Under the pieces are notes generated by a model. That model saw only the letters and a program-made list of their open reading frames with translations. It searched no databases and was not told the DNA's origin. This document shows, piece by piece, positions 1 through 63,696 of a DNA stretch of 63,696 nt (positions within the stretch are counted from its first letter, which is position 1; each line of letters starts with the position of its first letter). A program made the translations under genes and the position numbers. Source of the DNA: Candidatus Woesearchaeota archaeon (GTDB lineage: Archaea > Nanobdellota > Nanobdellia > Woesearchaeales > GW2011-AR4); assembly GCA_018303655.1 (NCBI GenBank), contig JAGVXT010000011.1, positions 1 to 63,696 on the forward strand, read 5' to 3'.

Positions 1-157
1 TGTTTTGCCTCCCATGGTTTGTGCCTCCTTCTTCACAAACCACCCATTACTTAGTTACGTTATTGAGGAATTATATAAGAATTGTGCAACACAGCAAAAT
101 AATAACAAAGTTTAAATAATAGTATATGTTAAAAATATTATAAAAAGAGGTTAAGCT

Positions 158-183
158 GCTCGCGAGAACGCGAGTTCGCGTTC
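158..183 (-). repeat. palindromic GC-rich repeat family, copy a
   Basis: GCTCGCGAGAACGCGAGTTCGCGTTC is reverse complement of 54028-54053 at 25/26 positions. Confidence 0.75.
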
Positions 184-456
184 ATGCCAATGCCAAACTC
201 AAAGATAAATGTTTTTGAAATTGTTCTTTTGGTGGTTGGGGTGGGTGTAGCAGTTCTTGGATTTCAGCTTATAAATCAAACGTATCAAGATGGAGGTGGC
301 CAGTTAAGTTGGCTAATGATAATCTCAATTTTTAGCTGGCTTACGCTTCTTGTTTTGTTCATCTTGCTTAGCCTTATGGTTGATGTATCAAAAAAAGAAC
401 TAACTGAGATTAAGACAATGATTAGCTTGCTTGCCGAGAAAAAGAATAAGAAGTAG
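184..456 (+). CDS. small membrane protein, two predicted TM helices
   Basis: ORF with two hydrophobic segments; starts directly after a palindromic repeat copy. Confidence 0.55.
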   Translation: MPMPNSKINVFEIVLLVVGVGVAVLGFQLINQTYQDGGGQLSWLMIISIFSWLTLLVLFILLSLMVDVSKKELTEIKTMISLLAEKKNKK

Positions 457-458
457 TG

Positions 459-1157
459 TTATTTAACAATTACAGCAACCAATTCCATCTTCTCTATGTC
501 GCTTAAGTCTATCAATGGCTTTGGGAACTTGCCATAATCATCAAGAATCCTGTTGCATGCCGTGTTGACCCAGCACTGGATAAAGGGAAAGTTTTCAATT
601 TGATTGAAGTCCAGAGTGTCAAATGCGAAAATATAACAGTTTTTGCCTTTTAGCTGCTTTTTCAATTCAGCTGCTTTCCTGAAATTGTTTTGCCCGGGCT
701 TTAGTGAAACGAGAATGCCGATTTCCTCTGCTTCCAAAAATTTCATATATGCGCCTTTTCTTTTTGCATTGTACCTCTTTACCTGCCTGCTGTCTATTTT
801 TGAAATTATAGCATGAATCGGGTCATAGCAAAACACTTCCTTGTCTATGTTTATTGCAATTCCAAGCGGGTGGAAAACACCTGTGCCAACATACAAAAAA
901 GCATCCACTTTGTCTTTTATCTTTTCAGCCCCTCCATGGTCGCAACCCAATAGCTGGCCTTCATATTTCTGCCCCATCTTGTCAATGAAAATTTCTTTGC
1001 CTTTGCTTTCAAGGTAATTTTTTATTTCATCAACATAATCCAGAAATTGAACTGTTGTAGCTAAGCCTATTGTCTTGGGTAATATGCTTGCATCTAAATT
1101 TGACAAATCAATATTGCCAGTATACCTTCCCTCAACCATCATTATTTTCATCGGCAT
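459..1157 (-). CDS. Dph2-like diphthamide synthesis protein, N-terminally short
   Basis: Motifs LLGCDHGGAEKI, FLYVGTGVFHPLG, CWVNTACNRILDDYGKFPKPLI resemble Dph2 domains 2-3. Confidence 0.75.
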   Translation of the reverse strand: MPMKIMMVEGRYTGNIDLSNLDASILPKTIGLATTVQFLDYVDEIKNYLESKGKEIFIDKMGQKYEGQLLGCDHGGAEKIKDKVDAFLYVGTGVFHPLGIAINIDKEVFCYDPIHAIISKIDSRQVKRYNAKRKGAYMKFLEAEEIGILVSLKPGQNNFRKAAELKKQLKGKNCYIFAFDTLDFNQIENFPFIQCWVNTACNRILDDYGKFPKPLIDLSDIEKMELVAVIVK

Positions 1158-1213
1158 TTTTGTTAATGAAATTCAATCATTATTCATACCAATACTTAAA
1201 TTATTTTAAATCG

Positions 1214-1272
1214 ATAAACAGAGACCCATGCACATGCACTTCGTGCTTCAATGGGCATGGGTCTTTGTTTAT
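1214..1272. repeat. long imperfect hairpin with nested triloop
   Basis: ATAAACAGAGACCCATGC / GCATGGGTCTTTGTTTAT (17/18, one G-T), inner GCAC-TTC-GTGC. Confidence 0.7.
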
Positions 1273-1344
1273 AAAGGTTTTTGGCTTGAATATTCACCAC
1301 ACATTAGTATAAACAAGTTTTTTTAAAGATTAAACCCCAAGACA

Positions 1345-3258
1345 TTGCTAATGGCTGAGCTTAAGAAAGTTCTTGGCTTCTGGACAATTTTGTCTCTTGC
1401 AATTGCGTCAATAATGGGCACTGGGCTGTTTTTTGGCGTTTCAATAGCTGCAAACTTGTCCGGCAACGCATCAATAATGGCATGGATAATTTTAACCGTT
1501 ATCGGAATTTACATCAGCACTTATTTTGCGGAACTTGCTTCTATGTACCCAAAAGCCGGTGGAGTCTATGAGTTCAGCAAAAACACCTATGGGAGGTTCC
1601 CGTCATTCCTGATAGGGTGGCTTGCATGGATAGTCGGAAACCTGACAACAGCGCTTGTCATAGTTGCTGCGATTGACTACCTTATTCCTGATGAGTCAAA
1701 AGTCTTGCTGAAAGTGGTTATAAGCGTTGTTTTCATAATAATACTCAATTTGATTGCATATTTGGGCATAGAAGCCAGCGGAATTCTTGTCACAGTAATA
1801 GCAGCGCTGCTTATCGCAGTCATAGGCGCTCTTGTATTTCCAGGCATCTTCAAAATCAATTTCTCAAATTATTTTCCATTTATGACTTTTGGTGTTTCAT
1901 CAATCTTTGTCAGCATATTCTACATTTCCGAAAGCTTTTTTGGATGGGAATCTGCAACATACCTTGCAGAGGAAACCACAGAGCCTGAAAAAACAATACC
2001 AAAAGCGCTTGTGCTTGGCACGATAGTTGTTGGAGCGCTTGGACTGCTTGTTGCAGTTGTATCGCTTGGAATCATACCATGGCAGGAGCTTGCCAAATCA
2101 CCTATACCCTTAACGCTTGTTTCAGATAAAGTGCTTGGGGGCTTTGGCATGACTGTAATAAGCATAGGCATCTTTATTTCATTAATCGGCTCAGCTGCAG
2201 GTGAGATAATCACAATGCCGCGCCTGCTTCTTGCTCTTGCAAGGGACAAGCTTTTTATTTCACAGTTCAGCGACATCCATCAAAGGTTTAACACACCTTA
2301 CAAAGCAATAATATTCCAGACAATAGTTTCGCTTGCGGTTTTCGGCATGGTCTTTGGAAGATACAAATTATTGCTTACTCTTCTTATCCCGCTTGGCCTT
2401 ATACTTTACCTGTTTGTGATACTTGCTGTGCCGATTTTAAGGTTTAAAGAGCCAAATATCACAAGGCATTTCAAAGTGCCTTTCCCAATAGTTGGCACTG
2501 TTTTGCTTACAGTTTTTATTTTTGCCATAACAATATTCTGGCTTGTATCTGTACCTGATGCGTTTGGATTGCTGCAGCTTGGCATTTCTTTGATATTTGT
2601 AGGCATTCCCATCTATCTTCTGCTTGAGATTTACTACAACCCTGATGCAATCATCAAAATCAATGATTATTTGGCTTATGCCACATTGCTTACTGAAAAA
2701 TTTATTCTTCCAAAAAGCATAAGAATTGAGATACTTGCACTGCTTGGGGATGTGAAAGGCAAAAAGGTCCTTGAGTTTGGCTGCTCTGTAGGAACTTTGA
2801 CAATGCATCTTGCTGAAGATGTAAAGCCAAACGGGAGAGTTTATGCGACTGACCTGTCAAGGAAGGATTTGCTCATAACAAAGAGAAGGCTTATGAAAAG
2901 AGGCCACAAGCATGTAATTGTAATTTATGACGAGCATCAGGTAAACCGAGTTCATCCGTCAATTCCGCATGTTGATGCCATTGTAAGCATTGGAATGATG
3001 GGGTATTTGCAGGACGTAAAAAAAGTGCTTAAAGAAATGCGTGACTTATTGCCTTACGGCGGCAAGATTGTGTTTGTTGACTATGCTGATTTCTTCAAGA
3101 TGATTCCAAATGTTGCATGGCTCTCCAATGATAAGGTGATAGAAAAGATGTTCAGGGATGCCGGATTTTCTGTGTTTGTGACAAGAAAAAGGGGATTGTT
3201 CTGGAATTACGTTTATGTTTACGGGATTAAATTCCATGAGAATATTCCGTATGTGTGA
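1345..3258 (+). CDS. APC-family amino acid permease fused to C-terminal SAM-dependent methyltransferase
   Basis: N-terminal ~430 aa multi-TM permease (SIMGTGLFFG, AELASMYPKAGGVYEFSK); C-terminal VLEFGCSVGTLTMHLAEDVKPNGRVYATDLS methyltransferase motif. Confidence 0.85.
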   Translation: MLMAELKKVLGFWTILSLAIASIMGTGLFFGVSIAANLSGNASIMAWIILTVIGIYISTYFAELASMYPKAGGVYEFSKNTYGRFPSFLIGWLAWIVGNLTTALVIVAAIDYLIPDESKVLLKVVISVVFIIILNLIAYLGIEASGILVTVIAALLIAVIGALVFPGIFKINFSNYFPFMTFGVSSIFVSIFYISESFFGWESATYLAEETTEPEKTIPKALVLGTIVVGALGLLVAVVSLGIIPWQELAKSPIPLTLVSDKVLGGFGMTVISIGIFISLIGSAAGEIITMPRLLLALARDKLFISQFSDIHQRFNTPYKAIIFQTIVSLAVFGMVFGRYKLLLTLLIPLGLILYLFVILAVPILRFKEPNITRHFKVPFPIVGTVLLTVFIFAITIFWLVSVPDAFGLLQLGISLIFVGIPIYLLLEIYYNPDAIIKINDYLAYATLLTEKFILPKSIRIEILALLGDVKGKKVLEFGCSVGTLTMHLAEDVKPNGRVYATDLSRKDLLITKRRLMKRGHKHVIVIYDEHQVNRVHPSIPHVDAIVSIGMMGYLQDVKKVLKEMRDLLPYGGKIVFVDYADFFKMIPNVAWLSNDKVIEKMFRDAGFSVFVTRKRGLFWNYVYVYGIKFHENIPYV

Positions 3259-3291
3259 TTGGTAGCAACTTAAATCTTTCACTTTTAACTG

Positions 3292-3332
3292 TAGAGAATT
3301 TTGACAATTATATGGATTTTTAAAATTCTCTA
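3292..3332. repeat. TAGAGAATTTT...AAAATTCTCTA inverted repeat
   Basis: 11-bp perfect arms; near-copy at 8836-8876. Confidence 0.65.
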
Positions 3333-3359
3333 TAGAATTCAATTAGAAAAAGAGATTCC

Positions 3360-3689
3360 TCACTTTGAACTTTTTGCTTGTGTTGTCTGCTGTTGTAAAC
3401 ATGCAATATCAACAAAATTAAAAGTCTGATTTCCAATAAACAAATTTACTGGCTGACAATTTCTAGACTGCTGAACAATAGAAACAACAGAAGCAGTAAT
3501 CCCAGCCTGGTAGCCTTTTTGTTGAGAATTTGTGATTAGTTTATTTAATAAAGAATTGACGCCGATTCCAATGATTATTAAAGAAAGGATGATTATTATT
3601 GAATAAAGGATTTTTGTGTTTATCATAATTTCGCTAAGAATGATGGGATTTATACGAACATTTAAATATTTTTTGTTGACTGGCATCAA
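3360..3689 (-). CDS. hypothetical protein with one TM segment
   Basis: ORF with N-terminal hydrophobic helix. Confidence 0.4.
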   Translation of the reverse strand: MMPVNKKYLNVRINPIILSEIMINTKILYSIIIILSLIIIGIGVNSLLNKLITNSQQKGYQAGITASVVSIVQQSRNCQPVNLFIGNQTFNFVDIACLQQQTTQAKSSK

Positions 3690-3717
3690 GTTCCATGAAG
3701 ATATTCCGTATGTTTGA
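3679..3717 (+). pseudogene. 3'-end remnant of a paralogue of the permease-methyltransferase gene
   Basis: Encodes TGIKFHEDIPYV*, compare GIKFHENIPYV* at 3225-3258; no upstream ORF. Confidence 0.6.
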
Positions 3718-3748
3718 GATAAATGAGTAAGCCTTTGTTTCTAAAGCA

Positions 3749-4117
3749 TCAACTCTTTGCTCTTTCTCCTGTTTTTTTGACAGTATAGTCAAATAACGGC
3801 ATTCCTGCTACATAATCAAGATATGAAGAATCATTTGTTATGTTTTCTTTTAATGAAATGTCTGATGAGCAACTCCGAGTTAATCTAGTTTTTGATGGCT
3901 GGGCTTCACATAATCCTGAAGAATCCCCTAATAATAAAACATCATCAATGCTTGTAGTATTTTCAATTTCTTTCTGCAGTTTGGCAAATTCGCTTTCCGA
4001 AAGGTTTAAGATCAAGTTGAATTTAAGACGGAAGACGAGCTGGTTTTTAAGAGCGGTTTTTACGTTAAACTGGTTCTGAGTTCCTGCACTCTCTAATGAT
4101 AAGGGGAATCCCCACAT
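3749..4117 (-). CDS. hypothetical protein, possibly fragment of a surface/pilus-associated protein
   Basis: ORF only; no clear N-terminal domain. Confidence 0.35.
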   Translation of the reverse strand: MWGFPLSLESAGTQNQFNVKTALKNQLVFRLKFNLILNLSESEFAKLQKEIENTTSIDDVLLLGDSSGLCEAQPSKTRLTRSCSSDISLKENITNDSSYLDYVAGMPLFDYTVKKTGERAKS

Positions 4118-4197
4118 TTGTCAAGGGAGTGTTATGCAGTGAATCAAATCAAGGATACTACATAACTGCCGACTGCCGCCAACAGCTCCCAACTGTT

Positions 4198-5844
4198 TTA
4201 TCTAACATATAATGTGCCCGATTGACCCCAGCTCGTACCCGCCGTGTCGCAGCCGTTTAATGAGGGGTGCCCATAGATCAACCGGTCAGCTGGGGTTGCT
4301 GTTCCATCGGCTAGGGCCTTGATACTCCCCTGTGAGATTTGTGCCGTACCATAACCGACTGGAGGATAGGTGTACGCCTCAGCCGTACAGGCGCCACTGG
4401 CGTCCGTTGTCGCGGCGAAAGTACAACTGGTTTGGAAATACCCTATGACCGATGCGCAGGTCAAGCGATAGGCCGGACTTGCTCCGAGCTTGATCTGGTT
4501 GATCGTCGTGTCGGAATACTTCCCCTTCCCGGTCGGGCTCGTTAGGCTTCCGGAAGTTACGGCGGCCGTATTGACGTGATTCGCATTGGCTTCAATGCCA
4601 ACAACCAAAGTCCAGCCTCCATCCTGGTTGATCATATCGCAGTATGCTTGGAACGCATTATTCGTGTTCCCGTCGTTATCGGGGTCAATCCAATATATGC
4701 CGCTGCCGGTTGAAAGACCATCGTCCAAAATCTTCTTACAAGTTCTGCCTGCGTCTGTTTGGCTTGTTCCCCCCTCGCCCCCAGCGATCTTGGTCCATGT
4801 CGTACCGGTGCATCCCTGAAAGGCCGTCCCTGTCCAACGAATCGTGCCCGCTTTCGACGCGTCGCATGCGCTCATATCGTTCGCTACCTTAACCCCGCCG
4901 CTGACATCCAGCTTGGCCGCGGGGCTCGCCGTCCCGATGCCGACGTTGCCTACCTTTCCGGATTCCCGAGAAATGGTCATAGCAAGAGTCCTTGCACCAG
5001 CAACTACAGAATAAATATTTAATTCGCCTCGCAATTTTTGCTCGTGGTCAAAATCAAAACCATAATCAAGCGCAGTCGCTGACTTTATATTCAAAAATGG
5101 TTTTACAGTTGTATCGTTGGAAATAATGTTAACTGTCCCAGCAGTTCCAGAAGGAGCGAAGTTCGGTCCAACATTTATGTTACCTACAACTTGTAATTTA
5201 TTATTTGGAGATGTCGTCCCGATGCCGACGTTGCCTACTGTTGTTATTCTCACTTTTTCCGCCCCGCTTGTCCAAAAAGTAAGCGGAACATAAGAACCTG
5301 CACCAACATAATCAGCTCTAACCTGCGCAACCGATGAACCGTAATTAAGATAAACTCCATTTGTTGCACTTCCAAATATCGACTCACCATTAACATGTAA
5401 TTTGAGCAATGGCCCCGCCGTCCCGATGCCGACATTACCGCTAGCATCAATTATGAGCCTACTTATACCAGCTGTTTTATCGTATATTGAGAATTTTCCA
5501 ACGCCAATGCCGCCTGCAGAGCCTGCTGATACCAATGCATACTCTTTTCCACCACCTTCTGTGTTTTTTAGGCTTAAAAAAACCTCATTATTATTTTGCA
5601 GTTCGGTATTGCTTCCTCCCACTGACACATCACCTGCGTGTACAAGAACAGGCATGATTAAGATTAGGGCTACCGCTAGGCTAATCCTTAAAATTGAGGC
5701 AAAGAAGCTTGAAATGGATTTTTCAGTCAGTTGTGAGCGAGTTCGCAGTGAGTTGCGAGAGCTCTCCTCTCGCTCGCTCATTTCCCAGCTCACTCGCATT
5801 CGACTATTCTTTTCTTTTTTGTTTGTTATATTTGTTTTTTCCAT
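4198..5844 (-). CDS. secreted surface protein with tail-fibre-like GNVGIGT repeats and C-terminal fibrinogen-like domain
   Basis: Signal-like segment ISLAVALILIMPVLVHAG; repeated NVGIGTxSP..KL.V.G; GSGIYWIDPDNDGNTNNAFQAYCDMINQDGGWTLVV. Confidence 0.8.
   Translation of the reverse strand: MEKTNITNKKEKNSRMRVSWEMSEREESSRNSLRTRSQLTEKSISSFFASILRISLAVALILIMPVLVHAGDVSVGGSNTELQNNNEVFLSLKNTEGGGKEYALVSAGSAGGIGVGKFSIYDKTAGISRLIIDASGNVGIGTAGPLLKLHVNGESIFGSATNGVYLNYGSSVAQVRADYVGAGSYVPLTFWTSGAEKVRITTVGNVGIGTTSPNNKLQVVGNINVGPNFAPSGTAGTVNIISNDTTVKPFLNIKSATALDYGFDFDHEQKLRGELNIYSVVAGARTLAMTISRESGKVGNVGIGTASPAAKLDVSGGVKVANDMSACDASKAGTIRWTGTAFQGCTGTTWTKIAGGEGGTSQTDAGRTCKKILDDGLSTGSGIYWIDPDNDGNTNNAFQAYCDMINQDGGWTLVVGIEANANHVNTAAVTSGSLTSPTGKGKYSDTTINQIKLGASPAYRLTCASVIGYFQTSCTFAATTDASGACTAEAYTYPPVGYGTAQISQGSIKALADGTATPADRLIYGHPSLNGCDTAGTSWGQSGTLYVR
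5717..5808 (+). repeat. palindromic GC-rich repeat family, copy b (inside CDS)
   Basis: CAGTCAGTTGTGAGCGAGTTCGC...CAGCTCACTCGCATTCGACT, ends shared with copy c. Confidence 0.75.
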
Positions 5845-5855
5845 TTTTCTTCACC

Positions 5856-6629
5856 TCAAGGATTCCCATTTTGTGTTAAAATGCCTTTTAAAAGAAAGTT
5901 GCCAGACTCGTCTATGTAGCTGATTACATTTCCGTTGAGATCTTTTACAATAAAATCGCTGCTTGATGGCGAAGGGCTTAATGCCGGTTGATTTTGAGAT
6001 AATGTCCCTTTTATTGCCATATCACCTGTGATTAAATTTAATATTGCAGCAGTATTTCCGCTGCTGTCCCTGAAAATGAACTCGTCGTCAGTTGAAGGCA
6101 CGGGATTAGGATTTTGCTGGAGCGCACCTCTCAAAACAACATTTCCATCGCTGTCAAAACTGATAACATTGAAAAGGTTGTTTTTCATCAGCAGCATAAG
6201 GAGGGACTGTGATATTTGTATCGGGGTGCTATTCACAAAAATCACGCCATTGTTTTTAAAAATTTGATTGACGCCTCGCGTGATGTTTCCTATCACATTT
6301 GCCGGAAGAAATTTGACATATTCGTGCTCTAAATAATTCACCACAAGCTCCCTATTGTCAATTATGCTTATGCTATAATCGACTCCATTGACTGTCTGTG
6401 GCATTATAAATGTCCTTGTGTAGCCGTCGTTGACGGATTTTGCCATTTCTATTTCCTGATAGGCGAATTCAGCAATATCCTGTGAAATCTGCCTGTTTGA
6501 CTCTTCCTTTGATTCCAGGATCTTTGAGCTTGCGACTGCAAAAAAGCCGACTATGACTAAAAGCATAAAGGATGCCAGAACAATGAATTCAATAGCCGAT
6601 TGTGATTTTTGATGCATGAGTGGAAGCAA
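5856..6629 (-). CDS. class III signal peptide pilin-like protein
   Basis: N-terminus HQKSQSAIEFIVLASFMLLVIVGFF. Confidence 0.8.
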   Translation of the reverse strand: MLPLMHQKSQSAIEFIVLASFMLLVIVGFFAVASSKILESKEESNRQISQDIAEFAYQEIEMAKSVNDGYTRTFIMPQTVNGVDYSISIIDNRELVVNYLEHEYVKFLPANVIGNITRGVNQIFKNNGVIFVNSTPIQISQSLLMLLMKNNLFNVISFDSDGNVVLRGALQQNPNPVPSTDDEFIFRDSSGNTAAILNLITGDMAIKGTLSQNQPALSPSPSSSDFIVKDLNGNVISYIDESGNFLLKGILTQNGNP

Positions 6630-6740
6630 TTCTTTAATCGAAATCTGATGCCTTCTTGTTTTCTTAGGTTCAAGAACATAAATACAAGCACAACAAGCAA
6701 AAACAGCCTCTTTTTTTGAAAATCATTTTATTTATTTGTT

Positions 6741-7106
6741 TTATTCCCTGCAGGGAATTCCATCACCATTCAATTTATCAGAGCCTTTTGAAAGGATTAT
6801 ATCTCCATTCCAGTCCTCAATGTAAACGCAAAAATCATTTTTTGCATTGACGGAATCTTTAAAATCATCATAGTCCATTGTTTGGATTTCTCTCATCTTG
6901 TTTTCATCTATAACGCCATTGTTTGCAAAGCTTACATCATGGTCATCAAGTATCAAAGCTGTTATTTTTTCAGCTTCCATATAGTCTATGCTTGCTTTAT
7001 CATAAATGACTACAATCATGGCTATAATGGCGACGATAAAAACAAGCGTTATTTCATCTATTTTAAAATTTGATTCTGTTTTTCGGTTTTTTTGATGCTG
7101 CTTCAT
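6741..7106 (-). CDS. pilus-cluster membrane protein, paralogue of 16957-17373
   Basis: Single N-terminal TM and FCVYIED/..GIPC C-terminal pattern shared with the 138-aa ORF. Confidence 0.55.
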   Translation of the reverse strand: MKQHQKNRKTESNFKIDEITLVFIVAIIAMIVVIYDKASIDYMEAEKITALILDDHDVSFANNGVIDENKMREIQTMDYDDFKDSVNAKNDFCVYIEDWNGDIILSKGSDKLNGDGIPCRE

Positions 7107-7146
7107 TTTTAATTGAATTTTTCGAATTATTTTTCATTAAATTTTT

Positions 7147-7312
7147 AGTCAGCTGTGAGCGAGTTCGCGTAGCTAAGCGAGCGAAAGAGTTGTTTGCGAG
7201 CACGAGTTGAACGCGAGCTTGCTCGTAAGATAAGCGAGCGAAAGCAAGCTTTCGCATTCCACTCTCGCAAGCATCTGAGCTTTCGCATTCCACCGCTCAC
7301 TCGCATTCGACT
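7147..7312 (+). repeat. palindromic GC-rich repeat family, copy c (longest)
   Basis: GTCAGCTGTGAGCGAGTTCGCG...GAGTTGAACGCGAGCTTGCTCG...GCTCACTCGCATTCGACT. Confidence 0.75.
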
Positions 7313-7343
7313 GTGTTTTTTACCATTGAGTATTAATTAAATT

Positions 7344-7421
7344 TCAACCGCATGCTGCAACAACAAGCTTTACAGGCTTGCCGCTGTAAACAACAATCCT
7401 TGTTGCTTTAACCGGTGTGCC
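7344..7421 (-). pseudogene. C-terminal remnant of a paralogue of the Cys-rich secreted protein at 17997-19172
   Basis: Reverse complement encodes GTPVKATRIVVYSGKPVKLVVAACG*, compare GTLVKVTRIVFYNGKPVKLVVAACG*. Confidence 0.7.
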
Positions 7422-7496
7422 ATGTTAATATTCCATCTTTTTGCCCTTTATAAACTTTTCAGTTTTTTAATATATTAAAGTGGTGAATAAGCAGCA

Positions 7497-7967
7497 TTAG
7501 ATAGTTTCTATTTTAACAGAGATCTGGTCTATAACTTCCAATTTAACTTTCTTAAGCCCGGAGCCTGCAAGCCCGGGAATTGCGCATACGTTGGCTATGC
7601 AGTTTCCGTTTGCTGTAAGGTTTACAAATGAGAAAAACACAATCTCTGAAACTCCAAAGCTTGTTGTTACGTTAAAGACAAGCTCTCTTCCATCAATTAT
7701 CTGGGCAGTGTCCACATTGTCAGGCATATTCAATTCTAACACTGTTTTTGAGCCCTGGCCCGAATAAAAAATTGATTCTGCTGTATCAACTATGGTCCTT
7801 CCAAGCCTTGTCACCTGCGCATCCGTTATCTCATATCCGGATTCCTTAGAATAGCTGTAGAATAAGTATGTTGCTGGCAGAATTACGATAAAGGTTATGG
7901 CTACAACTAGCAAATATTCCAAAGACGATTGGCCTGAAGTTCCATTAACTTGATATGACTCTTCCAT
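7497..7967 (-). CDS. class III signal peptide pilin
   Basis: GQSSLEYLLVVAITFIVILPATYLF. Confidence 0.75.
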   Translation of the reverse strand: MEESYQVNGTSGQSSLEYLLVVAITFIVILPATYLFYSYSKESGYEITDAQVTRLGRTIVDTAESIFYSGQGSKTVLELNMPDNVDTAQIIDGRELVFNVTTSFGVSEIVFFSFVNLTANGNCIANVCAIPGLAGSGLKKVKLEVIDQISVKIETI

Positions 7968-8415
7968 TTATCTTGCCGTTTATCAAATGAGTTTGCTGGC
8001 TTGGCGTGTTGACAGCATAGTAGCTTATGGCTACCCTCGCATCGACCCTTTCTCCTTGAATGTAAGCGCCGCCGGTGCATGAGGTAAATGTTATATCCTT
8101 GTCTGTTGAGCTCGCCCAGTCAAAAGCCGCTGGAGGGGTGCATGAAATCGGGGGATTGGCGTCATTTGTTATCTGAAGCGATGTAACTCGTATATCTTCC
8201 CCGAGGTTATTAGCCAAGTTTATCTTTACTTCGCTAGGGCTTAAGCTGAAATCAAGGCATTTAAACTGTGAAGGGAATACACATTTTTGGGGAAGGTAGT
8301 TGCTGAAATCAAAAATTCCGAAATAGTATAAAGCACCGATGGCTATGGCAACAACAACAAAAGCCCATGCATAAGTGGCAAGAAATTCCAAAGCAACTTG
8401 AGATTTTGTATGCAT
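7945..8415 (-). CDS. class III signal peptide pilin
   Basis: KSQVALEFLATYAWAFVVVAIAIGALYYFGIF. Confidence 0.8.
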   Translation of the reverse strand: MHTKSQVALEFLATYAWAFVVVAIAIGALYYFGIFDFSNYLPQKCVFPSQFKCLDFSLSPSEVKINLANNLGEDIRVTSLQITNDANPPISCTPPAAFDWASSTDKDITFTSCTGGAYIQGERVDARVAISYYAVNTPSQQTHLINGKINGRVISS

Positions 8416-8566
8416 TTTTCCTCTTTTTAGTCTGGAACTAAGGAAGAGTGTATATAAAATTTATGTTTTTTTTTAAAATAAGATTGCCAATTGTCCAATT
8501 AAATTCAAAAATAATTAAATTCAAAAAACGAGAACGACCTCTTTATGTAGAAGTAATCGAGGTATC

Positions 8567-8690
8567 AAAAACCATAGGTTTTTGGGACTTTGGAGAATTT
8601 AGGATATTCTCCAATTTGCGATGTAGTCGCAATTTCCGAAAACATCGAGAATCAAAGATTCTCGGGATTTCCAAAAATCACTTTGTGATT
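8567..8690. repeat. array of five consecutive short hairpins, four stems flanking 3-5 nt loops
   Basis: AAAAACC-ATA-GGTTTTT, GGAGAAT..ATTCTCC, TTGCGA-TGTAG-TCGCAA, CGAGAATC-AAA-GATTCTCG, AATCAC-TTT-GTGATT. Confidence 0.75.
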
Positions 8691-8835
8691 GTTGGTAATG
8701 CTATGCATTTTCGATAGTAACCCGTTTGGGAAAGTTGAACTTTAGTAGGGTGGCACCCATTATTGCTATGCTGCACATGGGTCTCCGGTTTTTTATAAAA
8801 ATAAGAAAGTATAATTGAGTCTGCAATAATTTTTA

Positions 8836-8927
8836 TAGAGAATTTTGACAAAATTTATGTATTTCAAAATTCTCTAAGAGAACTTTGAATGTAAAGTAAT
8901 AAAATGGCAGGTTATTCAAAGTTCTCT
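8836..8927. repeat. two tandem inverted repeats (TAGAGAATTTTGA/TCAAAATTCTCTA and AGAGAACTTTGAAT/ATTCAAAGTTCTCT)
   Basis: 13-bp and 14-bp perfect arms; the first resembles 3292-3332. Confidence 0.7.
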
Positions 8928-9627
8928 ATATAACTGTTGATAATACTTCCCCTTTGACTTCTTTTGTATAGTTTGAGCCGCTGACTACTGCGTTGTACCT
9001 CACAGTTATCAATATTTTTCCCTTTTCGCCGGCAACTAATCCCCCTCCTGAACAAACGCTCCATGTAATGTCCTTAACCTCGCCTGATTTCCAGGATACT
9101 GGAGGTACGGGTGGAGTATCGCAGGTATAAGCAGTCGTGCTTTCTGTGCTTAATGTAATTGAAGATGTGTCTATCGGTTCGCCGACATTATTTTTCAGCC
9201 TTAGCTTGAAAGTGCCCGTTGTTGATGAAATCTGGTAGTCAATGCACTGGAATTCGGCGCCAAAATTGCACCTGTTAGGCAGGATTTTGCTTGGGTTTAA
9301 AATGCCAAAATAAGCAAGAGTGCCTATCATAATCAAGATAACTAAAAAAGCCCAGCCGTATGTTGCAAGAAATTCCAAAGCAGCCTGTGACTTACTGTCT
9401 TTAAATATCATTTCTACCTTCTCTTTTTTTATTTTTCCACCAAAGTTTTCCTTTATCTGAAGCAAGATGCCAAGTGTAATCAGCAAAAGCAATGTATTAA
9501 CAAAAAGCAAGGAAATGTTTATAGCGCTTATGCTTACCTCCTTAAACCTTGCTGCTGTAAAAACCCCAATAACCGCCATTATAAAAACCACAGCAGTTAT
9601 CAAGAACTTATGTTGCACGTGGTTCAT
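8926..9627 (-). CDS. class III signal peptide pilin, possibly with a mis-extended N-terminus
   Basis: Internal KSQAALEFLATYGWAFLVILIMIGTLAYFGIL; preceded by two extra TM segments. Confidence 0.75.
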   Translation of the reverse strand: MNHVQHKFLITAVVFIMAVIGVFTAARFKEVSISAINISLLFVNTLLLLITLGILLQIKENFGGKIKKEKVEMIFKDSKSQAALEFLATYGWAFLVILIMIGTLAYFGILNPSKILPNRCNFGAEFQCIDYQISSTTGTFKLRLKNNVGEPIDTSSITLSTESTTAYTCDTPPVPPVSWKSGEVKDITWSVCSGGGLVAGEKGKILITVRYNAVVSGSNYTKEVKGEVLSTVI

Positions 9628-9699
9628 TTTTTCTCTTGTTTAATTTTAAACCAGTTTATTATTTATAAACTTTTCTAATTTTGCTTCAATTTGCTTGAG

Positions 9700-10725
9700 C
9701 TACAGTATTCCGGAAAACAGTATCCCAAGCACCTTCATAAAAATAAGATAAAGAGTTACAGAGCCAAATACGTAGATAGGAATGTATTTAACCCCGCCTT
9801 TGATGTCTCCCTTTTCAACAATGGAAACTATCAAAGAGGAAAATAGCGATATGACAGAAATTGCCACCAATGAAAAATTCTTGAAATCAGCAGGCTTTAT
9901 TCCTGTTTCTGAAAATGAAAAGGGAAGCGAGGGGGCTCTTTGGGCTGCGACAGAAATCTTTGATATGAAATTGAGTATAAGGGAAAGCAAATTAAAGGAA
10001 AGCGCAAAAAGCAGCGGGCTTATCACAATCACTATTACTGATATAAATATTATATATGCTATTGCTGCACCGGACATCTCATCTTTCAATGCCTTTGTCT
10101 CTTTTAGATTATCCACAAGCCTGTCTATAAGCTCTGTAATGTTGCCGCCGCTTTCCACTTCGCTTATTATCAGGTCAACTATGCGCCTTAGCATTAAAGA
10201 GTCATACGTATCAGCAAGCTCTGTCAAAGCCTTGCTGATTTCATATCCTGTCATTACCTTTTTTGAAGCCTTTGCCATCTCGCTTCCCAACACATTGAAC
10301 CTTGGCTTTATGGAGCTCCACAAGGCCTTTTCAAATGTCATGCCGCCTTTTAGATTTGCGGAGAGTATCTGCAGGAAATCCGGCAATTGCTCCTCCATCT
10401 TCTTTGTCCTGTAGTAAATTTTCAGGTCAAGGTAAAAATAGACAAGCAGGATGAACAATGATGCAAAAAATATCTGGACTATGAACCAGCTTAAGAAGGA
10501 ATACGCATATATTTCAAAAAGCGAGAATTTTTTAAAATAGGGGTATACAAGAATAATAAATATTAACGTTGTTATAAGCGCCGAAATATAAAACAGTAGC
10601 CCAAAGAACCTGTAAGGAACCTCATGAAAGCCTGCTTTCAGCATGTATTTTCTTAGATTATGCACAAACCTTTTTGGCACGAAAGCCTTTCCAAATTCCT
10701 CCAAAAATATTATTTTAAGCGCCAT
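9700..10725 (-). CDS. type II secretion system F (TadC/FlaJ-like) pilus assembly membrane protein
   Basis: QLPDFLQILSANLKGGMTFEKALW...; multi-TM T2SF pattern. Confidence 0.8.
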   Translation of the reverse strand: MALKIIFLEEFGKAFVPKRFVHNLRKYMLKAGFHEVPYRFFGLLFYISALITTLIFIILVYPYFKKFSLFEIYAYSFLSWFIVQIFFASLFILLVYFYLDLKIYYRTKKMEEQLPDFLQILSANLKGGMTFEKALWSSIKPRFNVLGSEMAKASKKVMTGYEISKALTELADTYDSLMLRRIVDLIISEVESGGNITELIDRLVDNLKETKALKDEMSGAAIAYIIFISVIVIVISPLLFALSFNLLSLILNFISKISVAAQRAPSLPFSFSETGIKPADFKNFSLVAISVISLFSSLIVSIVEKGDIKGGVKYIPIYVFGSVTLYLIFMKVLGILFSGIL

Positions 10726-10728
10726 TTT

Positions 10729-11538
10729 TCATAAGTTCACCATCGGCCTTATGGACTTGAAAAGAGTTATGAAGATGAACTGGAGCACCACAATAAAAAA
10801 TACAAGCACGGACAGCACCTTCAGGCTGAGCGTAAAGTGGATGAAGCTTGATATGACAATAAGCATGGCAACTCCAAGGGATGGCAGGATAACAGCCGCA
10901 AGCATGTAAAAAATCACCAATGTGTTGAGCTTTTTGCCGTATTTTTTTATTTCAAGCTCCTCTCCCCTTGTTATTTCCTCCAAAACAGATTCAAGGGGCT
11001 TTGTAACGTCTATGCCAAGCTGCAATGCATTGTTTATGTGGAATAGTATCCTTCTTAATTTGTCTGATGGAGAATATATCATTGCATTGCTTAATGCCTC
11101 TTCTATGGTGTTGCCTGTGTTTATGTCGTCAACAATCTCCTTGAGGTATTTTGATGTAATGCCCCTGCTGCTTGCAGTCTCTATAAGGGCATTCAGTAAT
11201 GGCCTTCCCGAATAAAGCTTTACAAGCAAGTATCTTCCAACAAATGTAACCTCTTTATCGATTTCGCGCTCCCTCTGCCTTATTTTTGCCTTAACCCTGA
11301 GCAATGAGTATTCAAAAATCAAAATGAATAAAATTATAAAAATCGGCAAAAGCAGCAAGAATGGAAGTTTTGCCTTTTGAAGCACGAAAAAAAAAAATAT
11401 TGTGAATACAAAAGCCTGCAAAGCAGTTGACTTAAGGTTTTTGTTTACATACTGTATTGGGGTGTACGGCAGATGCGCTATTCTCAGCTCGCTTTTAAGC
11501 GCTGGAAAAAATGAAACTACTCTGTTTACAAAACCCAT
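10729..11538 (-). CDS. type II secretion system F family membrane protein
   Basis: EVTFVGRYLLVKLYSGRPLLNALIETASSRG; follows the ATPase gene. Confidence 0.75.
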   Translation of the reverse strand: MGFVNRVVSFFPALKSELRIAHLPYTPIQYVNKNLKSTALQAFVFTIFFFFVLQKAKLPFLLLLPIFIILFILIFEYSLLRVKAKIRQREREIDKEVTFVGRYLLVKLYSGRPLLNALIETASSRGITSKYLKEIVDDINTGNTIEEALSNAMIYSPSDKLRRILFHINNALQLGIDVTKPLESVLEEITRGEELEIKKYGKKLNTLVIFYMLAAVILPSLGVAMLIVISSFIHFTLSLKVLSVLVFFIVVLQFIFITLFKSIRPMVNL

Positions 11539-11539
11539 T

Positions 11540-12997
11540 TTAAATGCTCTTTTGCTGCATAAACGGCTTATTGTGGTAATATTTCGACATTATCAGCCCT
11601 ATCTTGTTGACATCATTTATATTTCTGCTTACCATCCAGTTTAGTATTGTGATTTTTGACTGCAAATCCTCATAAATATTCTGCTTTGAAAGTCCTGTGT
11701 ACAGGTTTAGCGTTTCTACAATGGCAAACGGCTCGTTGACTATTTCCAATGAATCTTTTGCAGAGTTCAACTGCATCAAAAGCCTTGCATCCCCGTCCAG
11801 AAGAACTTCGGCAATCTGCAATGTCCTTCTCTTGCCGGTTCTTCGGTTTATGTGCTGCACAACAATCAGTGAAAGCGCTGATAAAATCTGCTTTGGCAGA
11901 TTAATAGGGGGATTAGTTAGCCTGTTTATTGTTTCCCTTACATTGTTTGCGTGCAATGTGCCATAGACAGAATGGCCTGTGTGCATTGCCTCGAAAAGAA
12001 CTTCAGCTTCCTTTCTTCTTCTTATCTCCCCAACAATGATCCTGTCAGGCCTCATTCTCAATGAGTTGACTATCAAGTCCAGCATTTCAATTCCCCCCTT
12101 GCCTTCCGGGTTTGGCAGCCTTGTCTCCAACGGCACCCAATGAAGTATTTTAGGCAGCACCAATTCTCTTGTATCTTCCATAGATATTATCCTTTGGTTA
12201 GGGGGGAAAAAGTTGGCTATTGCATTTAATATGCTTGTCTTTCCGGATGCCGTGCCTCCTGAAACAATAACAGACAATTCGTTTTGCACAGCCATCCACA
12301 GCAATGCAGCTCCTTCATAAGAAATCGTTCTTTCTTTTATAAAGTCAATGATAGTCCATGGCTTTACCGCAAATTTTCTTATGGTTATTGTGTTTCCCTT
12401 TGAGGATATGGGGCTTAAGGTTGCATTTACCCTGTCTCCTGTCTTCAAATGGGCATCCATCAATGGATTCAATAAAGTGATTTCTTTGCCAACATCCCTT
12501 CCTATAACAGTTGAGTAGTGCCTTATTCTTGATTCAGTTGGAACCAAGACATTTGTCTTAAGCCAGCCGTATCTTCTATGGTAAACCCACACGGGCTCGT
12601 TCGCATTGTTTATCGCAATCTCCTCAAGGTTGGTGTCCTTAAGCAGTATGTCAATATTTCCAAGCCCGATGTTCTGCTGCAAAATGTAATTGATGATCAT
12701 GTCCATTGTCTTTTTGTCTGCATTCGGAAAATACTTTGCCAATAGCTTGAGTATCTTTTCCTTGAACTGCTCCTGTATGTTGTAAACGCTTGCTTCTTCT
12801 CTCAGCGTTTTTGTTTCTTCGGCAACAAACTCGTCTCTTATCTTTTCAAGAATTATCTTTGTTGTGTCGCTTATGTTTGTTATGGCTATTTTGTATATAG
12901 GCACAGGCTCGTCTTCCCTTGCTGTGATGGAGACATTAACAACTATGTTGTTCACATTCAATTCATATGTGTCAATTATTTTTTCTCCCCTTTCCAT
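11540..12997 (-). CDS. type II/IV secretion (CpaF/VirB11-like) ATPase
   Basis: Walker A SGGTASGKTSILNA; RMRPDRIIVGEIRRRKEAEVLFEAMHTGHSVYGTLHAN. Confidence 0.95.
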   Translation of the reverse strand: MERGEKIIDTYELNVNNIVVNVSITAREDEPVPIYKIAITNISDTTKIILEKIRDEFVAEETKTLREEASVYNIQEQFKEKILKLLAKYFPNADKKTMDMIINYILQQNIGLGNIDILLKDTNLEEIAINNANEPVWVYHRRYGWLKTNVLVPTESRIRHYSTVIGRDVGKEITLLNPLMDAHLKTGDRVNATLSPISSKGNTITIRKFAVKPWTIIDFIKERTISYEGAALLWMAVQNELSVIVSGGTASGKTSILNAIANFFPPNQRIISMEDTRELVLPKILHWVPLETRLPNPEGKGGIEMLDLIVNSLRMRPDRIIVGEIRRRKEAEVLFEAMHTGHSVYGTLHANNVRETINRLTNPPINLPKQILSALSLIVVQHINRRTGKRRTLQIAEVLLDGDARLLMQLNSAKDSLEIVNEPFAIVETLNLYTGLSKQNIYEDLQSKITILNWMVSRNINDVNKIGLIMSKYYHNKPFMQQKSI

Positions 12998-13091
12998 TTT
13001 ATTTTTGAATTATTTTAGTAGTTGTGTTTTATATTTTTTAATGAGTTTTTATTGAATTTTTAATTTGTTTTGTAGTTTTATTATTGATTTT

Positions 13092-14093
13092 TTATTGAAG
13101 TGTCTTGATTTTTGCATGTATAGCCCTTGCTTCAGCGTCATTCGGCTCTAGCTGGAGCGCTTCCTGTACGTCCTTTAATGCCTCATTATAAAATCCTTTT
13201 TCAATGTTCCTTTTTGCGCGCTCTTTTTTCGCGCTTGCAAACATTGATTTTGAGGGAAAATTAGTTTTGGATGCCTGCGCAAATGAAGGAGAGGCTATGC
13301 GCTGCTGGAACTGCAGCGGCTGATTTGTCTGCTGGCTCAGCTGCTTTTGCAGGCTTGATATTTCGGTGCTGATGCTGAGGCTTTTGTAAATTTCCAATAG
13401 CTTGACTCCTATTGAATTTTTGTGCCTTAAAAAGCCTTCAGGAATCTGGTTGTAGAGACCAATGCACTTGTTGTAATTCACAATGGCATTTACCATGTCA
13501 TTTGACCTTATTGAGGTAATTATCTTGTTCATCACATAGTTCGTTTCCTGAATTAACGCGGAAATTCTTTTTATCAGCTCATTGTCTGTTACGTTTTTGA
13601 GCTCGTCATAGAAGCCTGATATCTGCTCCTGTATCAGCCTTTTTTCCTCAAAGAATACATTTGGAATTGAATTGATTATTTCCCCTATCTCGGAGTAAAG
13701 CTTGAATGGCATTTCTTTTTTTCCTTCCCTGAGCGATGCCCTTGCCCTGCTTATCAGTTCATTTATCTGCTGCGCTTTTCTTTTCACCTCATTATAGGCG
13801 TTGTTTAGCGTGCTTGAAAACTGCCTGTTTAAAGCAGCTAACTGGTCATAAAGCTCCTTGTTCCATTTCAGCTTCTGCTCCATAAGGAGGTGCCACAGCT
13901 GGACATAAGCCTGCTCTGCCTGCTCAAGATTTCCCTTGCTTAAGTTTGCCTTTATGTTCTCAACCAAAGGGGAAGGCTCAAATTGCCCCGGATATTGCTC
14001 GCTTGTGTCAATTTTTTCAGGTTTATCTGTCTGTAAACCTAAGTCAGAAAGCTCTCTATCCAAAAACTCATCTATATCCATTTTCAATTGCAA
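13092..14093 (-). CDS. hypothetical coiled-coil protein with C-terminal TPR-like segment
   Basis: NIEKGFYNEALKDVQEALQLEPNDAEARAIHAKI. Confidence 0.6.
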   Translation of the reverse strand: MQLKMDIDEFLDRELSDLGLQTDKPEKIDTSEQYPGQFEPSPLVENIKANLSKGNLEQAEQAYVQLWHLLMEQKLKWNKELYDQLAALNRQFSSTLNNAYNEVKRKAQQINELISRARASLREGKKEMPFKLYSEIGEIINSIPNVFFEEKRLIQEQISGFYDELKNVTDNELIKRISALIQETNYVMNKIITSIRSNDMVNAIVNYNKCIGLYNQIPEGFLRHKNSIGVKLLEIYKSLSISTEISSLQKQLSQQTNQPLQFQQRIASPSFAQASKTNFPSKSMFASAKKERAKRNIEKGFYNEALKDVQEALQLEPNDAEARAIHAKIKTLQ

Positions 14094-14161
14094 TTTTCAA
14101 TTACAACAACTGGAACCAGTTGACATTTAATCAAGTGGGATTTTCAATCCCACGAATTTAT

Positions 14162-14614
14162 CTATAAATATGAAAGGTACCTTTTCCAAAGCTCTTCTAT
14201 CTTGTCTTCCGGAGTTTTCTTTTCCCTTGCCTTTCTCAAAAACTCTTCCCTTATGTTAGCAAGGTTCTGCTGCAGGTATTTCCTCCACACGCCTTCAATA
14301 TGCTCATGCGGCACATTTTTCTCCTTTGCCTTTTCGTAAAACTGCTCTTTGGTGATTAGGTCTTTTACAAAACTTTTTTCCTTTATCTTGGCCTGCTTGA
14401 CGCCTTCCTTGTAAAGATAGATGTATGGAGTGGTGAATTTGTACTCAATGCCGAAAACCTTTTCCTCAACCAAAAAATCAACCAATGCCTGGACGCTTGC
14501 GGCAGGCATTTTCAGCTTTTTTGAAGCTTCTTCAACCGATATTTTCTTGCTTTTTTCAACCAGCTCAAGCAATTCATCGGCAGTTGTCCTTAATATAGCA
14601 TCATTGCTTGGCAT
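14162..14614 (-). CDS. hypothetical, N-terminal winged-helix-like protein of the pilus cluster
   Basis: ISVEEASKKLKMPAASVQALVDFLVEEKVFGI. Confidence 0.5.
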   Translation of the reverse strand: MPSNDAILRTTADELLELVEKSKKISVEEASKKLKMPAASVQALVDFLVEEKVFGIEYKFTTPYIYLYKEGVKQAKIKEKSFVKDLITKEQFYEKAKEKNVPHEHIEGVWRKYLQQNLANIREEFLRKAREKKTPEDKIEELWKRYLSYL

Positions 14615-14669
14615 ATTGTTAAATTTGGTTTAATGTATAAAAACTTTAGTTATTGTCTTTGAGTAATAA

Positions 14670-15710
14670 CTAGCAGGTTCCAATAGCATCTTGGCTTGTT
14701 ATGTTGTATCTAACAGTATTGTTGAAATCAAGCTTGAAATACCTGAATTCGTCCCAAACACCCCCTCCTGTGGCTGGGTTTGTTATATTGAAAAGCTCGC
14801 TGCATGGTACATCATTAAGGGGATCTTCCAATATGTAATCGGCATAGCTGTCAATCACATCAGAAGGAATTATCTTGTTTGGGTCAGCTAAGGATTCGAT
14901 GCCGCAGCATGCTGAAGCATCAATTGTGTTTGTGAACCTCATCAGAAAGCTTGGTGCTTTTGAGTCCTGCCAATGCACATAAGTTCCATTTCTTATATGC
15001 TCCCTGACTTTTGTGATGTTCCACTGGTTGAACTCAACGGTAGATTTCTTGATATAACTGATATAATTTCCATTTGTATTGACAAGGTAATACGGGTCAG
15101 GCAATCCCCCTATATCGAATGATGAAATTATTGTTGAGTTTTTTTCCCATGATGCAACGCTTGATTTTACTGCAAAATTGACAGTCAGAATTGAATCTAT
15201 GCTCCACGGATTTGTCTGAAATATGGAAGCATTGATTAGGGTTATTGTTGTGTTAACATTCAATGTGTCCTGCGCTGTTTTTGTTATTTTATTGCTCCAG
15301 TTGGATAACGTATTACCTTCCATTAATGGCTTTCCTGTGATTGCGTCTATAGGAACATTGCTGATTGTGCCGTTCATTGCAACTTCATAAAAAGCCGAGT
15401 CCAGATTCGGCAGAAAAGAGCCTGTGGAATTCATGTAAAAAATAAGTGATAGCACTGCCTTATATGAAACAGCCCTTAAGATTGTTTCAAAATAATTGTT
15501 CTCCAAATCACTAACATAGCTGTCTATTGAGCTTATTCTTGAAGCAACAGCCTGCGTGTCTTTCTTTAGGCTTATATCTGCCTGGGGCGTGAATACAAGA
15601 ATAAACACAGCCATTAGGGTTATTGCAATGAATGTAAAGAATATTCCTCTTTTTTTCATGCCCGTTTTTACCGCTCCCATAAAAATACCTCTGCCTTGTA
15701 GGGCCCCCAT
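14670..15710 (-). CDS. pilus-cluster membrane-anchored protein
   Basis: KKRGIFFTFIAITLMAVFILVF N-terminal anchor. Confidence 0.55.
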   Translation of the reverse strand: MGALQGRGIFMGAVKTGMKKRGIFFTFIAITLMAVFILVFTPQADISLKKDTQAVASRISSIDSYVSDLENNYFETILRAVSYKAVLSLIFYMNSTGSFLPNLDSAFYEVAMNGTISNVPIDAITGKPLMEGNTLSNWSNKITKTAQDTLNVNTTITLINASIFQTNPWSIDSILTVNFAVKSSVASWEKNSTIISSFDIGGLPDPYYLVNTNGNYISYIKKSTVEFNQWNITKVREHIRNGTYVHWQDSKAPSFLMRFTNTIDASACCGIESLADPNKIIPSDVIDSYADYILEDPLNDVPCSELFNITNPATGGGVWDEFRYFKLDFNNTVRYNITSQDAIGTC

Positions 15711-16219
15711 AAATCGCTTGTTGTCCTGTTTATAATGCCAAAAGTCAGCTTTTTTGATGTAAGCAAAAGCCCTGTGCCGCTTTTTGACTTAATGTGCTCT
15801 GCAGAGGGAGTTTTTGGGTACAGAAGAGTGCCATTAAGCCACACCTCGTACCTGAATTGCTCCGGCACCACTCCTTTAGAAACATTCTGGATAAATTTTT
15901 CAGCAGTGTCAATATTATTTTTTGCGTAAAACTCGCCTACTTGCTGCAGCAGGGAATTGTCAGCGTCTGTTATTATGCCTTGAGCCCACAGCTGGCCTCC
16001 GATGCCCGCATAAGGATTGTTTAATTCTTTTATTTTCTTGTTGGAAAAAAAATCCATCAAATCATCTGACAGCAAGCTTACCTGCACGGGCTGCGGCGCA
16101 TTGACATATGAAGATGTTACTAGAAAAATCCCGATAATCAGCACAGTCATGCCTAGCACAGCATCTAGTATAAAGAAAAAACCTCTTTTTTTAAACGGCA
16201 TTTTAACTAAACATAGCAA
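15668..16219 (-). CDS. pilin-like membrane-anchored protein
   Basis: KKRGFFFILDAVLGMTVLIIGIFLV. Confidence 0.6.
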   Translation of the reverse strand: MLCLVKMPFKKRGFFFILDAVLGMTVLIIGIFLVTSSYVNAPQPVQVSLLSDDLMDFFSNKKIKELNNPYAGIGGQLWAQGIITDADNSLLQQVGEFYAKNNIDTAEKFIQNVSKGVVPEQFRYEVWLNGTLLYPKTPSAEHIKSKSGTGLLLTSKKLTFGIINRTTSDLWGPYKAEVFLWER

Positions 16220-16241
16220 AGAATTAAAGTGTATTTATAGT

Positions 16242-16616
16242 TTATTGTTTTTTCTTGTATCCAAACTTTTTATTGTATTCCTCATGGTTAATAATATCAA
16301 GAATAAAACAAATGACTTCTACTTGATCACCTTTGATAGTGTACAGCATCCTCCAAAAATTAGCCAGTTCAACTCTCCACAAATTTTTTGCATTATACTT
16401 TACAACATACTCTTTGGGAATAAGCGCTTTGGCAATATTGTCGCCATAGAAAGGATTTGCCTTAATAAATTCAGTTTTCTGCTTTATTGAACGCAATAGT
16501 TGCATCTCTTCTGTATTGTCTTTGCCTTCTTTAATTTGCTGCCCGATTATTTCATTTAATTTCTTGTACTCAGAATCAGCTTCGTCAAGAAGGATTACCC
16601 TAACTGGCTTATTCAT
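16242..16616 (-). CDS. RelE/ParE-like toxin
   Basis: KYNAKNLWRVELANFWRMLYTIKGDQVEVICFILDIINHEEYNKKFGYK. Confidence 0.65.
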   Translation of the reverse strand: MNKPVRVILLDEADSEYKKLNEIIGQQIKEGKDNTEEMQLLRSIKQKTEFIKANPFYGDNIAKALIPKEYVVKYNAKNLWRVELANFWRMLYTIKGDQVEVICFILDIINHEEYNKKFGYKKKQ

Positions 16617-16894
16617 ATATCAGTTCCTCTTTTTATTAGCTCATTCAATTCTTTCCTTTCCGTAAAAACCCAGAGAACTCCTTTTGTTCCAATAACTATT
16701 TTACCGCTGAACTGCAAATAATCGAGTATCTGTAGCAAGGTTTGGTGCATGACTTTTTTAGGCAGTTTCTTTTTTAAGTCTGCTAATGTAGTTAATTCGC
16801 CGATTTTTAATGCATCTTCAACCATTAAAATAGTATTCAAAGTAGGAGAATGCGCTAGTTTTTCTCTCTTTCTTAGCTGTATTGTTTGAGGCAT
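16613..16894 (-). CDS. winged-helix-like partner (putative antitoxin) of the RelE-like gene
   Basis: 4-nt overlap with downstream toxin-like ORF; HQTLLQILDYLQFSGKIVIGTKGVLWVF wHTH-like. Confidence 0.5.
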   Translation of the reverse strand: MPQTIQLRKREKLAHSPTLNTILMVEDALKIGELTTLADLKKKLPKKVMHQTLLQILDYLQFSGKIVIGTKGVLWVFTERKELNELIKRGTDI

Positions 16895-16956
16895 TTTTAT
16901 ATATCTAATTAATATATACTTATATTTAAAATATATATATCTATATATAAATCTTT

Positions 16957-17373
16957 CTATTTCTGGCTGCAGGGAGTCCCGCTTAGATTTATGATGGGCG
17001 CTCCTATCCCCTTGTAGCTGTTATTGATAATAACTAGGTATCCCTTGTCATCTTCAAAATATATGCAGAAATCGCTTTCTATCCTCAGCCTTCTTTTCAG
17101 CTCATTATAGCTAAGGTTTTTCAGCTCATTGGCCTTGCTTATGTTAACCTCATTGTGGTCAATAATCCTTATTTGAGAATCTTCGGAACCGACTTGTTTT
17201 ATGATTATTGATGCTTCTTCCTCTAGATTGCTTGCTTTTTCATTCGGATTTGAATTCAGCAATGAGTAAACTATAAAAAAAGCTGCCATGAAAACAACAA
17301 CCCCTAAAGCAATGTCTATCGACCATGACTGGGATTTTGAATTGGCATTAATTGGTAAGATAGATTTGCGCAT
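16957..17373 (-). CDS. pilus-cluster membrane protein, paralogue of 6741-7106
   Basis: N-terminal TM; SDFCIYFEDDKGYLVI...GTPCSQK. Confidence 0.55.
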   Translation of the reverse strand: MRKSILPINANSKSQSWSIDIALGVVVFMAAFFIVYSLLNSNPNEKASNLEEEASIIIKQVGSEDSQIRIIDHNEVNISKANELKNLSYNELKRRLRIESDFCIYFEDDKGYLVIINNSYKGIGAPIINLSGTPCSQK

Positions 17374-17389
17374 AATTAGGCTCCAGACT

Positions 17390-17725
17390 CTATATTGAAA
17401 TAACGAGTTTGCTCTTGCTTTCAGGGTATATAGTGACTTCTTCCCCTTTCTTTAATTTTAAAAAATCTATTATCTTTTTTGGCAGCCTTATATCAAGGGC
17501 AGTTCCTACCTTGCCAACTTTAGTTTTAGCTTGCAAACCCCAAAGGCCTTTTTGTTTTGTTATTTCAGTTATTTTTTTGGATGTTTCTTCGCTAAAATAT
17601 GTTTCACCGCATTTTTCACATACTTTTGCTGGAAAATTGCCAATCTTAACTCCGTATAAAAAATAGTCTACATTTTTATCTTTCATCTTAATTTTACATT
17701 CCCAGCAATAATCCTCATCTTTCAT
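17390..17725 (-). CDS. YgiT-type zinc finger plus AbrB-like DNA-binding protein (putative antitoxin)
   Basis: CWECKIKM...CEKCGETYFSEE and C-terminal KVGTALDIRLPKKIIDFLKLKKGEEVTIYPE. Confidence 0.7.
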   Translation of the reverse strand: MKDEDYCWECKIKMKDKNVDYFLYGVKIGNFPAKVCEKCGETYFSEETSKKITEITKQKGLWGLQAKTKVGKVGTALDIRLPKKIIDFLKLKKGEEVTIYPESKSKLVISI

Positions 17726-17934
17726 TTTCTCTCACCTTTATCTACAAATACTGTTTTAATTCTGTAAACATTTCCTCTTTTTTTATATGCAACATTGATA
17801 TAAGTATAAGCTGCAAGGTAACCATCGGTTTGCCTTGATATGGAACCCATTTTTATTGCTCTCTTAACCTGTTCTTCATCTATGCCCTCAATCTCCATCT
17901 TCTCCTTTGCATGTTTGCTAATTTGAAGCATCAT
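17722..17934 (-). CDS. DUF4258-like putative toxin
   Basis: SKHAKEKMEIEGIDEEQVKRAIKMGS...YKKRGNVYRIKTVF; overlaps antitoxin-like ORF by 4 nt. Confidence 0.7.
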   Translation of the reverse strand: MMLQISKHAKEKMEIEGIDEEQVKRAIKMGSISRQTDGYLAAYTYINVAYKKRGNVYRIKTVFVDKGERK

Positions 17935-17996
17935 TTGGCTTATAATATATTATAACTCATTATAATGAGTTATAACTTCTATTTAAACCTTTCTAC

Positions 17997-19172
17997 TTAC
18001 CCGCATGCTGCAACAACAAGCTTTACAGGCTTGCCATTGTAAAATACAATTCTTGTTACCTTGACTAATGTGCCGCTTTCGCAGCTGACGCTTGCCCCTA
18101 TCTCAATTTTCAGCTGAGGTGAGCCAGAAGCGCATGTAACATAATGAGTTGAATTGTAGTCCCTTACCCAGCCCGGCTGGGAATTGTCGCACGCTGCTTT
18201 AGAAACATTGTCATAGAAAGTGCAGCCGTTTCTTCCATCGCAAGATGCGTGGATAAGATTGTCATCGGCAAATGTGCAGTCTGCTTCGCATGGAGTTCCC
18301 AGTACTAACGAGCTTCCGCTTTCTTCTCCAAAGTTTGCTGTAGTTGTTTGTTGGGGATTGACATAAACATTGCTTTTTGTTTGAGAAGCATAACTTGGAT
18401 GAGAAGCAACTAAATTATATGAGCCGCAGTTAATTAGTGATATTAGGTAGTTGCCTTGCTGGTTTGTGGTAGATGAACTGATTGTTGTTAAGCCTCTTCT
18501 TGCGCTTATATCAGCCCCGCTGACAAGCTGCCCATTCTGGTTTGTTAGAGTCCCATTTATTGAGCCGTCGCAGTCAGAGTCAGCGCAATCAACTAAGCCA
18601 TCACAATCATTATCCAAGCTATCTGCGCATGCTGTTTCTGTTGCTGTTTTTGTTGAATCAAAAACTCCAGCTGCATTGTCGCAAAGAGAATCGCCGCATT
18701 GTGCATCTACACCATCGCCATCTGAGTCTGTGCCGGCGTTTTGCCACTGGTTGCAAGAATTACATGTCTGATAGCGGTTATTGATGCATTGAGTTTGTCC
18801 AGGCGAGCATGAGCCTTGGACACTGCAAGAGCCATCACATTGTATTGTGCCTCCGCAAGAGCCGCATGCCAGCCCATAATCAGCTGGAGTTGAAATGCTG
18901 CAAGAGCCATCACATAAAACTACACCACCACACGAACCACAGCTTTGTCCTTGATTTGCAACACAGCAAGCACCACAAGCTGGTTCAGTTGCGCATGTCT
19001 CAGTTGCTCCGCAGACGCCGTCTCCTGGAGCATCGCCACCGCCACCACCACCGCCAGAATCGCCGCCTGATTGAGTCTCCCCGGTTGGATCACCAGTAGC
19101 AGAATAAACGCTATAGATTAAAATAAAAAGAATAAATGCAAGAATCCCAATCCTAAGATACCTAAAGTTCAT
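17997..19172 (-). CDS. secreted Cys-rich protein with carboxypeptidase-regulatory-like domain
   Basis: Signal peptide, repeated CGSCGGxxxCDGSC, GTLTNQNGQLVSGADISARRGLTT. Confidence 0.7.
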   Translation of the reverse strand: MNFRYLRIGILAFILFILIYSVYSATGDPTGETQSGGDSGGGGGGGDAPGDGVCGATETCATEPACGACCVANQGQSCGSCGGVVLCDGSCSISTPADYGLACGSCGGTIQCDGSCSVQGSCSPGQTQCINNRYQTCNSCNQWQNAGTDSDGDGVDAQCGDSLCDNAAGVFDSTKTATETACADSLDNDCDGLVDCADSDCDGSINGTLTNQNGQLVSGADISARRGLTTISSSTTNQQGNYLISLINCGSYNLVASHPSYASQTKSNVYVNPQQTTTANFGEESGSSLVLGTPCEADCTFADDNLIHASCDGRNGCTFYDNVSKAACDNSQPGWVRDYNSTHYVTCASGSPQLKIEIGASVSCESGTLVKVTRIVFYNGKPVKLVVAACG

Positions 19173-19204
19173 TTTATTCAGTTTGCATTACTTTTTTTCA
19201 AAAT

Positions 19205-20008
19205 TTATTTGTCCATACTTTCTAATACTTTTGCATTTCGTATTGCCTTGATATAGTTTGGATTTATCAATAAAGTTTTTTTATTGTACTCCAATGACTT
19301 TTCAAAGTTTCCATTATTACCATAAGCAGCGCCTAAACCATTTAATGCTAAGTAATCATTTGGATTCATCTCAACAGCCTTCTCGTAATACTTAATTGAA
19401 TTATTCCAGTCACGCAAGTTAAAATAAGCAGCCCCTAAATACCTATAGACAAATTGGTTACTGGGATTGATTTCAAGGGATTTATTATAATTTTGTATAG
19501 CTTTATTAAAATGCGCCAGTTCGTGATACGATAAGCCAATTCCGTCATATGATAAATCATCATTCGGATTTAATTGCAAAGCTTTTTTAAACTTCCTGAT
19601 TGCTTCATTGAATTCTTTTATGCGATAATAGGAAAAACCCAGCCTGCGGTGAATTTCCGCATCATTTGGGTTTATTTTAATGGAATTTGCATATTCTTTG
19701 ACAGCGTCGTAATAATCTGCATTAGCGTAATGCGCAAGAGCAAGCTCATTGTATGCTTCTCCATTTTTTGGATTTAACCTGACCGCTTCTTTAAATTCAC
19801 CTATTGCCTTATCAGTTTGATCTTTTTGCAAAAATAGTCTTCCTTGTTCAAAATGAAAATTTGATTCTTCATTTAGTTTAGGCAAGTTATAAAATTTGTA
19901 ATAAACAACAGAAAGGGTTACGAGAAGAATGAGTATTGCAATAATAAATTGTTTATTATGCCATTTATCCTTTTTATTGCTATTGCTATAGGGCCTCTTT
20001 TTTTCCAT
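19205..20008 (-). CDS. membrane-anchored TPR repeat protein
   Basis: Multiple ~34-aa repeats with AxxxYxxAixINPNDAxA pattern. Confidence 0.9.
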   Translation of the reverse strand: MEKKRPYSNSNKKDKWHNKQFIIAILILLVTLSVVYYKFYNLPKLNEESNFHFEQGRLFLQKDQTDKAIGEFKEAVRLNPKNGEAYNELALAHYANADYYDAVKEYANSIKINPNDAEIHRRLGFSYYRIKEFNEAIRKFKKALQLNPNDDLSYDGIGLSYHELAHFNKAIQNYNKSLEINPSNQFVYRYLGAAYFNLRDWNNSIKYYEKAVEMNPNDYLALNGLGAAYGNNGNFEKSLEYNKKTLLINPNYIKAIRNAKVLESMDK

Positions 20009-20129
20009 CTATGCTTTACCTCAATAACTAATATTTATCATATTTAAATAGATTTCGTTTTAAAAACATTTTTCAATGAAACTCTTCCGATTCCATTTCA
20101 TTTCATCGGTAGTTTCTTATCCGTTGGTT

Positions 20130-20960
20130 GGATTGCTTTGATGCTTTGAGCATAGGCTTCCTGAAGATTCTCAGAACATAAATTTTTCCCGCTTTGCGGT
20201 CGGCTAAAATCAAATTTATATGAAATTATGCTAGGATTTCTTCACGCCTAAAAATTTATTGTTCTCGAGAATCGAGGATAAATCCTCTGGCGGCGGCGAA
20301 GCTGCCGGAGGAAAAAATGGCAAGGACAAATACGAACTGGTATGTAGTAGACTTATTTAAGGACATGGCGGAAAAAATTGACTGCAAGGAGCATTTCGAC
20401 CCAAGGGAGTTTGACATCACCATTGAGAAGATTTCCAAAGTGAGAAGGACAAGAAATGCCGCTTACAATATAAACTTCCACTTTGTTTGGATACCGAAGA
20501 CAAGGGCAAAAATACTTGTCGAGCCGTTTAAGTCTGACGTAAAGCATTTCCTAATGGAAAAATGCCAAGAGAGAGAATGGGATCCGTTGGCATTGCAAGT
20601 AATGCCAGACCATATTCATTTTTTCCTTTCAGCTCCGCCGAAATGGGCGCCTTCAAAGATAATGCAGGAGCTGAAAACGTACAGCTCAAGGCTGCTGAGG
20701 AGAAAATACTCAATTATAAGGGAAATGAGAACATCTCCTGACTTTTGGGCGTCTGGATATTATGTTGGTACAGCAGGGCACATCACTGCAGAGAGTGTTG
20801 CAAGATATATTGCTGAACAGAATAAGAAGCTTGAAGGAAAATGGCATTTGTTTGACTTGGAGCCGTTTGAATATGATATTTTCGACGGCAGATTGAGAGT
20901 GCCAAAAGACCAGTCTAGGTTAAGCAATTTTGTTTGATGCGCTTTGAGCGCATGGTGGGC
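20130..20960 (+). mobile_element. IS200-like single-gene element with subterminal hairpins
   Basis: TnpA ORF bracketed by ATGCT-TTG-AGCAT (20141-20153) and ATGCGCT-TTG-AGCGCAT (20937-20953); extra hairpins upstream (20189-20199). Exact ends not determined. Confidence 0.6.
20317..20937 (+). CDS. tnpA: IS200/RAYT-like Y1 HUH transposase
   Basis: NFHFVWIPKTRAK..., HUH motif PDHIHFFLSAPPKWAPSKIMQELKTYSS, YIAEQNKK catalytic-Tyr region. Confidence 0.9.
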   Translation: MARTNTNWYVVDLFKDMAEKIDCKEHFDPREFDITIEKISKVRRTRNAAYNINFHFVWIPKTRAKILVEPFKSDVKHFLMEKCQEREWDPLALQVMPDHIHFFLSAPPKWAPSKIMQELKTYSSRLLRRKYSIIREMRTSPDFWASGYYVGTAGHITAESVARYIAEQNKKLEGKWHLFDLEPFEYDIFDGRLRVPKDQSRLSNFV

Positions 20961-21185
20961 ATACATCTACCCCACTATCGTGGGAAGGTTTAAGCCCACA
21001 GATTCTAAAAGAAATGTGTATAAATGCTCCCTTGAGTATACTCACCCACAAAAATTATTTAGTATTGTTGCGAGTTCGTAATAGTCAACAACAAACAATA
21101 CATAAACCCTAATTACTTTGTTGGTTGACTATATTATAAACTAACAGCTATATCGTATACAAATTAGTATAGAACATGAGTAAAT

Positions 21186-22520
21186 CTATACTCTGTACAA
21201 CTCAGGCTTGTACGGATTCTTAATTGGAGCTGTTAAAATAGGACCTCTAAATTCTTTGAACTCGCTTAATTTCTCCAGATAACTATCTGCTCTGCTTGCC
21301 GACAATTTGCCATCAAATCGCTTCTTTAGTTTTCCTTCAATGAGCAAGATATGGTAGTAATAAAGCACGCTCTGCATTAAGCCCCTAAATTCAGCTACCG
21401 GCATTGACAACTCTTGCCTTAATCCGCCAAGGAATCTTCTGAATTCCTTGTCTTTCTCCCAGGTTGCTGTGTCATATTCCTTCCCCTGCCTGTAATTAAC
21501 ACTGTAATTGCAAATTTTAACTCTTTTGCCATCAACATTCTTGCCCACTACACAATATTCCGCAAATCTGGCTGGATCTGCCGAATGCGCAGTCGCAGCT
21601 TGCCCAGTTCTTTCGTTTCTTGTTGTATATTGGTTATTTGGTTCCGCGTAAGGAGGAACCTTCAACGAGAACGCTAAGTGGTGCCAGCCTTTAGCTAATG
21701 TTCCTGTATTTCCTGCCTCTCCAATTTCATCCTCTGGTGTAAGTATGGTTCCTCTTTGGACTATTCCCTCTTTTATAATTCGCCCACTAACTTTTTTCAT
21801 ATGTGAATATTGCGTAGCGAAGCCAAGTCCGTGCCTCATGATTACATACCATCCAATAGGTGAATTATATCCTGCAGCAGAAACATCTCCTATGGCAGCA
21901 GGAACTGCTTTTGTGCTTCCATCGCGCTTTGCCGCAATATCCATATTTCCTGGAGATCCTTCTTTTACTACCTGATTCCAGTCACCTGGGATATCCTGTA
22001 AAATAGTCGAATTCATAGGAGGGTAATCTTGTTCTGTAATATGAGGGCCTGTAGGCCTATGGAGGCTCTTTGGAGAATCGTAGCCGTCATTGTGTCTGGT
22101 AATTAGTGTCTGCGAAAAAGGACTACAAGCAGCGAGAATGCCTGCAAGGCCGCCTGTAAGAAATGTTCTTCTGCTCAAGTCATCACTTGAAACCCTGTTC
22201 AATAAAGAACGCATCTGTTTGAAAAGGGGATTGGGCGAATCTGCGTAAACATGGCTTGAACCTATTGCCAAAGCTGCAAGATAGGCAATTACATTTCTTC
22301 TTGCCGCGACGTCGTAATCAGGCAAAACCGCCTCTATAATTTTGGGCCGCTCTCTTGCGATTGATTCTAACCCTGTTAATTGTACATCGCTTAGATCTAA
22401 ATCATCTAATTCTTCAATAGGTTTTCCTTGCATATCCAAAATCATTCTCCCACCACTGATGCTTATATCTAGAATCATATAAATTCTTCTATTTATAAAT
22501 CTTTCTATCTTTACTAACAT
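21186..22520 (-). CDS. M23 (LytM-like) peptidase-domain protein with internal Tat/lipobox motif
   Basis: SRRTFLTGGLAGILAACSPF; GWYVIMRHGLGFATQYSHMKKV...EIGEAGNTGTLAKGWHHLAFSL. Confidence 0.75.
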   Translation of the reverse strand: MLVKIERFINRRIYMILDISISGGRMILDMQGKPIEELDDLDLSDVQLTGLESIARERPKIIEAVLPDYDVAARRNVIAYLAALAIGSSHVYADSPNPLFKQMRSLLNRVSSDDLSRRTFLTGGLAGILAACSPFSQTLITRHNDGYDSPKSLHRPTGPHITEQDYPPMNSTILQDIPGDWNQVVKEGSPGNMDIAAKRDGSTKAVPAAIGDVSAAGYNSPIGWYVIMRHGLGFATQYSHMKKVSGRIIKEGIVQRGTILTPEDEIGEAGNTGTLAKGWHHLAFSLKVPPYAEPNNQYTTRNERTGQAATAHSADPARFAEYCVVGKNVDGKRVKICNYSVNYRQGKEYDTATWEKDKEFRRFLGGLRQELSMPVAEFRGLMQSVLYYYHILLIEGKLKKRFDGKLSASRADSYLEKLSEFKEFRGPILTAPIKNPYKPELYRV

Positions 22521-22589
22521 AAAGTAGTAAAATTATATTAAATCATTATTAAGAAAAACTTAAATAGTACAGATTTTTTACTTGAAGCA

Positions 22590-24086
22590 ATGAAAAAAAG
22601 AAAATACAAGATTAAGAGAGTTGTGAAATTTTTTATATTTTTAATCGTGATTTTGGTTTTGTTTAGTATTCTAAAAGTTATATCAAATAAAAAAAATAAA
22701 GATGATTTTGATTATAAATGCCCTGATTGCAATGTAATTTTAATAGAGGTAACAAATCTTATGTATGACCATTTGGGCATGGGCGGCTATTCCAGAAACA
22801 CAAGTCCCAACATAGACAAATTTGCTGAAGAAAGTGTTGTCTTTGAAAATGCATTTTCTCCTGCAAGCTGGACGCTGCCTTCCGGGATTTCCACATTTAC
22901 TTCTTTATACCCGTTTACCCACAAAGTTGTGGATCGGTCTTTAAACTCCACGCTTAATCCAAAAATTATAACACTGGCCGACATCCTAAGGGAGAATGGT
23001 TATAAGACCGCAGCTTTTACTGGAGGTTTTGATTACAGCCCAAGATTTGGCCTCACTAACAGGTTTGATGTGGAATCCTCTGGAGAGGAACATGTTCCGA
23101 GAGAAAATGAGAATAGCTCATTAACCGGTTATGGCGTATTCGCCTCAAGCGCTCCCGCAGCGTTGGAGTGGTTAAAGAACAACAAGGACAACGAATTTTT
23201 CTTGTTTGTCCAAGGTTTTGATGTGCATTGCCCGTATACACCCCCTCAACCTTTCGATAAACTTTATGACCCTGAATATAAAGGAAATATTGATTTTTCA
23301 TATTGTTATTGGACATTTGATAGAACCGAGCCTAAAATCGATAGAGGCAGGAAGTATTATACGGCGGTAAAATCCGTCTATCCAGTTACGCGAAATGAAG
23401 TAAGACTATATGACGAAGATATAAAGCATATGGTGGCATTGTATGATGGTGAGATAAATTATGTTGATTCAGTTCTAGGAGAATTTTTAGACGGGGTTAA
23501 GGAGATGGAATTGTCGGATAATACTATAATAATTCTAACTTCTGAGCACGGCGATATGTTCGGAAAACACGGCAGGTTTGAGCGGGGAGGCTCTTTAACA
23601 GGCACTTTTTATGATGATGTTGTTCACGTTCCGTTAATAATATATCACCCAAAGTTGAAGCCGAAAAGAGTAAATGGTTTGGCGCAATCAATGGATATAA
23701 TGCCAACTGTTCTTGATTTTTTAAGCATTCCGATTAGTAATTCGATTCAGGGAAAAGGTTTATTGCCCCTCATTGTTAATAATACAGATATCCACGATTT
23801 TATTCTTGGTGGTTCTTTGTATAATGCATATAGCGATATTTTAGTTAACCAAAGTTCTAGAATAGAATTTGTAAGAAGCAAAGAATGGAAGTTAATAAGG
23901 GAAGAACTCTTCTTGGACAATAACAGCACAGAAGAAAACTATGAGTTATACCTTTTAAAACAAGATCCAGATGAATTAAATGATATATATAACTCACAAT
24001 ATCCTGAAATTAAAAAAGTTAGAAATGATTTGAAAGAAAAATTATTTAAATGGCTGCAGCAATTCGACAGCATCCAACCAAAATAA
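22590..24086 (+). CDS. sulfatase family protein
   Basis: PDCNVILIEVTNLMYDHLGMGGYSRNTSPNIDKFA; TSEHGDMFGKHGRF. Confidence 0.9.
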   Translation: MKKRKYKIKRVVKFFIFLIVILVLFSILKVISNKKNKDDFDYKCPDCNVILIEVTNLMYDHLGMGGYSRNTSPNIDKFAEESVVFENAFSPASWTLPSGISTFTSLYPFTHKVVDRSLNSTLNPKIITLADILRENGYKTAAFTGGFDYSPRFGLTNRFDVESSGEEHVPRENENSSLTGYGVFASSAPAALEWLKNNKDNEFFLFVQGFDVHCPYTPPQPFDKLYDPEYKGNIDFSYCYWTFDRTEPKIDRGRKYYTAVKSVYPVTRNEVRLYDEDIKHMVALYDGEINYVDSVLGEFLDGVKEMELSDNTIIILTSEHGDMFGKHGRFERGGSLTGTFYDDVVHVPLIIYHPKLKPKRVNGLAQSMDIMPTVLDFLSIPISNSIQGKGLLPLIVNNTDIHDFILGGSLYNAYSDILVNQSSRIEFVRSKEWKLIREELFLDNNSTEENYELYLLKQDPDELNDIYNSQYPEIKKVRNDLKEKLFKWLQQFDSIQPK

Positions 24087-24140
24087 TCAAATCAAAAACT
24101 ATAATAAAACTTTTAACAAACTTAAGAAGAGGCATATCAA

Positions 24141-26129
24141 ATGGGATTCTCAAAAACAGCTTATTCTATATTAATTTTAATGAGTATTCTTATTTTATCC
24201 TCTTGTCAAACTCAGCCCAAAATATCAGAACCAAAATCAATTGAGCCTATAAAGCTTTATTGGTTCATCCCGGATGGCATGCGTGCAGATCCAGAGCTGT
24301 TCAATATTTACAAATGGGCAGAAGAGGGAAAGCTGCCTAATATAAAGAAAATGATAGATAATGGAGCTTATGGATATTCAATTCCTGACTTCCCGTCACA
24401 TACTCCAGTTAATTTTGCCTCACTCTTGACCGGGGCTCATCCAAATGTTCACGGTGTTGCGGACGGACCGATGCACATAGAAGGTTTTCCGCTTAACAAG
24501 CCGTCAGTTGCAGGATTTTCGTCTGTCGCTAAAAAAGTTTCCCCAATTTGGACTGTCCTGGAGAATGCTGGCAAGAAAGTGGTGCTTTTGTCAATGCCGG
24601 GCTCAACCCCGCCGGAACTTAAAAAAGGCGTTACAATCCGAGGAAGATGGGGCAACTGGGGTTCTGATGATGCTGCATTGATTTTCGAGCCCAAAGAAAA
24701 ACAGGCTGAGATGAAAGATGTTGGAGCCGGCTTCAAATTATTTTACTTAGGCGATACTCTGACTAAATTCGTCGACTCTAAACCAGCAGAAAATTTCCAT
24801 ACGGTTAAATCTTACAATAAAATCAAAGAAGCAAAATTATCAGCGCATGGTTTGGATATTTATGCTTTTATAATTGACAGCAGCAACGACGGCAAGGTTA
24901 ACTATGATAAGGTAGCCTTTTCTTTCGGCGAAGATAAACCGGCATTCTCCATAAGTAATCAAGGGGTTTGGACTGACTGGATACAGGTAAATCTTAGCTA
25001 CAATGGTCAACCTTATGCATCAAATATTAAGATGAAGGTAATAAAGGTTTGGAATGATGGAACATTTAGAATCAGGGTGTTATACAATAATTTGAACAAA
25101 TTCGTTACTGAGCCAGAGTCTGTGGCAAAGGAAATGACTGATGAACTTGGGCCTATGGTTGATTTTGTTGACAATTTTCCGCCCCAGCTTATCTATGAGC
25201 CGGAAGACAAGCAAGCTTTTTTAGACGAGGCCCAAATGTCTTTGGATTACCATAAAAACGCCGCTGATTTTATTTTTAACCGTTATCATCCCGACGTTTT
25301 CCTGCAGGACATTTATACCCCGAACCAGATGCTCACAAGCAGATGGTGGATGAGGTATATTGACCCGCAAAGCCCGGATTATTCCAAAGATAAAAGCACA
25401 GACGCGATGGGCGATGTCCTAAAAATGTACCAGGGGCTGGATGCAATTATTGGCGAGGCACTCAAGCACGATGACGGCAACACTATATTTGTACTGAGCT
25501 CTGACCATGGGATTATCCTTCAGAGAAGAGTAATGGCCTTAAATAATCTCTTTGCAAGCAAGAGATGGCTCAAATATTCAATTAATCCGGAAACCGGTGA
25601 AACTAAAATTGATTGGAACAATACCCAAGTTATTTACCTGCAAACCAACAATATTTATATAAATCCAAATGGGCTTGCGGGTCCTTACAAAAGAGCCTCG
25701 GGCAAAGCCTACGAGCAATTAAGAAGCGAAGTGATAGAATCACTAGTATCTCTTCAAGACAGCGACGGGACGAAACCGCTTGCTAAGGTGATGACTTGGG
25801 AAGACACGCCAAAGTTTACAGAATTGCCAACAGACAGAATAGGGGATTTGGTATTTGAAGTCGCGATAGGATATGGATTTAGCGAAGGGGTGAATCCCAA
25901 GCTGGCAGTGTTCTACGACTCTTTAACCTCCGGCAATAAGCAGGCTTATGACCCAAAAACTAACGGCATGCAGACCCCATTTGTGATTATGGGGCCGGGA
26001 GTGAAGAAAGGGTACAAATTAAATATTGACATCAACCACGTAGACCAGATGCCAACATTGCTCATGCTCATGAATATCAGCATACCTGATTATGTGCAAG
26101 GCAAAGTTTTAGAGCAAATTTTGAAATAA
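24141..26129 (+). CDS. alkaline phosphatase superfamily / type I phosphodiesterase, lipoprotein
   Basis: LILSSCQTQP lipobox; FIPDGMRADPELF; FPSHTPVNFASLLTGAHPNVHGV; SSDHG. Confidence 0.85.
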   Translation: MGFSKTAYSILILMSILILSSCQTQPKISEPKSIEPIKLYWFIPDGMRADPELFNIYKWAEEGKLPNIKKMIDNGAYGYSIPDFPSHTPVNFASLLTGAHPNVHGVADGPMHIEGFPLNKPSVAGFSSVAKKVSPIWTVLENAGKKVVLLSMPGSTPPELKKGVTIRGRWGNWGSDDAALIFEPKEKQAEMKDVGAGFKLFYLGDTLTKFVDSKPAENFHTVKSYNKIKEAKLSAHGLDIYAFIIDSSNDGKVNYDKVAFSFGEDKPAFSISNQGVWTDWIQVNLSYNGQPYASNIKMKVIKVWNDGTFRIRVLYNNLNKFVTEPESVAKEMTDELGPMVDFVDNFPPQLIYEPEDKQAFLDEAQMSLDYHKNAADFIFNRYHPDVFLQDIYTPNQMLTSRWWMRYIDPQSPDYSKDKSTDAMGDVLKMYQGLDAIIGEALKHDDGNTIFVLSSDHGIILQRRVMALNNLFASKRWLKYSINPETGETKIDWNNTQVIYLQTNNIYINPNGLAGPYKRASGKAYEQLRSEVIESLVSLQDSDGTKPLAKVMTWEDTPKFTELPTDRIGDLVFEVAIGYGFSEGVNPKLAVFYDSLTSGNKQAYDPKTNGMQTPFVIMGPGVKKGYKLNIDINHVDQMPTLLMLMNISIPDYVQGKVLEQILK

Positions 26130-26146
26130 AACATCAAAACAAATTA

Positions 26147-26764
26147 TTATTTTTTACATTCAAAGGATTTGATGAAGTTAATATAATCTTCTTTAAATTC
26201 GTCCTTTGGCATAAACAACTCCACTTGAAACAAGCTTTTGCCCTTCTCACAATAAATCCACGTTAAAATTGCCTTATATTTTATCAAATCTTCAGCGCAA
26301 GCCCCATATATCAATCTGTCTGTGGCAAAAATTTCATAGTAAGTTGTTTCAAAATCATCAATCTTTGTTTGCTTAACTTCGGGTTTGAATCGCTCAGGGC
26401 ACTCCAAGGTATTCGTAATAAAATCCGGATAGGGGGCAGCTATACTCAAAAATAAAGAGTCCGTGATGTATTTTTTATTTCTGATATAATCTTCAGCAGT
26501 TTTTTCGTCTATTTTAGTCAGAATTTCCAACCTTATTATTTTATTTTCATTTATCGCCATTAATTTATTTTCGTTTTCCGTTTGTTGAATAAGTGAAACG
26601 TTTACAATGAAATTTTCTGTCCCTTTCCAGGAAACTTTAAATTTATTTAAATATGCCTGCAGGTCATTTCTGTTTTTTGTATTGTAGTTTATTGAAAAGT
26701 GCAATAAAAAAAGAATTAAAAAAAATATAAGAGATAGCAAAATAAGCTTGTTTTTTTTCTCCAT
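26147..26764 (-). CDS. hypothetical membrane-anchored protein
   Basis: ORF with N-terminal TM. Confidence 0.55.
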   Translation of the reverse strand: MEKKNKLILLSLIFFLILFLLHFSINYNTKNRNDLQAYLNKFKVSWKGTENFIVNVSLIQQTENENKLMAINENKIIRLEILTKIDEKTAEDYIRNKKYITDSLFLSIAAPYPDFITNTLECPERFKPEVKQTKIDDFETTYYEIFATDRLIYGACAEDLIKYKAILTWIYCEKGKSLFQVELFMPKDEFKEDYINFIKSFECKK

Positions 26765-26791
26765 TTTTAAATTTTATATAATTAGTTATTT

Positions 26792-29065
26792 CTACTTTTT
26801 TAGTGCGATTACAGCAAAAATATAGCATATAGCGCCTGTTATTAAGGCTGCATTGAAGCCCCAAATCAGCGACACTATCATGGACAGCACTCCGCCAAAT
26901 GTTGATGCAATCCCGTTTATGCCCCACATCCATGGAACCCACCTGTTTGAAAACTTTCCAACTCTCTCCAAACCAAATGGAAAAAACATTCCCATGAAGA
27001 AAGAGGGTAATGCAATAAATACAATTGACAATAATATTTTGAATGGCAAGCTAAAATGAGAAAACTTGGCGAAGATGTAAACCAAAAATGGTATGTAAAG
27101 CGCCATTATAACCACCAAAATCGCCGCTGCGCAATAAACCAAAAATTTAGATTTGTTGTAAAGCTTTGAAGCAAAATAGCTGCCAATTCCGCTAAAAAGC
27201 AGTATTGTGGACAATACAACAGAGAGCGCATAAACGGGGTTTTCTACAAAAATAGTAAATTTGTGAATGAGCACCAGTTCTATCATAATAAAACCAACAC
27301 CTATAAAAAAGAAATAAAACAGGTATTTTAATAAATCACTTCTATACTCATTTTTGTATAATAAAAAAGGAACTGCAAAAGCCACAATCAATGCTGCGGC
27401 TATTATAAAAAACAATATAAAAAGATATTTGATGGAAATAAATTGCATATTTTTAAATGTCAAATCGGTATCTTGGTTTACATTATAATCTTGACTATAA
27501 ACAGAATAAGTATTCCAGTAGAAGGGATGATTGTCTGTAATGTCTATTCTATTTAATTTAAATTTCCTTAAATTCTCAGGTCTCAAAAGCAAGGTTGTTA
27601 ACCCGATTTTTTGTGAATTCTCATTTATTTTTTTGATTTCTTCATCAGTAAATTCAATTTTTTTGAAGATTACTAATGAATATTTATCCCCTTTTACCAA
27701 TATCACGTTATTTTTGAATCCTATTCCCAGTTTATCCATCACCAAAACCCAGTTTTCCATATATCGCATAATGAACCAGTTTATATCTGCCACAGCAAAC
27801 AATCCATCTTCATCAAGGTGGTCAAAATACGATTTCAAAGCTTCTTTAGTGTAAAGATAGTTCTCCAGAAATGCGTAAGATGACAATCCTGCACCACCAT
27901 ACCTTTTAGAACTAGATAGGTATATTAAATCGTATTTATCTGGTGATTTTAAAAGAAAACTTCTCGCTTCTTCTATTGAAAGTTTAACGGAATTGTGATT
28001 ATAAATATTTAGCGAGCGATTGTCTTTCGCCAATTCTTGGGCCCTGTTTATTATCAAAGGGTTTATCTCCACTGCCGTTACTTTGCCATTCCCGGCATGG
28101 ACAGACATAACAACTTCCAAACCGGCGCCAGAGCCAATAATGAGAGAATTTGTATAGTTTTTTATAGTGTAAGGGAGATACTTTAAGGATCCTTCAAGAA
28201 ATTCCATTTTTTTTGGTTTGAACTCAACAAAAGTAGTTGTACCTATGCAATCAATCTTCATTTCATAAATATTTACATCCTGCGGTAATTGCCCAAACCC
28301 TGTACTAAAGTAGGGTATACCATGCTGCAGTTGATATGTATCAATTTGTGAAAAAGAGTTTGTCTCAGAAAATATTGGCTTTGTTTGATTTGGGCACACT
28401 ATGCTGAATGCCGGCAGAAAATAAGATAGTGCCACCAAAAATGCTATAAAGAGTCCAGCCAAGAACAATAAATATTTTGCATCTGGTTTTTTATCAAAAT
28501 TAATTAACAATAGGGGCAGAAATGAAAGAGCAAATACCAATATGATTGTTTTTTCCATACCAAAAATATCAAGCAAAAATATTGCAAGAAAAACCCCAAT
28601 CGCAGACCCGGCCATGCTAAAAAAATAGATTAAGTGGATTCTTTTAACATAAACTGTGAAGATTATGCCTGCGCAAACGCCCCAAACTAAATAAACAAAA
28701 AAAGTCAAAGTGAAAAACAAAATTTTGGCCAGAAGTTGGGAATTGATTAGGTAGTGCAAAGCAAAAAAAGGCGTTAAAAGCAGGAATAGATATAAGATTA
28801 TAGAAATTTGGAGTGTCTTGTCATAATTATTTCTTGATATGAGTGATTCATAAAAAAAATAAACAAATATACCGCCTAAACCTATGCTGAGAATTGCTGA
28901 AGATATCAGTATAAACTGGAAATCACTCCCAAACGAGACTTTAGAAACTCGCGTGAACATTATTTCTAGCATTAGCAGGGAAACAGATAGTAAAAAAAGC
29001 GCAAATCCTGAAAAGTATACACTGAATTTTTTCCCTTTGCCGAGATTATACCTTTTGTTTAGCAA
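26792..29065 (-). CDS. membrane-fused spermidine-synthase-like protein
   Basis: Multi-TM N- and C-terminal parts flank SLIIGSGAGLEVVMSVHAGNGKVTAVEINPLII. Confidence 0.8.
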   Translation of the reverse strand: MLNKRYNLGKGKKFSVYFSGFALFLLSVSLLMLEIMFTRVSKVSFGSDFQFILISSAILSIGLGGIFVYFFYESLISRNNYDKTLQISIILYLFLLLTPFFALHYLINSQLLAKILFFTLTFFVYLVWGVCAGIIFTVYVKRIHLIYFFSMAGSAIGVFLAIFLLDIFGMEKTIILVFALSFLPLLLINFDKKPDAKYLLFLAGLFIAFLVALSYFLPAFSIVCPNQTKPIFSETNSFSQIDTYQLQHGIPYFSTGFGQLPQDVNIYEMKIDCIGTTTFVEFKPKKMEFLEGSLKYLPYTIKNYTNSLIIGSGAGLEVVMSVHAGNGKVTAVEINPLIINRAQELAKDNRSLNIYNHNSVKLSIEEARSFLLKSPDKYDLIYLSSSKRYGGAGLSSYAFLENYLYTKEALKSYFDHLDEDGLFAVADINWFIMRYMENWVLVMDKLGIGFKNNVILVKGDKYSLVIFKKIEFTDEEIKKINENSQKIGLTTLLLRPENLRKFKLNRIDITDNHPFYWNTYSVYSQDYNVNQDTDLTFKNMQFISIKYLFILFFIIAAALIVAFAVPFLLYKNEYRSDLLKYLFYFFFIGVGFIMIELVLIHKFTIFVENPVYALSVVLSTILLFSGIGSYFASKLYNKSKFLVYCAAAILVVIMALYIPFLVYIFAKFSHFSLPFKILLSIVFIALPSFFMGMFFPFGLERVGKFSNRWVPWMWGINGIASTFGGVLSMIVSLIWGFNAALITGAICYIFAVIALKK

Positions 29066-29086
29066 AATAATCTTTCCTCATCTCAT

Positions 29087-29710
29087 TCAAATGGTTTTAT
29101 TCATAATACACGCTTTTTTTTGAGAAAATAATAAATTCTTTGGGTTCAATTCCATAGCTTTATTAAAGTTTATTTTTGCAGCATTAAAATCTTTTATTTT
29201 GCATTGTAATTGTGCAAGCTTATAATAAAGATGCGAATTACTTGGATCTAAGTCTATAGCTTTATTAAGATATAAGATTGCATCTGTATTCTGATTTCTC
29301 CTTGCAAAACATAACCCCAGATAGGTGTATATTTCTGAACTAGGTTTGTTGTTCAATAAGTATTCATTAAATAATTCAATAGATTTATCATAGTCATTTT
29401 CTCTGCATAAAATATCTGCTTCCAAAATCAATTTAGAAATTTCTGATTTGACACTAATGCTTCTGATTATATAAAAAAATAAAACAATAAGTACCAAAAT
29501 TGCAAAAAAAGAGGATATAAATACAATTTTATTTTTATTTTTCGAAAGATGTTTTATGTGATTGTCTACTTTTTCTGGATGCCAACCAGATTTGACAAGA
29601 ACCATCCTTATTTCTTCTAAACTATGCCCTCTATCAACCTCCCTTTTTATATAACTCAAAAGTTTTTCATCGAGTATTGTAAAATTTCTAAAATTATCTT
29701 TATTGTCCAC
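29087..29710 (-). CDS. TPR-repeat membrane protein
   Basis: AILYLNKAIDLDPSNSHLYYKLAQLQCKIKDFNAAKINFNKAMELNPKN. Confidence 0.75.
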   Translation of the reverse strand: MDNKDNFRNFTILDEKLLSYIKREVDRGHSLEEIRMVLVKSGWHPEKVDNHIKHLSKNKNKIVFISSFFAILVLIVLFFYIIRSISVKSEISKLILEADILCRENDYDKSIELFNEYLLNNKPSSEIYTYLGLCFARRNQNTDAILYLNKAIDLDPSNSHLYYKLAQLQCKIKDFNAAKINFNKAMELNPKNLLFSQKKACIMNKTI

Positions 29711-29764
29711 ACCTGCACCTCTTTTTCCTACAACAGAATTGGTGGTTTATAAAAACCTTTCTGA

Positions 29765-30364
29765 TTACCTAGAACTATCGCTTTGCCTTTCTATCTCCAT
29801 CTTTTTTGCTATTGCATGTGATGCATTGCTCATCCTGTAAGCTCCCATTATCTCTTCAGCAAGACTATTGACAATTGACTTCTTTGTGTTGAAAGTCCTG
29901 TGGTATGCCCCTTGGGTCATGTGCTTGAGCACCAAGTCCACCCTTCTTTGAGGCGAGCATTCAAGTGCTTTTGGATAGCGGGCTCCTCCATATTCAATTG
30001 TGATTATCTCCTCCCTTTGGGCTGCATTCTCCAAAGCCTTTACAAAAACCTTGATTGGGTTTTCCTTTGTTGTTTTTTCAATATGCTTGAATGCCTCTTC
30101 AACAATGTCATAGGCTGTCTGCGCTTTTCCTGTGATATGGCCGCTTGTCTTGTAATGCTTCTTGCTTTTATGGCCGGGCACCATCAGCTTGTTTATCAGG
30201 CGCTCAACAATAAACACCCTGCTCTTGTAGAACCTGTTGCCTGCATACCTTGCACCTGTCCTTGGCACAATCCTGGGCTTCAAAGTAATATAAGACTGCA
30301 ATCCAAGGTCGTCAACCTTGATTCCTTCCAGGCTCCACCTGTTAAAAGCTTTTATTTCTGACAT
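29765..30364 (-). CDS. rps7: ribosomal protein S7
   Basis: KPIVPRTGARYAGNRF..., GGARYPKALECSPQRRVDLVLKHMTQGA. Confidence 0.95.
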   Translation of the reverse strand: MSEIKAFNRWSLEGIKVDDLGLQSYITLKPRIVPRTGARYAGNRFYKSRVFIVERLINKLMVPGHKSKKHYKTSGHITGKAQTAYDIVEEAFKHIEKTTKENPIKVFVKALENAAQREEIITIEYGGARYPKALECSPQRRVDLVLKHMTQGAYHRTFNTKKSIVNSLAEEIMGAYRMSNASHAIAKKMEIERQSDSSR

Positions 30365-30422
30365 TTTGTTGTTTTTATTTTTTTATTATTTTTAATTTGA
30401 TTTTTATTGAGGTATATTTAAT

Positions 30423-30860
30423 TTACTTCCTTGCTTTTTCTATCCTTCCCTTCAATAAAGCATCAAGGCTTTGGTCATTTACCTTTATGACCTGCCATCT
30501 GACTCCGGGAATGTCGCCTTTGCTTTTGCCCATTGCGCCTCCGATGCACTCTATGATTACTTCATCGTGCTCGTCAATCATCTTTGTTGCGCCGTCTCTA
30601 GGGCAGAAAGCCGTTACTTGCTTGCCATTTTTTATAAGCTGAACCCTGACGCATTTTCTCATACCGGAGTTCGGCTGCTTTGCCTCTAATTGCACTTTTT
30701 CCAAGACAATTCCCCGTGCCTGTGAAGCGCCTCCCAATGGGTCAGAGCGTTCCTTTAATCTCAATATTCTTTGTATATATGGCCTATAGTGCCATCTGCC
30801 ATCGCTTCTTCTTGATTTCAGCTTCTTGCCTGCATTCAACCCGCGTGATTTATTTGACAT
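30423..30860 (-). CDS. rps12: ribosomal protein S12
   Basis: [38 protein letters not shown]. Confidence 0.97.
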
Positions 30861-31048
30861 ATTAGCTTGGTATTTTTAAGCGATTTTTAAAGGTTTGTAT
30901 GACAAGGCTTTGTGTTATCCATAAATTAAAAGGCAATAGAGTTATTTATAAAATACAAAAGTTTGGGGTTACGCACAGATTAATAAAGAGCAAAGATTTA
31001 AATAAATATAATCCTTACTATAGAGTAGTTATGGAATAAGGTGGAATA

Positions 31049-32014
31049 ATGCAAATAGAACCTTTTGAAAAATTAGTCCAACAAGCAACTGAAGAACTGT
31101 ACAGAAAACATCCTTGGTTAAGAAGAAAAATGATAAGAATTAAAGATGAAACTGTAGTCGAATATAGTGACGCCCAGTATTATCAATATATTTTACCGCG
31201 ATACCTATTCGAAGGCGTTGAAGACACAGAAAAATTGGAGGAGTGGTTTTTAGCTGAGACAAATAGCGGCTCACAAAAATTTAAAAGGGTATTGGAACTT
31301 GCATGTGGAAATGGAAGAGGCACACGTATAGTTGCCAAATATGCAAACGAACTGGATGCTGTAGATCTAAGCCCTTCGATGATAAGTAGCGCTCAAACTG
31401 TAAAGAATCTTACTAATGTTCGGTTTTATCGAGGAGATATGTTTGAATTTACCAATAAATTAGCTCGTGAAAATAGACTCCATGAGTATGATTTAATTTT
31501 TTCATTTTGGGGAATATTTTATGGTACAAATGACGAATTCATAACAGTAGACCAGCATGGAAATTTATTGGCTTTAGACCCACAAAGCGCTACCCAAAAA
31601 GCAGAAAGAAATCTAAGAACACTTTTTGACAATTTAACTCAAGGTACACAATTTTTATTCTTTCATGTAAGAAGTGATACTGAAGAACAGCTGATATATA
31701 GGCCAATTATAGGGGCTTATTGCAGTGCATTTATGCCACCAAGACCTACACCAAGCGAAATTATATTGAAAAAAGTTTTAGACAGTAGCGGAGTAGACTA
31801 TCAATGGAGAAATGTAGGTGGTTTTGTTGAGTATCCTTCTTTAGAAAAGGCTCTTGAAGTTAACTTGAATTTCCATTTAAAGGGATTCTTTAATGACAGA
31901 CTGGAATTGCCAATCATTTATCTTATCATAAGCAATGGACTACACCGTCACATACAAGAACAAAAAGTTAAAATGAGTGCTGGTTATATACATATAGAAG
32001 GGGTAAAAAGATGA
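31049..32014 (+). CDS. class I SAM-dependent methyltransferase
   Basis: VLELACGNGRGTRIVAKYANELDAVDLSPSMI. Confidence 0.85.
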   Translation: MQIEPFEKLVQQATEELYRKHPWLRRKMIRIKDETVVEYSDAQYYQYILPRYLFEGVEDTEKLEEWFLAETNSGSQKFKRVLELACGNGRGTRIVAKYANELDAVDLSPSMISSAQTVKNLTNVRFYRGDMFEFTNKLARENRLHEYDLIFSFWGIFYGTNDEFITVDQHGNLLALDPQSATQKAERNLRTLFDNLTQGTQFLFFHVRSDTEEQLIYRPIIGAYCSAFMPPRPTPSEIILKKVLDSSGVDYQWRNVGGFVEYPSLEKALEVNLNFHLKGFFNDRLELPIIYLIISNGLHRHIQEQKVKMSAGYIHIEGVKR

Positions 32015-33615
32015 TAGACAAAGAAGTAGTGGATTTGTTTGGAGCAAGCGATTCTTTGAATGTTTCACAAATAGTGGAATATTTGAACATGCTTAGTAAA
32101 TACATATCTCCATTGCTCGGCAAGGGACCATTAACAAAGAAAAAACCTGTAGAGTCAGATAATATATTTGATCACTACCCCAGATCACTGGATCAAGTGT
32201 TCTCAGGCCTCTCAGTATATTTTACGGATTTAGTAAATTGGAGATCGCCTAGAACTCACTTTAATATAACTCCGCCCGTGTGTAATCCTGCAATCGCAGC
32301 AGCAGCTTTAGCACATGTGATGAACCAAACCTTAGTTTCTGATATGGGTTCAGGCAATCTCTCACAGCTAGAATTAGATATCGTAAAATGTTTTGGTGAA
32401 TTGGCAGGCTGGGATAGCAATTCTCCATCAGGAGTATTTACTTTTGGTGGTACTGGAACAAATATATATGGTGTTAAAATAGGTATAAATAAAGCAGATA
32501 GGCATACATCTGAAAGAGGAGTTCATAATGTAGTTACAGTCGATAGTGACCAGTGTCATTCATCACATAGAACTATTGCTGACTGGTTGGGAGTTGGAAT
32601 AAATAACAATATTCAAATACGAGCAGACGAAAGTGGAAGACTTAGAGCAACTGATATAATTAGTACTTTAGATGCATTAATTAAACAAAGCAAAGTTATT
32701 GGATGTGTTACATTAAGCGGAGGAACAACGTACGATTGGAGCATAGATCCTATTAAAGAAGTGAAAGAAGGCATAACAGAATTAGTTGCACGTCATAAGC
32801 TACAATATACTCCACACATACATACTGACGCAGTTATAGGCTGGGTTTATTTATTCTTTAAAAATTATAACTTTGATGCTAATCCATTAAGAATTTCTGA
32901 GAGAACTTTGACTAAAGTAAGGCAAGCCCGTGATAGAATTATTGAACTACGGTATGCAGATTCATTCGGTATAGATTTCCACAAAACAGGATTTTGCCCT
33001 ATAACATCCAGCCTTTTCATGCTTAGAAATAAGGATGATTGGAAAGTTTTAGGAAAAGGTACAGAACATGCTCATCATCAAGCATTTCAATTGGGGAGTT
33101 ATTCTCCTGGTAAGTATACCCTAGAAACATCACGAAGTACAGTAGGTCCTGTCACAACATATGTAACTTTAGCAGCATTGGGTATATCAGGTTACCAAAA
33201 AATAATTGCTGGCCTCGTGGAAGGTGCAGAGGATATGAGAATGCGCATAGAAAGTTCTGAAGGATTTTATAATTGCAACCCTTATGCCTTAGGATGGTGC
33301 ACAATGTTTTTAGTTAGAGATAATAACTCAAAAATTACCATGGAAGACCTATTAACTCATGCACCAGAACACATCACAAAAAAGAGTAATCAACTTCAAA
33401 AAGAGTTTCAGAAATATTTACGGTCTTTATGTTCTGAAAATGGTGGATGGCACATTAGTTGTTCGAATGATTACAAGAAAAGTGCAAGTGGCATAAGCAT
33501 TTCAACATTAAAACTATACCCAATGTCACCATTGTTACAAATTGGAGATAACAGAAATTTAATGGACTGGTTGGAACAAAGAAGAGAAGAATTTCTAGGT
33601 AGGAAAAATGCATAA
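32011..33615 (+). CDS. group II PLP-dependent amino acid decarboxylase-like protein
   Basis: GVFTFGGTGTNIYGVKIG, IHTDAVIGWVY, SFGIDFHKTGFCPITSSLFML; overlaps upstream gene (ATGA). Confidence 0.85.
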   Translation: MIDKEVVDLFGASDSLNVSQIVEYLNMLSKYISPLLGKGPLTKKKPVESDNIFDHYPRSLDQVFSGLSVYFTDLVNWRSPRTHFNITPPVCNPAIAAAALAHVMNQTLVSDMGSGNLSQLELDIVKCFGELAGWDSNSPSGVFTFGGTGTNIYGVKIGINKADRHTSERGVHNVVTVDSDQCHSSHRTIADWLGVGINNNIQIRADESGRLRATDIISTLDALIKQSKVIGCVTLSGGTTYDWSIDPIKEVKEGITELVARHKLQYTPHIHTDAVIGWVYLFFKNYNFDANPLRISERTLTKVRQARDRIIELRYADSFGIDFHKTGFCPITSSLFMLRNKDDWKVLGKGTEHAHHQAFQLGSYSPGKYTLETSRSTVGPVTTYVTLAALGISGYQKIIAGLVEGAEDMRMRIESSEGFYNCNPYALGWCTMFLVRDNNSKITMEDLLTHAPEHITKKSNQLQKEFQKYLRSLCSENGGWHISCSNDYKKSASGISISTLKLYPMSPLLQIGDNRNLMDWLEQRREEFLGRKNA

Positions 33616-33627
33616 ACAAATAATAAT

Positions 33628-34443
33628 ATGATTAACAAACAAGCTGTAGAAAGTTTGGAGGAAAAACTTTCGCCAGAATTTAAAGGGTTAATGGGAAGAT
33701 TACAAGCCGAACAAAAAATAGTTGCAGCACTCTTATGTGGTTCACGTTCCCAAGGCACAGCTAGAAGTTATTCTGATTTTGATATATTCCTCATTACAAA
33801 CGGATACAATAAAGGAAATGTGCAGGTTGTTCATTATAAAGTTGGTCAAAAAAGGTTGGATGTTATGCTATATGAATATGGAACTATACTTAGAGAAAAC
33901 GAATTTGATGTGAGATTATTAAGTGTTCTTTTAAGAAATGCTTTGCCTCTATTTTCTCGAAATGAACGTCTGGTAGAGCAGTTAGGAAAATATATTAGGA
34001 ATACGCTTCATCATCAAACAGGTGAGCTCGAAAGACAGTCTATTTGGTATAACTTTATTTGGAATACTGGCAAGGCAAAATCTTATCAAAGTTCAAATCC
34101 AGAATTAGCTGAAGCCATTGTAATGGAGACATACTACTTCATTGGATTGTTTTATGCAAAACTTCATGGACAGGAGATATATAGCTTTGCTGAGAGTTTA
34201 AACTTTATGCAACAAATGAGCCCCAACTTTTGGAGAAAGTATAAGTCGGCATTAACACAACAAGATAGAATTAAAGCCGTGACAAATCTACTTCGAGAAT
34301 TACCTAGTGCTGATTTTTATTTGTCGCACAGTTCCTATGTTGAACTTGATAGTTTTATTAGTCCTTTAACCGTAGTCCCACCTTCATCGGACAGACATAT
34401 TGCATTTCAAAAATCCATGGACAGATTGATATTAGGATTATAA
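33628..34443 (+). CDS. DNA polymerase beta-fold nucleotidyltransferase with helical C-terminal domain
   Basis: LLCGSRSQGTARSYSDFDIFLI (GS..G/S..DxD motif). Confidence 0.8.
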   Translation: MINKQAVESLEEKLSPEFKGLMGRLQAEQKIVAALLCGSRSQGTARSYSDFDIFLITNGYNKGNVQVVHYKVGQKRLDVMLYEYGTILRENEFDVRLLSVLLRNALPLFSRNERLVEQLGKYIRNTLHHQTGELERQSIWYNFIWNTGKAKSYQSSNPELAEAIVMETYYFIGLFYAKLHGQEIYSFAESLNFMQQMSPNFWRKYKSALTQQDRIKAVTNLLRELPSADFYLSHSSYVELDSFISPLTVVPPSSDRHIAFQKSMDRLILGL

Positions 34444-34479
34444 ATGTCCTATAAATAAGTAAAAATTTTAGTCTTAAAA

Positions 34480-35214
34480 ATGAATCCAGATCAATTAGAA
34501 ATAGTATGTTGGGATGAAAAGTGGAAAGACCTACTAGGTAGAAGAGATGTGTCAAATTTTACCGATCCTGATAACATAAGGTATTACAGAGCATTTAATG
34601 GAGTAGTCAATAAAGTAACAGGGCCTGCTTATTCGGCATGTGAATTTGGATGTGGTAGCGGGACTCATCTTATTTACGCGCGAGATTTATTTGAGAGACT
34701 TTATTTTGTTGATGGCAGTCCAAATGCATTGTTGTATGCCGAATTTTTGTTAAGTATGCCAGGAGGATCAAAAAAAGGTTCATTTATAAAAGATAATGTG
34801 TTAGATTCTAAACTTGAGTCAGATTTATTTTATTTTACATTTAATTCCGGCGTCATAGAGCATTATTCAGAAGAAGATATCTTTAGAATTCTTCAAAATA
34901 TGCGAAGGGTTTCAAAACCAGGAGGAAAGGTACTGGTAGCTTGGCCGAATTTGTTGAGTATTGCTTCTGTATATCTAAGACTTACTGGCCATAGTCTTAC
35001 AACTGAAAGATATTATAGACCGAAAAAAATTAGAAATATAACATTAGAAGCAGGACTCTCAGGCATACAATCATACAATTTCCCTATTGTATGGCCGCCT
35101 GGATTTAGTCAGAATTTCTATGCAAGAACTTCTGGAATAGAAAGAATGCTAGCTAATATGGGTATGGGATTTTTACATATTTTATCAGCTGAAAAGGTAG
35201 GTCGTACAAAATAA
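34480..35214 (+). CDS. class I SAM-dependent methyltransferase
   Basis: ACEFGCGSGTHLIYARDLFERLYFVDGSPNAL. Confidence 0.85.
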   Translation: MNPDQLEIVCWDEKWKDLLGRRDVSNFTDPDNIRYYRAFNGVVNKVTGPAYSACEFGCGSGTHLIYARDLFERLYFVDGSPNALLYAEFLLSMPGGSKKGSFIKDNVLDSKLESDLFYFTFNSGVIEHYSEEDIFRILQNMRRVSKPGGKVLVAWPNLLSIASVYLRLTGHSLTTERYYRPKKIRNITLEAGLSGIQSYNFPIVWPPGFSQNFYARTSGIERMLANMGMGFLHILSAEKVGRTK

Positions 35215-35227
35215 TCTATTAACTAAA

Positions 35228-35953
35228 ATGGAGAGTTCAAAAGACGCAGTAGGACAATTATTGATTGCACATTACCGAGGATTTGAAAGTTATGAGATTT
35301 TAGAAAGAGAAGACGGTGTTATAGGCTTGTCCGAAGGTCCTGCAAGATACTTTCTTGATTATAGTCAGTGGCCTGAAAACGAGAAACAAGCCATAAAACA
35401 TGCGAAAGGAAAAATTCTCGATGTAGGATGTGGTAGTGGAAGATTTTTGTCATATTTGCGAAAAAATGGATTTAATGTATTGGGGATTGATAATTCTCCT
35501 TTAGCAGTAGAAGTATGTAGACTTAGGGGATTAAAAGCGAAAGTTCTGGATTTGTTTGACATTGATAAACTTGATGAGAAATTTGATACTATATTAATGA
35601 TGTGGAATAACTTTGGTTTATTTGGAAGTAGAGATAGAGTGAAAAATGGTTTAGATTTATTTTACAGAATGACAAATGAAAGCTCTGTTATCATAGCTGA
35701 CAGTACCGATCCACACACAACTAATGAAGAAATCCATAAAGAATATCATAAATTAAATATTATGAAAGGGAGGATGTCAGGTCAACTAAGAATTCGAGTG
35801 AGATTTAAACAATATGCTTCAAACTGGTTTGATTATTTGTTAGTATCGGAACAGGAGATGAGAGAGGTAATAGACGGAACAGGATGGAGATTAGGCACTG
35901 TTTACAGGTGTAATTCATCATCTTATATTGCAATATTGGAAAAAATATGTTAA
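35228..35953 (+). CDS. class I SAM-dependent methyltransferase
   Basis: ILDVGCGSGRFLSYLRKNGFNVLGIDNSPLAVEVC. Confidence 0.88.
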   Translation: MESSKDAVGQLLIAHYRGFESYEILEREDGVIGLSEGPARYFLDYSQWPENEKQAIKHAKGKILDVGCGSGRFLSYLRKNGFNVLGIDNSPLAVEVCRLRGLKAKVLDLFDIDKLDEKFDTILMMWNNFGLFGSRDRVKNGLDLFYRMTNESSVIIADSTDPHTTNEEIHKEYHKLNIMKGRMSGQLRIRVRFKQYASNWFDYLLVSEQEMREVIDGTGWRLGTVYRCNSSSYIAILEKIC

Positions 35954-35997
35954 AGGTGTAAAAATTAAAAGCATAAGTAGTAATTAGATTATCCAAA

Positions 35998-36642
35998 ATG
36001 ATAGAAGCTGTTATATTTGATATGGATGGAGTAATTATAGACACTGAGTCTTTCTCAGAATCGGTAGAGTTACCCTTCTTAAAGTCTAGGGCATTGGAAT
36101 GGAAAGAAGGTTACGAAAATCAGATCAGAGGTTCATCTCCTGAAAATGTTTACAATTTCTTAAAAACACATGGTGGTGTAAAAGCAGAATTAAGAGAATT
36201 TCTGACACAATATTGGTTACTGAGTGAGGATGTGTATAATAATCAAGTTTCTTTGACAAATGGCTTCCATGAAACAGTTCAAAATTTAAGAGCGAATAAT
36301 CTAAAAATAGCTTTAGCGTCATCGACACCAAGAAAGTTTGTTGATATTGTTGTAAACAGATTTAGTCTTAGTCCATACTTTGAAGTTATAATGAGTGGAG
36401 ACAACATATTACATCCAAAACCACACCCAGAAATATATTTAGTAACTATGCAAAAAATGGGAATTACTGCACCTAATGCAGTTGCTGTTGAGGATTCCTA
36501 CAATGGATTTTTGTCAGCAAAAAGAGCCTGCTTAAAAGGTATAGGATTAAAAACAAACTATAATAAATCTCATTTGTATTTAAGTGATACAACAATAAGT
36601 GACCTTCGTGAATTAACATTAGACAAGCTTCTTACATTATAG
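35998..36642 (+). CDS. HAD hydrolase, beta-phosphoglucomutase-like
   Basis: EAVIFDMDGVIIDTES; KIALASSTPRK; AVEDSYNGFLSAKRA. Confidence 0.9.
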   Translation: MIEAVIFDMDGVIIDTESFSESVELPFLKSRALEWKEGYENQIRGSSPENVYNFLKTHGGVKAELREFLTQYWLLSEDVYNNQVSLTNGFHETVQNLRANNLKIALASSTPRKFVDIVVNRFSLSPYFEVIMSGDNILHPKPHPEIYLVTMQKMGITAPNAVAVEDSYNGFLSAKRACLKGIGLKTNYNKSHLYLSDTTISDLRELTLDKLLTL

Positions 36643-36697
36643 ACAAATTTTCATCGTAAAAATAAAATGAAAAAGTTTTTAACCTTATAGGGATTGT

Positions 36698-37546
36698 ATG
36701 TTAAATATGAAGATTAGAATACTAGGTTCTGGAGCTTGGGAAGGGATTCCTGCGCCATTTTGCAAATGTAAAGTATGTGAATTAGCAAAAGAATATCCTA
36801 ATTCAAAAGATCATAGGACCAGACCCGAGATTTTGGTTGAGGGTGATAAAGGAAAATTTCTGATAGAAATAAGTCCAGATATTCGATTACAATCTGCCAA
36901 ATTTAATTTACCTGCAATTAGGAATTTTCTTATAAGCCATTGGCATTTTGACCATATGTACGGACTTATGGACTTGCATGCATGGTCAGAATTAGTCTTG
37001 AGGAGAAAAATTTGTCTTCATTGTTCCAAAGATACATCTAAATGGTTGAATAAAAACTTTAATCATATCAGCAAAAAGATAATAATCCACAAACCATTTG
37101 AATCATTTAGTTTGTACGGTATTATAATCACCGCTATACCAGTCTACCATATGTATACAAAAGATAAGAATTTAAAGGAAGATGAATTAAATAGTACTTT
37201 TGGGTATATTTTAGAAAAAAATAAAAAAAAAGTAGTTTTTCTGCCCGATTATTATAAGTTACCAGCCAAATCTTTAAAATTATGTACAAATGCGGATTTA
37301 CTCATTGTTGATGGAACTTTTTTATTTTCTGAATCTTTTCCTAAGAAATTTTTTCAAAAAATGATATTAACTGATAAAGACCATTTACATGGAAAGGATA
37401 TTTTTGCTTTAATTAAATTACTTAAACCTAAAAAGACCGTTTTTCACAGCATATCACATTTAACCGAAAAATCACATGAGAAATTACAAAATAAGTTACC
37501 TAAAAGTATTATTGTCTCATATGATGGTATAGAATTTGTTTTTTGA
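36698..37546 (+). CDS. PhnP-like metallo-beta-lactamase-fold phosphodiesterase
   Basis: ILGSGAWEGIPAPFCKCKVCELAKEYPNSKDHRTRPE; ISHWHFDHMYGL; CxCxxC. Confidence 0.85.
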   Translation: MLNMKIRILGSGAWEGIPAPFCKCKVCELAKEYPNSKDHRTRPEILVEGDKGKFLIEISPDIRLQSAKFNLPAIRNFLISHWHFDHMYGLMDLHAWSELVLRRKICLHCSKDTSKWLNKNFNHISKKIIIHKPFESFSLYGIIITAIPVYHMYTKDKNLKEDELNSTFGYILEKNKKKVVFLPDYYKLPAKSLKLCTNADLLIVDGTFLFSESFPKKFFQKMILTDKDHLHGKDIFALIKLLKPKKTVFHSISHLTEKSHEKLQNKLPKSIIVSYDGIEFVF

Positions 37547-37601
37547 ATATCATATCTTTAAACCCTAATAACAATTTCTAATATTTATTTAATTTTAAAA
37601 A

Positions 37602-38015
37602 TCACTCCACTTTTATCTCCTTGATATCAAAATGTCTTCTTACAATGCCGCTTAAGTGGTTTATATTCTTCCTTTCCCTTCCTATGAGCATTGCCCTTGC
37701 ATGGGTGTCTTTTGCATGTATTATTATGCCTTCATTTTCCTGCCTTACATCAAGGATTTCCGCAGGGTAAACAATATTCTTCACAAACTGCAGGACATCA
37801 CTGCTGAACTCAACAAGCTTTACCTTCTTTCTCAGCTTGTTTTCCATTCTCTTTATGTTGGCGCCGTTTTTACCGATGGCTTTGCCCATGTCATTTTCCC
37901 CGATTATGAATATAATCTTTTCATTGGTAATGCAGTCCTTTACTTTTGCGCCCGTCATGGACTCAAAAAGCGTTATCAGCTTCATTGAATCAGAATCATA
38001 CTTGAGCTTGCTCAC
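37602..38015 (-). CDS. nusA: NusA-like KH-domain transcription factor
   Basis: FIIGENDMGKAIGKNGANIKRMENKLRKKVKLVEFS. Confidence 0.92.
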   Translation of the reverse strand: MSKLKYDSDSMKLITLFESMTGAKVKDCITNEKIIFIIGENDMGKAIGKNGANIKRMENKLRKKVKLVEFSSDVLQFVKNIVYPAEILDVRQENEGIIIHAKDTHARAMLIGRERKNINHLSGIVRRHFDIKEIKVE

Positions 38016-38150
38016 TTACTTGCACCTGTCAAAAACCACCAATCAAAGATTGATGGAGTGTTAATTAAACTAAAAAATCCAGTGGTTTTGGACACCTCAA
38101 AATTCCACAAATCATTAGGGTTTTTGAACACACAAAATTCCACTTTACAT

Positions 38151-38447
38151 TCACCTTACATTTGTGGAATTTTGTTGCTTAAGCAGCGCCAAAACAGAGA
38201 TAGAAAAAGGCTTCTTGCATATGACGCTTAATTCATCGTTAGGGTAGTCGAGCTTATGGAACTCCGCGCCGCTCAATCCAGCGTAATAGTTGATGTCCTT
38301 TTCAACGCCAGCAGGACAGTTTGAGCTTACCAATACCTTCTGCACTCTGCCTAGCTTCAGGTTTTTTATGGTTCTTTCAGTTCCGACCAGCACATTGCCT
38401 GCCTTGAGCATTTTCTTGATTTCAGCTGCATTGATTTTTTTTGCCAT
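38151..38447 (-). CDS. rpl30e: ribosomal protein L30e
   Basis: AGNVLVGTERTIKNLKLGRVQKVLVSSNCPAGVEKDINYYA. Confidence 0.93.
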   Translation of the reverse strand: MAKKINAAEIKKMLKAGNVLVGTERTIKNLKLGRVQKVLVSSNCPAGVEKDINYYAGLSGAEFHKLDYPNDELSVICKKPFSISVLALLKQQNSTNVR

Positions 38448-38523
38448 TTTTATTTTGAGTTTTTATTTTTTGATTATTTTTTATTAAAGTTTAGTTAATG
38501 CGTTTTTCGTTATTGAGTTATCT

Positions 38524-41214
38524 TTAAGTCGTGCTTATGATCCTCTTAACATTAATAACCCCGTTTTCTGACTTTGAAACGTCAATCCCGTCTTCCCCGT
38601 ATTCAAACTGGATTATTTTCCTGGAAGCATCCCGTACAGTATTGTCATACTCCACCTTTAAGTCCTGCATTGCGTTTGCAAGCCTTCTGTACAAATAGCC
38701 GCTTTTTGGCGTTCTTAATGCAGTGTCCATCAGTGAATCACGGCCTGTCATTGAGCCAAAGAAAAATTCTGCCGGAGTCAATCCATTTTTGAATCCGTTG
38801 CTGATGAATCCATGCGCTTCAGGGCTTAAGTCGCCTTTTTTGAAATTTGACAATGTCCTCTTGTCAAATCCCTTCTCTATCCTTTTGCCTCTCATAGCCT
38901 GCTGGCCTACGCAGGCAGCCATTTGCGCCAGGTTCAGCAGATTTCCCCTTGCACCAGAATCTGCCATTATCATTGTGTGGGTTCTTTTGTCGGCATAATT
39001 TGCAACTGTCCTTCCAGTCTCGTTCCTTGCTTTGTTCAAAACTTCGAGTATTCTAAGCTCCAATGTTTCCTGTAATGTCTTTCCGGGGAATGCCTCCAGC
39101 TTGCCTTCCTTAAAATTCGCAATTAAATTATCCACGTCTTTTTTCGCTGTGTCGAGGTCTTCCCTTATCTTCATTTTTGCAGGCTCAGGAAGATCCGTGT
39201 CTGACAATGCTGATGTAAATCCCGTCCTTAATAAATACTCTATGCCAAGCCTGAAAATCTTTCCAAGCAGGTCAATGCTATAGTCTTTTCCATATTTTTG
39301 GTGGATATTCCTCAGCATCAGTCCGGATTCTTCTCCAAGCGAGTTCCTGTCCATGACTCCTGCAATAAGCTTGCCTTCCCCTATTACTACATGGCTGTCC
39401 TTGTCGCATTTGTCCTTTGACCTGTCGCATAATCTTGAATGCCCGCTGTAATTAAAATTATCAGGCAATAAAACGCTGAAGACTTCCTTGCCCGTCACAA
39501 CAGACTTTCTTGACAGCTTTGAAAAATCAGTTACTCCAACTGCTGACAGCAAGTCAATGGCATCTTCTCTTTTCACAGAGTTCTCTTTTGTCAAAAGATA
39601 GTTGCCGGATATTGCATCCTGGGTGCATCCAATCAAGCTTAACCCATATCTCAATGATACAAGCTGCGTCTGCACCTCCATTAGGATTTCAGCCTCTGCC
39701 CTTGCCTCTTCTGTCTGCGGGATATGTAAATTCATTTCATCACCGTCAAAATCAGCATTATAGGGAGTGCACACAGCAGGGTTTAATCTCAAAGTCTTTC
39801 CAGGCAATATTTTAATTCGATGGCACATCATGCTCATCCTGTGCAAACTTGGCTGCCTGTTGAATATTGCAATGTCTCCATCCATAAGATGCCTTTCGAC
39901 AATATAGCCCGGCTGCAACTCCTCCAAAGATGCTTCTTTTGTCTCTTCTGTGATTTTTTTCTTCTTGCCATCAGGCCTTATTATATAATTGGCTCCGGGG
40001 TACTTGTCAGGTCCTTTTTCAACAAACGTTTTCAGATATTGTATGTTCCATTCGTTTGCCCTTTCAGGGACTGTAAGCTTTGTTGCAATGATAAATGGAA
40101 CTCCTACCTCAAAAAGCTCAAGCATAGGGTCGGGGCTTATGACTGTCCTGGAACAAAAGTTTGTCCTTTTGCCTGCAAGATTATGGCGAATCCTGCCTTC
40201 CTTGCTCTTTATCCTTTCAGTCAGTGTCTTTAGCGGCTGGCCGCTTCTGTGCCTTGCTGGCGGAAGCTGCGCAATATTATTGTCAAAAAATGTTGTTACA
40301 TGGTACTGCAGCAAATCCCACAAGTCCTCAACAATTATTTCAGGGGCGCCTGCATTTATGTTTTCAAACAGCCTTTGGTTTATCCTCACAATATCTCCCA
40401 TCTTGTGCGTTAAGTCATCCTCGCTTCTTTCCCCGCTTTCCAGAGTTATGCTTGGCCTCATTGTTACAGGAGGAATTGCAAGAACTGTCAATATCATCCA
40501 TTCAGGCCTTACATGAGGAACCTTCAATCCGAATATTTCGCAGTCGCTGTCCGGAATTTTTTCAAGTCTTGCCCTTATTTCTATCGGGCTTATCCTTTTC
40601 TCGTCCTCTAAAAAGGTTGTTGGCTTTTCCATGCTTATTTTTTTCTGCTTTGACTTGCAATGGGGGCATTTGTTCACAGTCTTCAATGCAGCTATTATTT
40701 CCTTGACTTTCTGCCTTCGCTCCTCTATGCCGCTTTCTTTTTCAACCTGGTCAAGAAGCTCCTTGGTCTTGCTTATCTTGTTGTCCGGAATCAAAACCCT
40801 GCCGCATTCCCTGCAAGTGCATTTCAGGATTGTCATAACTATATTGACAAACTTGACATGAATAATCGACCTTGCAAGCTCAATGTAGCCAAAGTGCCCT
40901 ATGCATTCCTTCAGCTTTGAGCCGCAGGTCTTGCACCTTAATCCCGGGTCTATGACTCCCAATCTTATGTCCATCAGGCCTCCATCAACAGGATAGCCCT
41001 CCTTGTCATAAAGCTCCGGCGTCACGATTTTCGCAGAAGCCATCTTTTTAATCATCTTAGGGCTTAAAACAGAAAAAGTGATGCTCTTGACTTGCTTGTA
41101 TATGTACTGCTCTTCCTGCTCTATCCTTTCTGTTTTTTCTTTCTTGCCTTCTATGGCCTGTTTGACAACTTCAAGCTCCTGCTCTGCTTTTTGTTCTGTT
41201 TCTTCTTCTGCCAT
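38524..41214 (-). CDS. rpoA1: DNA-directed RNA polymerase subunit A'
   Basis: FNRQPSLHRMSMMCHRIKILPGKTLRLNPAVCTPYNADFDGDEMNLHIPQ. Confidence 0.98.
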   Translation of the reverse strand: MAEEETEQKAEQELEVVKQAIEGKKEKTERIEQEEQYIYKQVKSITFSVLSPKMIKKMASAKIVTPELYDKEGYPVDGGLMDIRLGVIDPGLRCKTCGSKLKECIGHFGYIELARSIIHVKFVNIVMTILKCTCRECGRVLIPDNKISKTKELLDQVEKESGIEERRQKVKEIIAALKTVNKCPHCKSKQKKISMEKPTTFLEDEKRISPIEIRARLEKIPDSDCEIFGLKVPHVRPEWMILTVLAIPPVTMRPSITLESGERSEDDLTHKMGDIVRINQRLFENINAGAPEIIVEDLWDLLQYHVTTFFDNNIAQLPPARHRSGQPLKTLTERIKSKEGRIRHNLAGKRTNFCSRTVISPDPMLELFEVGVPFIIATKLTVPERANEWNIQYLKTFVEKGPDKYPGANYIIRPDGKKKKITEETKEASLEELQPGYIVERHLMDGDIAIFNRQPSLHRMSMMCHRIKILPGKTLRLNPAVCTPYNADFDGDEMNLHIPQTEEARAEAEILMEVQTQLVSLRYGLSLIGCTQDAISGNYLLTKENSVKREDAIDLLSAVGVTDFSKLSRKSVVTGKEVFSVLLPDNFNYSGHSRLCDRSKDKCDKDSHVVIGEGKLIAGVMDRNSLGEESGLMLRNIHQKYGKDYSIDLLGKIFRLGIEYLLRTGFTSALSDTDLPEPAKMKIREDLDTAKKDVDNLIANFKEGKLEAFPGKTLQETLELRILEVLNKARNETGRTVANYADKRTHTMIMADSGARGNLLNLAQMAACVGQQAMRGKRIEKGFDKRTLSNFKKGDLSPEAHGFISNGFKNGLTPAEFFFGSMTGRDSLMDTALRTPKSGYLYRRLANAMQDLKVEYDNTVRDASRKIIQFEYGEDGIDVSKSENGVINVKRIISTT

Positions 41215-41409
41215 TTTTTGTTTAATTTTTTGATTCTTTTTTATTGGATTTTAGTAATGTTCAATCGTTAATGATTTTTGAGTTATTGAATTTTTTATTT
41301 TTCAATATTGGGTTTTGTTAAGTTTTGATTAATGTGAATTTGATGTTTTTTGTTGATTTTGTTTTTTCTTTCCCAGCGCATTATAAAAAAAATATTTTTT
41401 AAAAAACAT

Positions 41410-42588
<1,179 letters not shown>

Positions 42589-42640
42589 TTATTTTTTATT
42601 TTGTAAGTTTTATTGATTTTTTTATTATTGAATTGTAAAA

Positions 42641-42934
42641 TTAAAACTCGTCTTGTGGTAATTGAGCTTCGACTTCAGCAAATAATGTTCTGGATTCAAG
42701 TTCTGATAGCTCTTGAGGTTGGACTACTTCAACCATTCCATTAGGAAAATACTTGAATGTATCATCAACCTTAACTTGAGCAGGAAAATGTGCTTTGCCT
42801 ACATCAAACATATGTTCTTCTAATTTATCCGATGGACCAACAAAAACTGAAACTCTTAATTGATTGGATTGGATGCTTCTAACTTTTCCTAAATAATATT
42901 GTCCATTTTCCGGTTGTTTAAATGTTTTCGACAT
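42641..42934 (-). CDS. small hypothetical protein within the RNAP cluster
   Basis: 97-aa ORF between rpoB' and rpoA'', same strand, own start after short AT-rich gap. Confidence 0.65.
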   Translation of the reverse strand: MSKTFKQPENGQYYLGKVRSIQSNQLRVSVFVGPSDKLEEHMFDVGKAHFPAQVKVDDTFKYFPNGMVEVVQPQELSELESRTLFAEVEAQLPQDEF

Positions 42935-43064
42935 TTTTTTAAAATTTTATTTATTTTGTAAGTTTAAGATCTAATATTTGCTCTCCAGCTGCAGTTTCGG
43001 GTAAATTCCCAATGATTTGAACTCATCAAGCATTAATTTGAAAGCGTAGCTTATTTCTATATCA

Positions 43065-44753
43065 TTAATCTCGACAGTATGACTTATTTTTGTAGTTGTC
43101 CTTTATTGCAATGATTCCGCAGCTTTCGCATACAGGCACAATTGTCCTGTCGCTGTCAAACCTTTCCTTGAGCAATAATGATGCGCCATGCGCAACAAAA
43201 GTGTCCTTTTCCATTTCTCCAAGCCTTAAACCGCCTTCTTTTGCACGTCCTTCTGTTGGCTGCCTTGTCAAAAGCTGTATTGGGCCGCGGGCTCTTGAAT
43301 GAATTTTGTTTGCAACCATATGCTTTAATTTCAGATAATACATGTTGCCGATGAATATCTTTGCATGGTACTGCTCGCCTGTCTGTCCGTTGTACATTGT
43401 CTCAACGCCGCTTTCCCTGAAGCCTAATGAAAGCAATTCCTTTCTTAATCTTTCTTCAGGCTCTGCGTCAAATGCTGTGCCGTTTATGTAGCGCCCTGCA
43501 AGAGCCCCTGTTTTGCCGGCAATCATCTCTATTAAATGTGATATCGTCATCCTTGACGGAATCCCATGCGGGGAAAATATCAAATCAGGAACTATTCCAG
43601 ATGCTGAAAATGGCAGGTCTCCTTGAGGCACAATCAATCCTACAACTCCCTTTTGGCCGTGCCTGCTTGTGAATTTGTCCCCAACTTCAGGCACTCTTTC
43701 GTCCCTTAATCTTACCTGTATCAGCTTGTTTCCTTCCTCATTTTCAGTCAGCATGACAAAATCAACAATACCCTCTTCGCCATGCTTTAAGTTTACAGAG
43801 CTTTCCCTCCTTGTGCTTGACGCAAGGCTGTATTCTTCCATTGAGCTTAAAAATCTTGGAGGTGATGTTTTTCCAATCACAACATCGCCTTCTTTTATCT
43901 TTGCTTCTGCATAAATAATTCCGTCATCTTCCAAAAACCTATAGTCTTTTTCAGTCTTGTATCCTTTGACCTCCTTATCGGGAATGCATATCTGGTCAAT
44001 CAAGCCGCCGGCATACCTTAATTCCTCAGCAACGCTTGGCCTGTAATAAGTTGATCTTCCAAGTCCCCTTTCAATAGAACCCTTGTTTAGGATTATTGCA
44101 TCTTCCATGTTGTATCCCTTGTAGCTCATTATGGCAACAACTATGTTCTGCCCTGCAGGATGCTTGTCATAATCAGAAATATCATTTATTATGGTACTGA
44201 CAACAGGCTTTTGAGGATAATGGAGCAGGTTTACATCCATGTCCATTCTGACAGCAAAGTTGGAGGCATAAAATCCTAAAGCCTGCTTCTGGTTTTTTGA
44301 GCCTGCATTAAGCCTTGTTGACTGGTTGAAGTTGCCGTATGGGACAAGCGATGTGCAGTAGCCAAGCATTGCCAAAGGCGTTATTTCAAGATGAGTGTGC
44401 TCAGGCGTCAATTCGCTTTCAAAAAAAGCAACCAAGGTATTTTCCTCTTCGGCAGCGTCCAAATATTCAATTACCCCCTGACTTACCAGATCAGACCATG
44501 AGATTTCATTTTTTTCAAGCTGCTTTATATGCCGCTCTGTCAATAAGGGAATGCCGTCTTTGACTATTATCAAAGGCCTTCTTGCCCTTCCCTTTGAGCT
44601 TTCAAGCTGGATCTCGTCTGTTTTTTCATTGTAGTAGACATTGAGGTTTTCCGTGATTGCGCCTTTTCTTCTTTCTTCCCTTATCTTCTGCACAAATTCT
44701 ATAGGGTTGTCAATATTTCCTACAAATTTGCTGTTAAGGTACGCTTCTGTCAT
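43065..44753 (-). CDS. rpoB1: DNA-directed RNA polymerase subunit B' (C-terminal part of split rpoB), apparent 3' frameshift
   Basis: DAIILNKGSIERGLGRSTYYR, GDKFTSRHGQKGVVGLI; the conserved-looking tail continues in another frame to 42971. Confidence 0.95.
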   Translation of the reverse strand: MTEAYLNSKFVGNIDNPIEFVQKIREERRKGAITENLNVYYNEKTDEIQLESSKGRARRPLIIVKDGIPLLTERHIKQLEKNEISWSDLVSQGVIEYLDAAEEENTLVAFFESELTPEHTHLEITPLAMLGYCTSLVPYGNFNQSTRLNAGSKNQKQALGFYASNFAVRMDMDVNLLHYPQKPVVSTIINDISDYDKHPAGQNIVVAIMSYKGYNMEDAIILNKGSIERGLGRSTYYRPSVAEELRYAGGLIDQICIPDKEVKGYKTEKDYRFLEDDGIIYAEAKIKEGDVVIGKTSPPRFLSSMEEYSLASSTRRESSVNLKHGEEGIVDFVMLTENEEGNKLIQVRLRDERVPEVGDKFTSRHGQKGVVGLIVPQGDLPFSASGIVPDLIFSPHGIPSRMTISHLIEMIAGKTGALAGRYINGTAFDAEPEERLRKELLSLGFRESGVETMYNGQTGEQYHAKIFIGNMYYLKLKHMVANKIHSRARGPIQLLTRQPTEGRAKEGGLRLGEMEKDTFVAHGASLLLKERFDSDRTIVPVCESCGIIAIKDNYKNKSYCRD

Positions 44754-44899
44754 TTTTTGTTTGATTTAATTTTTTCAATATTGGGTTTTTGTAGTTTCAC
44801 TTCAAAATTTTTAATTTTGAAGTTCCTCAGAAACTTTGTTTCTGCGGATTTCCCAGCGCATTTAATTTTAATATTTTTTAAAAAATAATTGAAATTTTT

Positions 44900-46387
44900 T
44901 TATTTTATACCTTTCAAACCCATTCCTTTCAATGATTTTAAAATATCATCTTCGTTTGAGGCGCTGGATATTGTGCAGAGCAATGCAAGGTTTTTTCTCA
45001 GTCCTATGTTTGTACCTTCAGGGGTTTCAATCGGGCAAAGCCTTCCAAGATGTGTTGGATGAAGCTCCCTTGCTTCAAAATTTTCCTGCGAGGCGCTTAA
45101 CGGGCTTACGACCCTTTGCAAATGAGATAATGTCTCAAGATAGTTCAGGCGCTGGATTCTCTGGCTTATTCCCTTTCTGCCTCCAACCCAGACTCCTGTT
45201 GCCATTGCGGAATAAATTCTCTGGGTAAGCAGCTTGTCCCTTATGATGACTTTTATGCTTGGAAATTTTCCCCTTTTGACAATCCTCTGGAAGTTGTACA
45301 ATAAGTCCCCGATTAGGACTTTCAAGTTTAACCTCAGCAAATCGGCAAGCAAATCGCCGCTCATCTTAAGCCTTTTATTCATATAATGGTCCTTGTCGTC
45401 CATGCCGATCTCGTTGTTTGAGGCGAGAATGTATTTTTTCAGCATTTTGCACAGGTTATAGGCTTTTGATATCCTGTCTTCCGGCTTTATGCCAAGATGC
45501 GGCAGCAAATATTTGTCCAGGATTTCCTTCATTCTTTCTACCCTTACTTCCTTTGACTGGGTAATGCCGATTTTTTTTGCAATGTAATCAATGGCTTCTT
45601 CCTCATTTTTTATGGATACAAACTCCAGCAGGTTGATGATGATTTCGTCAAACTGCCTTTCCGGCGAAATGAATTTTGTCAACTCTTCATCTTTCAGCAG
45701 GCCAAGCGCCTTTATCAGAACTATAATCGGGATTCTTTTCACCCTTGTAAAAGTGATGTAGAATAATCCATCCTTCATCTTCTCAACTGTATGGGGAATT
45801 TTAAACGAGCCGTATTCTGAAAATAATTTTCCTACAACCTCGCTCGGGCCTGTTGCGTCCCTTTCCATCAGGAGCCTGTTTGAAGCCAAATCCTCTATTG
45901 TGATAAGGACCTTTTCAGTTCCGTTGATTATGAAGTAGCCTCCTGGCTCATCAGGATCCTCGCCTTTTGCTATCAATTCATCTCTTGACAGCTTGTGCAG
46001 GTGACACCATCTGCTTTTCAGCATTATCGGCAAATTGCCAATCTGGGTTTCAAAGCTTTCGCGCTGCACGCCATTAATATGTGCGCTGACTGTTATCCAT
46101 GTTGGCGCAGAATAAGTTATTTTCCTTAATCTTGCCTCCATTGGGTAAATATTTCTTGATGACCCGTCAGCCTCTATCATCTTTGGCTTTTCAACCCATA
46201 TCTTATCAAGCTTTATCTTGAACTCATCTATGTTGTGAGGGATAATTGTCGGGATGATTTCTTTGTTTTCCTCTATTATGTTCAGAAGCTCCTTGTCAAT
46301 GAAATTATTGAATGACTCTATATCGGAATCTACAAAGCTCTGCTCTTCAAAATATTTCTGTATTAAGGTTTTGCCGTATTTATACAT
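44900..46387 (-). CDS. rpoB2: DNA-directed RNA polymerase subunit B''
   Basis: GGYFIINGTEKVLITIEDLASNRL; RELHPTHLGRLCPIETPEGTNIGLRKNLALL. Confidence 0.98.
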   Translation of the reverse strand: MYKYGKTLIQKYFEEQSFVDSDIESFNNFIDKELLNIIEENKEIIPTIIPHNIDEFKIKLDKIWVEKPKMIEADGSSRNIYPMEARLRKITYSAPTWITVSAHINGVQRESFETQIGNLPIMLKSRWCHLHKLSRDELIAKGEDPDEPGGYFIINGTEKVLITIEDLASNRLLMERDATGPSEVVGKLFSEYGSFKIPHTVEKMKDGLFYITFTRVKRIPIIVLIKALGLLKDEELTKFISPERQFDEIIINLLEFVSIKNEEEAIDYIAKKIGITQSKEVRVERMKEILDKYLLPHLGIKPEDRISKAYNLCKMLKKYILASNNEIGMDDKDHYMNKRLKMSGDLLADLLRLNLKVLIGDLLYNFQRIVKRGKFPSIKVIIRDKLLTQRIYSAMATGVWVGGRKGISQRIQRLNYLETLSHLQRVVSPLSASQENFEARELHPTHLGRLCPIETPEGTNIGLRKNLALLCTISSASNEDDILKSLKGMGLKGIK

Positions 46388-46625
46388 CTGACACCACCCT
46401 GTAAAAAATCGATTCGCCTGCAGTAGGGCTTTTTCTTGTTATTTTTATGACATCCCAAAGTTTAGCGTCCAATTCTTTTATAGCTGAGTCTGTCTTTAGT
46501 ATTTTTGGCAGCTCTTTAGAAGTTACCTGATACTTTTCAAGCAGCTGTGCTTTTTCCCTTTCGCCAAGCTTTGAATGTTTTGGAGTCAGTATGTGCTTAT
46601 CAACTTTGAATTTCTGCTTCTTCAT
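46380..46625 (-). CDS. rpoH: DNA-directed RNA polymerase subunit H
   Basis: HILTPKHSKLGEREKAQLLEKYQVTSKELPKILKTDSAIKELDAKLWDVIKITRKSPTAGESIFYRVV. Confidence 0.96.
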   Translation of the reverse strand: MKKQKFKVDKHILTPKHSKLGEREKAQLLEKYQVTSKELPKILKTDSAIKELDAKLWDVIKITRKSPTAGESIFYRVVSDV

Positions 46626-46670
46626 CTTGTGGTTAGTCGCTGTTCACCTTGTTTTCTGATTGATTTTGAG

Positions 46671-46819
46671 TGGGCCGGACGAGATTTCCAGGCATTGTCT
46701 GCTTCATTCGGACTCGCGACCACCTGATTAAAAGTTTCACCCCGACATTTATTTCTGTCCGGCAGGTGCTCTTTCCTGCTTGCTTTGCAAGAGCAGGTAC
46801 CAGGCTGAGCTACCGGCCC
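46671..46819 (-). tRNA. tRNA-Lys(TTT) with three predicted introns (D-loop, anticodon stem, T-loop)
   Basis: GGGCCGG/CCGGCCC acceptor; removing CCTGCTCTTGCAAAGCAAGCAGGAAA, CCGGACAGAAATAAATGTCGGGGTGAA and GAAGCAGACAATGCCTGGAAAT leaves a 74-nt cloverleaf with CCTGA-CTTTTAA-TCAGG anticodon arm. Confidence 0.9.
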
Positions 46820-46826
46820 ATTGAGA

Positions 46827-46863
46827 TGAATGCGAGGGCTCTTCCCGAGCATTCTCGCGTTCA
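46827..46863 (-). repeat. palindromic GC-rich repeat family, short copy d between the two tRNA genes
   Basis: Reverse complement TTGAACGCGAGAATGCTCGGGAAGAGCCCTCGCATTC. Confidence 0.6.
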
Positions 46864-46872
46864 ATATAAAAG

Positions 46873-47006
46873 CGCCCTGGTCGGGACTTTCAAAAGCGAT
46901 GTGGTCGCATTATTTTTGAACCCGAATCGAAGCCGGTTTGTATGCGAGCTCGATAATATCCCGCATTCGACAGGGCTTCATGATAGCCGGATTACACCAC
47001 CAGGGC
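46873..47006 (-). tRNA. tRNA-Asp(GTC) with two predicted introns (37/38 and T-loop)
   Basis: GCCCTGG/CCAGGGC acceptor, GTGTAATCCGGCTATCAT D-arm, AAGCC-CTGTC...GGCTT anticodon arm, TCGGG/CCCGA T-stem; removing ~32 and ~28 nt leaves 74 nt. Confidence 0.9.
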
Positions 47007-47207
47007 GTCACGCGGCTATAAACGGCATAGCAATCCCTCATTAGCAAAATTGTAAATGAAATTATAGTCTTTTGGCTAAAGAAGGATTATTTCTCATCAT
47101 AAACGGGATAAACTGGTTATTTATAAAGGTTGCGGAATTTGATATATAAAAACAACTCCAATAAACTAATCTAAACCTTTAAATATCAAAATCAAATTCT
47201 TTTTCCC

Positions 47208-47318
47208 ATGAAAAGAAGCTCTCGTCGATGGAAAAAAAAGAGGCAAATGCGATGGAAATGGCAGCGCAAGCGAATGAAAAAAGAGAGAAGACTGAGGAAG
47301 CAGCACAGGTCTGGGTAA
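47208..47318 (+). CDS. rpl41e: ribosomal protein eL41-like (36 aa)
   Basis: MKRSSRRWKKKRQMRWKWQRKRMKKERRLRKQHRSG; TATA-like TTTAAATA upstream; too short for the supplied ORF track. Confidence 0.75.
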   Translation: MKRSSRRWKKKRQMRWKWQRKRMKKERRLRKQHRSG

Positions 47319-47393
47319 AAATTAATATTTTTCTTGATTTTATAATAGGAACAAACACAAAATTTATATTAATATAAGATTTCTCCATGCATA

Positions 47394-47765
47394 ATGGGAG
47401 CAGAACTTAAGAAAAGAGTTCAAGATGTTGATTCACATCTAAAAGTACAATTATTGCGTGGTGGTTATAGTTTTCCTCCTCCAATTCCTAATGAAAGTCT
47501 TTTTAGACCTATAGTAGACAGGAAAGGAGATAATGTTTGATTTTTGGATTACGCTCTCTTTCCAGGTGATAGTCAAGCTTTATCAAATTGGATATTAAAC
47601 AATGTACTTGTATCAAATTCAAGCGGGAATTTAACAAATATAGTAGAGGAATCTTTTCAGCATTTTAGCTTGACTCCAACACCAATTACCTGTTCGGACC
47701 GGACACGAGAAACATTCGGAGTGCAAGTTTATTATGAGGTGCTGGGTACTGTAGAAAAATCTTGA
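47394..47765 (+). pseudogene. ~123-codon reading frame interrupted by in-frame TGA at 47538-47540
   Basis: ATG 47394, MGAELKKRVQDVDSHLKVQLLRGGYSFPPPIPNESLFRPIVDRKGDNV[TGA]FLDYALFPGDSQALSNW...; same frame on both sides. Confidence 0.5.
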
Positions 47766-47851
47766 TATTAAAAGTTGGATATATTAGATTTCATAAAATT
47801 AATCAATAATCCCGAAAACTATATAAACAATTTACCTTGCCTTTCTTGTAG

Positions 47852-49159
47852 GTGGTTAACATCTCAATGATGGACGATATTTCAAAGACTGATGCAGAGA
47901 TTTTTGATGCGATAAAAAAGGAAGGCATTAGGATAAGGAATGGCGTTGAGCTTATTCCTAGCGAAAATTTTGTTTCTAAAGCAGTTCTGCAGGCATACGC
48001 CACTTTCTTCACAAACAAGTATTCTGAGGGTTATCCCGGCAAGAGATACTATGGGGGAAATCAATATGTTGATGTTGTTGAAAACCTTGCAATTGAAAGG
48101 GCAAAGAAATTGTTTGGAGCAGAGCATGTAAATGTCCAGCCATATTCCGGAAGTCCAGCTAACCAGGCTGTTTTCTTTGCATTGTTAAATGTAAATGATA
48201 CTTTCATGGGCTTTGATTTAAACGCAGGAGGGCATTTGACTCATGGCTCACCAGTTAACTTTTCCGGCAAATTGTACAAATGCGTCCCTTATAATGTTGA
48301 CAAAAAAACAGAATTGCTTGACTATGATGTGATTATGAAGCAGGCAAAGGAAGCAAAGCCAAAAATGATTCTTTCGGGACTGACAGCATACCCAAGAAAG
48401 ATTGACTTCAAGGCATTCAGGGAAATCTGCGATGAGATTGGAGCTTACCATTTTGCAGACATTGCCCATATTGCAGGATTGTGCGCAACTGGATTGCATC
48501 AAAATCCTGTGCCTTATTGCGATGTTGTGACAACAACAACCCACAAGACTTTGAGAGGGCCAAGAGGAGCAATGATAATGTGCAAAATTGAGGACAGGCT
48601 TGACAAAGAAGGCAAAAAAACACTTGCGCAGAAAATTGACAGTGCTGTTTTTCCGGGATTGCAGGGTGGCCCACATGACCATGTGAATGCAGCAAAAGCA
48701 GTTGCCTTCAAGGAAGCTTTGCAGCCGGATTACAAAGAGTACTGCAAGCAGATTGTAAAGAATGCGAAAGCACTTGCAAGCTCATTGATGAACAATGGAT
48801 TGGAATTAGTAACAAATGGGACAGACAATCATCTGATGGTCATAAAATTAGTCAACAAGGGGTTGACAGGAAAAGGAAAGGAAGTGCAGAATGCGCTTGG
48901 TGAAGCAGAGATTTACGTCAATAAAAATACAATTCCTTATGAGCCTGGCTCGCCGTTCAACCCAAGCGGAATAAGGTTGGGCACTCCTGCAATAACAACA
49001 AGGGGAATGAAGGAAAGCGAGATGAAAGTCATCGGAGAGTGCATTGCAAAGGTTATTGATAATTATGAGGATAAGTCAGTCATTGAAAAAGCCAAAAAAG
49101 ATATTTTGGAATTGTGCAAAGAGTTTCCTCTTTATCCTGGAATGGAAATTTTGAGATAA
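47852..49159 (+). CDS. glyA: serine hydroxymethyltransferase
   Basis: [52 protein letters not shown]. Confidence 0.97.
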
Positions 49160-49160
49160 A

Positions 49161-50006
49161 ATGCCAGCAAAGATTATCGACGGAAAGAAAATTGCTGAAA
49201 AAATTCTCAATGGCCTAAAGTCAAAAATAAAAAGCATGAAGGAGAAGCCTGGGCTGGCCATTGTTTTGGTTGGCGACAATCCCGCTTCTGAAATCTATGT
49301 TTCTTCAAAAGAAAAAACTTTCAAAGAAGTCGAGGGCTATTGCGAAAGGCACAATCTGGATAAGGATGTAAGCGAGATGGACTTGCTTAATTTGGTTACT
49401 AAGCTTAACAACAATCCAAAAGTGCATGGGATTTTGGTTCAACTGCCGTTGCCAAAACACATTAATGAGCATTTGATAACAAATTCTATTTTGCCGCACA
49501 AGGATGTTGACGGGTTTACATCTGTAAACCTTGGGCATTTGATGTCAGGCAATACAATACTTGCGCCTGCAACTGCAAGGGCTGTTTTGAATTTGATTGA
49601 ATCAACCGGCATTGAAATTGAAGGAAAAAACGCTGTTGTTGTCGGAAGAAGCAACATTGTCGGCAAGCCTGTTGCCATTATGCTGCTTGAGAAAAATGCA
49701 ACTGTTGCAGTATGCCACTCAAAGACAAAAAATATTGCAGAGCATACCAAAAAAGCTGACATTCTTGTTGCTGCTGCAGGAAAGCCAAAGCTGATAACAA
49801 GGGAAATGGTGAAGGAAGGCGCTGTTGTGATTGATGTCGGCATCAACCGCGTTAATGGAAAAATTGTCGGAGATGTTGATTTTGAGAATGTTAAGGAAAT
49901 TGCCGGGTACATAACTCCTGTGCCTGGGGGAGTAGGGCCTATAACAATTGCCATGCTGATGGAGAATACTCTGAAGGCGATGGAGCTGGCGAAGAAAGGG
50001 ATATAA
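49161..50006 (+). CDS. folD: bifunctional methylenetetrahydrofolate dehydrogenase/cyclohydrolase
   Basis: GILVQLPLPKHINE, HKDVDGFTSVNLGHLM, VVGRSNIVGKPVAIMLLEKNATVAVCHSKT, PVPGGVGPITIAMLMENT. Confidence 0.97.
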   Translation: MPAKIIDGKKIAEKILNGLKSKIKSMKEKPGLAIVLVGDNPASEIYVSSKEKTFKEVEGYCERHNLDKDVSEMDLLNLVTKLNNNPKVHGILVQLPLPKHINEHLITNSILPHKDVDGFTSVNLGHLMSGNTILAPATARAVLNLIESTGIEIEGKNAVVVGRSNIVGKPVAIMLLEKNATVAVCHSKTKNIAEHTKKADILVAAAGKPKLITREMVKEGAVVIDVGINRVNGKIVGDVDFENVKEIAGYITPVPGGVGPITIAMLMENTLKAMELAKKGI

Positions 50007-50046
50007 TTTTGATGTTTTTTGATTATTTTAAACTGATTAATGGAAA

Positions 50047-51402
50047 ATGATTAATGCCGAATTTGTTGTTATAGATACAAAACAAGAAACACCAGATGTA
50101 AAAAGCATCAAGCTTTCTTTTGACAGCAACAAAATTGATTACAAGCCAGGACAATATATGATGGTGGAGCTTGATGTTGATGATCCCGAGAATACACGGC
50201 CATTGCCAATCGCTTCTTCTCCAACAGAAGATTTTTTGTTATTCTCAACTAAAATATCACAAAGCGCTTTCAAGCAAAAATTCAGCAGCTTGGAAATCAA
50301 TGATAAAATAAAACTGAAAGGCCCGATGGGAGTTTTTGTTTTGAAAGAGGATGCAAAAGAGATTATTTTTCTAGGAGGCGGAATCGGGATAACTCCTTTC
50401 AGGGACATGATAAAGTATTCTTGTGACAAAAAACTGCCGATGAAATTGACATTGCTTTACTCCAACAAAACTCCTGATGATATCGTGTACAGGGATGAAT
50501 GGCCTGTTTTTGAAAGAGAAAATAGACAGGAATTAGAAAAAGGAATATTTAAGTTTATAATATTTCCTAAATATAAATATAAAATTGAAAAAGAATTGAA
50601 ACAAAATAGTATACCTGATTCAGAATTAGTCAAGTGGGAAGATTTTTATGAATATTTGGATAAGTGCGATAAAATATTTGATCCTATTGAAAAAAATCTA
50701 ATTGAAGAGTTAAAAGAGATAATGTATTCTTTTGACATTGATTATAAAATTCCAAACATTAATTCACAAACCTTTAAAAAAAAGTTGGAGCAAGGTGTTC
50801 ACTTTTTAAAAAAATTGAAAGATAAAGATAATTCAAAATTATCATTATATAAGTTTGTGAAAAATCCTTCAAATCAGAATTTCAGGATTGAAAGAATAAT
50901 TGAATATGAAATTGTTCCAGTTAAACTTTATCATTCAAAGAGTTATGATTTATATTGTTTTCTTTCAATTGAAGAATCAGACAAACTGACATTCAATATT
51001 GAAATCTATGGTAAAAGTAGGATGCCCAAAATTTCTGTAAAGGATAAATTATTTGAATATGAAAAAGGATCAAAACACTCATTTTTCAGAATCCCCTTGT
51101 TAGATAATTCTACTACCTCTTCAATTCAAAAAGTCCAAAGATTGATGCTTCCTGATATTAAACGTAATTTAAAACAGAACTTTTTTGAGATACTACATAA
51201 ATATTCTAAAGCTATCGAGATGGAGCCAAAGTTTATTGAACAATTTAAAAATATGGTCGTAGTCTTTCAGGACGTAGACCATTATTACAAAAAGGTACAT
51301 AAAGAACCTTTAAGAAAAACGGAAATGAATACGAAACTTCTAAAACCTAATTCTCATCACCTAATAATTAAAATGCTAACTAAAAAATATCAAAATGTTT
51401 AA
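50047..51402 (+). CDS. ferredoxin-reductase-like FAD-binding N-terminus fused to ~290-aa unknown domain
   Basis: YKPGQYMMVELDV..RPLPIASSP, FLGGGIGITPFRDMIKY; FNR similarity ends near PVFERENRQ. Confidence 0.75.
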   Translation: MINAEFVVIDTKQETPDVKSIKLSFDSNKIDYKPGQYMMVELDVDDPENTRPLPIASSPTEDFLLFSTKISQSAFKQKFSSLEINDKIKLKGPMGVFVLKEDAKEIIFLGGGIGITPFRDMIKYSCDKKLPMKLTLLYSNKTPDDIVYRDEWPVFERENRQELEKGIFKFIIFPKYKYKIEKELKQNSIPDSELVKWEDFYEYLDKCDKIFDPIEKNLIEELKEIMYSFDIDYKIPNINSQTFKKKLEQGVHFLKKLKDKDNSKLSLYKFVKNPSNQNFRIERIIEYEIVPVKLYHSKSYDLYCFLSIEESDKLTFNIEIYGKSRMPKISVKDKLFEYEKGSKHSFFRIPLLDNSTTSSIQKVQRLMLPDIKRNLKQNFFEILHKYSKAIEMEPKFIEQFKNMVVVFQDVDHYYKKVHKEPLRKTEMNTKLLKPNSHHLIIKMLTKKYQNV

Positions 51403-51991
51403 AACCCTAATCTCAACAATCTATGAAGGCAATGCAACAAATGCAGCTATTATAAAGTTCTCTCCAGACAAAGTTGTAATCATAACTTCCAAGCCCAAAG
51501 ATGAAAAAAAGTCTACCTCAAGAAAATCCATAAAGGATATGAAAGACAAGTATAAAACAATAAAGATTGAGATTGTTGATACTTCGGTATATGAAATCCC
51601 AAAAATAGTTTATGACGTGTGCAAGGTCATTGACAGGGAAAACAAATTAGGGAATGAAGTATTGCTTCATATATCTGAAGGCAGAAAAACCCAGTCTCTT
51701 GGAGTTTTATTTGCGGGTTTTATCAAGAAGGATAAAATTGCTGGAGTGTACTATTTTATTGAAGAAACCAACAAAGCATTGCCCATGCCTCTGCTGGATT
51801 TTAAGCTTTCTCCAACCAAAACATTGATTCTTAAAGAGATTGCTTCTGGAAATAAAAAGGTCGCTAATATTATTAAGAAAACAAAGAAATCAAAAGCCAT
51901 GATTTATGCCCATTTAAACGAATTAAAGAAAGAAGGATACATAACAGAAAATATGGAAATAACTGATGCTGGAAAGATTGCGAGGCTATGA
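51395..51991 (+). CDS. CARF-domain plus HTH regulator (Csa3-like)
   Basis: N-terminal KTLISTIYEGNATNAAIIKFSPDKVVIITS, EVLLHISEGRKTQSLGVLFAGF CARF-like motif; C-terminal wHTH ILKEIASGNKKVANIIKKTKKSKAMIYAHLNELKKEGYI. Confidence 0.75.
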   Translation: MFKTLISTIYEGNATNAAIIKFSPDKVVIITSKPKDEKKSTSRKSIKDMKDKYKTIKIEIVDTSVYEIPKIVYDVCKVIDRENKLGNEVLLHISEGRKTQSLGVLFAGFIKKDKIAGVYYFIEETNKALPMPLLDFKLSPTKTLILKEIASGNKKVANIIKKTKKSKAMIYAHLNELKKEGYITENMEITDAGKIARL

Positions 51992-52831
51992 ATGGACAAA
52001 GACAACGCACTAGTCGTATTCCAAGGCAAGAAAATCCGAAGAACTTGGCACAATAAAGAGTGGTATTTCTCAATAATTGACATAGTTGCTGCCTTAACAG
52101 ATAGCCCTACCCCTAGGCAGTATTGGGGCAAAGTCAAAGACAGGGAATTTGTAAAGCTTGAGTTGTCCCCAATTTGGGTACAACTGAAATTAACCTCTGC
52201 GGATGGCAAGATGTATGATACTGATTGTGCTAATACAGAGTCTATGTTTAGGATTATTCAGTCTATTCCTTCCAAAAAAGCTGAACCGTTTAAGCGTTGG
52301 CTTGCAAAAGTAGGTTACGAAAGAGTGCAAGAGATAGAAAACCCAGAACTTGCTCAGAAGCGTATGAAGGAAATCTACAAGCAGAAGGGCTATTCTGATG
52401 ATTGGATAGAAAAAAGAGTAAGAGGAATAGCTATAAGGGAAGAGCTTACCGATGAATGGAATAAAAGAGACGTTAAAACAGAACGAGAGTATTCAATTTT
52501 AACTGCTGAAATCTCAAAAGCCACCTTTGGTATGACTCCAAGCGAATACAAGAAGTTCAAAGGATTGAAAAAGGAGAACTTACGCGACCATATGAATGAT
52601 TTAGAGCTTATATTTACAATGCTTGGTGAAGCATCCACTACAAGAATTGCAAAAGATAAAGATGCTCAAGGATTTATCGAAAACAAGGAAGCGGCAAAGA
52701 AAGGCGGAAAGGTTGCTGGTGTAGCAAGGAAAGAACTTGAACAGCAAAGCATCAGAAAGGTATCCACTCCAGAAAACTATCTTTCTGAACCAGAAAAGAA
52801 GAAAAAACTGGAAGATAAGAGTAAAAAGTAG
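51992..52831 (+). CDS. BRO-N / antirepressor-like (DinD-like) protein
   Basis: VVFQGKKIRRTWHNKEWYFSIIDIVAALTDSPTPRQYWGKVKDRE; FKRWLAKVGYERVQEIENPELA. Confidence 0.85.
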   Translation: MDKDNALVVFQGKKIRRTWHNKEWYFSIIDIVAALTDSPTPRQYWGKVKDREFVKLELSPIWVQLKLTSADGKMYDTDCANTESMFRIIQSIPSKKAEPFKRWLAKVGYERVQEIENPELAQKRMKEIYKQKGYSDDWIEKRVRGIAIREELTDEWNKRDVKTEREYSILTAEISKATFGMTPSEYKKFKGLKKENLRDHMNDLELIFTMLGEASTTRIAKDKDAQGFIENKEAAKKGGKVAGVARKELEQQSIRKVSTPENYLSEPEKKKKLEDKSKK

Positions 52832-52944
52832 GAACCCCCCATCGTTAGTTTCGTTCGTCATAGAAATGTCCTCCTATCAGTCGTTTAGCCACTAAAAATT
52901 ATTGAACTTAACAAGAATTAAACCCTTGCTTTTTCCCAGAAAAA

Positions 52945-53106
52945 AATCTCCGTGGCGTTCTGCGAGACAAAAATTTCAAGGATTAAGCAATAAGACATCA
53001 AAATCCGCAGAAATTTTTGGTGAGTAGGACAAGCTTTTCGACTTTATAGTTTAGTTGTGTAAGGAGAAAAGTTGTCCGTCGAACCGCCAAGGAGGAGATT
53101 TTTTTT
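52945..53106 (+). ncRNA. candidate structured RNA, three-way junction with terminal T-run
   Basis: P1 52945-52960/53081-53100, P2 52968-52977/53010-53019 (CAAAAATTTC/GAAATTTTTG), P3 53027-53039/53066-53077 (GGACAAgCTTTTC/GAAAAGTTGTCC), followed by T8. Confidence 0.45.
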
Positions 53107-53286
53107 GAATCATGCTAATGATGGAAAAAGTGCGTGTGCATAGCACACCCAGGAAAATTGAAATGTTCTTGCCTAACACATTTTAGGCGAAGTTTGCCTC
53201 TTGCAATAATTTATTTTCAATATAGAAAACATCCCAAACTTCATTAACCAATAGCTTTAAATACCACTATTTATTGCATTTTCTAA

Positions 53287-53907
53287 TTGTGGGGGAGAAT
53301 GTTAAGGATTGGTGTTTTAGCATCGACAAAAGCAACAGACATGCAGGCTGTAATTGATGCTATAAACGACAATAAGCTAAATGCCTCTATTTCTGTTGTT
53401 GTGAGCAACAAAAAGGATGCTTTTGCTTTGGAAAGGGCAAAAAACCATAAAATAAAATCGGTTTTCATCGATTCAAAAGGCAAGAACAGGGAGCAGTATG
53501 ATAAGGAAATTGCAAAAGTTCTTGAGCAAAACAAAGTTGAATTAATTTTATTAATTGGTTACATGAGATTCTTAAGCCCGTGGTTTGTCAGCAAGTACAA
53601 AAACAGGATAATGAACATACACCCAAGCTTACTGCCGAAGTATGCAGGAGGCATGGACGAGGATGTTCATGCAGAAGTTTTAAAAAACAGGGAAAAAGTG
53701 ACAGGAGCAACTTTGCATTTTGTTGATGAAGGCGCTGATACGGGCCCTGTAATAATGCAAAAAAGAGTAAATATTGAAGAAAATGAAGCTGTAGATTCGC
53801 TTAAAGAAAAAGTCCAGAAGGCAGAGCAGGAAATAATTGTAAAGGCAGTTGATTTATACAGCAAGGGAAAGATAAAAGTCAAGGGCAACAAGGTGGTAAT
53901 TGGATAG
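53287..53907 (+). CDS. purN: phosphoribosylglycinamide formyltransferase
   Basis: IGVLASTKATDMQAVIDA, MRFLSPWFVSKYKNRIMNIHPSLLPKYAG, GATLHFVDEGADTGPVI. Confidence 0.92.
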   Translation: MWGRMLRIGVLASTKATDMQAVIDAINDNKLNASISVVVSNKKDAFALERAKNHKIKSVFIDSKGKNREQYDKEIAKVLEQNKVELILLIGYMRFLSPWFVSKYKNRIMNIHPSLLPKYAGGMDEDVHAEVLKNREKVTGATLHFVDEGADTGPVIMQKRVNIEENEAVDSLKEKVQKAEQEIIVKAVDLYSKGKIKVKGNKVVIG

Positions 53908-53993
53908 ATAGGCGAGGCGTCACGATATTATCGAAAACCAAAGGTTTTCGGGAATGCTCGAAATCTTCGATTTCGACATGGCAAGAAAGTGAC

Positions 53994-54077
53994 GCCGAGC
54001 ACAGTGAGCTGAGCGAGCGAGAGAGTTGAACGCGAGCTCGCGTTCTCGCGAGCAGGTTGAGCTCTCGCATTCGACTA
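53994..54077 (+). repeat. palindromic GC-rich repeat family, copy e
   Basis: GAGCGAGCGAGAGAGTTGAACGCGAGCTCGCGTTCTCGCGAGCAGGTTGAGCTCTCGCATTCGACT. Confidence 0.8.
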
Positions 54078-54458
54078 TTTGCAGAGCAGATTACAGAGCA
54101 AAAAATTATCTGGTGGAAGGACAGGAAGCTTTTGGCAGGGGTGATTTTGGTAGTATCAAGCTTTATCCTTGGGTTTTATGGAAAGGTTTTGTTTATTACA
54201 AAATTCTACGAACCTATTTACCTCATTACTAGTTTGTCTATATGGGCTTTCAGCTTTATTTTGCTTTTTGCCGGTGTTTTTTTGGTTGGCTGGGAAACAG
54301 TAAGGATGATTCAATATAGTATACACAATCATGTTAGAAGAACTGTAAAGGATACCTACCAGTATACAAAAGGCCTGCCGAAAAAAGGCTATAGCTATAC
54401 AAAGGAATTGCACAAAAAGAGCATGGCTAAGATAAAAAAATCAATGGCAAAAAAATGA
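54057..54458 (+). CDS. small membrane protein; putative TTG start lies inside a palindromic repeat
   Basis: Two TM segments; start and first residues SSRIRLF encoded by repeat sequence. Confidence 0.55.
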   Translation: MSSRIRLFAEQITEQKIIWWKDRKLLAGVILVVSSFILGFYGKVLFITKFYEPIYLITSLSIWAFSFILLFAGVFLVGWETVRMIQYSIHNHVRRTVKDTYQYTKGLPKKGYSYTKELHKKSMAKIKKSMAKK

Positions 54459-55984
54459 TTAAGACAGCATTGATATCAGTTTCAGACAAGGAAGGGGTTG
54501 TTGATTTTGCAAAACAGCTTTCTAAGCTAAAAATAAAAATAATCTCGACAGGCAAAACAGCAAAACTGCTGAAGCAAAACCAAATCAAAACTATATTGGT
54601 TTCTGAAATCACTAAATTTCCGGAAATGCTGGACGGCAGGCTCAAATCATTGCATCCGAACATTTTTGCAGGAATACTTGCAGACAGGGGAAACAGGAGG
54701 CACATGAATGAATTAAAAAAATTAAGAATTAATCCAATAGACATGGTTGTTGTCAATTTCTACCCTTTTGAAGAAACAATCAGGCATGGAAAAATAAATG
54801 AAATAATAGAAAACATTGACATTGGCGGGCCTTCTTTAGTAAAAGCAGCTGCAAAAAACCACAAGGATGTTGTTGTTGTGGTTGACAGGAATGATTATCC
54901 TTTAATCATTGAAAAAATAAGGCATAAAAAAATTGACAATGCGGAAAAGGCAAGGCTTGCTGCAAAGGCATTCCTGCAGACTGCAAGGTATGAAACAATA
55001 GTAGGGAGGTATTTTGCGGAAAACTTTATTGATGAGATGTTTCCAGGAGTATACAATTTCACATTCAAAAAGATACAGGACCTGAGGTATGGTGAAAATC
55101 CCCACCAGAAGGCTGCTTTTTACAAGTCATACTGGATAAATGAGACATGCATCAGCACGGCAAAGCAGCTGCATGGAAAAGAATTATCTTACAACAACAT
55201 TTTAGATGCAAATGACGCCTTTGAGCTTGTGAAGGATTTTAAAGAGCCGACAGCAGCTGTCATAAAGCACACAAACCCAAGTGGTGCTGCAACAGCGTCA
55301 AAAATCGGCGAAGCGTACAAAAAAGCATATGAAACAGATACTACATCAGCATTCGGAAGCGTTGTTGCATTAAACAGATCATGCAATATTGAAATTGCAA
55401 AAATGATGAAGCCATTGTTTGTCGAAGTTGTCATATGCCCAAAATTCGAGAAAGATTCATTGAAAATTTTGAAAGAGAAGAAGAATTTAAGGCTGCTTGA
55501 AACAGGCCCAATAATCAAGGACTACAGAAGCCTTGACATGAGAAGAGTTGTAGGAGGCTTGCTTGTGCAGACAAGGCAGTATCCTGACTTAAGCCAAAAA
55601 AACCTTAAAGTTGTGACAAAAAGAAAGCCGACAAGAGAGGAAATCAAGGATCTGATGTTTGCATGGAAGGTCAACAAGCACGTCAAGTCCAATTCAATTG
55701 TTTTGGCAAAAGGCAATGTGACTGTTGGAATCGGAGCTGGCCAGATGTCAAGAGTTGATGCTGCAAAGCTCGCTGTCATGAAGTCAGAAGGCAAAAGCAA
55801 TGGCTCTGTTATGAGTTCCGATGCCTTCTTCCCATTCAGAGATGGTGTTGACGAGGCTGCAAAGGCAGGAGTCACAGCAATAATCCAGCCAGGCGGCTCA
55901 ATAAGGGATGAAGAGGTAATTCAGGCAGCGAATGATCACAACATTGCTATGGTTTTCACCGGCATAAGGCTGTTCAGGCACTAG
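54455..55984 (+). CDS. purH: bifunctional AICAR formyltransferase/IMP cyclohydrolase
   Basis: ALISVSDKEGVVDFAKQL, EMLDGRLKSLHPNIFAGIL, LRYGENPHQKAAFY, SDAFFPFRDGVDEAAKAGVTAIIQPGGSIRD. Confidence 0.97.
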   Translation: MIKTALISVSDKEGVVDFAKQLSKLKIKIISTGKTAKLLKQNQIKTILVSEITKFPEMLDGRLKSLHPNIFAGILADRGNRRHMNELKKLRINPIDMVVVNFYPFEETIRHGKINEIIENIDIGGPSLVKAAAKNHKDVVVVVDRNDYPLIIEKIRHKKIDNAEKARLAAKAFLQTARYETIVGRYFAENFIDEMFPGVYNFTFKKIQDLRYGENPHQKAAFYKSYWINETCISTAKQLHGKELSYNNILDANDAFELVKDFKEPTAAVIKHTNPSGAATASKIGEAYKKAYETDTTSAFGSVVALNRSCNIEIAKMMKPLFVEVVICPKFEKDSLKILKEKKNLRLLETGPIIKDYRSLDMRRVVGGLLVQTRQYPDLSQKNLKVVTKRKPTREEIKDLMFAWKVNKHVKSNSIVLAKGNVTVGIGAGQMSRVDAAKLAVMKSEGKSNGSVMSSDAFFPFRDGVDEAAKAGVTAIIQPGGSIRDEEVIQAANDHNIAMVFTGIRLFRH

Positions 55985-56015
55985 ATTTTTAAACTGCAAT
56001 ATTTCTTAAACAAAA

Positions 56016-56966
56016 ATGCCATTGGAAAATTTTATTGTAATTTATGTCAATTCATTGTTTGAATTAGCCAGGGATTTATGGCTTTATTTTTTACTAGGTT
56101 TAATTATTTCAGCCCTGATACAGGAATTTGTATCAACAAAAAAACTTTTAAAATATTTTGGCGGGAATGACATTGGCTCTTTGCTAAGGGCGACAACAGC
56201 AGGATTATTTGTTTCTGTCTGCTCCTGCGGAGCAATACCGATTGCAGCAACTTTAAGGCAAAGGGGAGCATCAACTGCTTCTGCATTGACATTTCTATTA
56301 GCTGCGCCATGGGGCGGCTTGCTGCATGTGCTTTTGATTTCCGGGTTTATAGGTATTAAAAATACAGTAATACTTTTGATTTTTTCCTTATTGACTGCAT
56401 TTATTGCCGGTCTGATATTGGCAAAACTTGAAAATAAGAATTTGATAGAAATCGGAATCCCGAAAAAACACAAAAAAGGTGAAAAGCACATTTGCGTTGA
56501 ATGCGTTGATGTTGAAAAAATGAGGATGATTCATGAAAAGGAAAGATTTGAAAAAAGAATCGTCTATTGCGTGCCAAAAAACATGCGGCAGATTTTCAGG
56601 GAAGTTGGAAAATACATCGTAATAGGCTTGCTGATTGCAGCCGCATTGAAGGCATTTGCCCCATCTGAGCTTGTTGTTAAATATTTAGGCAATGGCGGCA
56701 AATTTCTGCCTGTGCTGATTGCAGTTCCCATAAGCGCGGTATTAGAGCTTGCATCAGAGGGATTGGCTGTTTTGGGCGGGCAGCTTTATCAATTAGGAGC
56801 GTCTCTCGGAGTTGTTTTTGTAATATTGATGGTTGGAGTTGCAACAGACATAACAGAGCTTTCAATGATATGGGGAAAATTCGGAAAGAGAAGCTCAATT
56901 GCTTACCTGTTGACTGCAACTGCAATTGCAATACTGTTTGCCTTGATGATTAATTTGGTTTTTTAA
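56016..56966 (+). CDS. DUF318/YraQ-family permease
   Basis: SVCSCGAIPIAATLRQRGASTASALTFLLAAPWGG. Confidence 0.85.
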   Translation: MPLENFIVIYVNSLFELARDLWLYFLLGLIISALIQEFVSTKKLLKYFGGNDIGSLLRATTAGLFVSVCSCGAIPIAATLRQRGASTASALTFLLAAPWGGLLHVLLISGFIGIKNTVILLIFSLLTAFIAGLILAKLENKNLIEIGIPKKHKKGEKHICVECVDVEKMRMIHEKERFEKRIVYCVPKNMRQIFREVGKYIVIGLLIAAALKAFAPSELVVKYLGNGGKFLPVLIAVPISAVLELASEGLAVLGGQLYQLGASLGVVFVILMVGVATDITELSMIWGKFGKRSSIAYLLTATAIAILFALMINLVF

Positions 56967-56967
56967 A

Positions 56968-57867
56968 ATGAACAATTGGGTTTATTTTGTGCTGATATCA
57001 CAGGGAATATGGTCAGTTACTTCTGTGATAGACAAAATTGTCATTTCAAGAGGCTACATAAAAAATCCACTTGTGTATATTGTACTGAACGGATTGACGA
57101 ATGTATTGTTATTATTTTTATTGCCTTTTGTAAGCTTTGAGCCGTTAAATCTTTTTGATTTTGGCGTATTATTGCTCTCTGGTGCCATGTTTACCGCATC
57201 TGTAATTCTTTACTACAGGGCAGTTCAGTATGAAGAGATATCGAGGGTTGCCATGCTGTTCCAGCTCGCCCCTGTTTTTGTATTAATACTCTCGTACTTT
57301 GTATTGGGGGAAAAATTAACCCAAAACCATTTTATCGGCTTTTTGCTCCTGCTAAGCGCCGGAATAATCGTTTCCTACAAAAAAATCGGGGCAAAGCTGA
57401 GCAGGGCATTTTACTATATGCTGGCTTCAGCAGTTTTTGCCGCTGTTTCATTCATTGCTGCAAAGCACATTTTCAATGCTACGGGCTTCTGGAGCGCATT
57501 TTTGTGGCTTAGGCTGAGCGGATTTACTTCCTTATTTGTTTTGCTTTCGCCTTCAACAAGAAGCCAGTTTGCTGGAACATTCAAAAAAATGAAAAATAAG
57601 GCAAAAGGCCTGCTGGGATTTAAGATGGTGATTGATTTTTCCTCTTTTATATTTGCCGGACTGGCAATGGTTTATGCGCCTGCAATAGCTTTGATAAGCG
57701 CATTGGCAAGCTCTGCGCTTCCCTTATTTGTTTTTATTTTGACTTTAGTTACATCATTTTACTTTCCAAAACTGGTAAAGGAAGAAATCAATAAAAAAAC
57801 CATGTTAGCAAAGATTTTGGCCATAGCCTTGATAATAATAGGCATTGTTTTCATCAATTTACGATAA
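56968..57867 (+). CDS. EamA/DMT-family transporter
   Basis: AVQYEEISRVAMLFQLAPVFVLILSYFVLGEKLTQNHFIGFLLLLSAGIIV. Confidence 0.85.
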   Translation: MNNWVYFVLISQGIWSVTSVIDKIVISRGYIKNPLVYIVLNGLTNVLLLFLLPFVSFEPLNLFDFGVLLLSGAMFTASVILYYRAVQYEEISRVAMLFQLAPVFVLILSYFVLGEKLTQNHFIGFLLLLSAGIIVSYKKIGAKLSRAFYYMLASAVFAAVSFIAAKHIFNATGFWSAFLWLRLSGFTSLFVLLSPSTRSQFAGTFKKMKNKAKGLLGFKMVIDFSSFIFAGLAMVYAPAIALISALASSALPLFVFILTLVTSFYFPKLVKEEINKKTMLAKILAIALIIIGIVFINLR

Positions 57868-57953
57868 TTTAATAATAAATATTAAATATAGATTAAAAAT
57901 TCACTCAAAACCATAACTTTTATATATATCTTAACAATTGTTAATTAAGCAAA

Positions 57954-58241
57954 ATGGCAGATGAAACACAGGCTGTGCAGGAAAGCTCCAAGAAGTACAA
58001 GATAGAGCATGACAGGCCAAACTGCATAGGCTGCGCTGCATGCGCTGCTGTTGCCCCTGACTTCTGGACAATGGACGAAGATGGCAAATCAGATATAGTT
58101 GGGTGCAAAAAAAGAGACGATGAGTGGGAAGAGCTGGACATTGAGGAAAAACACTACAAGGAAAACCGGGAAGCTGCTGACTCATGCCCCGTCAATGTGA
58201 TTCATATTGTCAATAAGGAAACCGGAGAGAAAATAATTTAA
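57954..58241 (+). CDS. ferredoxin
   Basis: NCIGCAACAAVAPDFWTMDEDGKSDIVG...ADSCPVNVIHI. Confidence 0.92.
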   Translation: MADETQAVQESSKKYKIEHDRPNCIGCAACAAVAPDFWTMDEDGKSDIVGCKKRDDEWEELDIEEKHYKENREAADSCPVNVIHIVNKETGEKII

Positions 58242-58264
58242 ACTGCTAATTTCTTGATTATTAA

Positions 58265-58468
58265 ATGGACAAATGCCCCAAGTGCGGCTCCAAAAATATT
58301 AAGAATTACAATTATTTAGGAATAACTACAATTAAATGCGGCAACTGCGGCTTTGATGAAAGCTCTGTCTATGCGGTGTTTCCGGAGCAGAAGGCAAGCC
58401 AGAAGGCAAAGGGAAGCTATGCAGTTTACAAAAAAGGCGGAAGCAGGAGAACTGCAAAGAAAAAATAA
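58265..58468 (+). CDS. small zinc-ribbon protein
   Basis: CPKCGSKNIKNYNYLGITTIKCGNCGFDES. Confidence 0.75.
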   Translation: MDKCPKCGSKNIKNYNYLGITTIKCGNCGFDESSVYAVFPEQKASQKAKGSYAVYKKGGSRRTAKKK

Positions 58469-58478
58469 AAGGTGATTT

Positions 58479-59303
58479 TTGTTGGAAATCAAATCTTTAG
58501 TTAATAAATTTATAATTTATTATTACATGATTATTTTTCTTGTAATTCTGCATTTAACCAGCGCATTTTTCTATGGTTTTGGATTTAAAGCTTTGGTGCC
58601 TGTGGTATTGGCAGTCATTACAACAACAATTTTGGATTTATTTATTGTATATTTTAAATTTAAAAAATGGAAATTTCCGCAAAGCGCTTTGATATCTGGT
58701 TTATTTATAGGAGGCTTATTGACGCAAAATCTCCAATGGTATATTTATGTTTTGGCCGGGATAATTGCAGTTTCATCAAAACATCTGATAAAAATAAGCC
58801 AAAAGCAAATCTTCAATCCCGCAAATCTTGGAGTTTTGCTTGTTTCAGTTATCCCTGGCGCTTCCCACACCTGGTGGATTTCGTCTCCTTTAATTTTGGT
58901 CCTGATTTTCGGCATTTTCATGGTGTGGGGATTAAGAAGGTTTGACTTAGCATTGAGTTTTTTAGTTAGTTATTATTTAATCAATTCAATTATTGAATTG
59001 TCAAGGGGAAGCGGTTTTAATGAAATTTTTTACACAATCCTCAACGGAGGAGTCATATATTTCTTCTCAATGTTCATGCTGATAGAGCCAAGGACAAATC
59101 CAAGCCAAAGAAAGCAAAGAATCATTTATGGAATGTTAGTAGCTGTATTGTTTATATTGTTCCATTTCTTTATTCCGCAGCACGACATTGTTCTGGCACT
59201 GGCAATTGGAAATGTTTTTGTGCCGGTATTGAATAAACTAGATTTCAAGAAAAAAGAGAAAAAACCGAGCATAAGCGAAACCATAAAAGTGGAGAATTAT
59301 TAG
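58479..59303 (+). CDS. RnfD/NqrB-like membrane protein
   Basis: KQIFNPANLGVLLVSVI, LIEPRTNPSQRKQRIIYGMLVA. Confidence 0.7.
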   Translation: MLEIKSLVNKFIIYYYMIIFLVILHLTSAFFYGFGFKALVPVVLAVITTTILDLFIVYFKFKKWKFPQSALISGLFIGGLLTQNLQWYIYVLAGIIAVSSKHLIKISQKQIFNPANLGVLLVSVIPGASHTWWISSPLILVLIFGIFMVWGLRRFDLALSFLVSYYLINSIIELSRGSGFNEIFYTILNGGVIYFFSMFMLIEPRTNPSQRKQRIIYGMLVAVLFILFHFFIPQHDIVLALAIGNVFVPVLNKLDFKKKEKKPSISETIKVENY

Positions 59304-59308
59304 AATAA

Positions 59309-59797
59309 TTAACTTTTTCTTTCCAAAACCATTATTGTGTAGCTGTACCTGTTTTCATCGTCCTTTTCAACGAATCTTTCCTTAACTTTAACCCATTCAT
59401 CTTCATTGAATTCGGGAAAATAAGTGTCGCCTTTGAATGTGCCATGGACTTTGGTTATGCAAAGCCTGTCTGCTATCGGCAAAAACAGCTTATAGATTTC
59501 AGCGCCTCCAATAACCATTATCTCATTATTGCCTTTTGCAGCCTTTATGGCGTCTTCTTTATTGTTGACAACAACGCATCCATCTGTCTTGTAATTTTTA
59601 TCCCTTGTTATTATTATGTTCAGCCTTTCCGGCATCGGCCTTCCTATTGACTCATGAGTTTTCCTGCCCATTATCACAGGCTTGTGCTTTGTTGCTTCCC
59701 TGAAATACTTCAGTTCAGAAGGCAGGTTCCAAGGCAATTTATTTTGATATCCAATCACTCTGTTCTCGTCCATTGCAAATATTAATGATATTATCAT
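59309..59797 (-). CDS. folA: dihydrofolate reductase
   Basis: ISLIFAMDENRVIGYQNKLPWNLPSELKYFREATKHKPVIMGRKTHESIGRPMPERLNIIITR. Confidence 0.97.
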   Translation of the reverse strand: MIISLIFAMDENRVIGYQNKLPWNLPSELKYFREATKHKPVIMGRKTHESIGRPMPERLNIIITRDKNYKTDGCVVVNNKEDAIKAAKGNNEIMVIGGAEIYKLFLPIADRLCITKVHGTFKGDTYFPEFNEDEWVKVKERFVEKDDENRYSYTIMVLERKS

Positions 59798-59927
59798 TTT
59801 GTTTTATTTTTTAATTTTCATTATGTTAGTTTTTATGATTTTTACAAAATTAAATGTTTTACTTGCTGTTTGCCTTTTGTAATATGGGCATTTCCAATAA
59901 TAAAAATTATTTCAAAAATAAAAAAAT

Positions 59928-60773
59928 TTAGACAGCCATCTCTGCCTTTATTGAAGGATGGAACTGGTAATCTTCCAGTTTTATGTCTTCCATTGTGAAG
60001 TCATCAATGTTTTTTATCAATGGATTTAACCATAGCTTTGGCAATGGAAATGGCTTTCTTGCCAGTTGCTCCTTTACCTGCTCAAAATGGTTGTGGTAGA
60101 TATGCGCGTCTGCAAGAATATGCACGAATTCCCCTGGCTTCAAGCCCGTGACTTGCGCAACCATGTGCAGCAATAAAGAATATGAGGCAATGTTGAACGG
60201 AACTCCAAGGAACATGTCGCATGAGCGCTGGTACATCTGCAATGATAATCTGTCATTTGCAACAAAGAACTGGAAGAATGCATGGCAAGGAGGCAATGCC
60301 ATTTCTTTTAATTCGCCTGGGTTCCATGCTGTCACAATTATCCTCCTGCTTGTGGGGTTTGTTTTGATTAATTTTATTGCTTCTGCAAGCTGGTCTATTT
60401 CATCGCCATTTGGCGATTTCCATTTTCGCCATTGAATGCCATAAATTCTTCCCAAATCGCCTTCAAACTTTGCCTTTGGCTTCCAATAGTCAGCTTCCGC
60501 ATTTGCTGCCCATATTGTTGTTTTTTCTTTGTCACGAGTGCCGTGAAGTATTTCAGCCAGTCTTCTTTCATCAGTGGAACCTTCGATGAACCATAAAAGC
60601 TCGCTTGCAACGCTTTTCCATGGCAGCTTTTTTGTTGTCATTGCGGGAAACCCATTTTCCATGCCAAAGCGCAGCTGCATGCCAAAAATAGCCCTTGTTG
60701 AGATTCCGGTCCTGCTCTGCCTGTCTATGCCGTTTTCAAGAACATATTTCAAGGCATCAAGATATTGCTTCAT
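59928..60773 (-). CDS. thyA: thymidylate synthase
   Basis: [64 protein letters not shown]. Confidence 0.98.
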
Positions 60774-60919
60774 TTTACTCAGTAAGCATGGGTTTTCCTA
60801 ATTTTATATAAATTTTGGTTTTATTAGGCTGTTTTAAATTTTGTTGTTTTAGCAAGTAGTAAAATTTCTTAATCACTACCAAAAAGTATTTATATGACTA
60901 TCGCAAGGAATATAATAAG

Positions 60920-61384
60920 ATGAAAAAGAAGACGATGCAGGCTATCTTCGCAGTTCTGTTTGTTCTTGGAGTGATTGTTGGCTATACTCTTCCTGGTGAT
61001 TTTAGAAATCTGGCAAAAAAGCCATTGCAAGCGGGAATTTTTGACGTTCCAAAAAAGCTTGGGCAGCTTGATCTGGAAAGCCCTTACTTCAAGTACACGG
61101 TTATTGCACAGGCTGAAACCGGAAGCATTGAGCTGATAAGGGTGGATGATAAAATACCCATGCATATCCATCCGAAAGAAAATCATTTTGTTTATATTTA
61201 TAAAGGCAGGGCAAAGGGCACAGTCGGCGATGTCAATGCAGAAGTCGGGCCAGGGCAGTTAGTAGCGATTCCGGCTGGAGTTCCCCACAGCTTTGAGAGG
61301 ATTGGCGACACTCCAGTTGAAATAATACTGTTTTCTTCACCCCCTTTCATGCCAGGCGACACAGTGTTTTTGGAGAATGGGTAG
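60920..61384 (+). CDS. membrane-anchored cupin-domain protein
   Basis: IPMHIHPKENHFVYIYKGRAKGTVGDVNAEVGPGQLVAIPAGVPHSFE. Confidence 0.85.
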   Translation: MKKKTMQAIFAVLFVLGVIVGYTLPGDFRNLAKKPLQAGIFDVPKKLGQLDLESPYFKYTVIAQAETGSIELIRVDDKIPMHIHPKENHFVYIYKGRAKGTVGDVNAEVGPGQLVAIPAGVPHSFERIGDTPVEIILFSSPPFMPGDTVFLENG

Positions 61385-61387
61385 ATT

Positions 61388-61825
61388 TTGATTTTTCTTT
61401 ACGCAAAATTAATAAATAGTCGGCGCACTTTAAAGCATATGAAAAAATTGTGGCTCAAAGAGATTGCAAGGGACTTGCTGGCATTGGGAAGCATACCCTT
61501 CTACTTTCTTGTTGCAGTAAGGGCGGTAATTGGCAAATACAATGTTTTTGTTTACCAGATGATAATAGCAGCGATTGCTATTTTTATTCTTTATTTTATA
61601 ATCAAAAATTCAAACTTGCATGTTGCAAGATCTTTTGCAGCGCTTGTTTTTACCAGCCTGTTTTACAAGGAAATCTTCTTTACAGTTTTTGCATCTTTAG
61701 TGTGGGTTTTATTGTTATCAGCAGCTTATTACATCAAAAGAAAAATTAGTTCAGTATTTAAAGGAGTAGTTATTGGAGTTGTAAGTTCCCTAATTGGATA
61801 TTATGTTGCATCATATTTACTATAA
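61388..61825 (+). CDS. hypothetical membrane protein
   Basis: Multi-TM ORF. Confidence 0.6.
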   Translation: MIFLYAKLINSRRTLKHMKKLWLKEIARDLLALGSIPFYFLVAVRAVIGKYNVFVYQMIIAAIAIFILYFIIKNSNLHVARSFAALVFTSLFYKEIFFTVFASLVWVLLLSAAYYIKRKISSVFKGVVIGVVSSLIGYYVASYLL

Positions 61826-61875
61826 AACAAAAAGCTTTTTAAATAAAAATATAAATTTTAAAAATTGATTTAAAA

Positions 61876-62160
61876 ATGGGCAACAGACTGATAATGTTTT
61901 CCGGCACTGAATGCGTGCACTGCAAGGAAATGGATCCTTTGCTTGAGCAGCTTGAGAAGGAAGGAATCCATATAGAGCATGTTGAGGTCTGGCATGATGC
62001 GGAGAATGCAGCATGGCTTGAGAAGATTGACAAGAATGCTGACGGAAGCGTTTTCTGCGGAGGAATTCCCTTGTTTTACAACGAAAAAACCAGCAAGAAG
62101 CTCTGCGGCAACCAGAAGATTGAGAAATTAAGGCTATGGGCTTTGGGAGAGTTAAAATAA
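61876..62160 (+). CDS. thioredoxin-fold protein
   Basis: IMFSGTECVHCKEMDPLLEQLEKEGIHIEHVEVW. Confidence 0.75.
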   Translation: MGNRLIMFSGTECVHCKEMDPLLEQLEKEGIHIEHVEVWHDAENAAWLEKIDKNADGSVFCGGIPLFYNEKTSKKLCGNQKIEKLRLWALGELK

Positions 62161-63050
62161 TGGAGCAAAAACTAGCAAAGCCCGAATGGCTTAAGATTAA
62201 AGTTTCTGCAAATGATAATTTCTCCAATATTAAAAATACTCTGAAACAACATAATCTGCACACAGTCTGCGAAGAAGCGCATTGCCCGAACATTTCTGAA
62301 TGCTGGAGTGGAGGAACAGCAACATTCATGCTGATGGGTGATATGTGCACTAGAGGATGCAAGTTCTGCGCTGTCAAGACCGGCAATCCAATGCAAAAGC
62401 TTGATGAAGAAGAGCCTAAAAAACTGGCGCAGGCATTAAAAGAGATAAAATTGTTGGATTATGTTGTTTTAACCTCTGTCAACAGGGATGATTTGGTAGA
62501 TGGAGGCTCTGGACATTTTGCAGAATGCATCAGGGAAATAAAAAAAGCCTATCCTGAAATCATTGTTGAAGTTTTGATTCCTGACTTTAATGGCAGCATT
62601 GAATCATTGAATAAAATTGTTGATGCAAAGCCGGAAGTCATTGCGCACAATATAGAGACTGTTGAAAGACTGCAAAAAAAAGTCAGGGATGTAAGGGCGA
62701 ATTACAAGCAATCATTAAGTGTTTTGGAGAACGTTAAAAAATTAAATCCAAAAATATACACAAAATCATCTATAATGCTTGGATTGGGAGAAACAGGTGA
62801 AGAAGTTATTCAATCAATGAAAGATTTGAGAGAAATAAATGCAGATATTCTGACAATCGGGCAGTATCTTAGGCCAACAGGCTGGCACATTTCAATAAGT
62901 GAATTTGCAGCTCCGGAAAAATTTGAATATTTCAAGCAGAAAGCGCTTGAGCTTGGCTTCTTGTTCTGCGCATCAGGCCCTTTTGTCAGGAGCTCTTACA
63001 GGGCAGGAGAGTTGTTTGTGAGGAATGTTATAAAAAGAAAAGATTTCTAG
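62136..63050 (+). CDS. lipA: lipoyl synthase
   Basis: EEAHCPNISECWSGGTATFMLMGDMCTRGCKFCAVKTGNP radical SAM CxxxCxxC. Confidence 0.93.
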   Translation: MGFGRVKIMEQKLAKPEWLKIKVSANDNFSNIKNTLKQHNLHTVCEEAHCPNISECWSGGTATFMLMGDMCTRGCKFCAVKTGNPMQKLDEEEPKKLAQALKEIKLLDYVVLTSVNRDDLVDGGSGHFAECIREIKKAYPEIIVEVLIPDFNGSIESLNKIVDAKPEVIAHNIETVERLQKKVRDVRANYKQSLSVLENVKKLNPKIYTKSSIMLGLGETGEEVIQSMKDLREINADILTIGQYLRPTGWHISISEFAAPEKFEYFKQKALELGFLFCASGPFVRSSYRAGELFVRNVIKRKDF

Positions 63051-63553
63051 ACATCAATTTTTCTGTTTAATGCCCTTATGCTTCTTTCGTACAGTTCCTG
63101 ATGATTATCGCCTGAGATTTTGGGGAGCTCATTTAAGTTTATTGGCGTTTTTGGCATATCCACATTGTTATAAACTTCCACAAAAATATGATCCACTTTG
63201 CCGTCCAAGTCCGTGTCAGCTCGCCCAATAAGAGGATCAGATAAGTCACTAAGGTTGCGTGTCCATACTGTAAGCGGCTGGCTTTTTTTCAATTGTGTTA
63301 CTTTGTAAGAATGCCAGATATCATTTACAGTTTTAGTTTCCAGGCCATAAGATGTGAAGTAGTTGTAATCGCCCTCAATAGCTAAAATCAAAATAATCTT
63401 GAATTCGTCTGTTCCAAAAACAAAGCGCTCCCAGCAGGTTGACAAATTACTTAGAAAATCTCTTGAAACGTTTACTTCAGCATGAGAGGGTTTGCCTAGC
63501 AGCGCCACTAATCCCAAAGATGAAGTTCCTGCTAAAAATGCCCTTCTGTCCAC
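63047..63553 (-). CDS. Tat-signal secreted hypothetical protein
   Basis: MDRRAFLAGTSSLGLVALLGKPSHAEV; shares CTAG stop overlap with lipA. Confidence 0.6.
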   Translation of the reverse strand: MDRRAFLAGTSSLGLVALLGKPSHAEVNVSRDFLSNLSTCWERFVFGTDEFKIILILAIEGDYNYFTSYGLETKTVNDIWHSYKVTQLKKSQPLTVWTRNLSDLSDPLIGRADTDLDGKVDHIFVEVYNNVDMPKTPINLNELPKISGDNHQELYERSIRALNRKIDV

Positions 63554-63627
63554 AATTGATGGAAAGCCATATTTTTATTTAAATGTTTCCAAGCTTCAGG
63601 CTTTGTCCCAAATCTTAAATATAACCG

Positions 63628-63674
63628 CTGTTAGTCGTTAGACTAACAGGGGGTGGACAGTGAAGGTGTCCACC
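63628..63674. repeat. two adjacent perfect hairpins
   Basis: CTGTTAGTC-GTTA-GACTAACAG and GGTGGACA-GTGAAGG-TGTCCACC. Confidence 0.65.
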
Positions 63675-63696
63675 ATGAAAAACAAAACAGCATTAA

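Follow-up and report, generated by a model that had tools for sequence, protein, structure and literature searches.

The window, 63,696 nucleotides of DNA from a Candidatus Woesearchaeota archaeon, contains a block of seven genes that is a real and recent insertion between rps12 and nusA. The genes belong to recognizable enzyme families with intact catalytic motifs, and the pairing of two of them, encoding a decarboxylase and a nucleotidyltransferase (NT), is conserved elsewhere. We give roughly even odds to the reading that the block is a horizontally acquired small-molecule operon with this pair as its core, gained once the lineage had diverged from its nearest relative in the sample. The families are ordinary ones in an undescribed combination.

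A seven-gene insertion between rps12 and nusA

The open reading frames confirm the original prediction of seven plus-strand genes separating rps12 (30423-30860) and nusA (37602-38015, encoding a NusA-like KH protein), both of which lie on the minus strand. In order, they encode a class I SAM methyltransferase-fold enzyme (MT1; 31049..32014), a group II PLP-dependent decarboxylase (32011..33615), a Pol-beta-type nucleotidyltransferase with a helical C-terminal part (33628..34443), two class I SAM methyltransferases (MT2, 34480..35214; MT3, 35228..35953), a HAD-IA phosphatase (35998..36642) and a PhnP-like metallo-beta-lactamase (MBL; 36698..37546). All seven start with ATG. The first two overlap by 4 nt (ATGA) and the following gaps are 12, 36, 13, 44 and 55 nt, matching the overlap and the 12-44 nt spacing of the next four genes noted originally.

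The rps12-nusA spacer is 42-64 bp long in 16 of the 17 same-genus genomes with a readable locus, the exception being one genome with a spacer of 389 bp. The closest relative as judged by NusA (86% identical) has an empty site with a spacer of 54 bp. The contiguity of nusA, rps12 and rps7 that had been taken as usual is thus seen in the relatives; NusA was detected in 38 of the 39 genomes searched, in one of them as a weak match only. Homology to the relatives stops on the left after GATTTTTAAAGG and restarts on the right at the nusA stop codon; the inserted segment spans approximately 6.7 kb (30905..37601), with borders good to about 10-20 bp. The TATA-like box of rps12 (30881..30892, minus strand; a ATTTTTAAA-type motif kept in the spacers of the relatives) lies outside the insertion and is retained, the gained DNA beginning beyond it. 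A possible archaeal TATA-like box for the operon itself (30995..31014, plus strand; AT-rich, gatttaaataaatataatcc) lies about 35-50 nt upstream of the first ATG, but was picked out by eye and is weak. Scans for bacterial promoters and terminators gave scores not above those of shuffles, and an Rfam search returned no match.

The block had been described as a mobile pathway. Horizontal gain is supported by the empty sites in close relatives and by the absence from the genus of genes closely related to MT1, NT or MBL; the mobile part of the description found no counterpart, as the search of ORFs, tRNAs and repeats turned up neither an integrase or transposase nor a tRNA or convincing border repeat. 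Outside their own genome, MT1 and NT each gave one short, weak match among 147 genomes, and MBL gave weak matches in 11 of 38 genomes (best 1.5e-14). Viral contigs held no relative of the decarboxylase, NT, MT1 or MT3, phages held none of MT1 and plasmids held none of NT.

The seven genes are more AT-biased than their neighbours, as had been noticed from the sequence: their GC3 values are 0.216-0.261, compared with a median of 0.416 for the 48 other ORFs in the window (Mann-Whitney p = 1.5e-7). Scored by the codon table of the window, their codon choice is not otherwise unusual (z of -2.4 to +0.75). A nearby host-side gene (29087-29710) has a GC3 as low as that of the block, and low GC3 alone is therefore no proof of foreign origin.

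The decarboxylase and its nucleotidyltransferase neighbour

The decarboxylase matches PF00282 at 66.2 bits (3e-18; gathering score 27), which places it among the group II decarboxylases. The PLP lysine, the PLP-binding aspartate and the stacking histidine (Lys325, Asp273 and His183) do not vary across 26 decarboxylase sequences, and an AlphaFold2 model (pLDDT of 81) resembles GAD67, CSAD and further members of group II, with E values of about 1e-25. On the evidence of sequence and model, the fold and the catalytic residues are intact. Compared with GAD67, CSAD, the Sphaerobacter decarboxylase and diaminobutyrate decarboxylase, the protein is alike in fold (TM score of 0.71-0.78 on the query) and in the PLP lysine, aspartate and histidine, but differs in its low identity (16-18%), in an HTDAVIGW-type motif and in forming a separate clade with sequences from archaea, Clostridium and Daviesbacteria. 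It falls far below every NCBIfam equivalog cut-off, so its substrate is not predictable from sequence.

Homologues of the decarboxylase at E <= 1e-30 are present in six of 371 genomes of the phylum. When a three-row decarboxylase alignment was used as the query, 207 loci were recovered from the contigs of the genome collection, compared with none for a single-sequence query. In the resulting tree the window sequence and that of G224, a genome from another family of the same order, are sisters (100/99) inside a 12-row group with the loci compared below, although the branches are long.

The NT sequence contains a GS...DxD motif (GSRSQGTARSYSDFDIF; GSRSQGT..SDFDIF) and, in Pfam, matches NTP_transf_2 (PF01909) weakly at 22.2 bits (cut-off 21) and Polbeta at 24.5 bits (3e-5; cut-off 26.9). 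The structure model (pLDDT of 50.5) was of insufficient quality for fold searching and gave no usable match; the assignment of the fold to the Pol-beta type therefore draws on the motifs and the weak Pfam matches. NT is like the Pol-beta small-molecule nucleotidyltransferases and the MntA-like MNT domains (PF01909 and PF18765) in its GS-x-DxD motif and its predicted helical C-terminal region. It differs from them in having no sequence resemblance to any solved structure, in lying far below the MntA cut-off and in being tied to a decarboxylase.

NT is found in only two of 353 genomes of the order, that of the window and G224, and directly follows the decarboxylase in both. The G224 locus holds the closest decarboxylase (43% identity) and then an overlapping NT homologue (39%), the pair standing alone without methyltransferases. 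At the G087/L067 and G208 loci metG is followed by the decarboxylase and then by a gene of family A3, which is unrelated to NT; A3 occurs in only two of 330 genomes of the class and directly follows the decarboxylase in both. A Clostridium metagenome-assembled genome (MAG) has an NTP_transf_2 gene and a phosphodiesterase gene upstream of the decarboxylase, and the Daviesbacteria locus has a motif-bearing gene downstream. In other Woesearchaeota, in another DPANN lineage, in Clostridium and in Daviesbacteria, unrelated genes of nucleotidyltransferase-like type thus adjoin related decarboxylases or lie close to them; a nucleotidyltransferase-type motif is present in 2% of comparable background genes. 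No profile similarity was found between nucleotidyltransferase-like families A2 and A3, so that `nucleotidyltransferase-like', as used here for A3 and the Daviesbacteria gene, refers to GG/GT...DxD motifs read by eye. No nucleotidyltransferase-like neighbour is present at the Bathyarchaeota decarboxylase loci or at that of the same-genus genome G016, where a radical SAM gene lies upstream, and the pairing is therefore recurrent rather than universal. Decarboxylase genes of the Planctomycetes/Poribacteria branch share no conserved neighbour.

The neighbourhood comparison also bears on the original inference of a small-molecule pathway of decarboxylation, methylation and nucleotidylation or phospho-processing. 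The decarboxylase-NT unit does recur, which upholds that part of the proposal; the full set was present at no other locus examined, and joint action of all seven gains nothing from the comparison.

The methyltransferases, the phosphatase and the PhnP-like protein

MT1 matches Methyltransf_31 (1e-9) and MT2 matches Methyltransf_25 (2e-10), while MT3 is closest to actinobacterial enzymes (PDB entry 9khp, 6e-36; 37% identity to proteins on Streptomyces plasmids). All matches to MT2 and MT3 were methyltransferases as well, and the similarity lay mainly in the SAM-binding region. The plasmid relative of MT1 lies in an Exiguobacterium ThiF-AAA-MFS-MT cluster, and that of MT2, in Bradyrhizobium, lies beside genes for a HAD hydrolase, an S66 peptidase and a class II synthetase-like protein. 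The Streptomyces relatives of MT3 are beside YcaO, TfuA, cupin, carbamoyltransferase and MFS genes, with another in an adenylation/carrier-protein cluster. These natural-product-like contexts are circumstantial pointers to a possible role in specialized metabolism, the relatives being 28-37% identical and the collection, searched without a control query, being rich in such clusters. No NRPS, PKS or RiPP core family is present among the seven genes, and a search of the genome, which is 88% complete, revealed no SAM synthetase of the archaeal type (PF01941). Literature searches for the seven-family combination and for the PDB entries related to MT3 found neither.

The phosphatase is HxpB/beta-PGM-like (HAD_2, 7e-30; HxpB 116 bits, cut-off 191); generic HADs are common in the genomes searched. 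MBL matches Lactamase_B_2 (2.5e-20) and has both metal sites of the PhnP-like superfamily, HxHxDH (SHWHFDH) and CxCxxC (CKCKVC). It resembles PhnP, the cyclic phosphodiesterase of the C-P lyase pathway, in fold and in these two motifs (PDB entry 3g1p, 5e-13), but differs in scoring 80.7 bits against the PhnP equivalog TIGR03307 (cut-off 272.25) and in that the scanned neighbours include no gene for C-P lyase. Both genes had been counted as members of the cluster, and their common strand and composition agree with this. On the side of linkage the claim fared less well: no conserved linkage of the HAD gene with other genes was found, and a single PhnP-like MBL gene lies near the G208 decarboxylase homologue, on the opposite strand. 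The two are thus putative members of the operon by composition and strand only.

A possible pathway and the alternatives to it

If the block is a small-molecule operon, the decarboxylase would convert an amino acid, or an amino-acid conjugate, to an amine, and NT would add a nucleotide to this product or to its partner. As many as three enzymes of methyltransferase fold would decorate the product, with methylation falling before or after nucleotidylation, and any intermediates that contain phosphate may be processed by the HAD phosphatase and the PhnP-like phosphodiesterase; cleavage of a cyclic phosphate or a part in immunity, as originally suggested for the latter, would be hypothetical roles. 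We infer the single shared pathway, the order of its steps, its substrate and product, and the participation of the HAD and MBL proteins; of this whole scheme, conservation supports the gene pair only. We consider it improbable that the scheme extends further, such that unrelated nucleotidyltransferase families were repeatedly recruited beside one decarboxylase lineage, with the pair marking an undescribed class of amine-nucleotide metabolites in DPANN archaea and some bacteria, and with methyltransferases extending it here to yield a nucleotide conjugate that acts on the host or on neighbours as an inhibitor or signal.

The block could instead be accreted cargo, in which the decarboxylase-NT pair, perhaps with MT1, is the only functional unit and the MT2, MT3, HAD and MBL genes, having no connection with it, have collected at an intergenic site that tolerates insertions. 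The conservation of the pair alone, the scattered relatives of the generic methyltransferase and HAD families, and the position of MBL, which is the most AT-rich of the seven and follows the widest gap, are all consistent with this. The shared strand, tight spacing, similar GC3 and single insertion site of the seven genes argue against it, as does the PhnP-like MBL near the decarboxylase-NT-like pair in G208, and on balance we hold it to be a possible but less than likely explanation. An envelope or polymer role, in which a nucleotide-activated methylated amine serves as a headgroup or glycan substituent rather than as a free metabolite, appears unlikely. Nucleotidyl activation is usual in envelope chemistry, and the G087/L067 decarboxylase operon includes a family 2 glycosyltransferase, a PHP enzyme and a methyltransferase; however, the insertion has no glycosyltransferase, flippase or lipid gene and, to our knowledge, Pol-beta-type enzymes are not the usual activators of sugars or choline.

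A nucleotide-conjugate inhibitor working like microcin C seems very improbable. Here NT would add the nucleotide, and MT1 and the decarboxylase would add an aminopropyl group by aminocarboxypropyl transfer from SAM followed by decarboxylation, the roles of MccD and MccE in aminopropylation (reviewed in PMC10491745). The operon shares with mccB-mccC-mccD-mccE a nucleotidyl-transferring enzyme and overlapping genes for a methyltransferase-fold protein and a PLP decarboxylase, as in mccD/mccE; moreover, the cluster of the MT1 relative includes an MccB-related ThiF protein, and the S66 peptidase beside the MT2 relative, with its class II synthetase-like neighbour, is of the family annotated in the mccF position. 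However, MT1 has no similarity to MccD detectable by BLASTP or phmmer, MccE is a fold-type III enzyme (Orn_Arg_deC, PF02784) whereas the decarboxylase belongs to PF00282, and no ThiF gene, exporter, immunity peptidase or precursor gene was recognized in the insertion. Membership of the microcin C family was accordingly rejected. We attach hardly any probability to an assembly artefact or to a defence locus with NT as an MntA-like antitoxin. The assembly is fragmented and incomplete (1.26 Mb in 37 contigs, 88% complete, with the locus on contig C7), but the ancestral order and orientation are kept on both flanks and a chimera would need two joins. NT matches MntA weakly (19.9 bits, cut-off 60) and PADLOC PDC-S09 (2.5e-6), but no HEPN partner was recognized among the neighbours scanned and the mad2 matches span only the generic SAM domain; a type VII MntA/HEPN toxin-antitoxin system, and with it the defence reading, was dropped.

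DPANN archaea with small genomes are generally regarded as poor in biosynthetic capacity. If, as proposed here, one such genome has recently acquired a compact operon for a decarboxylase, a nucleotidyltransferase and methyltransferases, some of these archaea may make specialized small molecules, and the recurrent decarboxylase-nucleotidyltransferase pair would provide a two-enzyme handle on this chemistry that is testable in vitro.

Insertion site and compositional outliers

The site occupied in the window by the seven-gene insertion holds, in G004, a genome of the same genus, a spacer of 389 bp (L098, 1905–2295), the sole long nusA–rps12 spacer among the 17 same-genus genomes in which the locus could be read. 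This spacer is AT-rich, with short stretches that are repeated or inverted, and its 389 bp contain no obvious gene. Elsewhere in the window, two low-GC genes lie downstream of rps7 (26792–29710): a TPR gene with a third-position GC of 0.22 and a gene for a 757-residue membrane protein with a spermine-synthase-like domain. These two genes may also have been acquired recently. A further ORF (4198–5844) has a GC content of 0.49 and a strongly atypical codon choice (z = −8.7 under the window's own codon table).

SAM supply and plasmid relatives of the methyltransferases

The genome holding the window encodes several SAM enzymes, although a search confined to the archaeal type of SAM synthetase (PF01941), as opposed to bacterial-type MetK, found none in the 88%-complete assembly. 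On a Bradyrhizobium plasmid (L181, 1965–5750), genes for an S66 peptidase, a class II synthetase-like protein, a HAD protein and a methyltransferase (the MT2 relative) follow one another, possibly an aminoacyl-nucleotide-type cluster of nodulation plasmids. Two Streptomyces plasmids carrying MT3 relatives (L143 and L144) share a conserved set of genes, encoding YcaO, TfuA, a cupin, a methyltransferase, a carbamoyltransferase and an MFS protein, that is likely to be an uncharacterised natural-product cluster.

Neighbourhoods of related decarboxylases

In G016, of the same genus, the gene order is a radical SAM/SPASM gene, a related decarboxylase and a 499-residue gene (L085, 7777–11969). The last returned no Pfam match; by eye, its sequence reads like a phosphoribosyltransferase–kinase fusion. 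Two distant DPANN genomes share the identical order metG, decarboxylase and a nucleotidyltransferase-like gene of the A3 family, which is unrelated to NT (L086, 6873–11128; L138, 6930–11161). A link to translation is conceivable for these loci.
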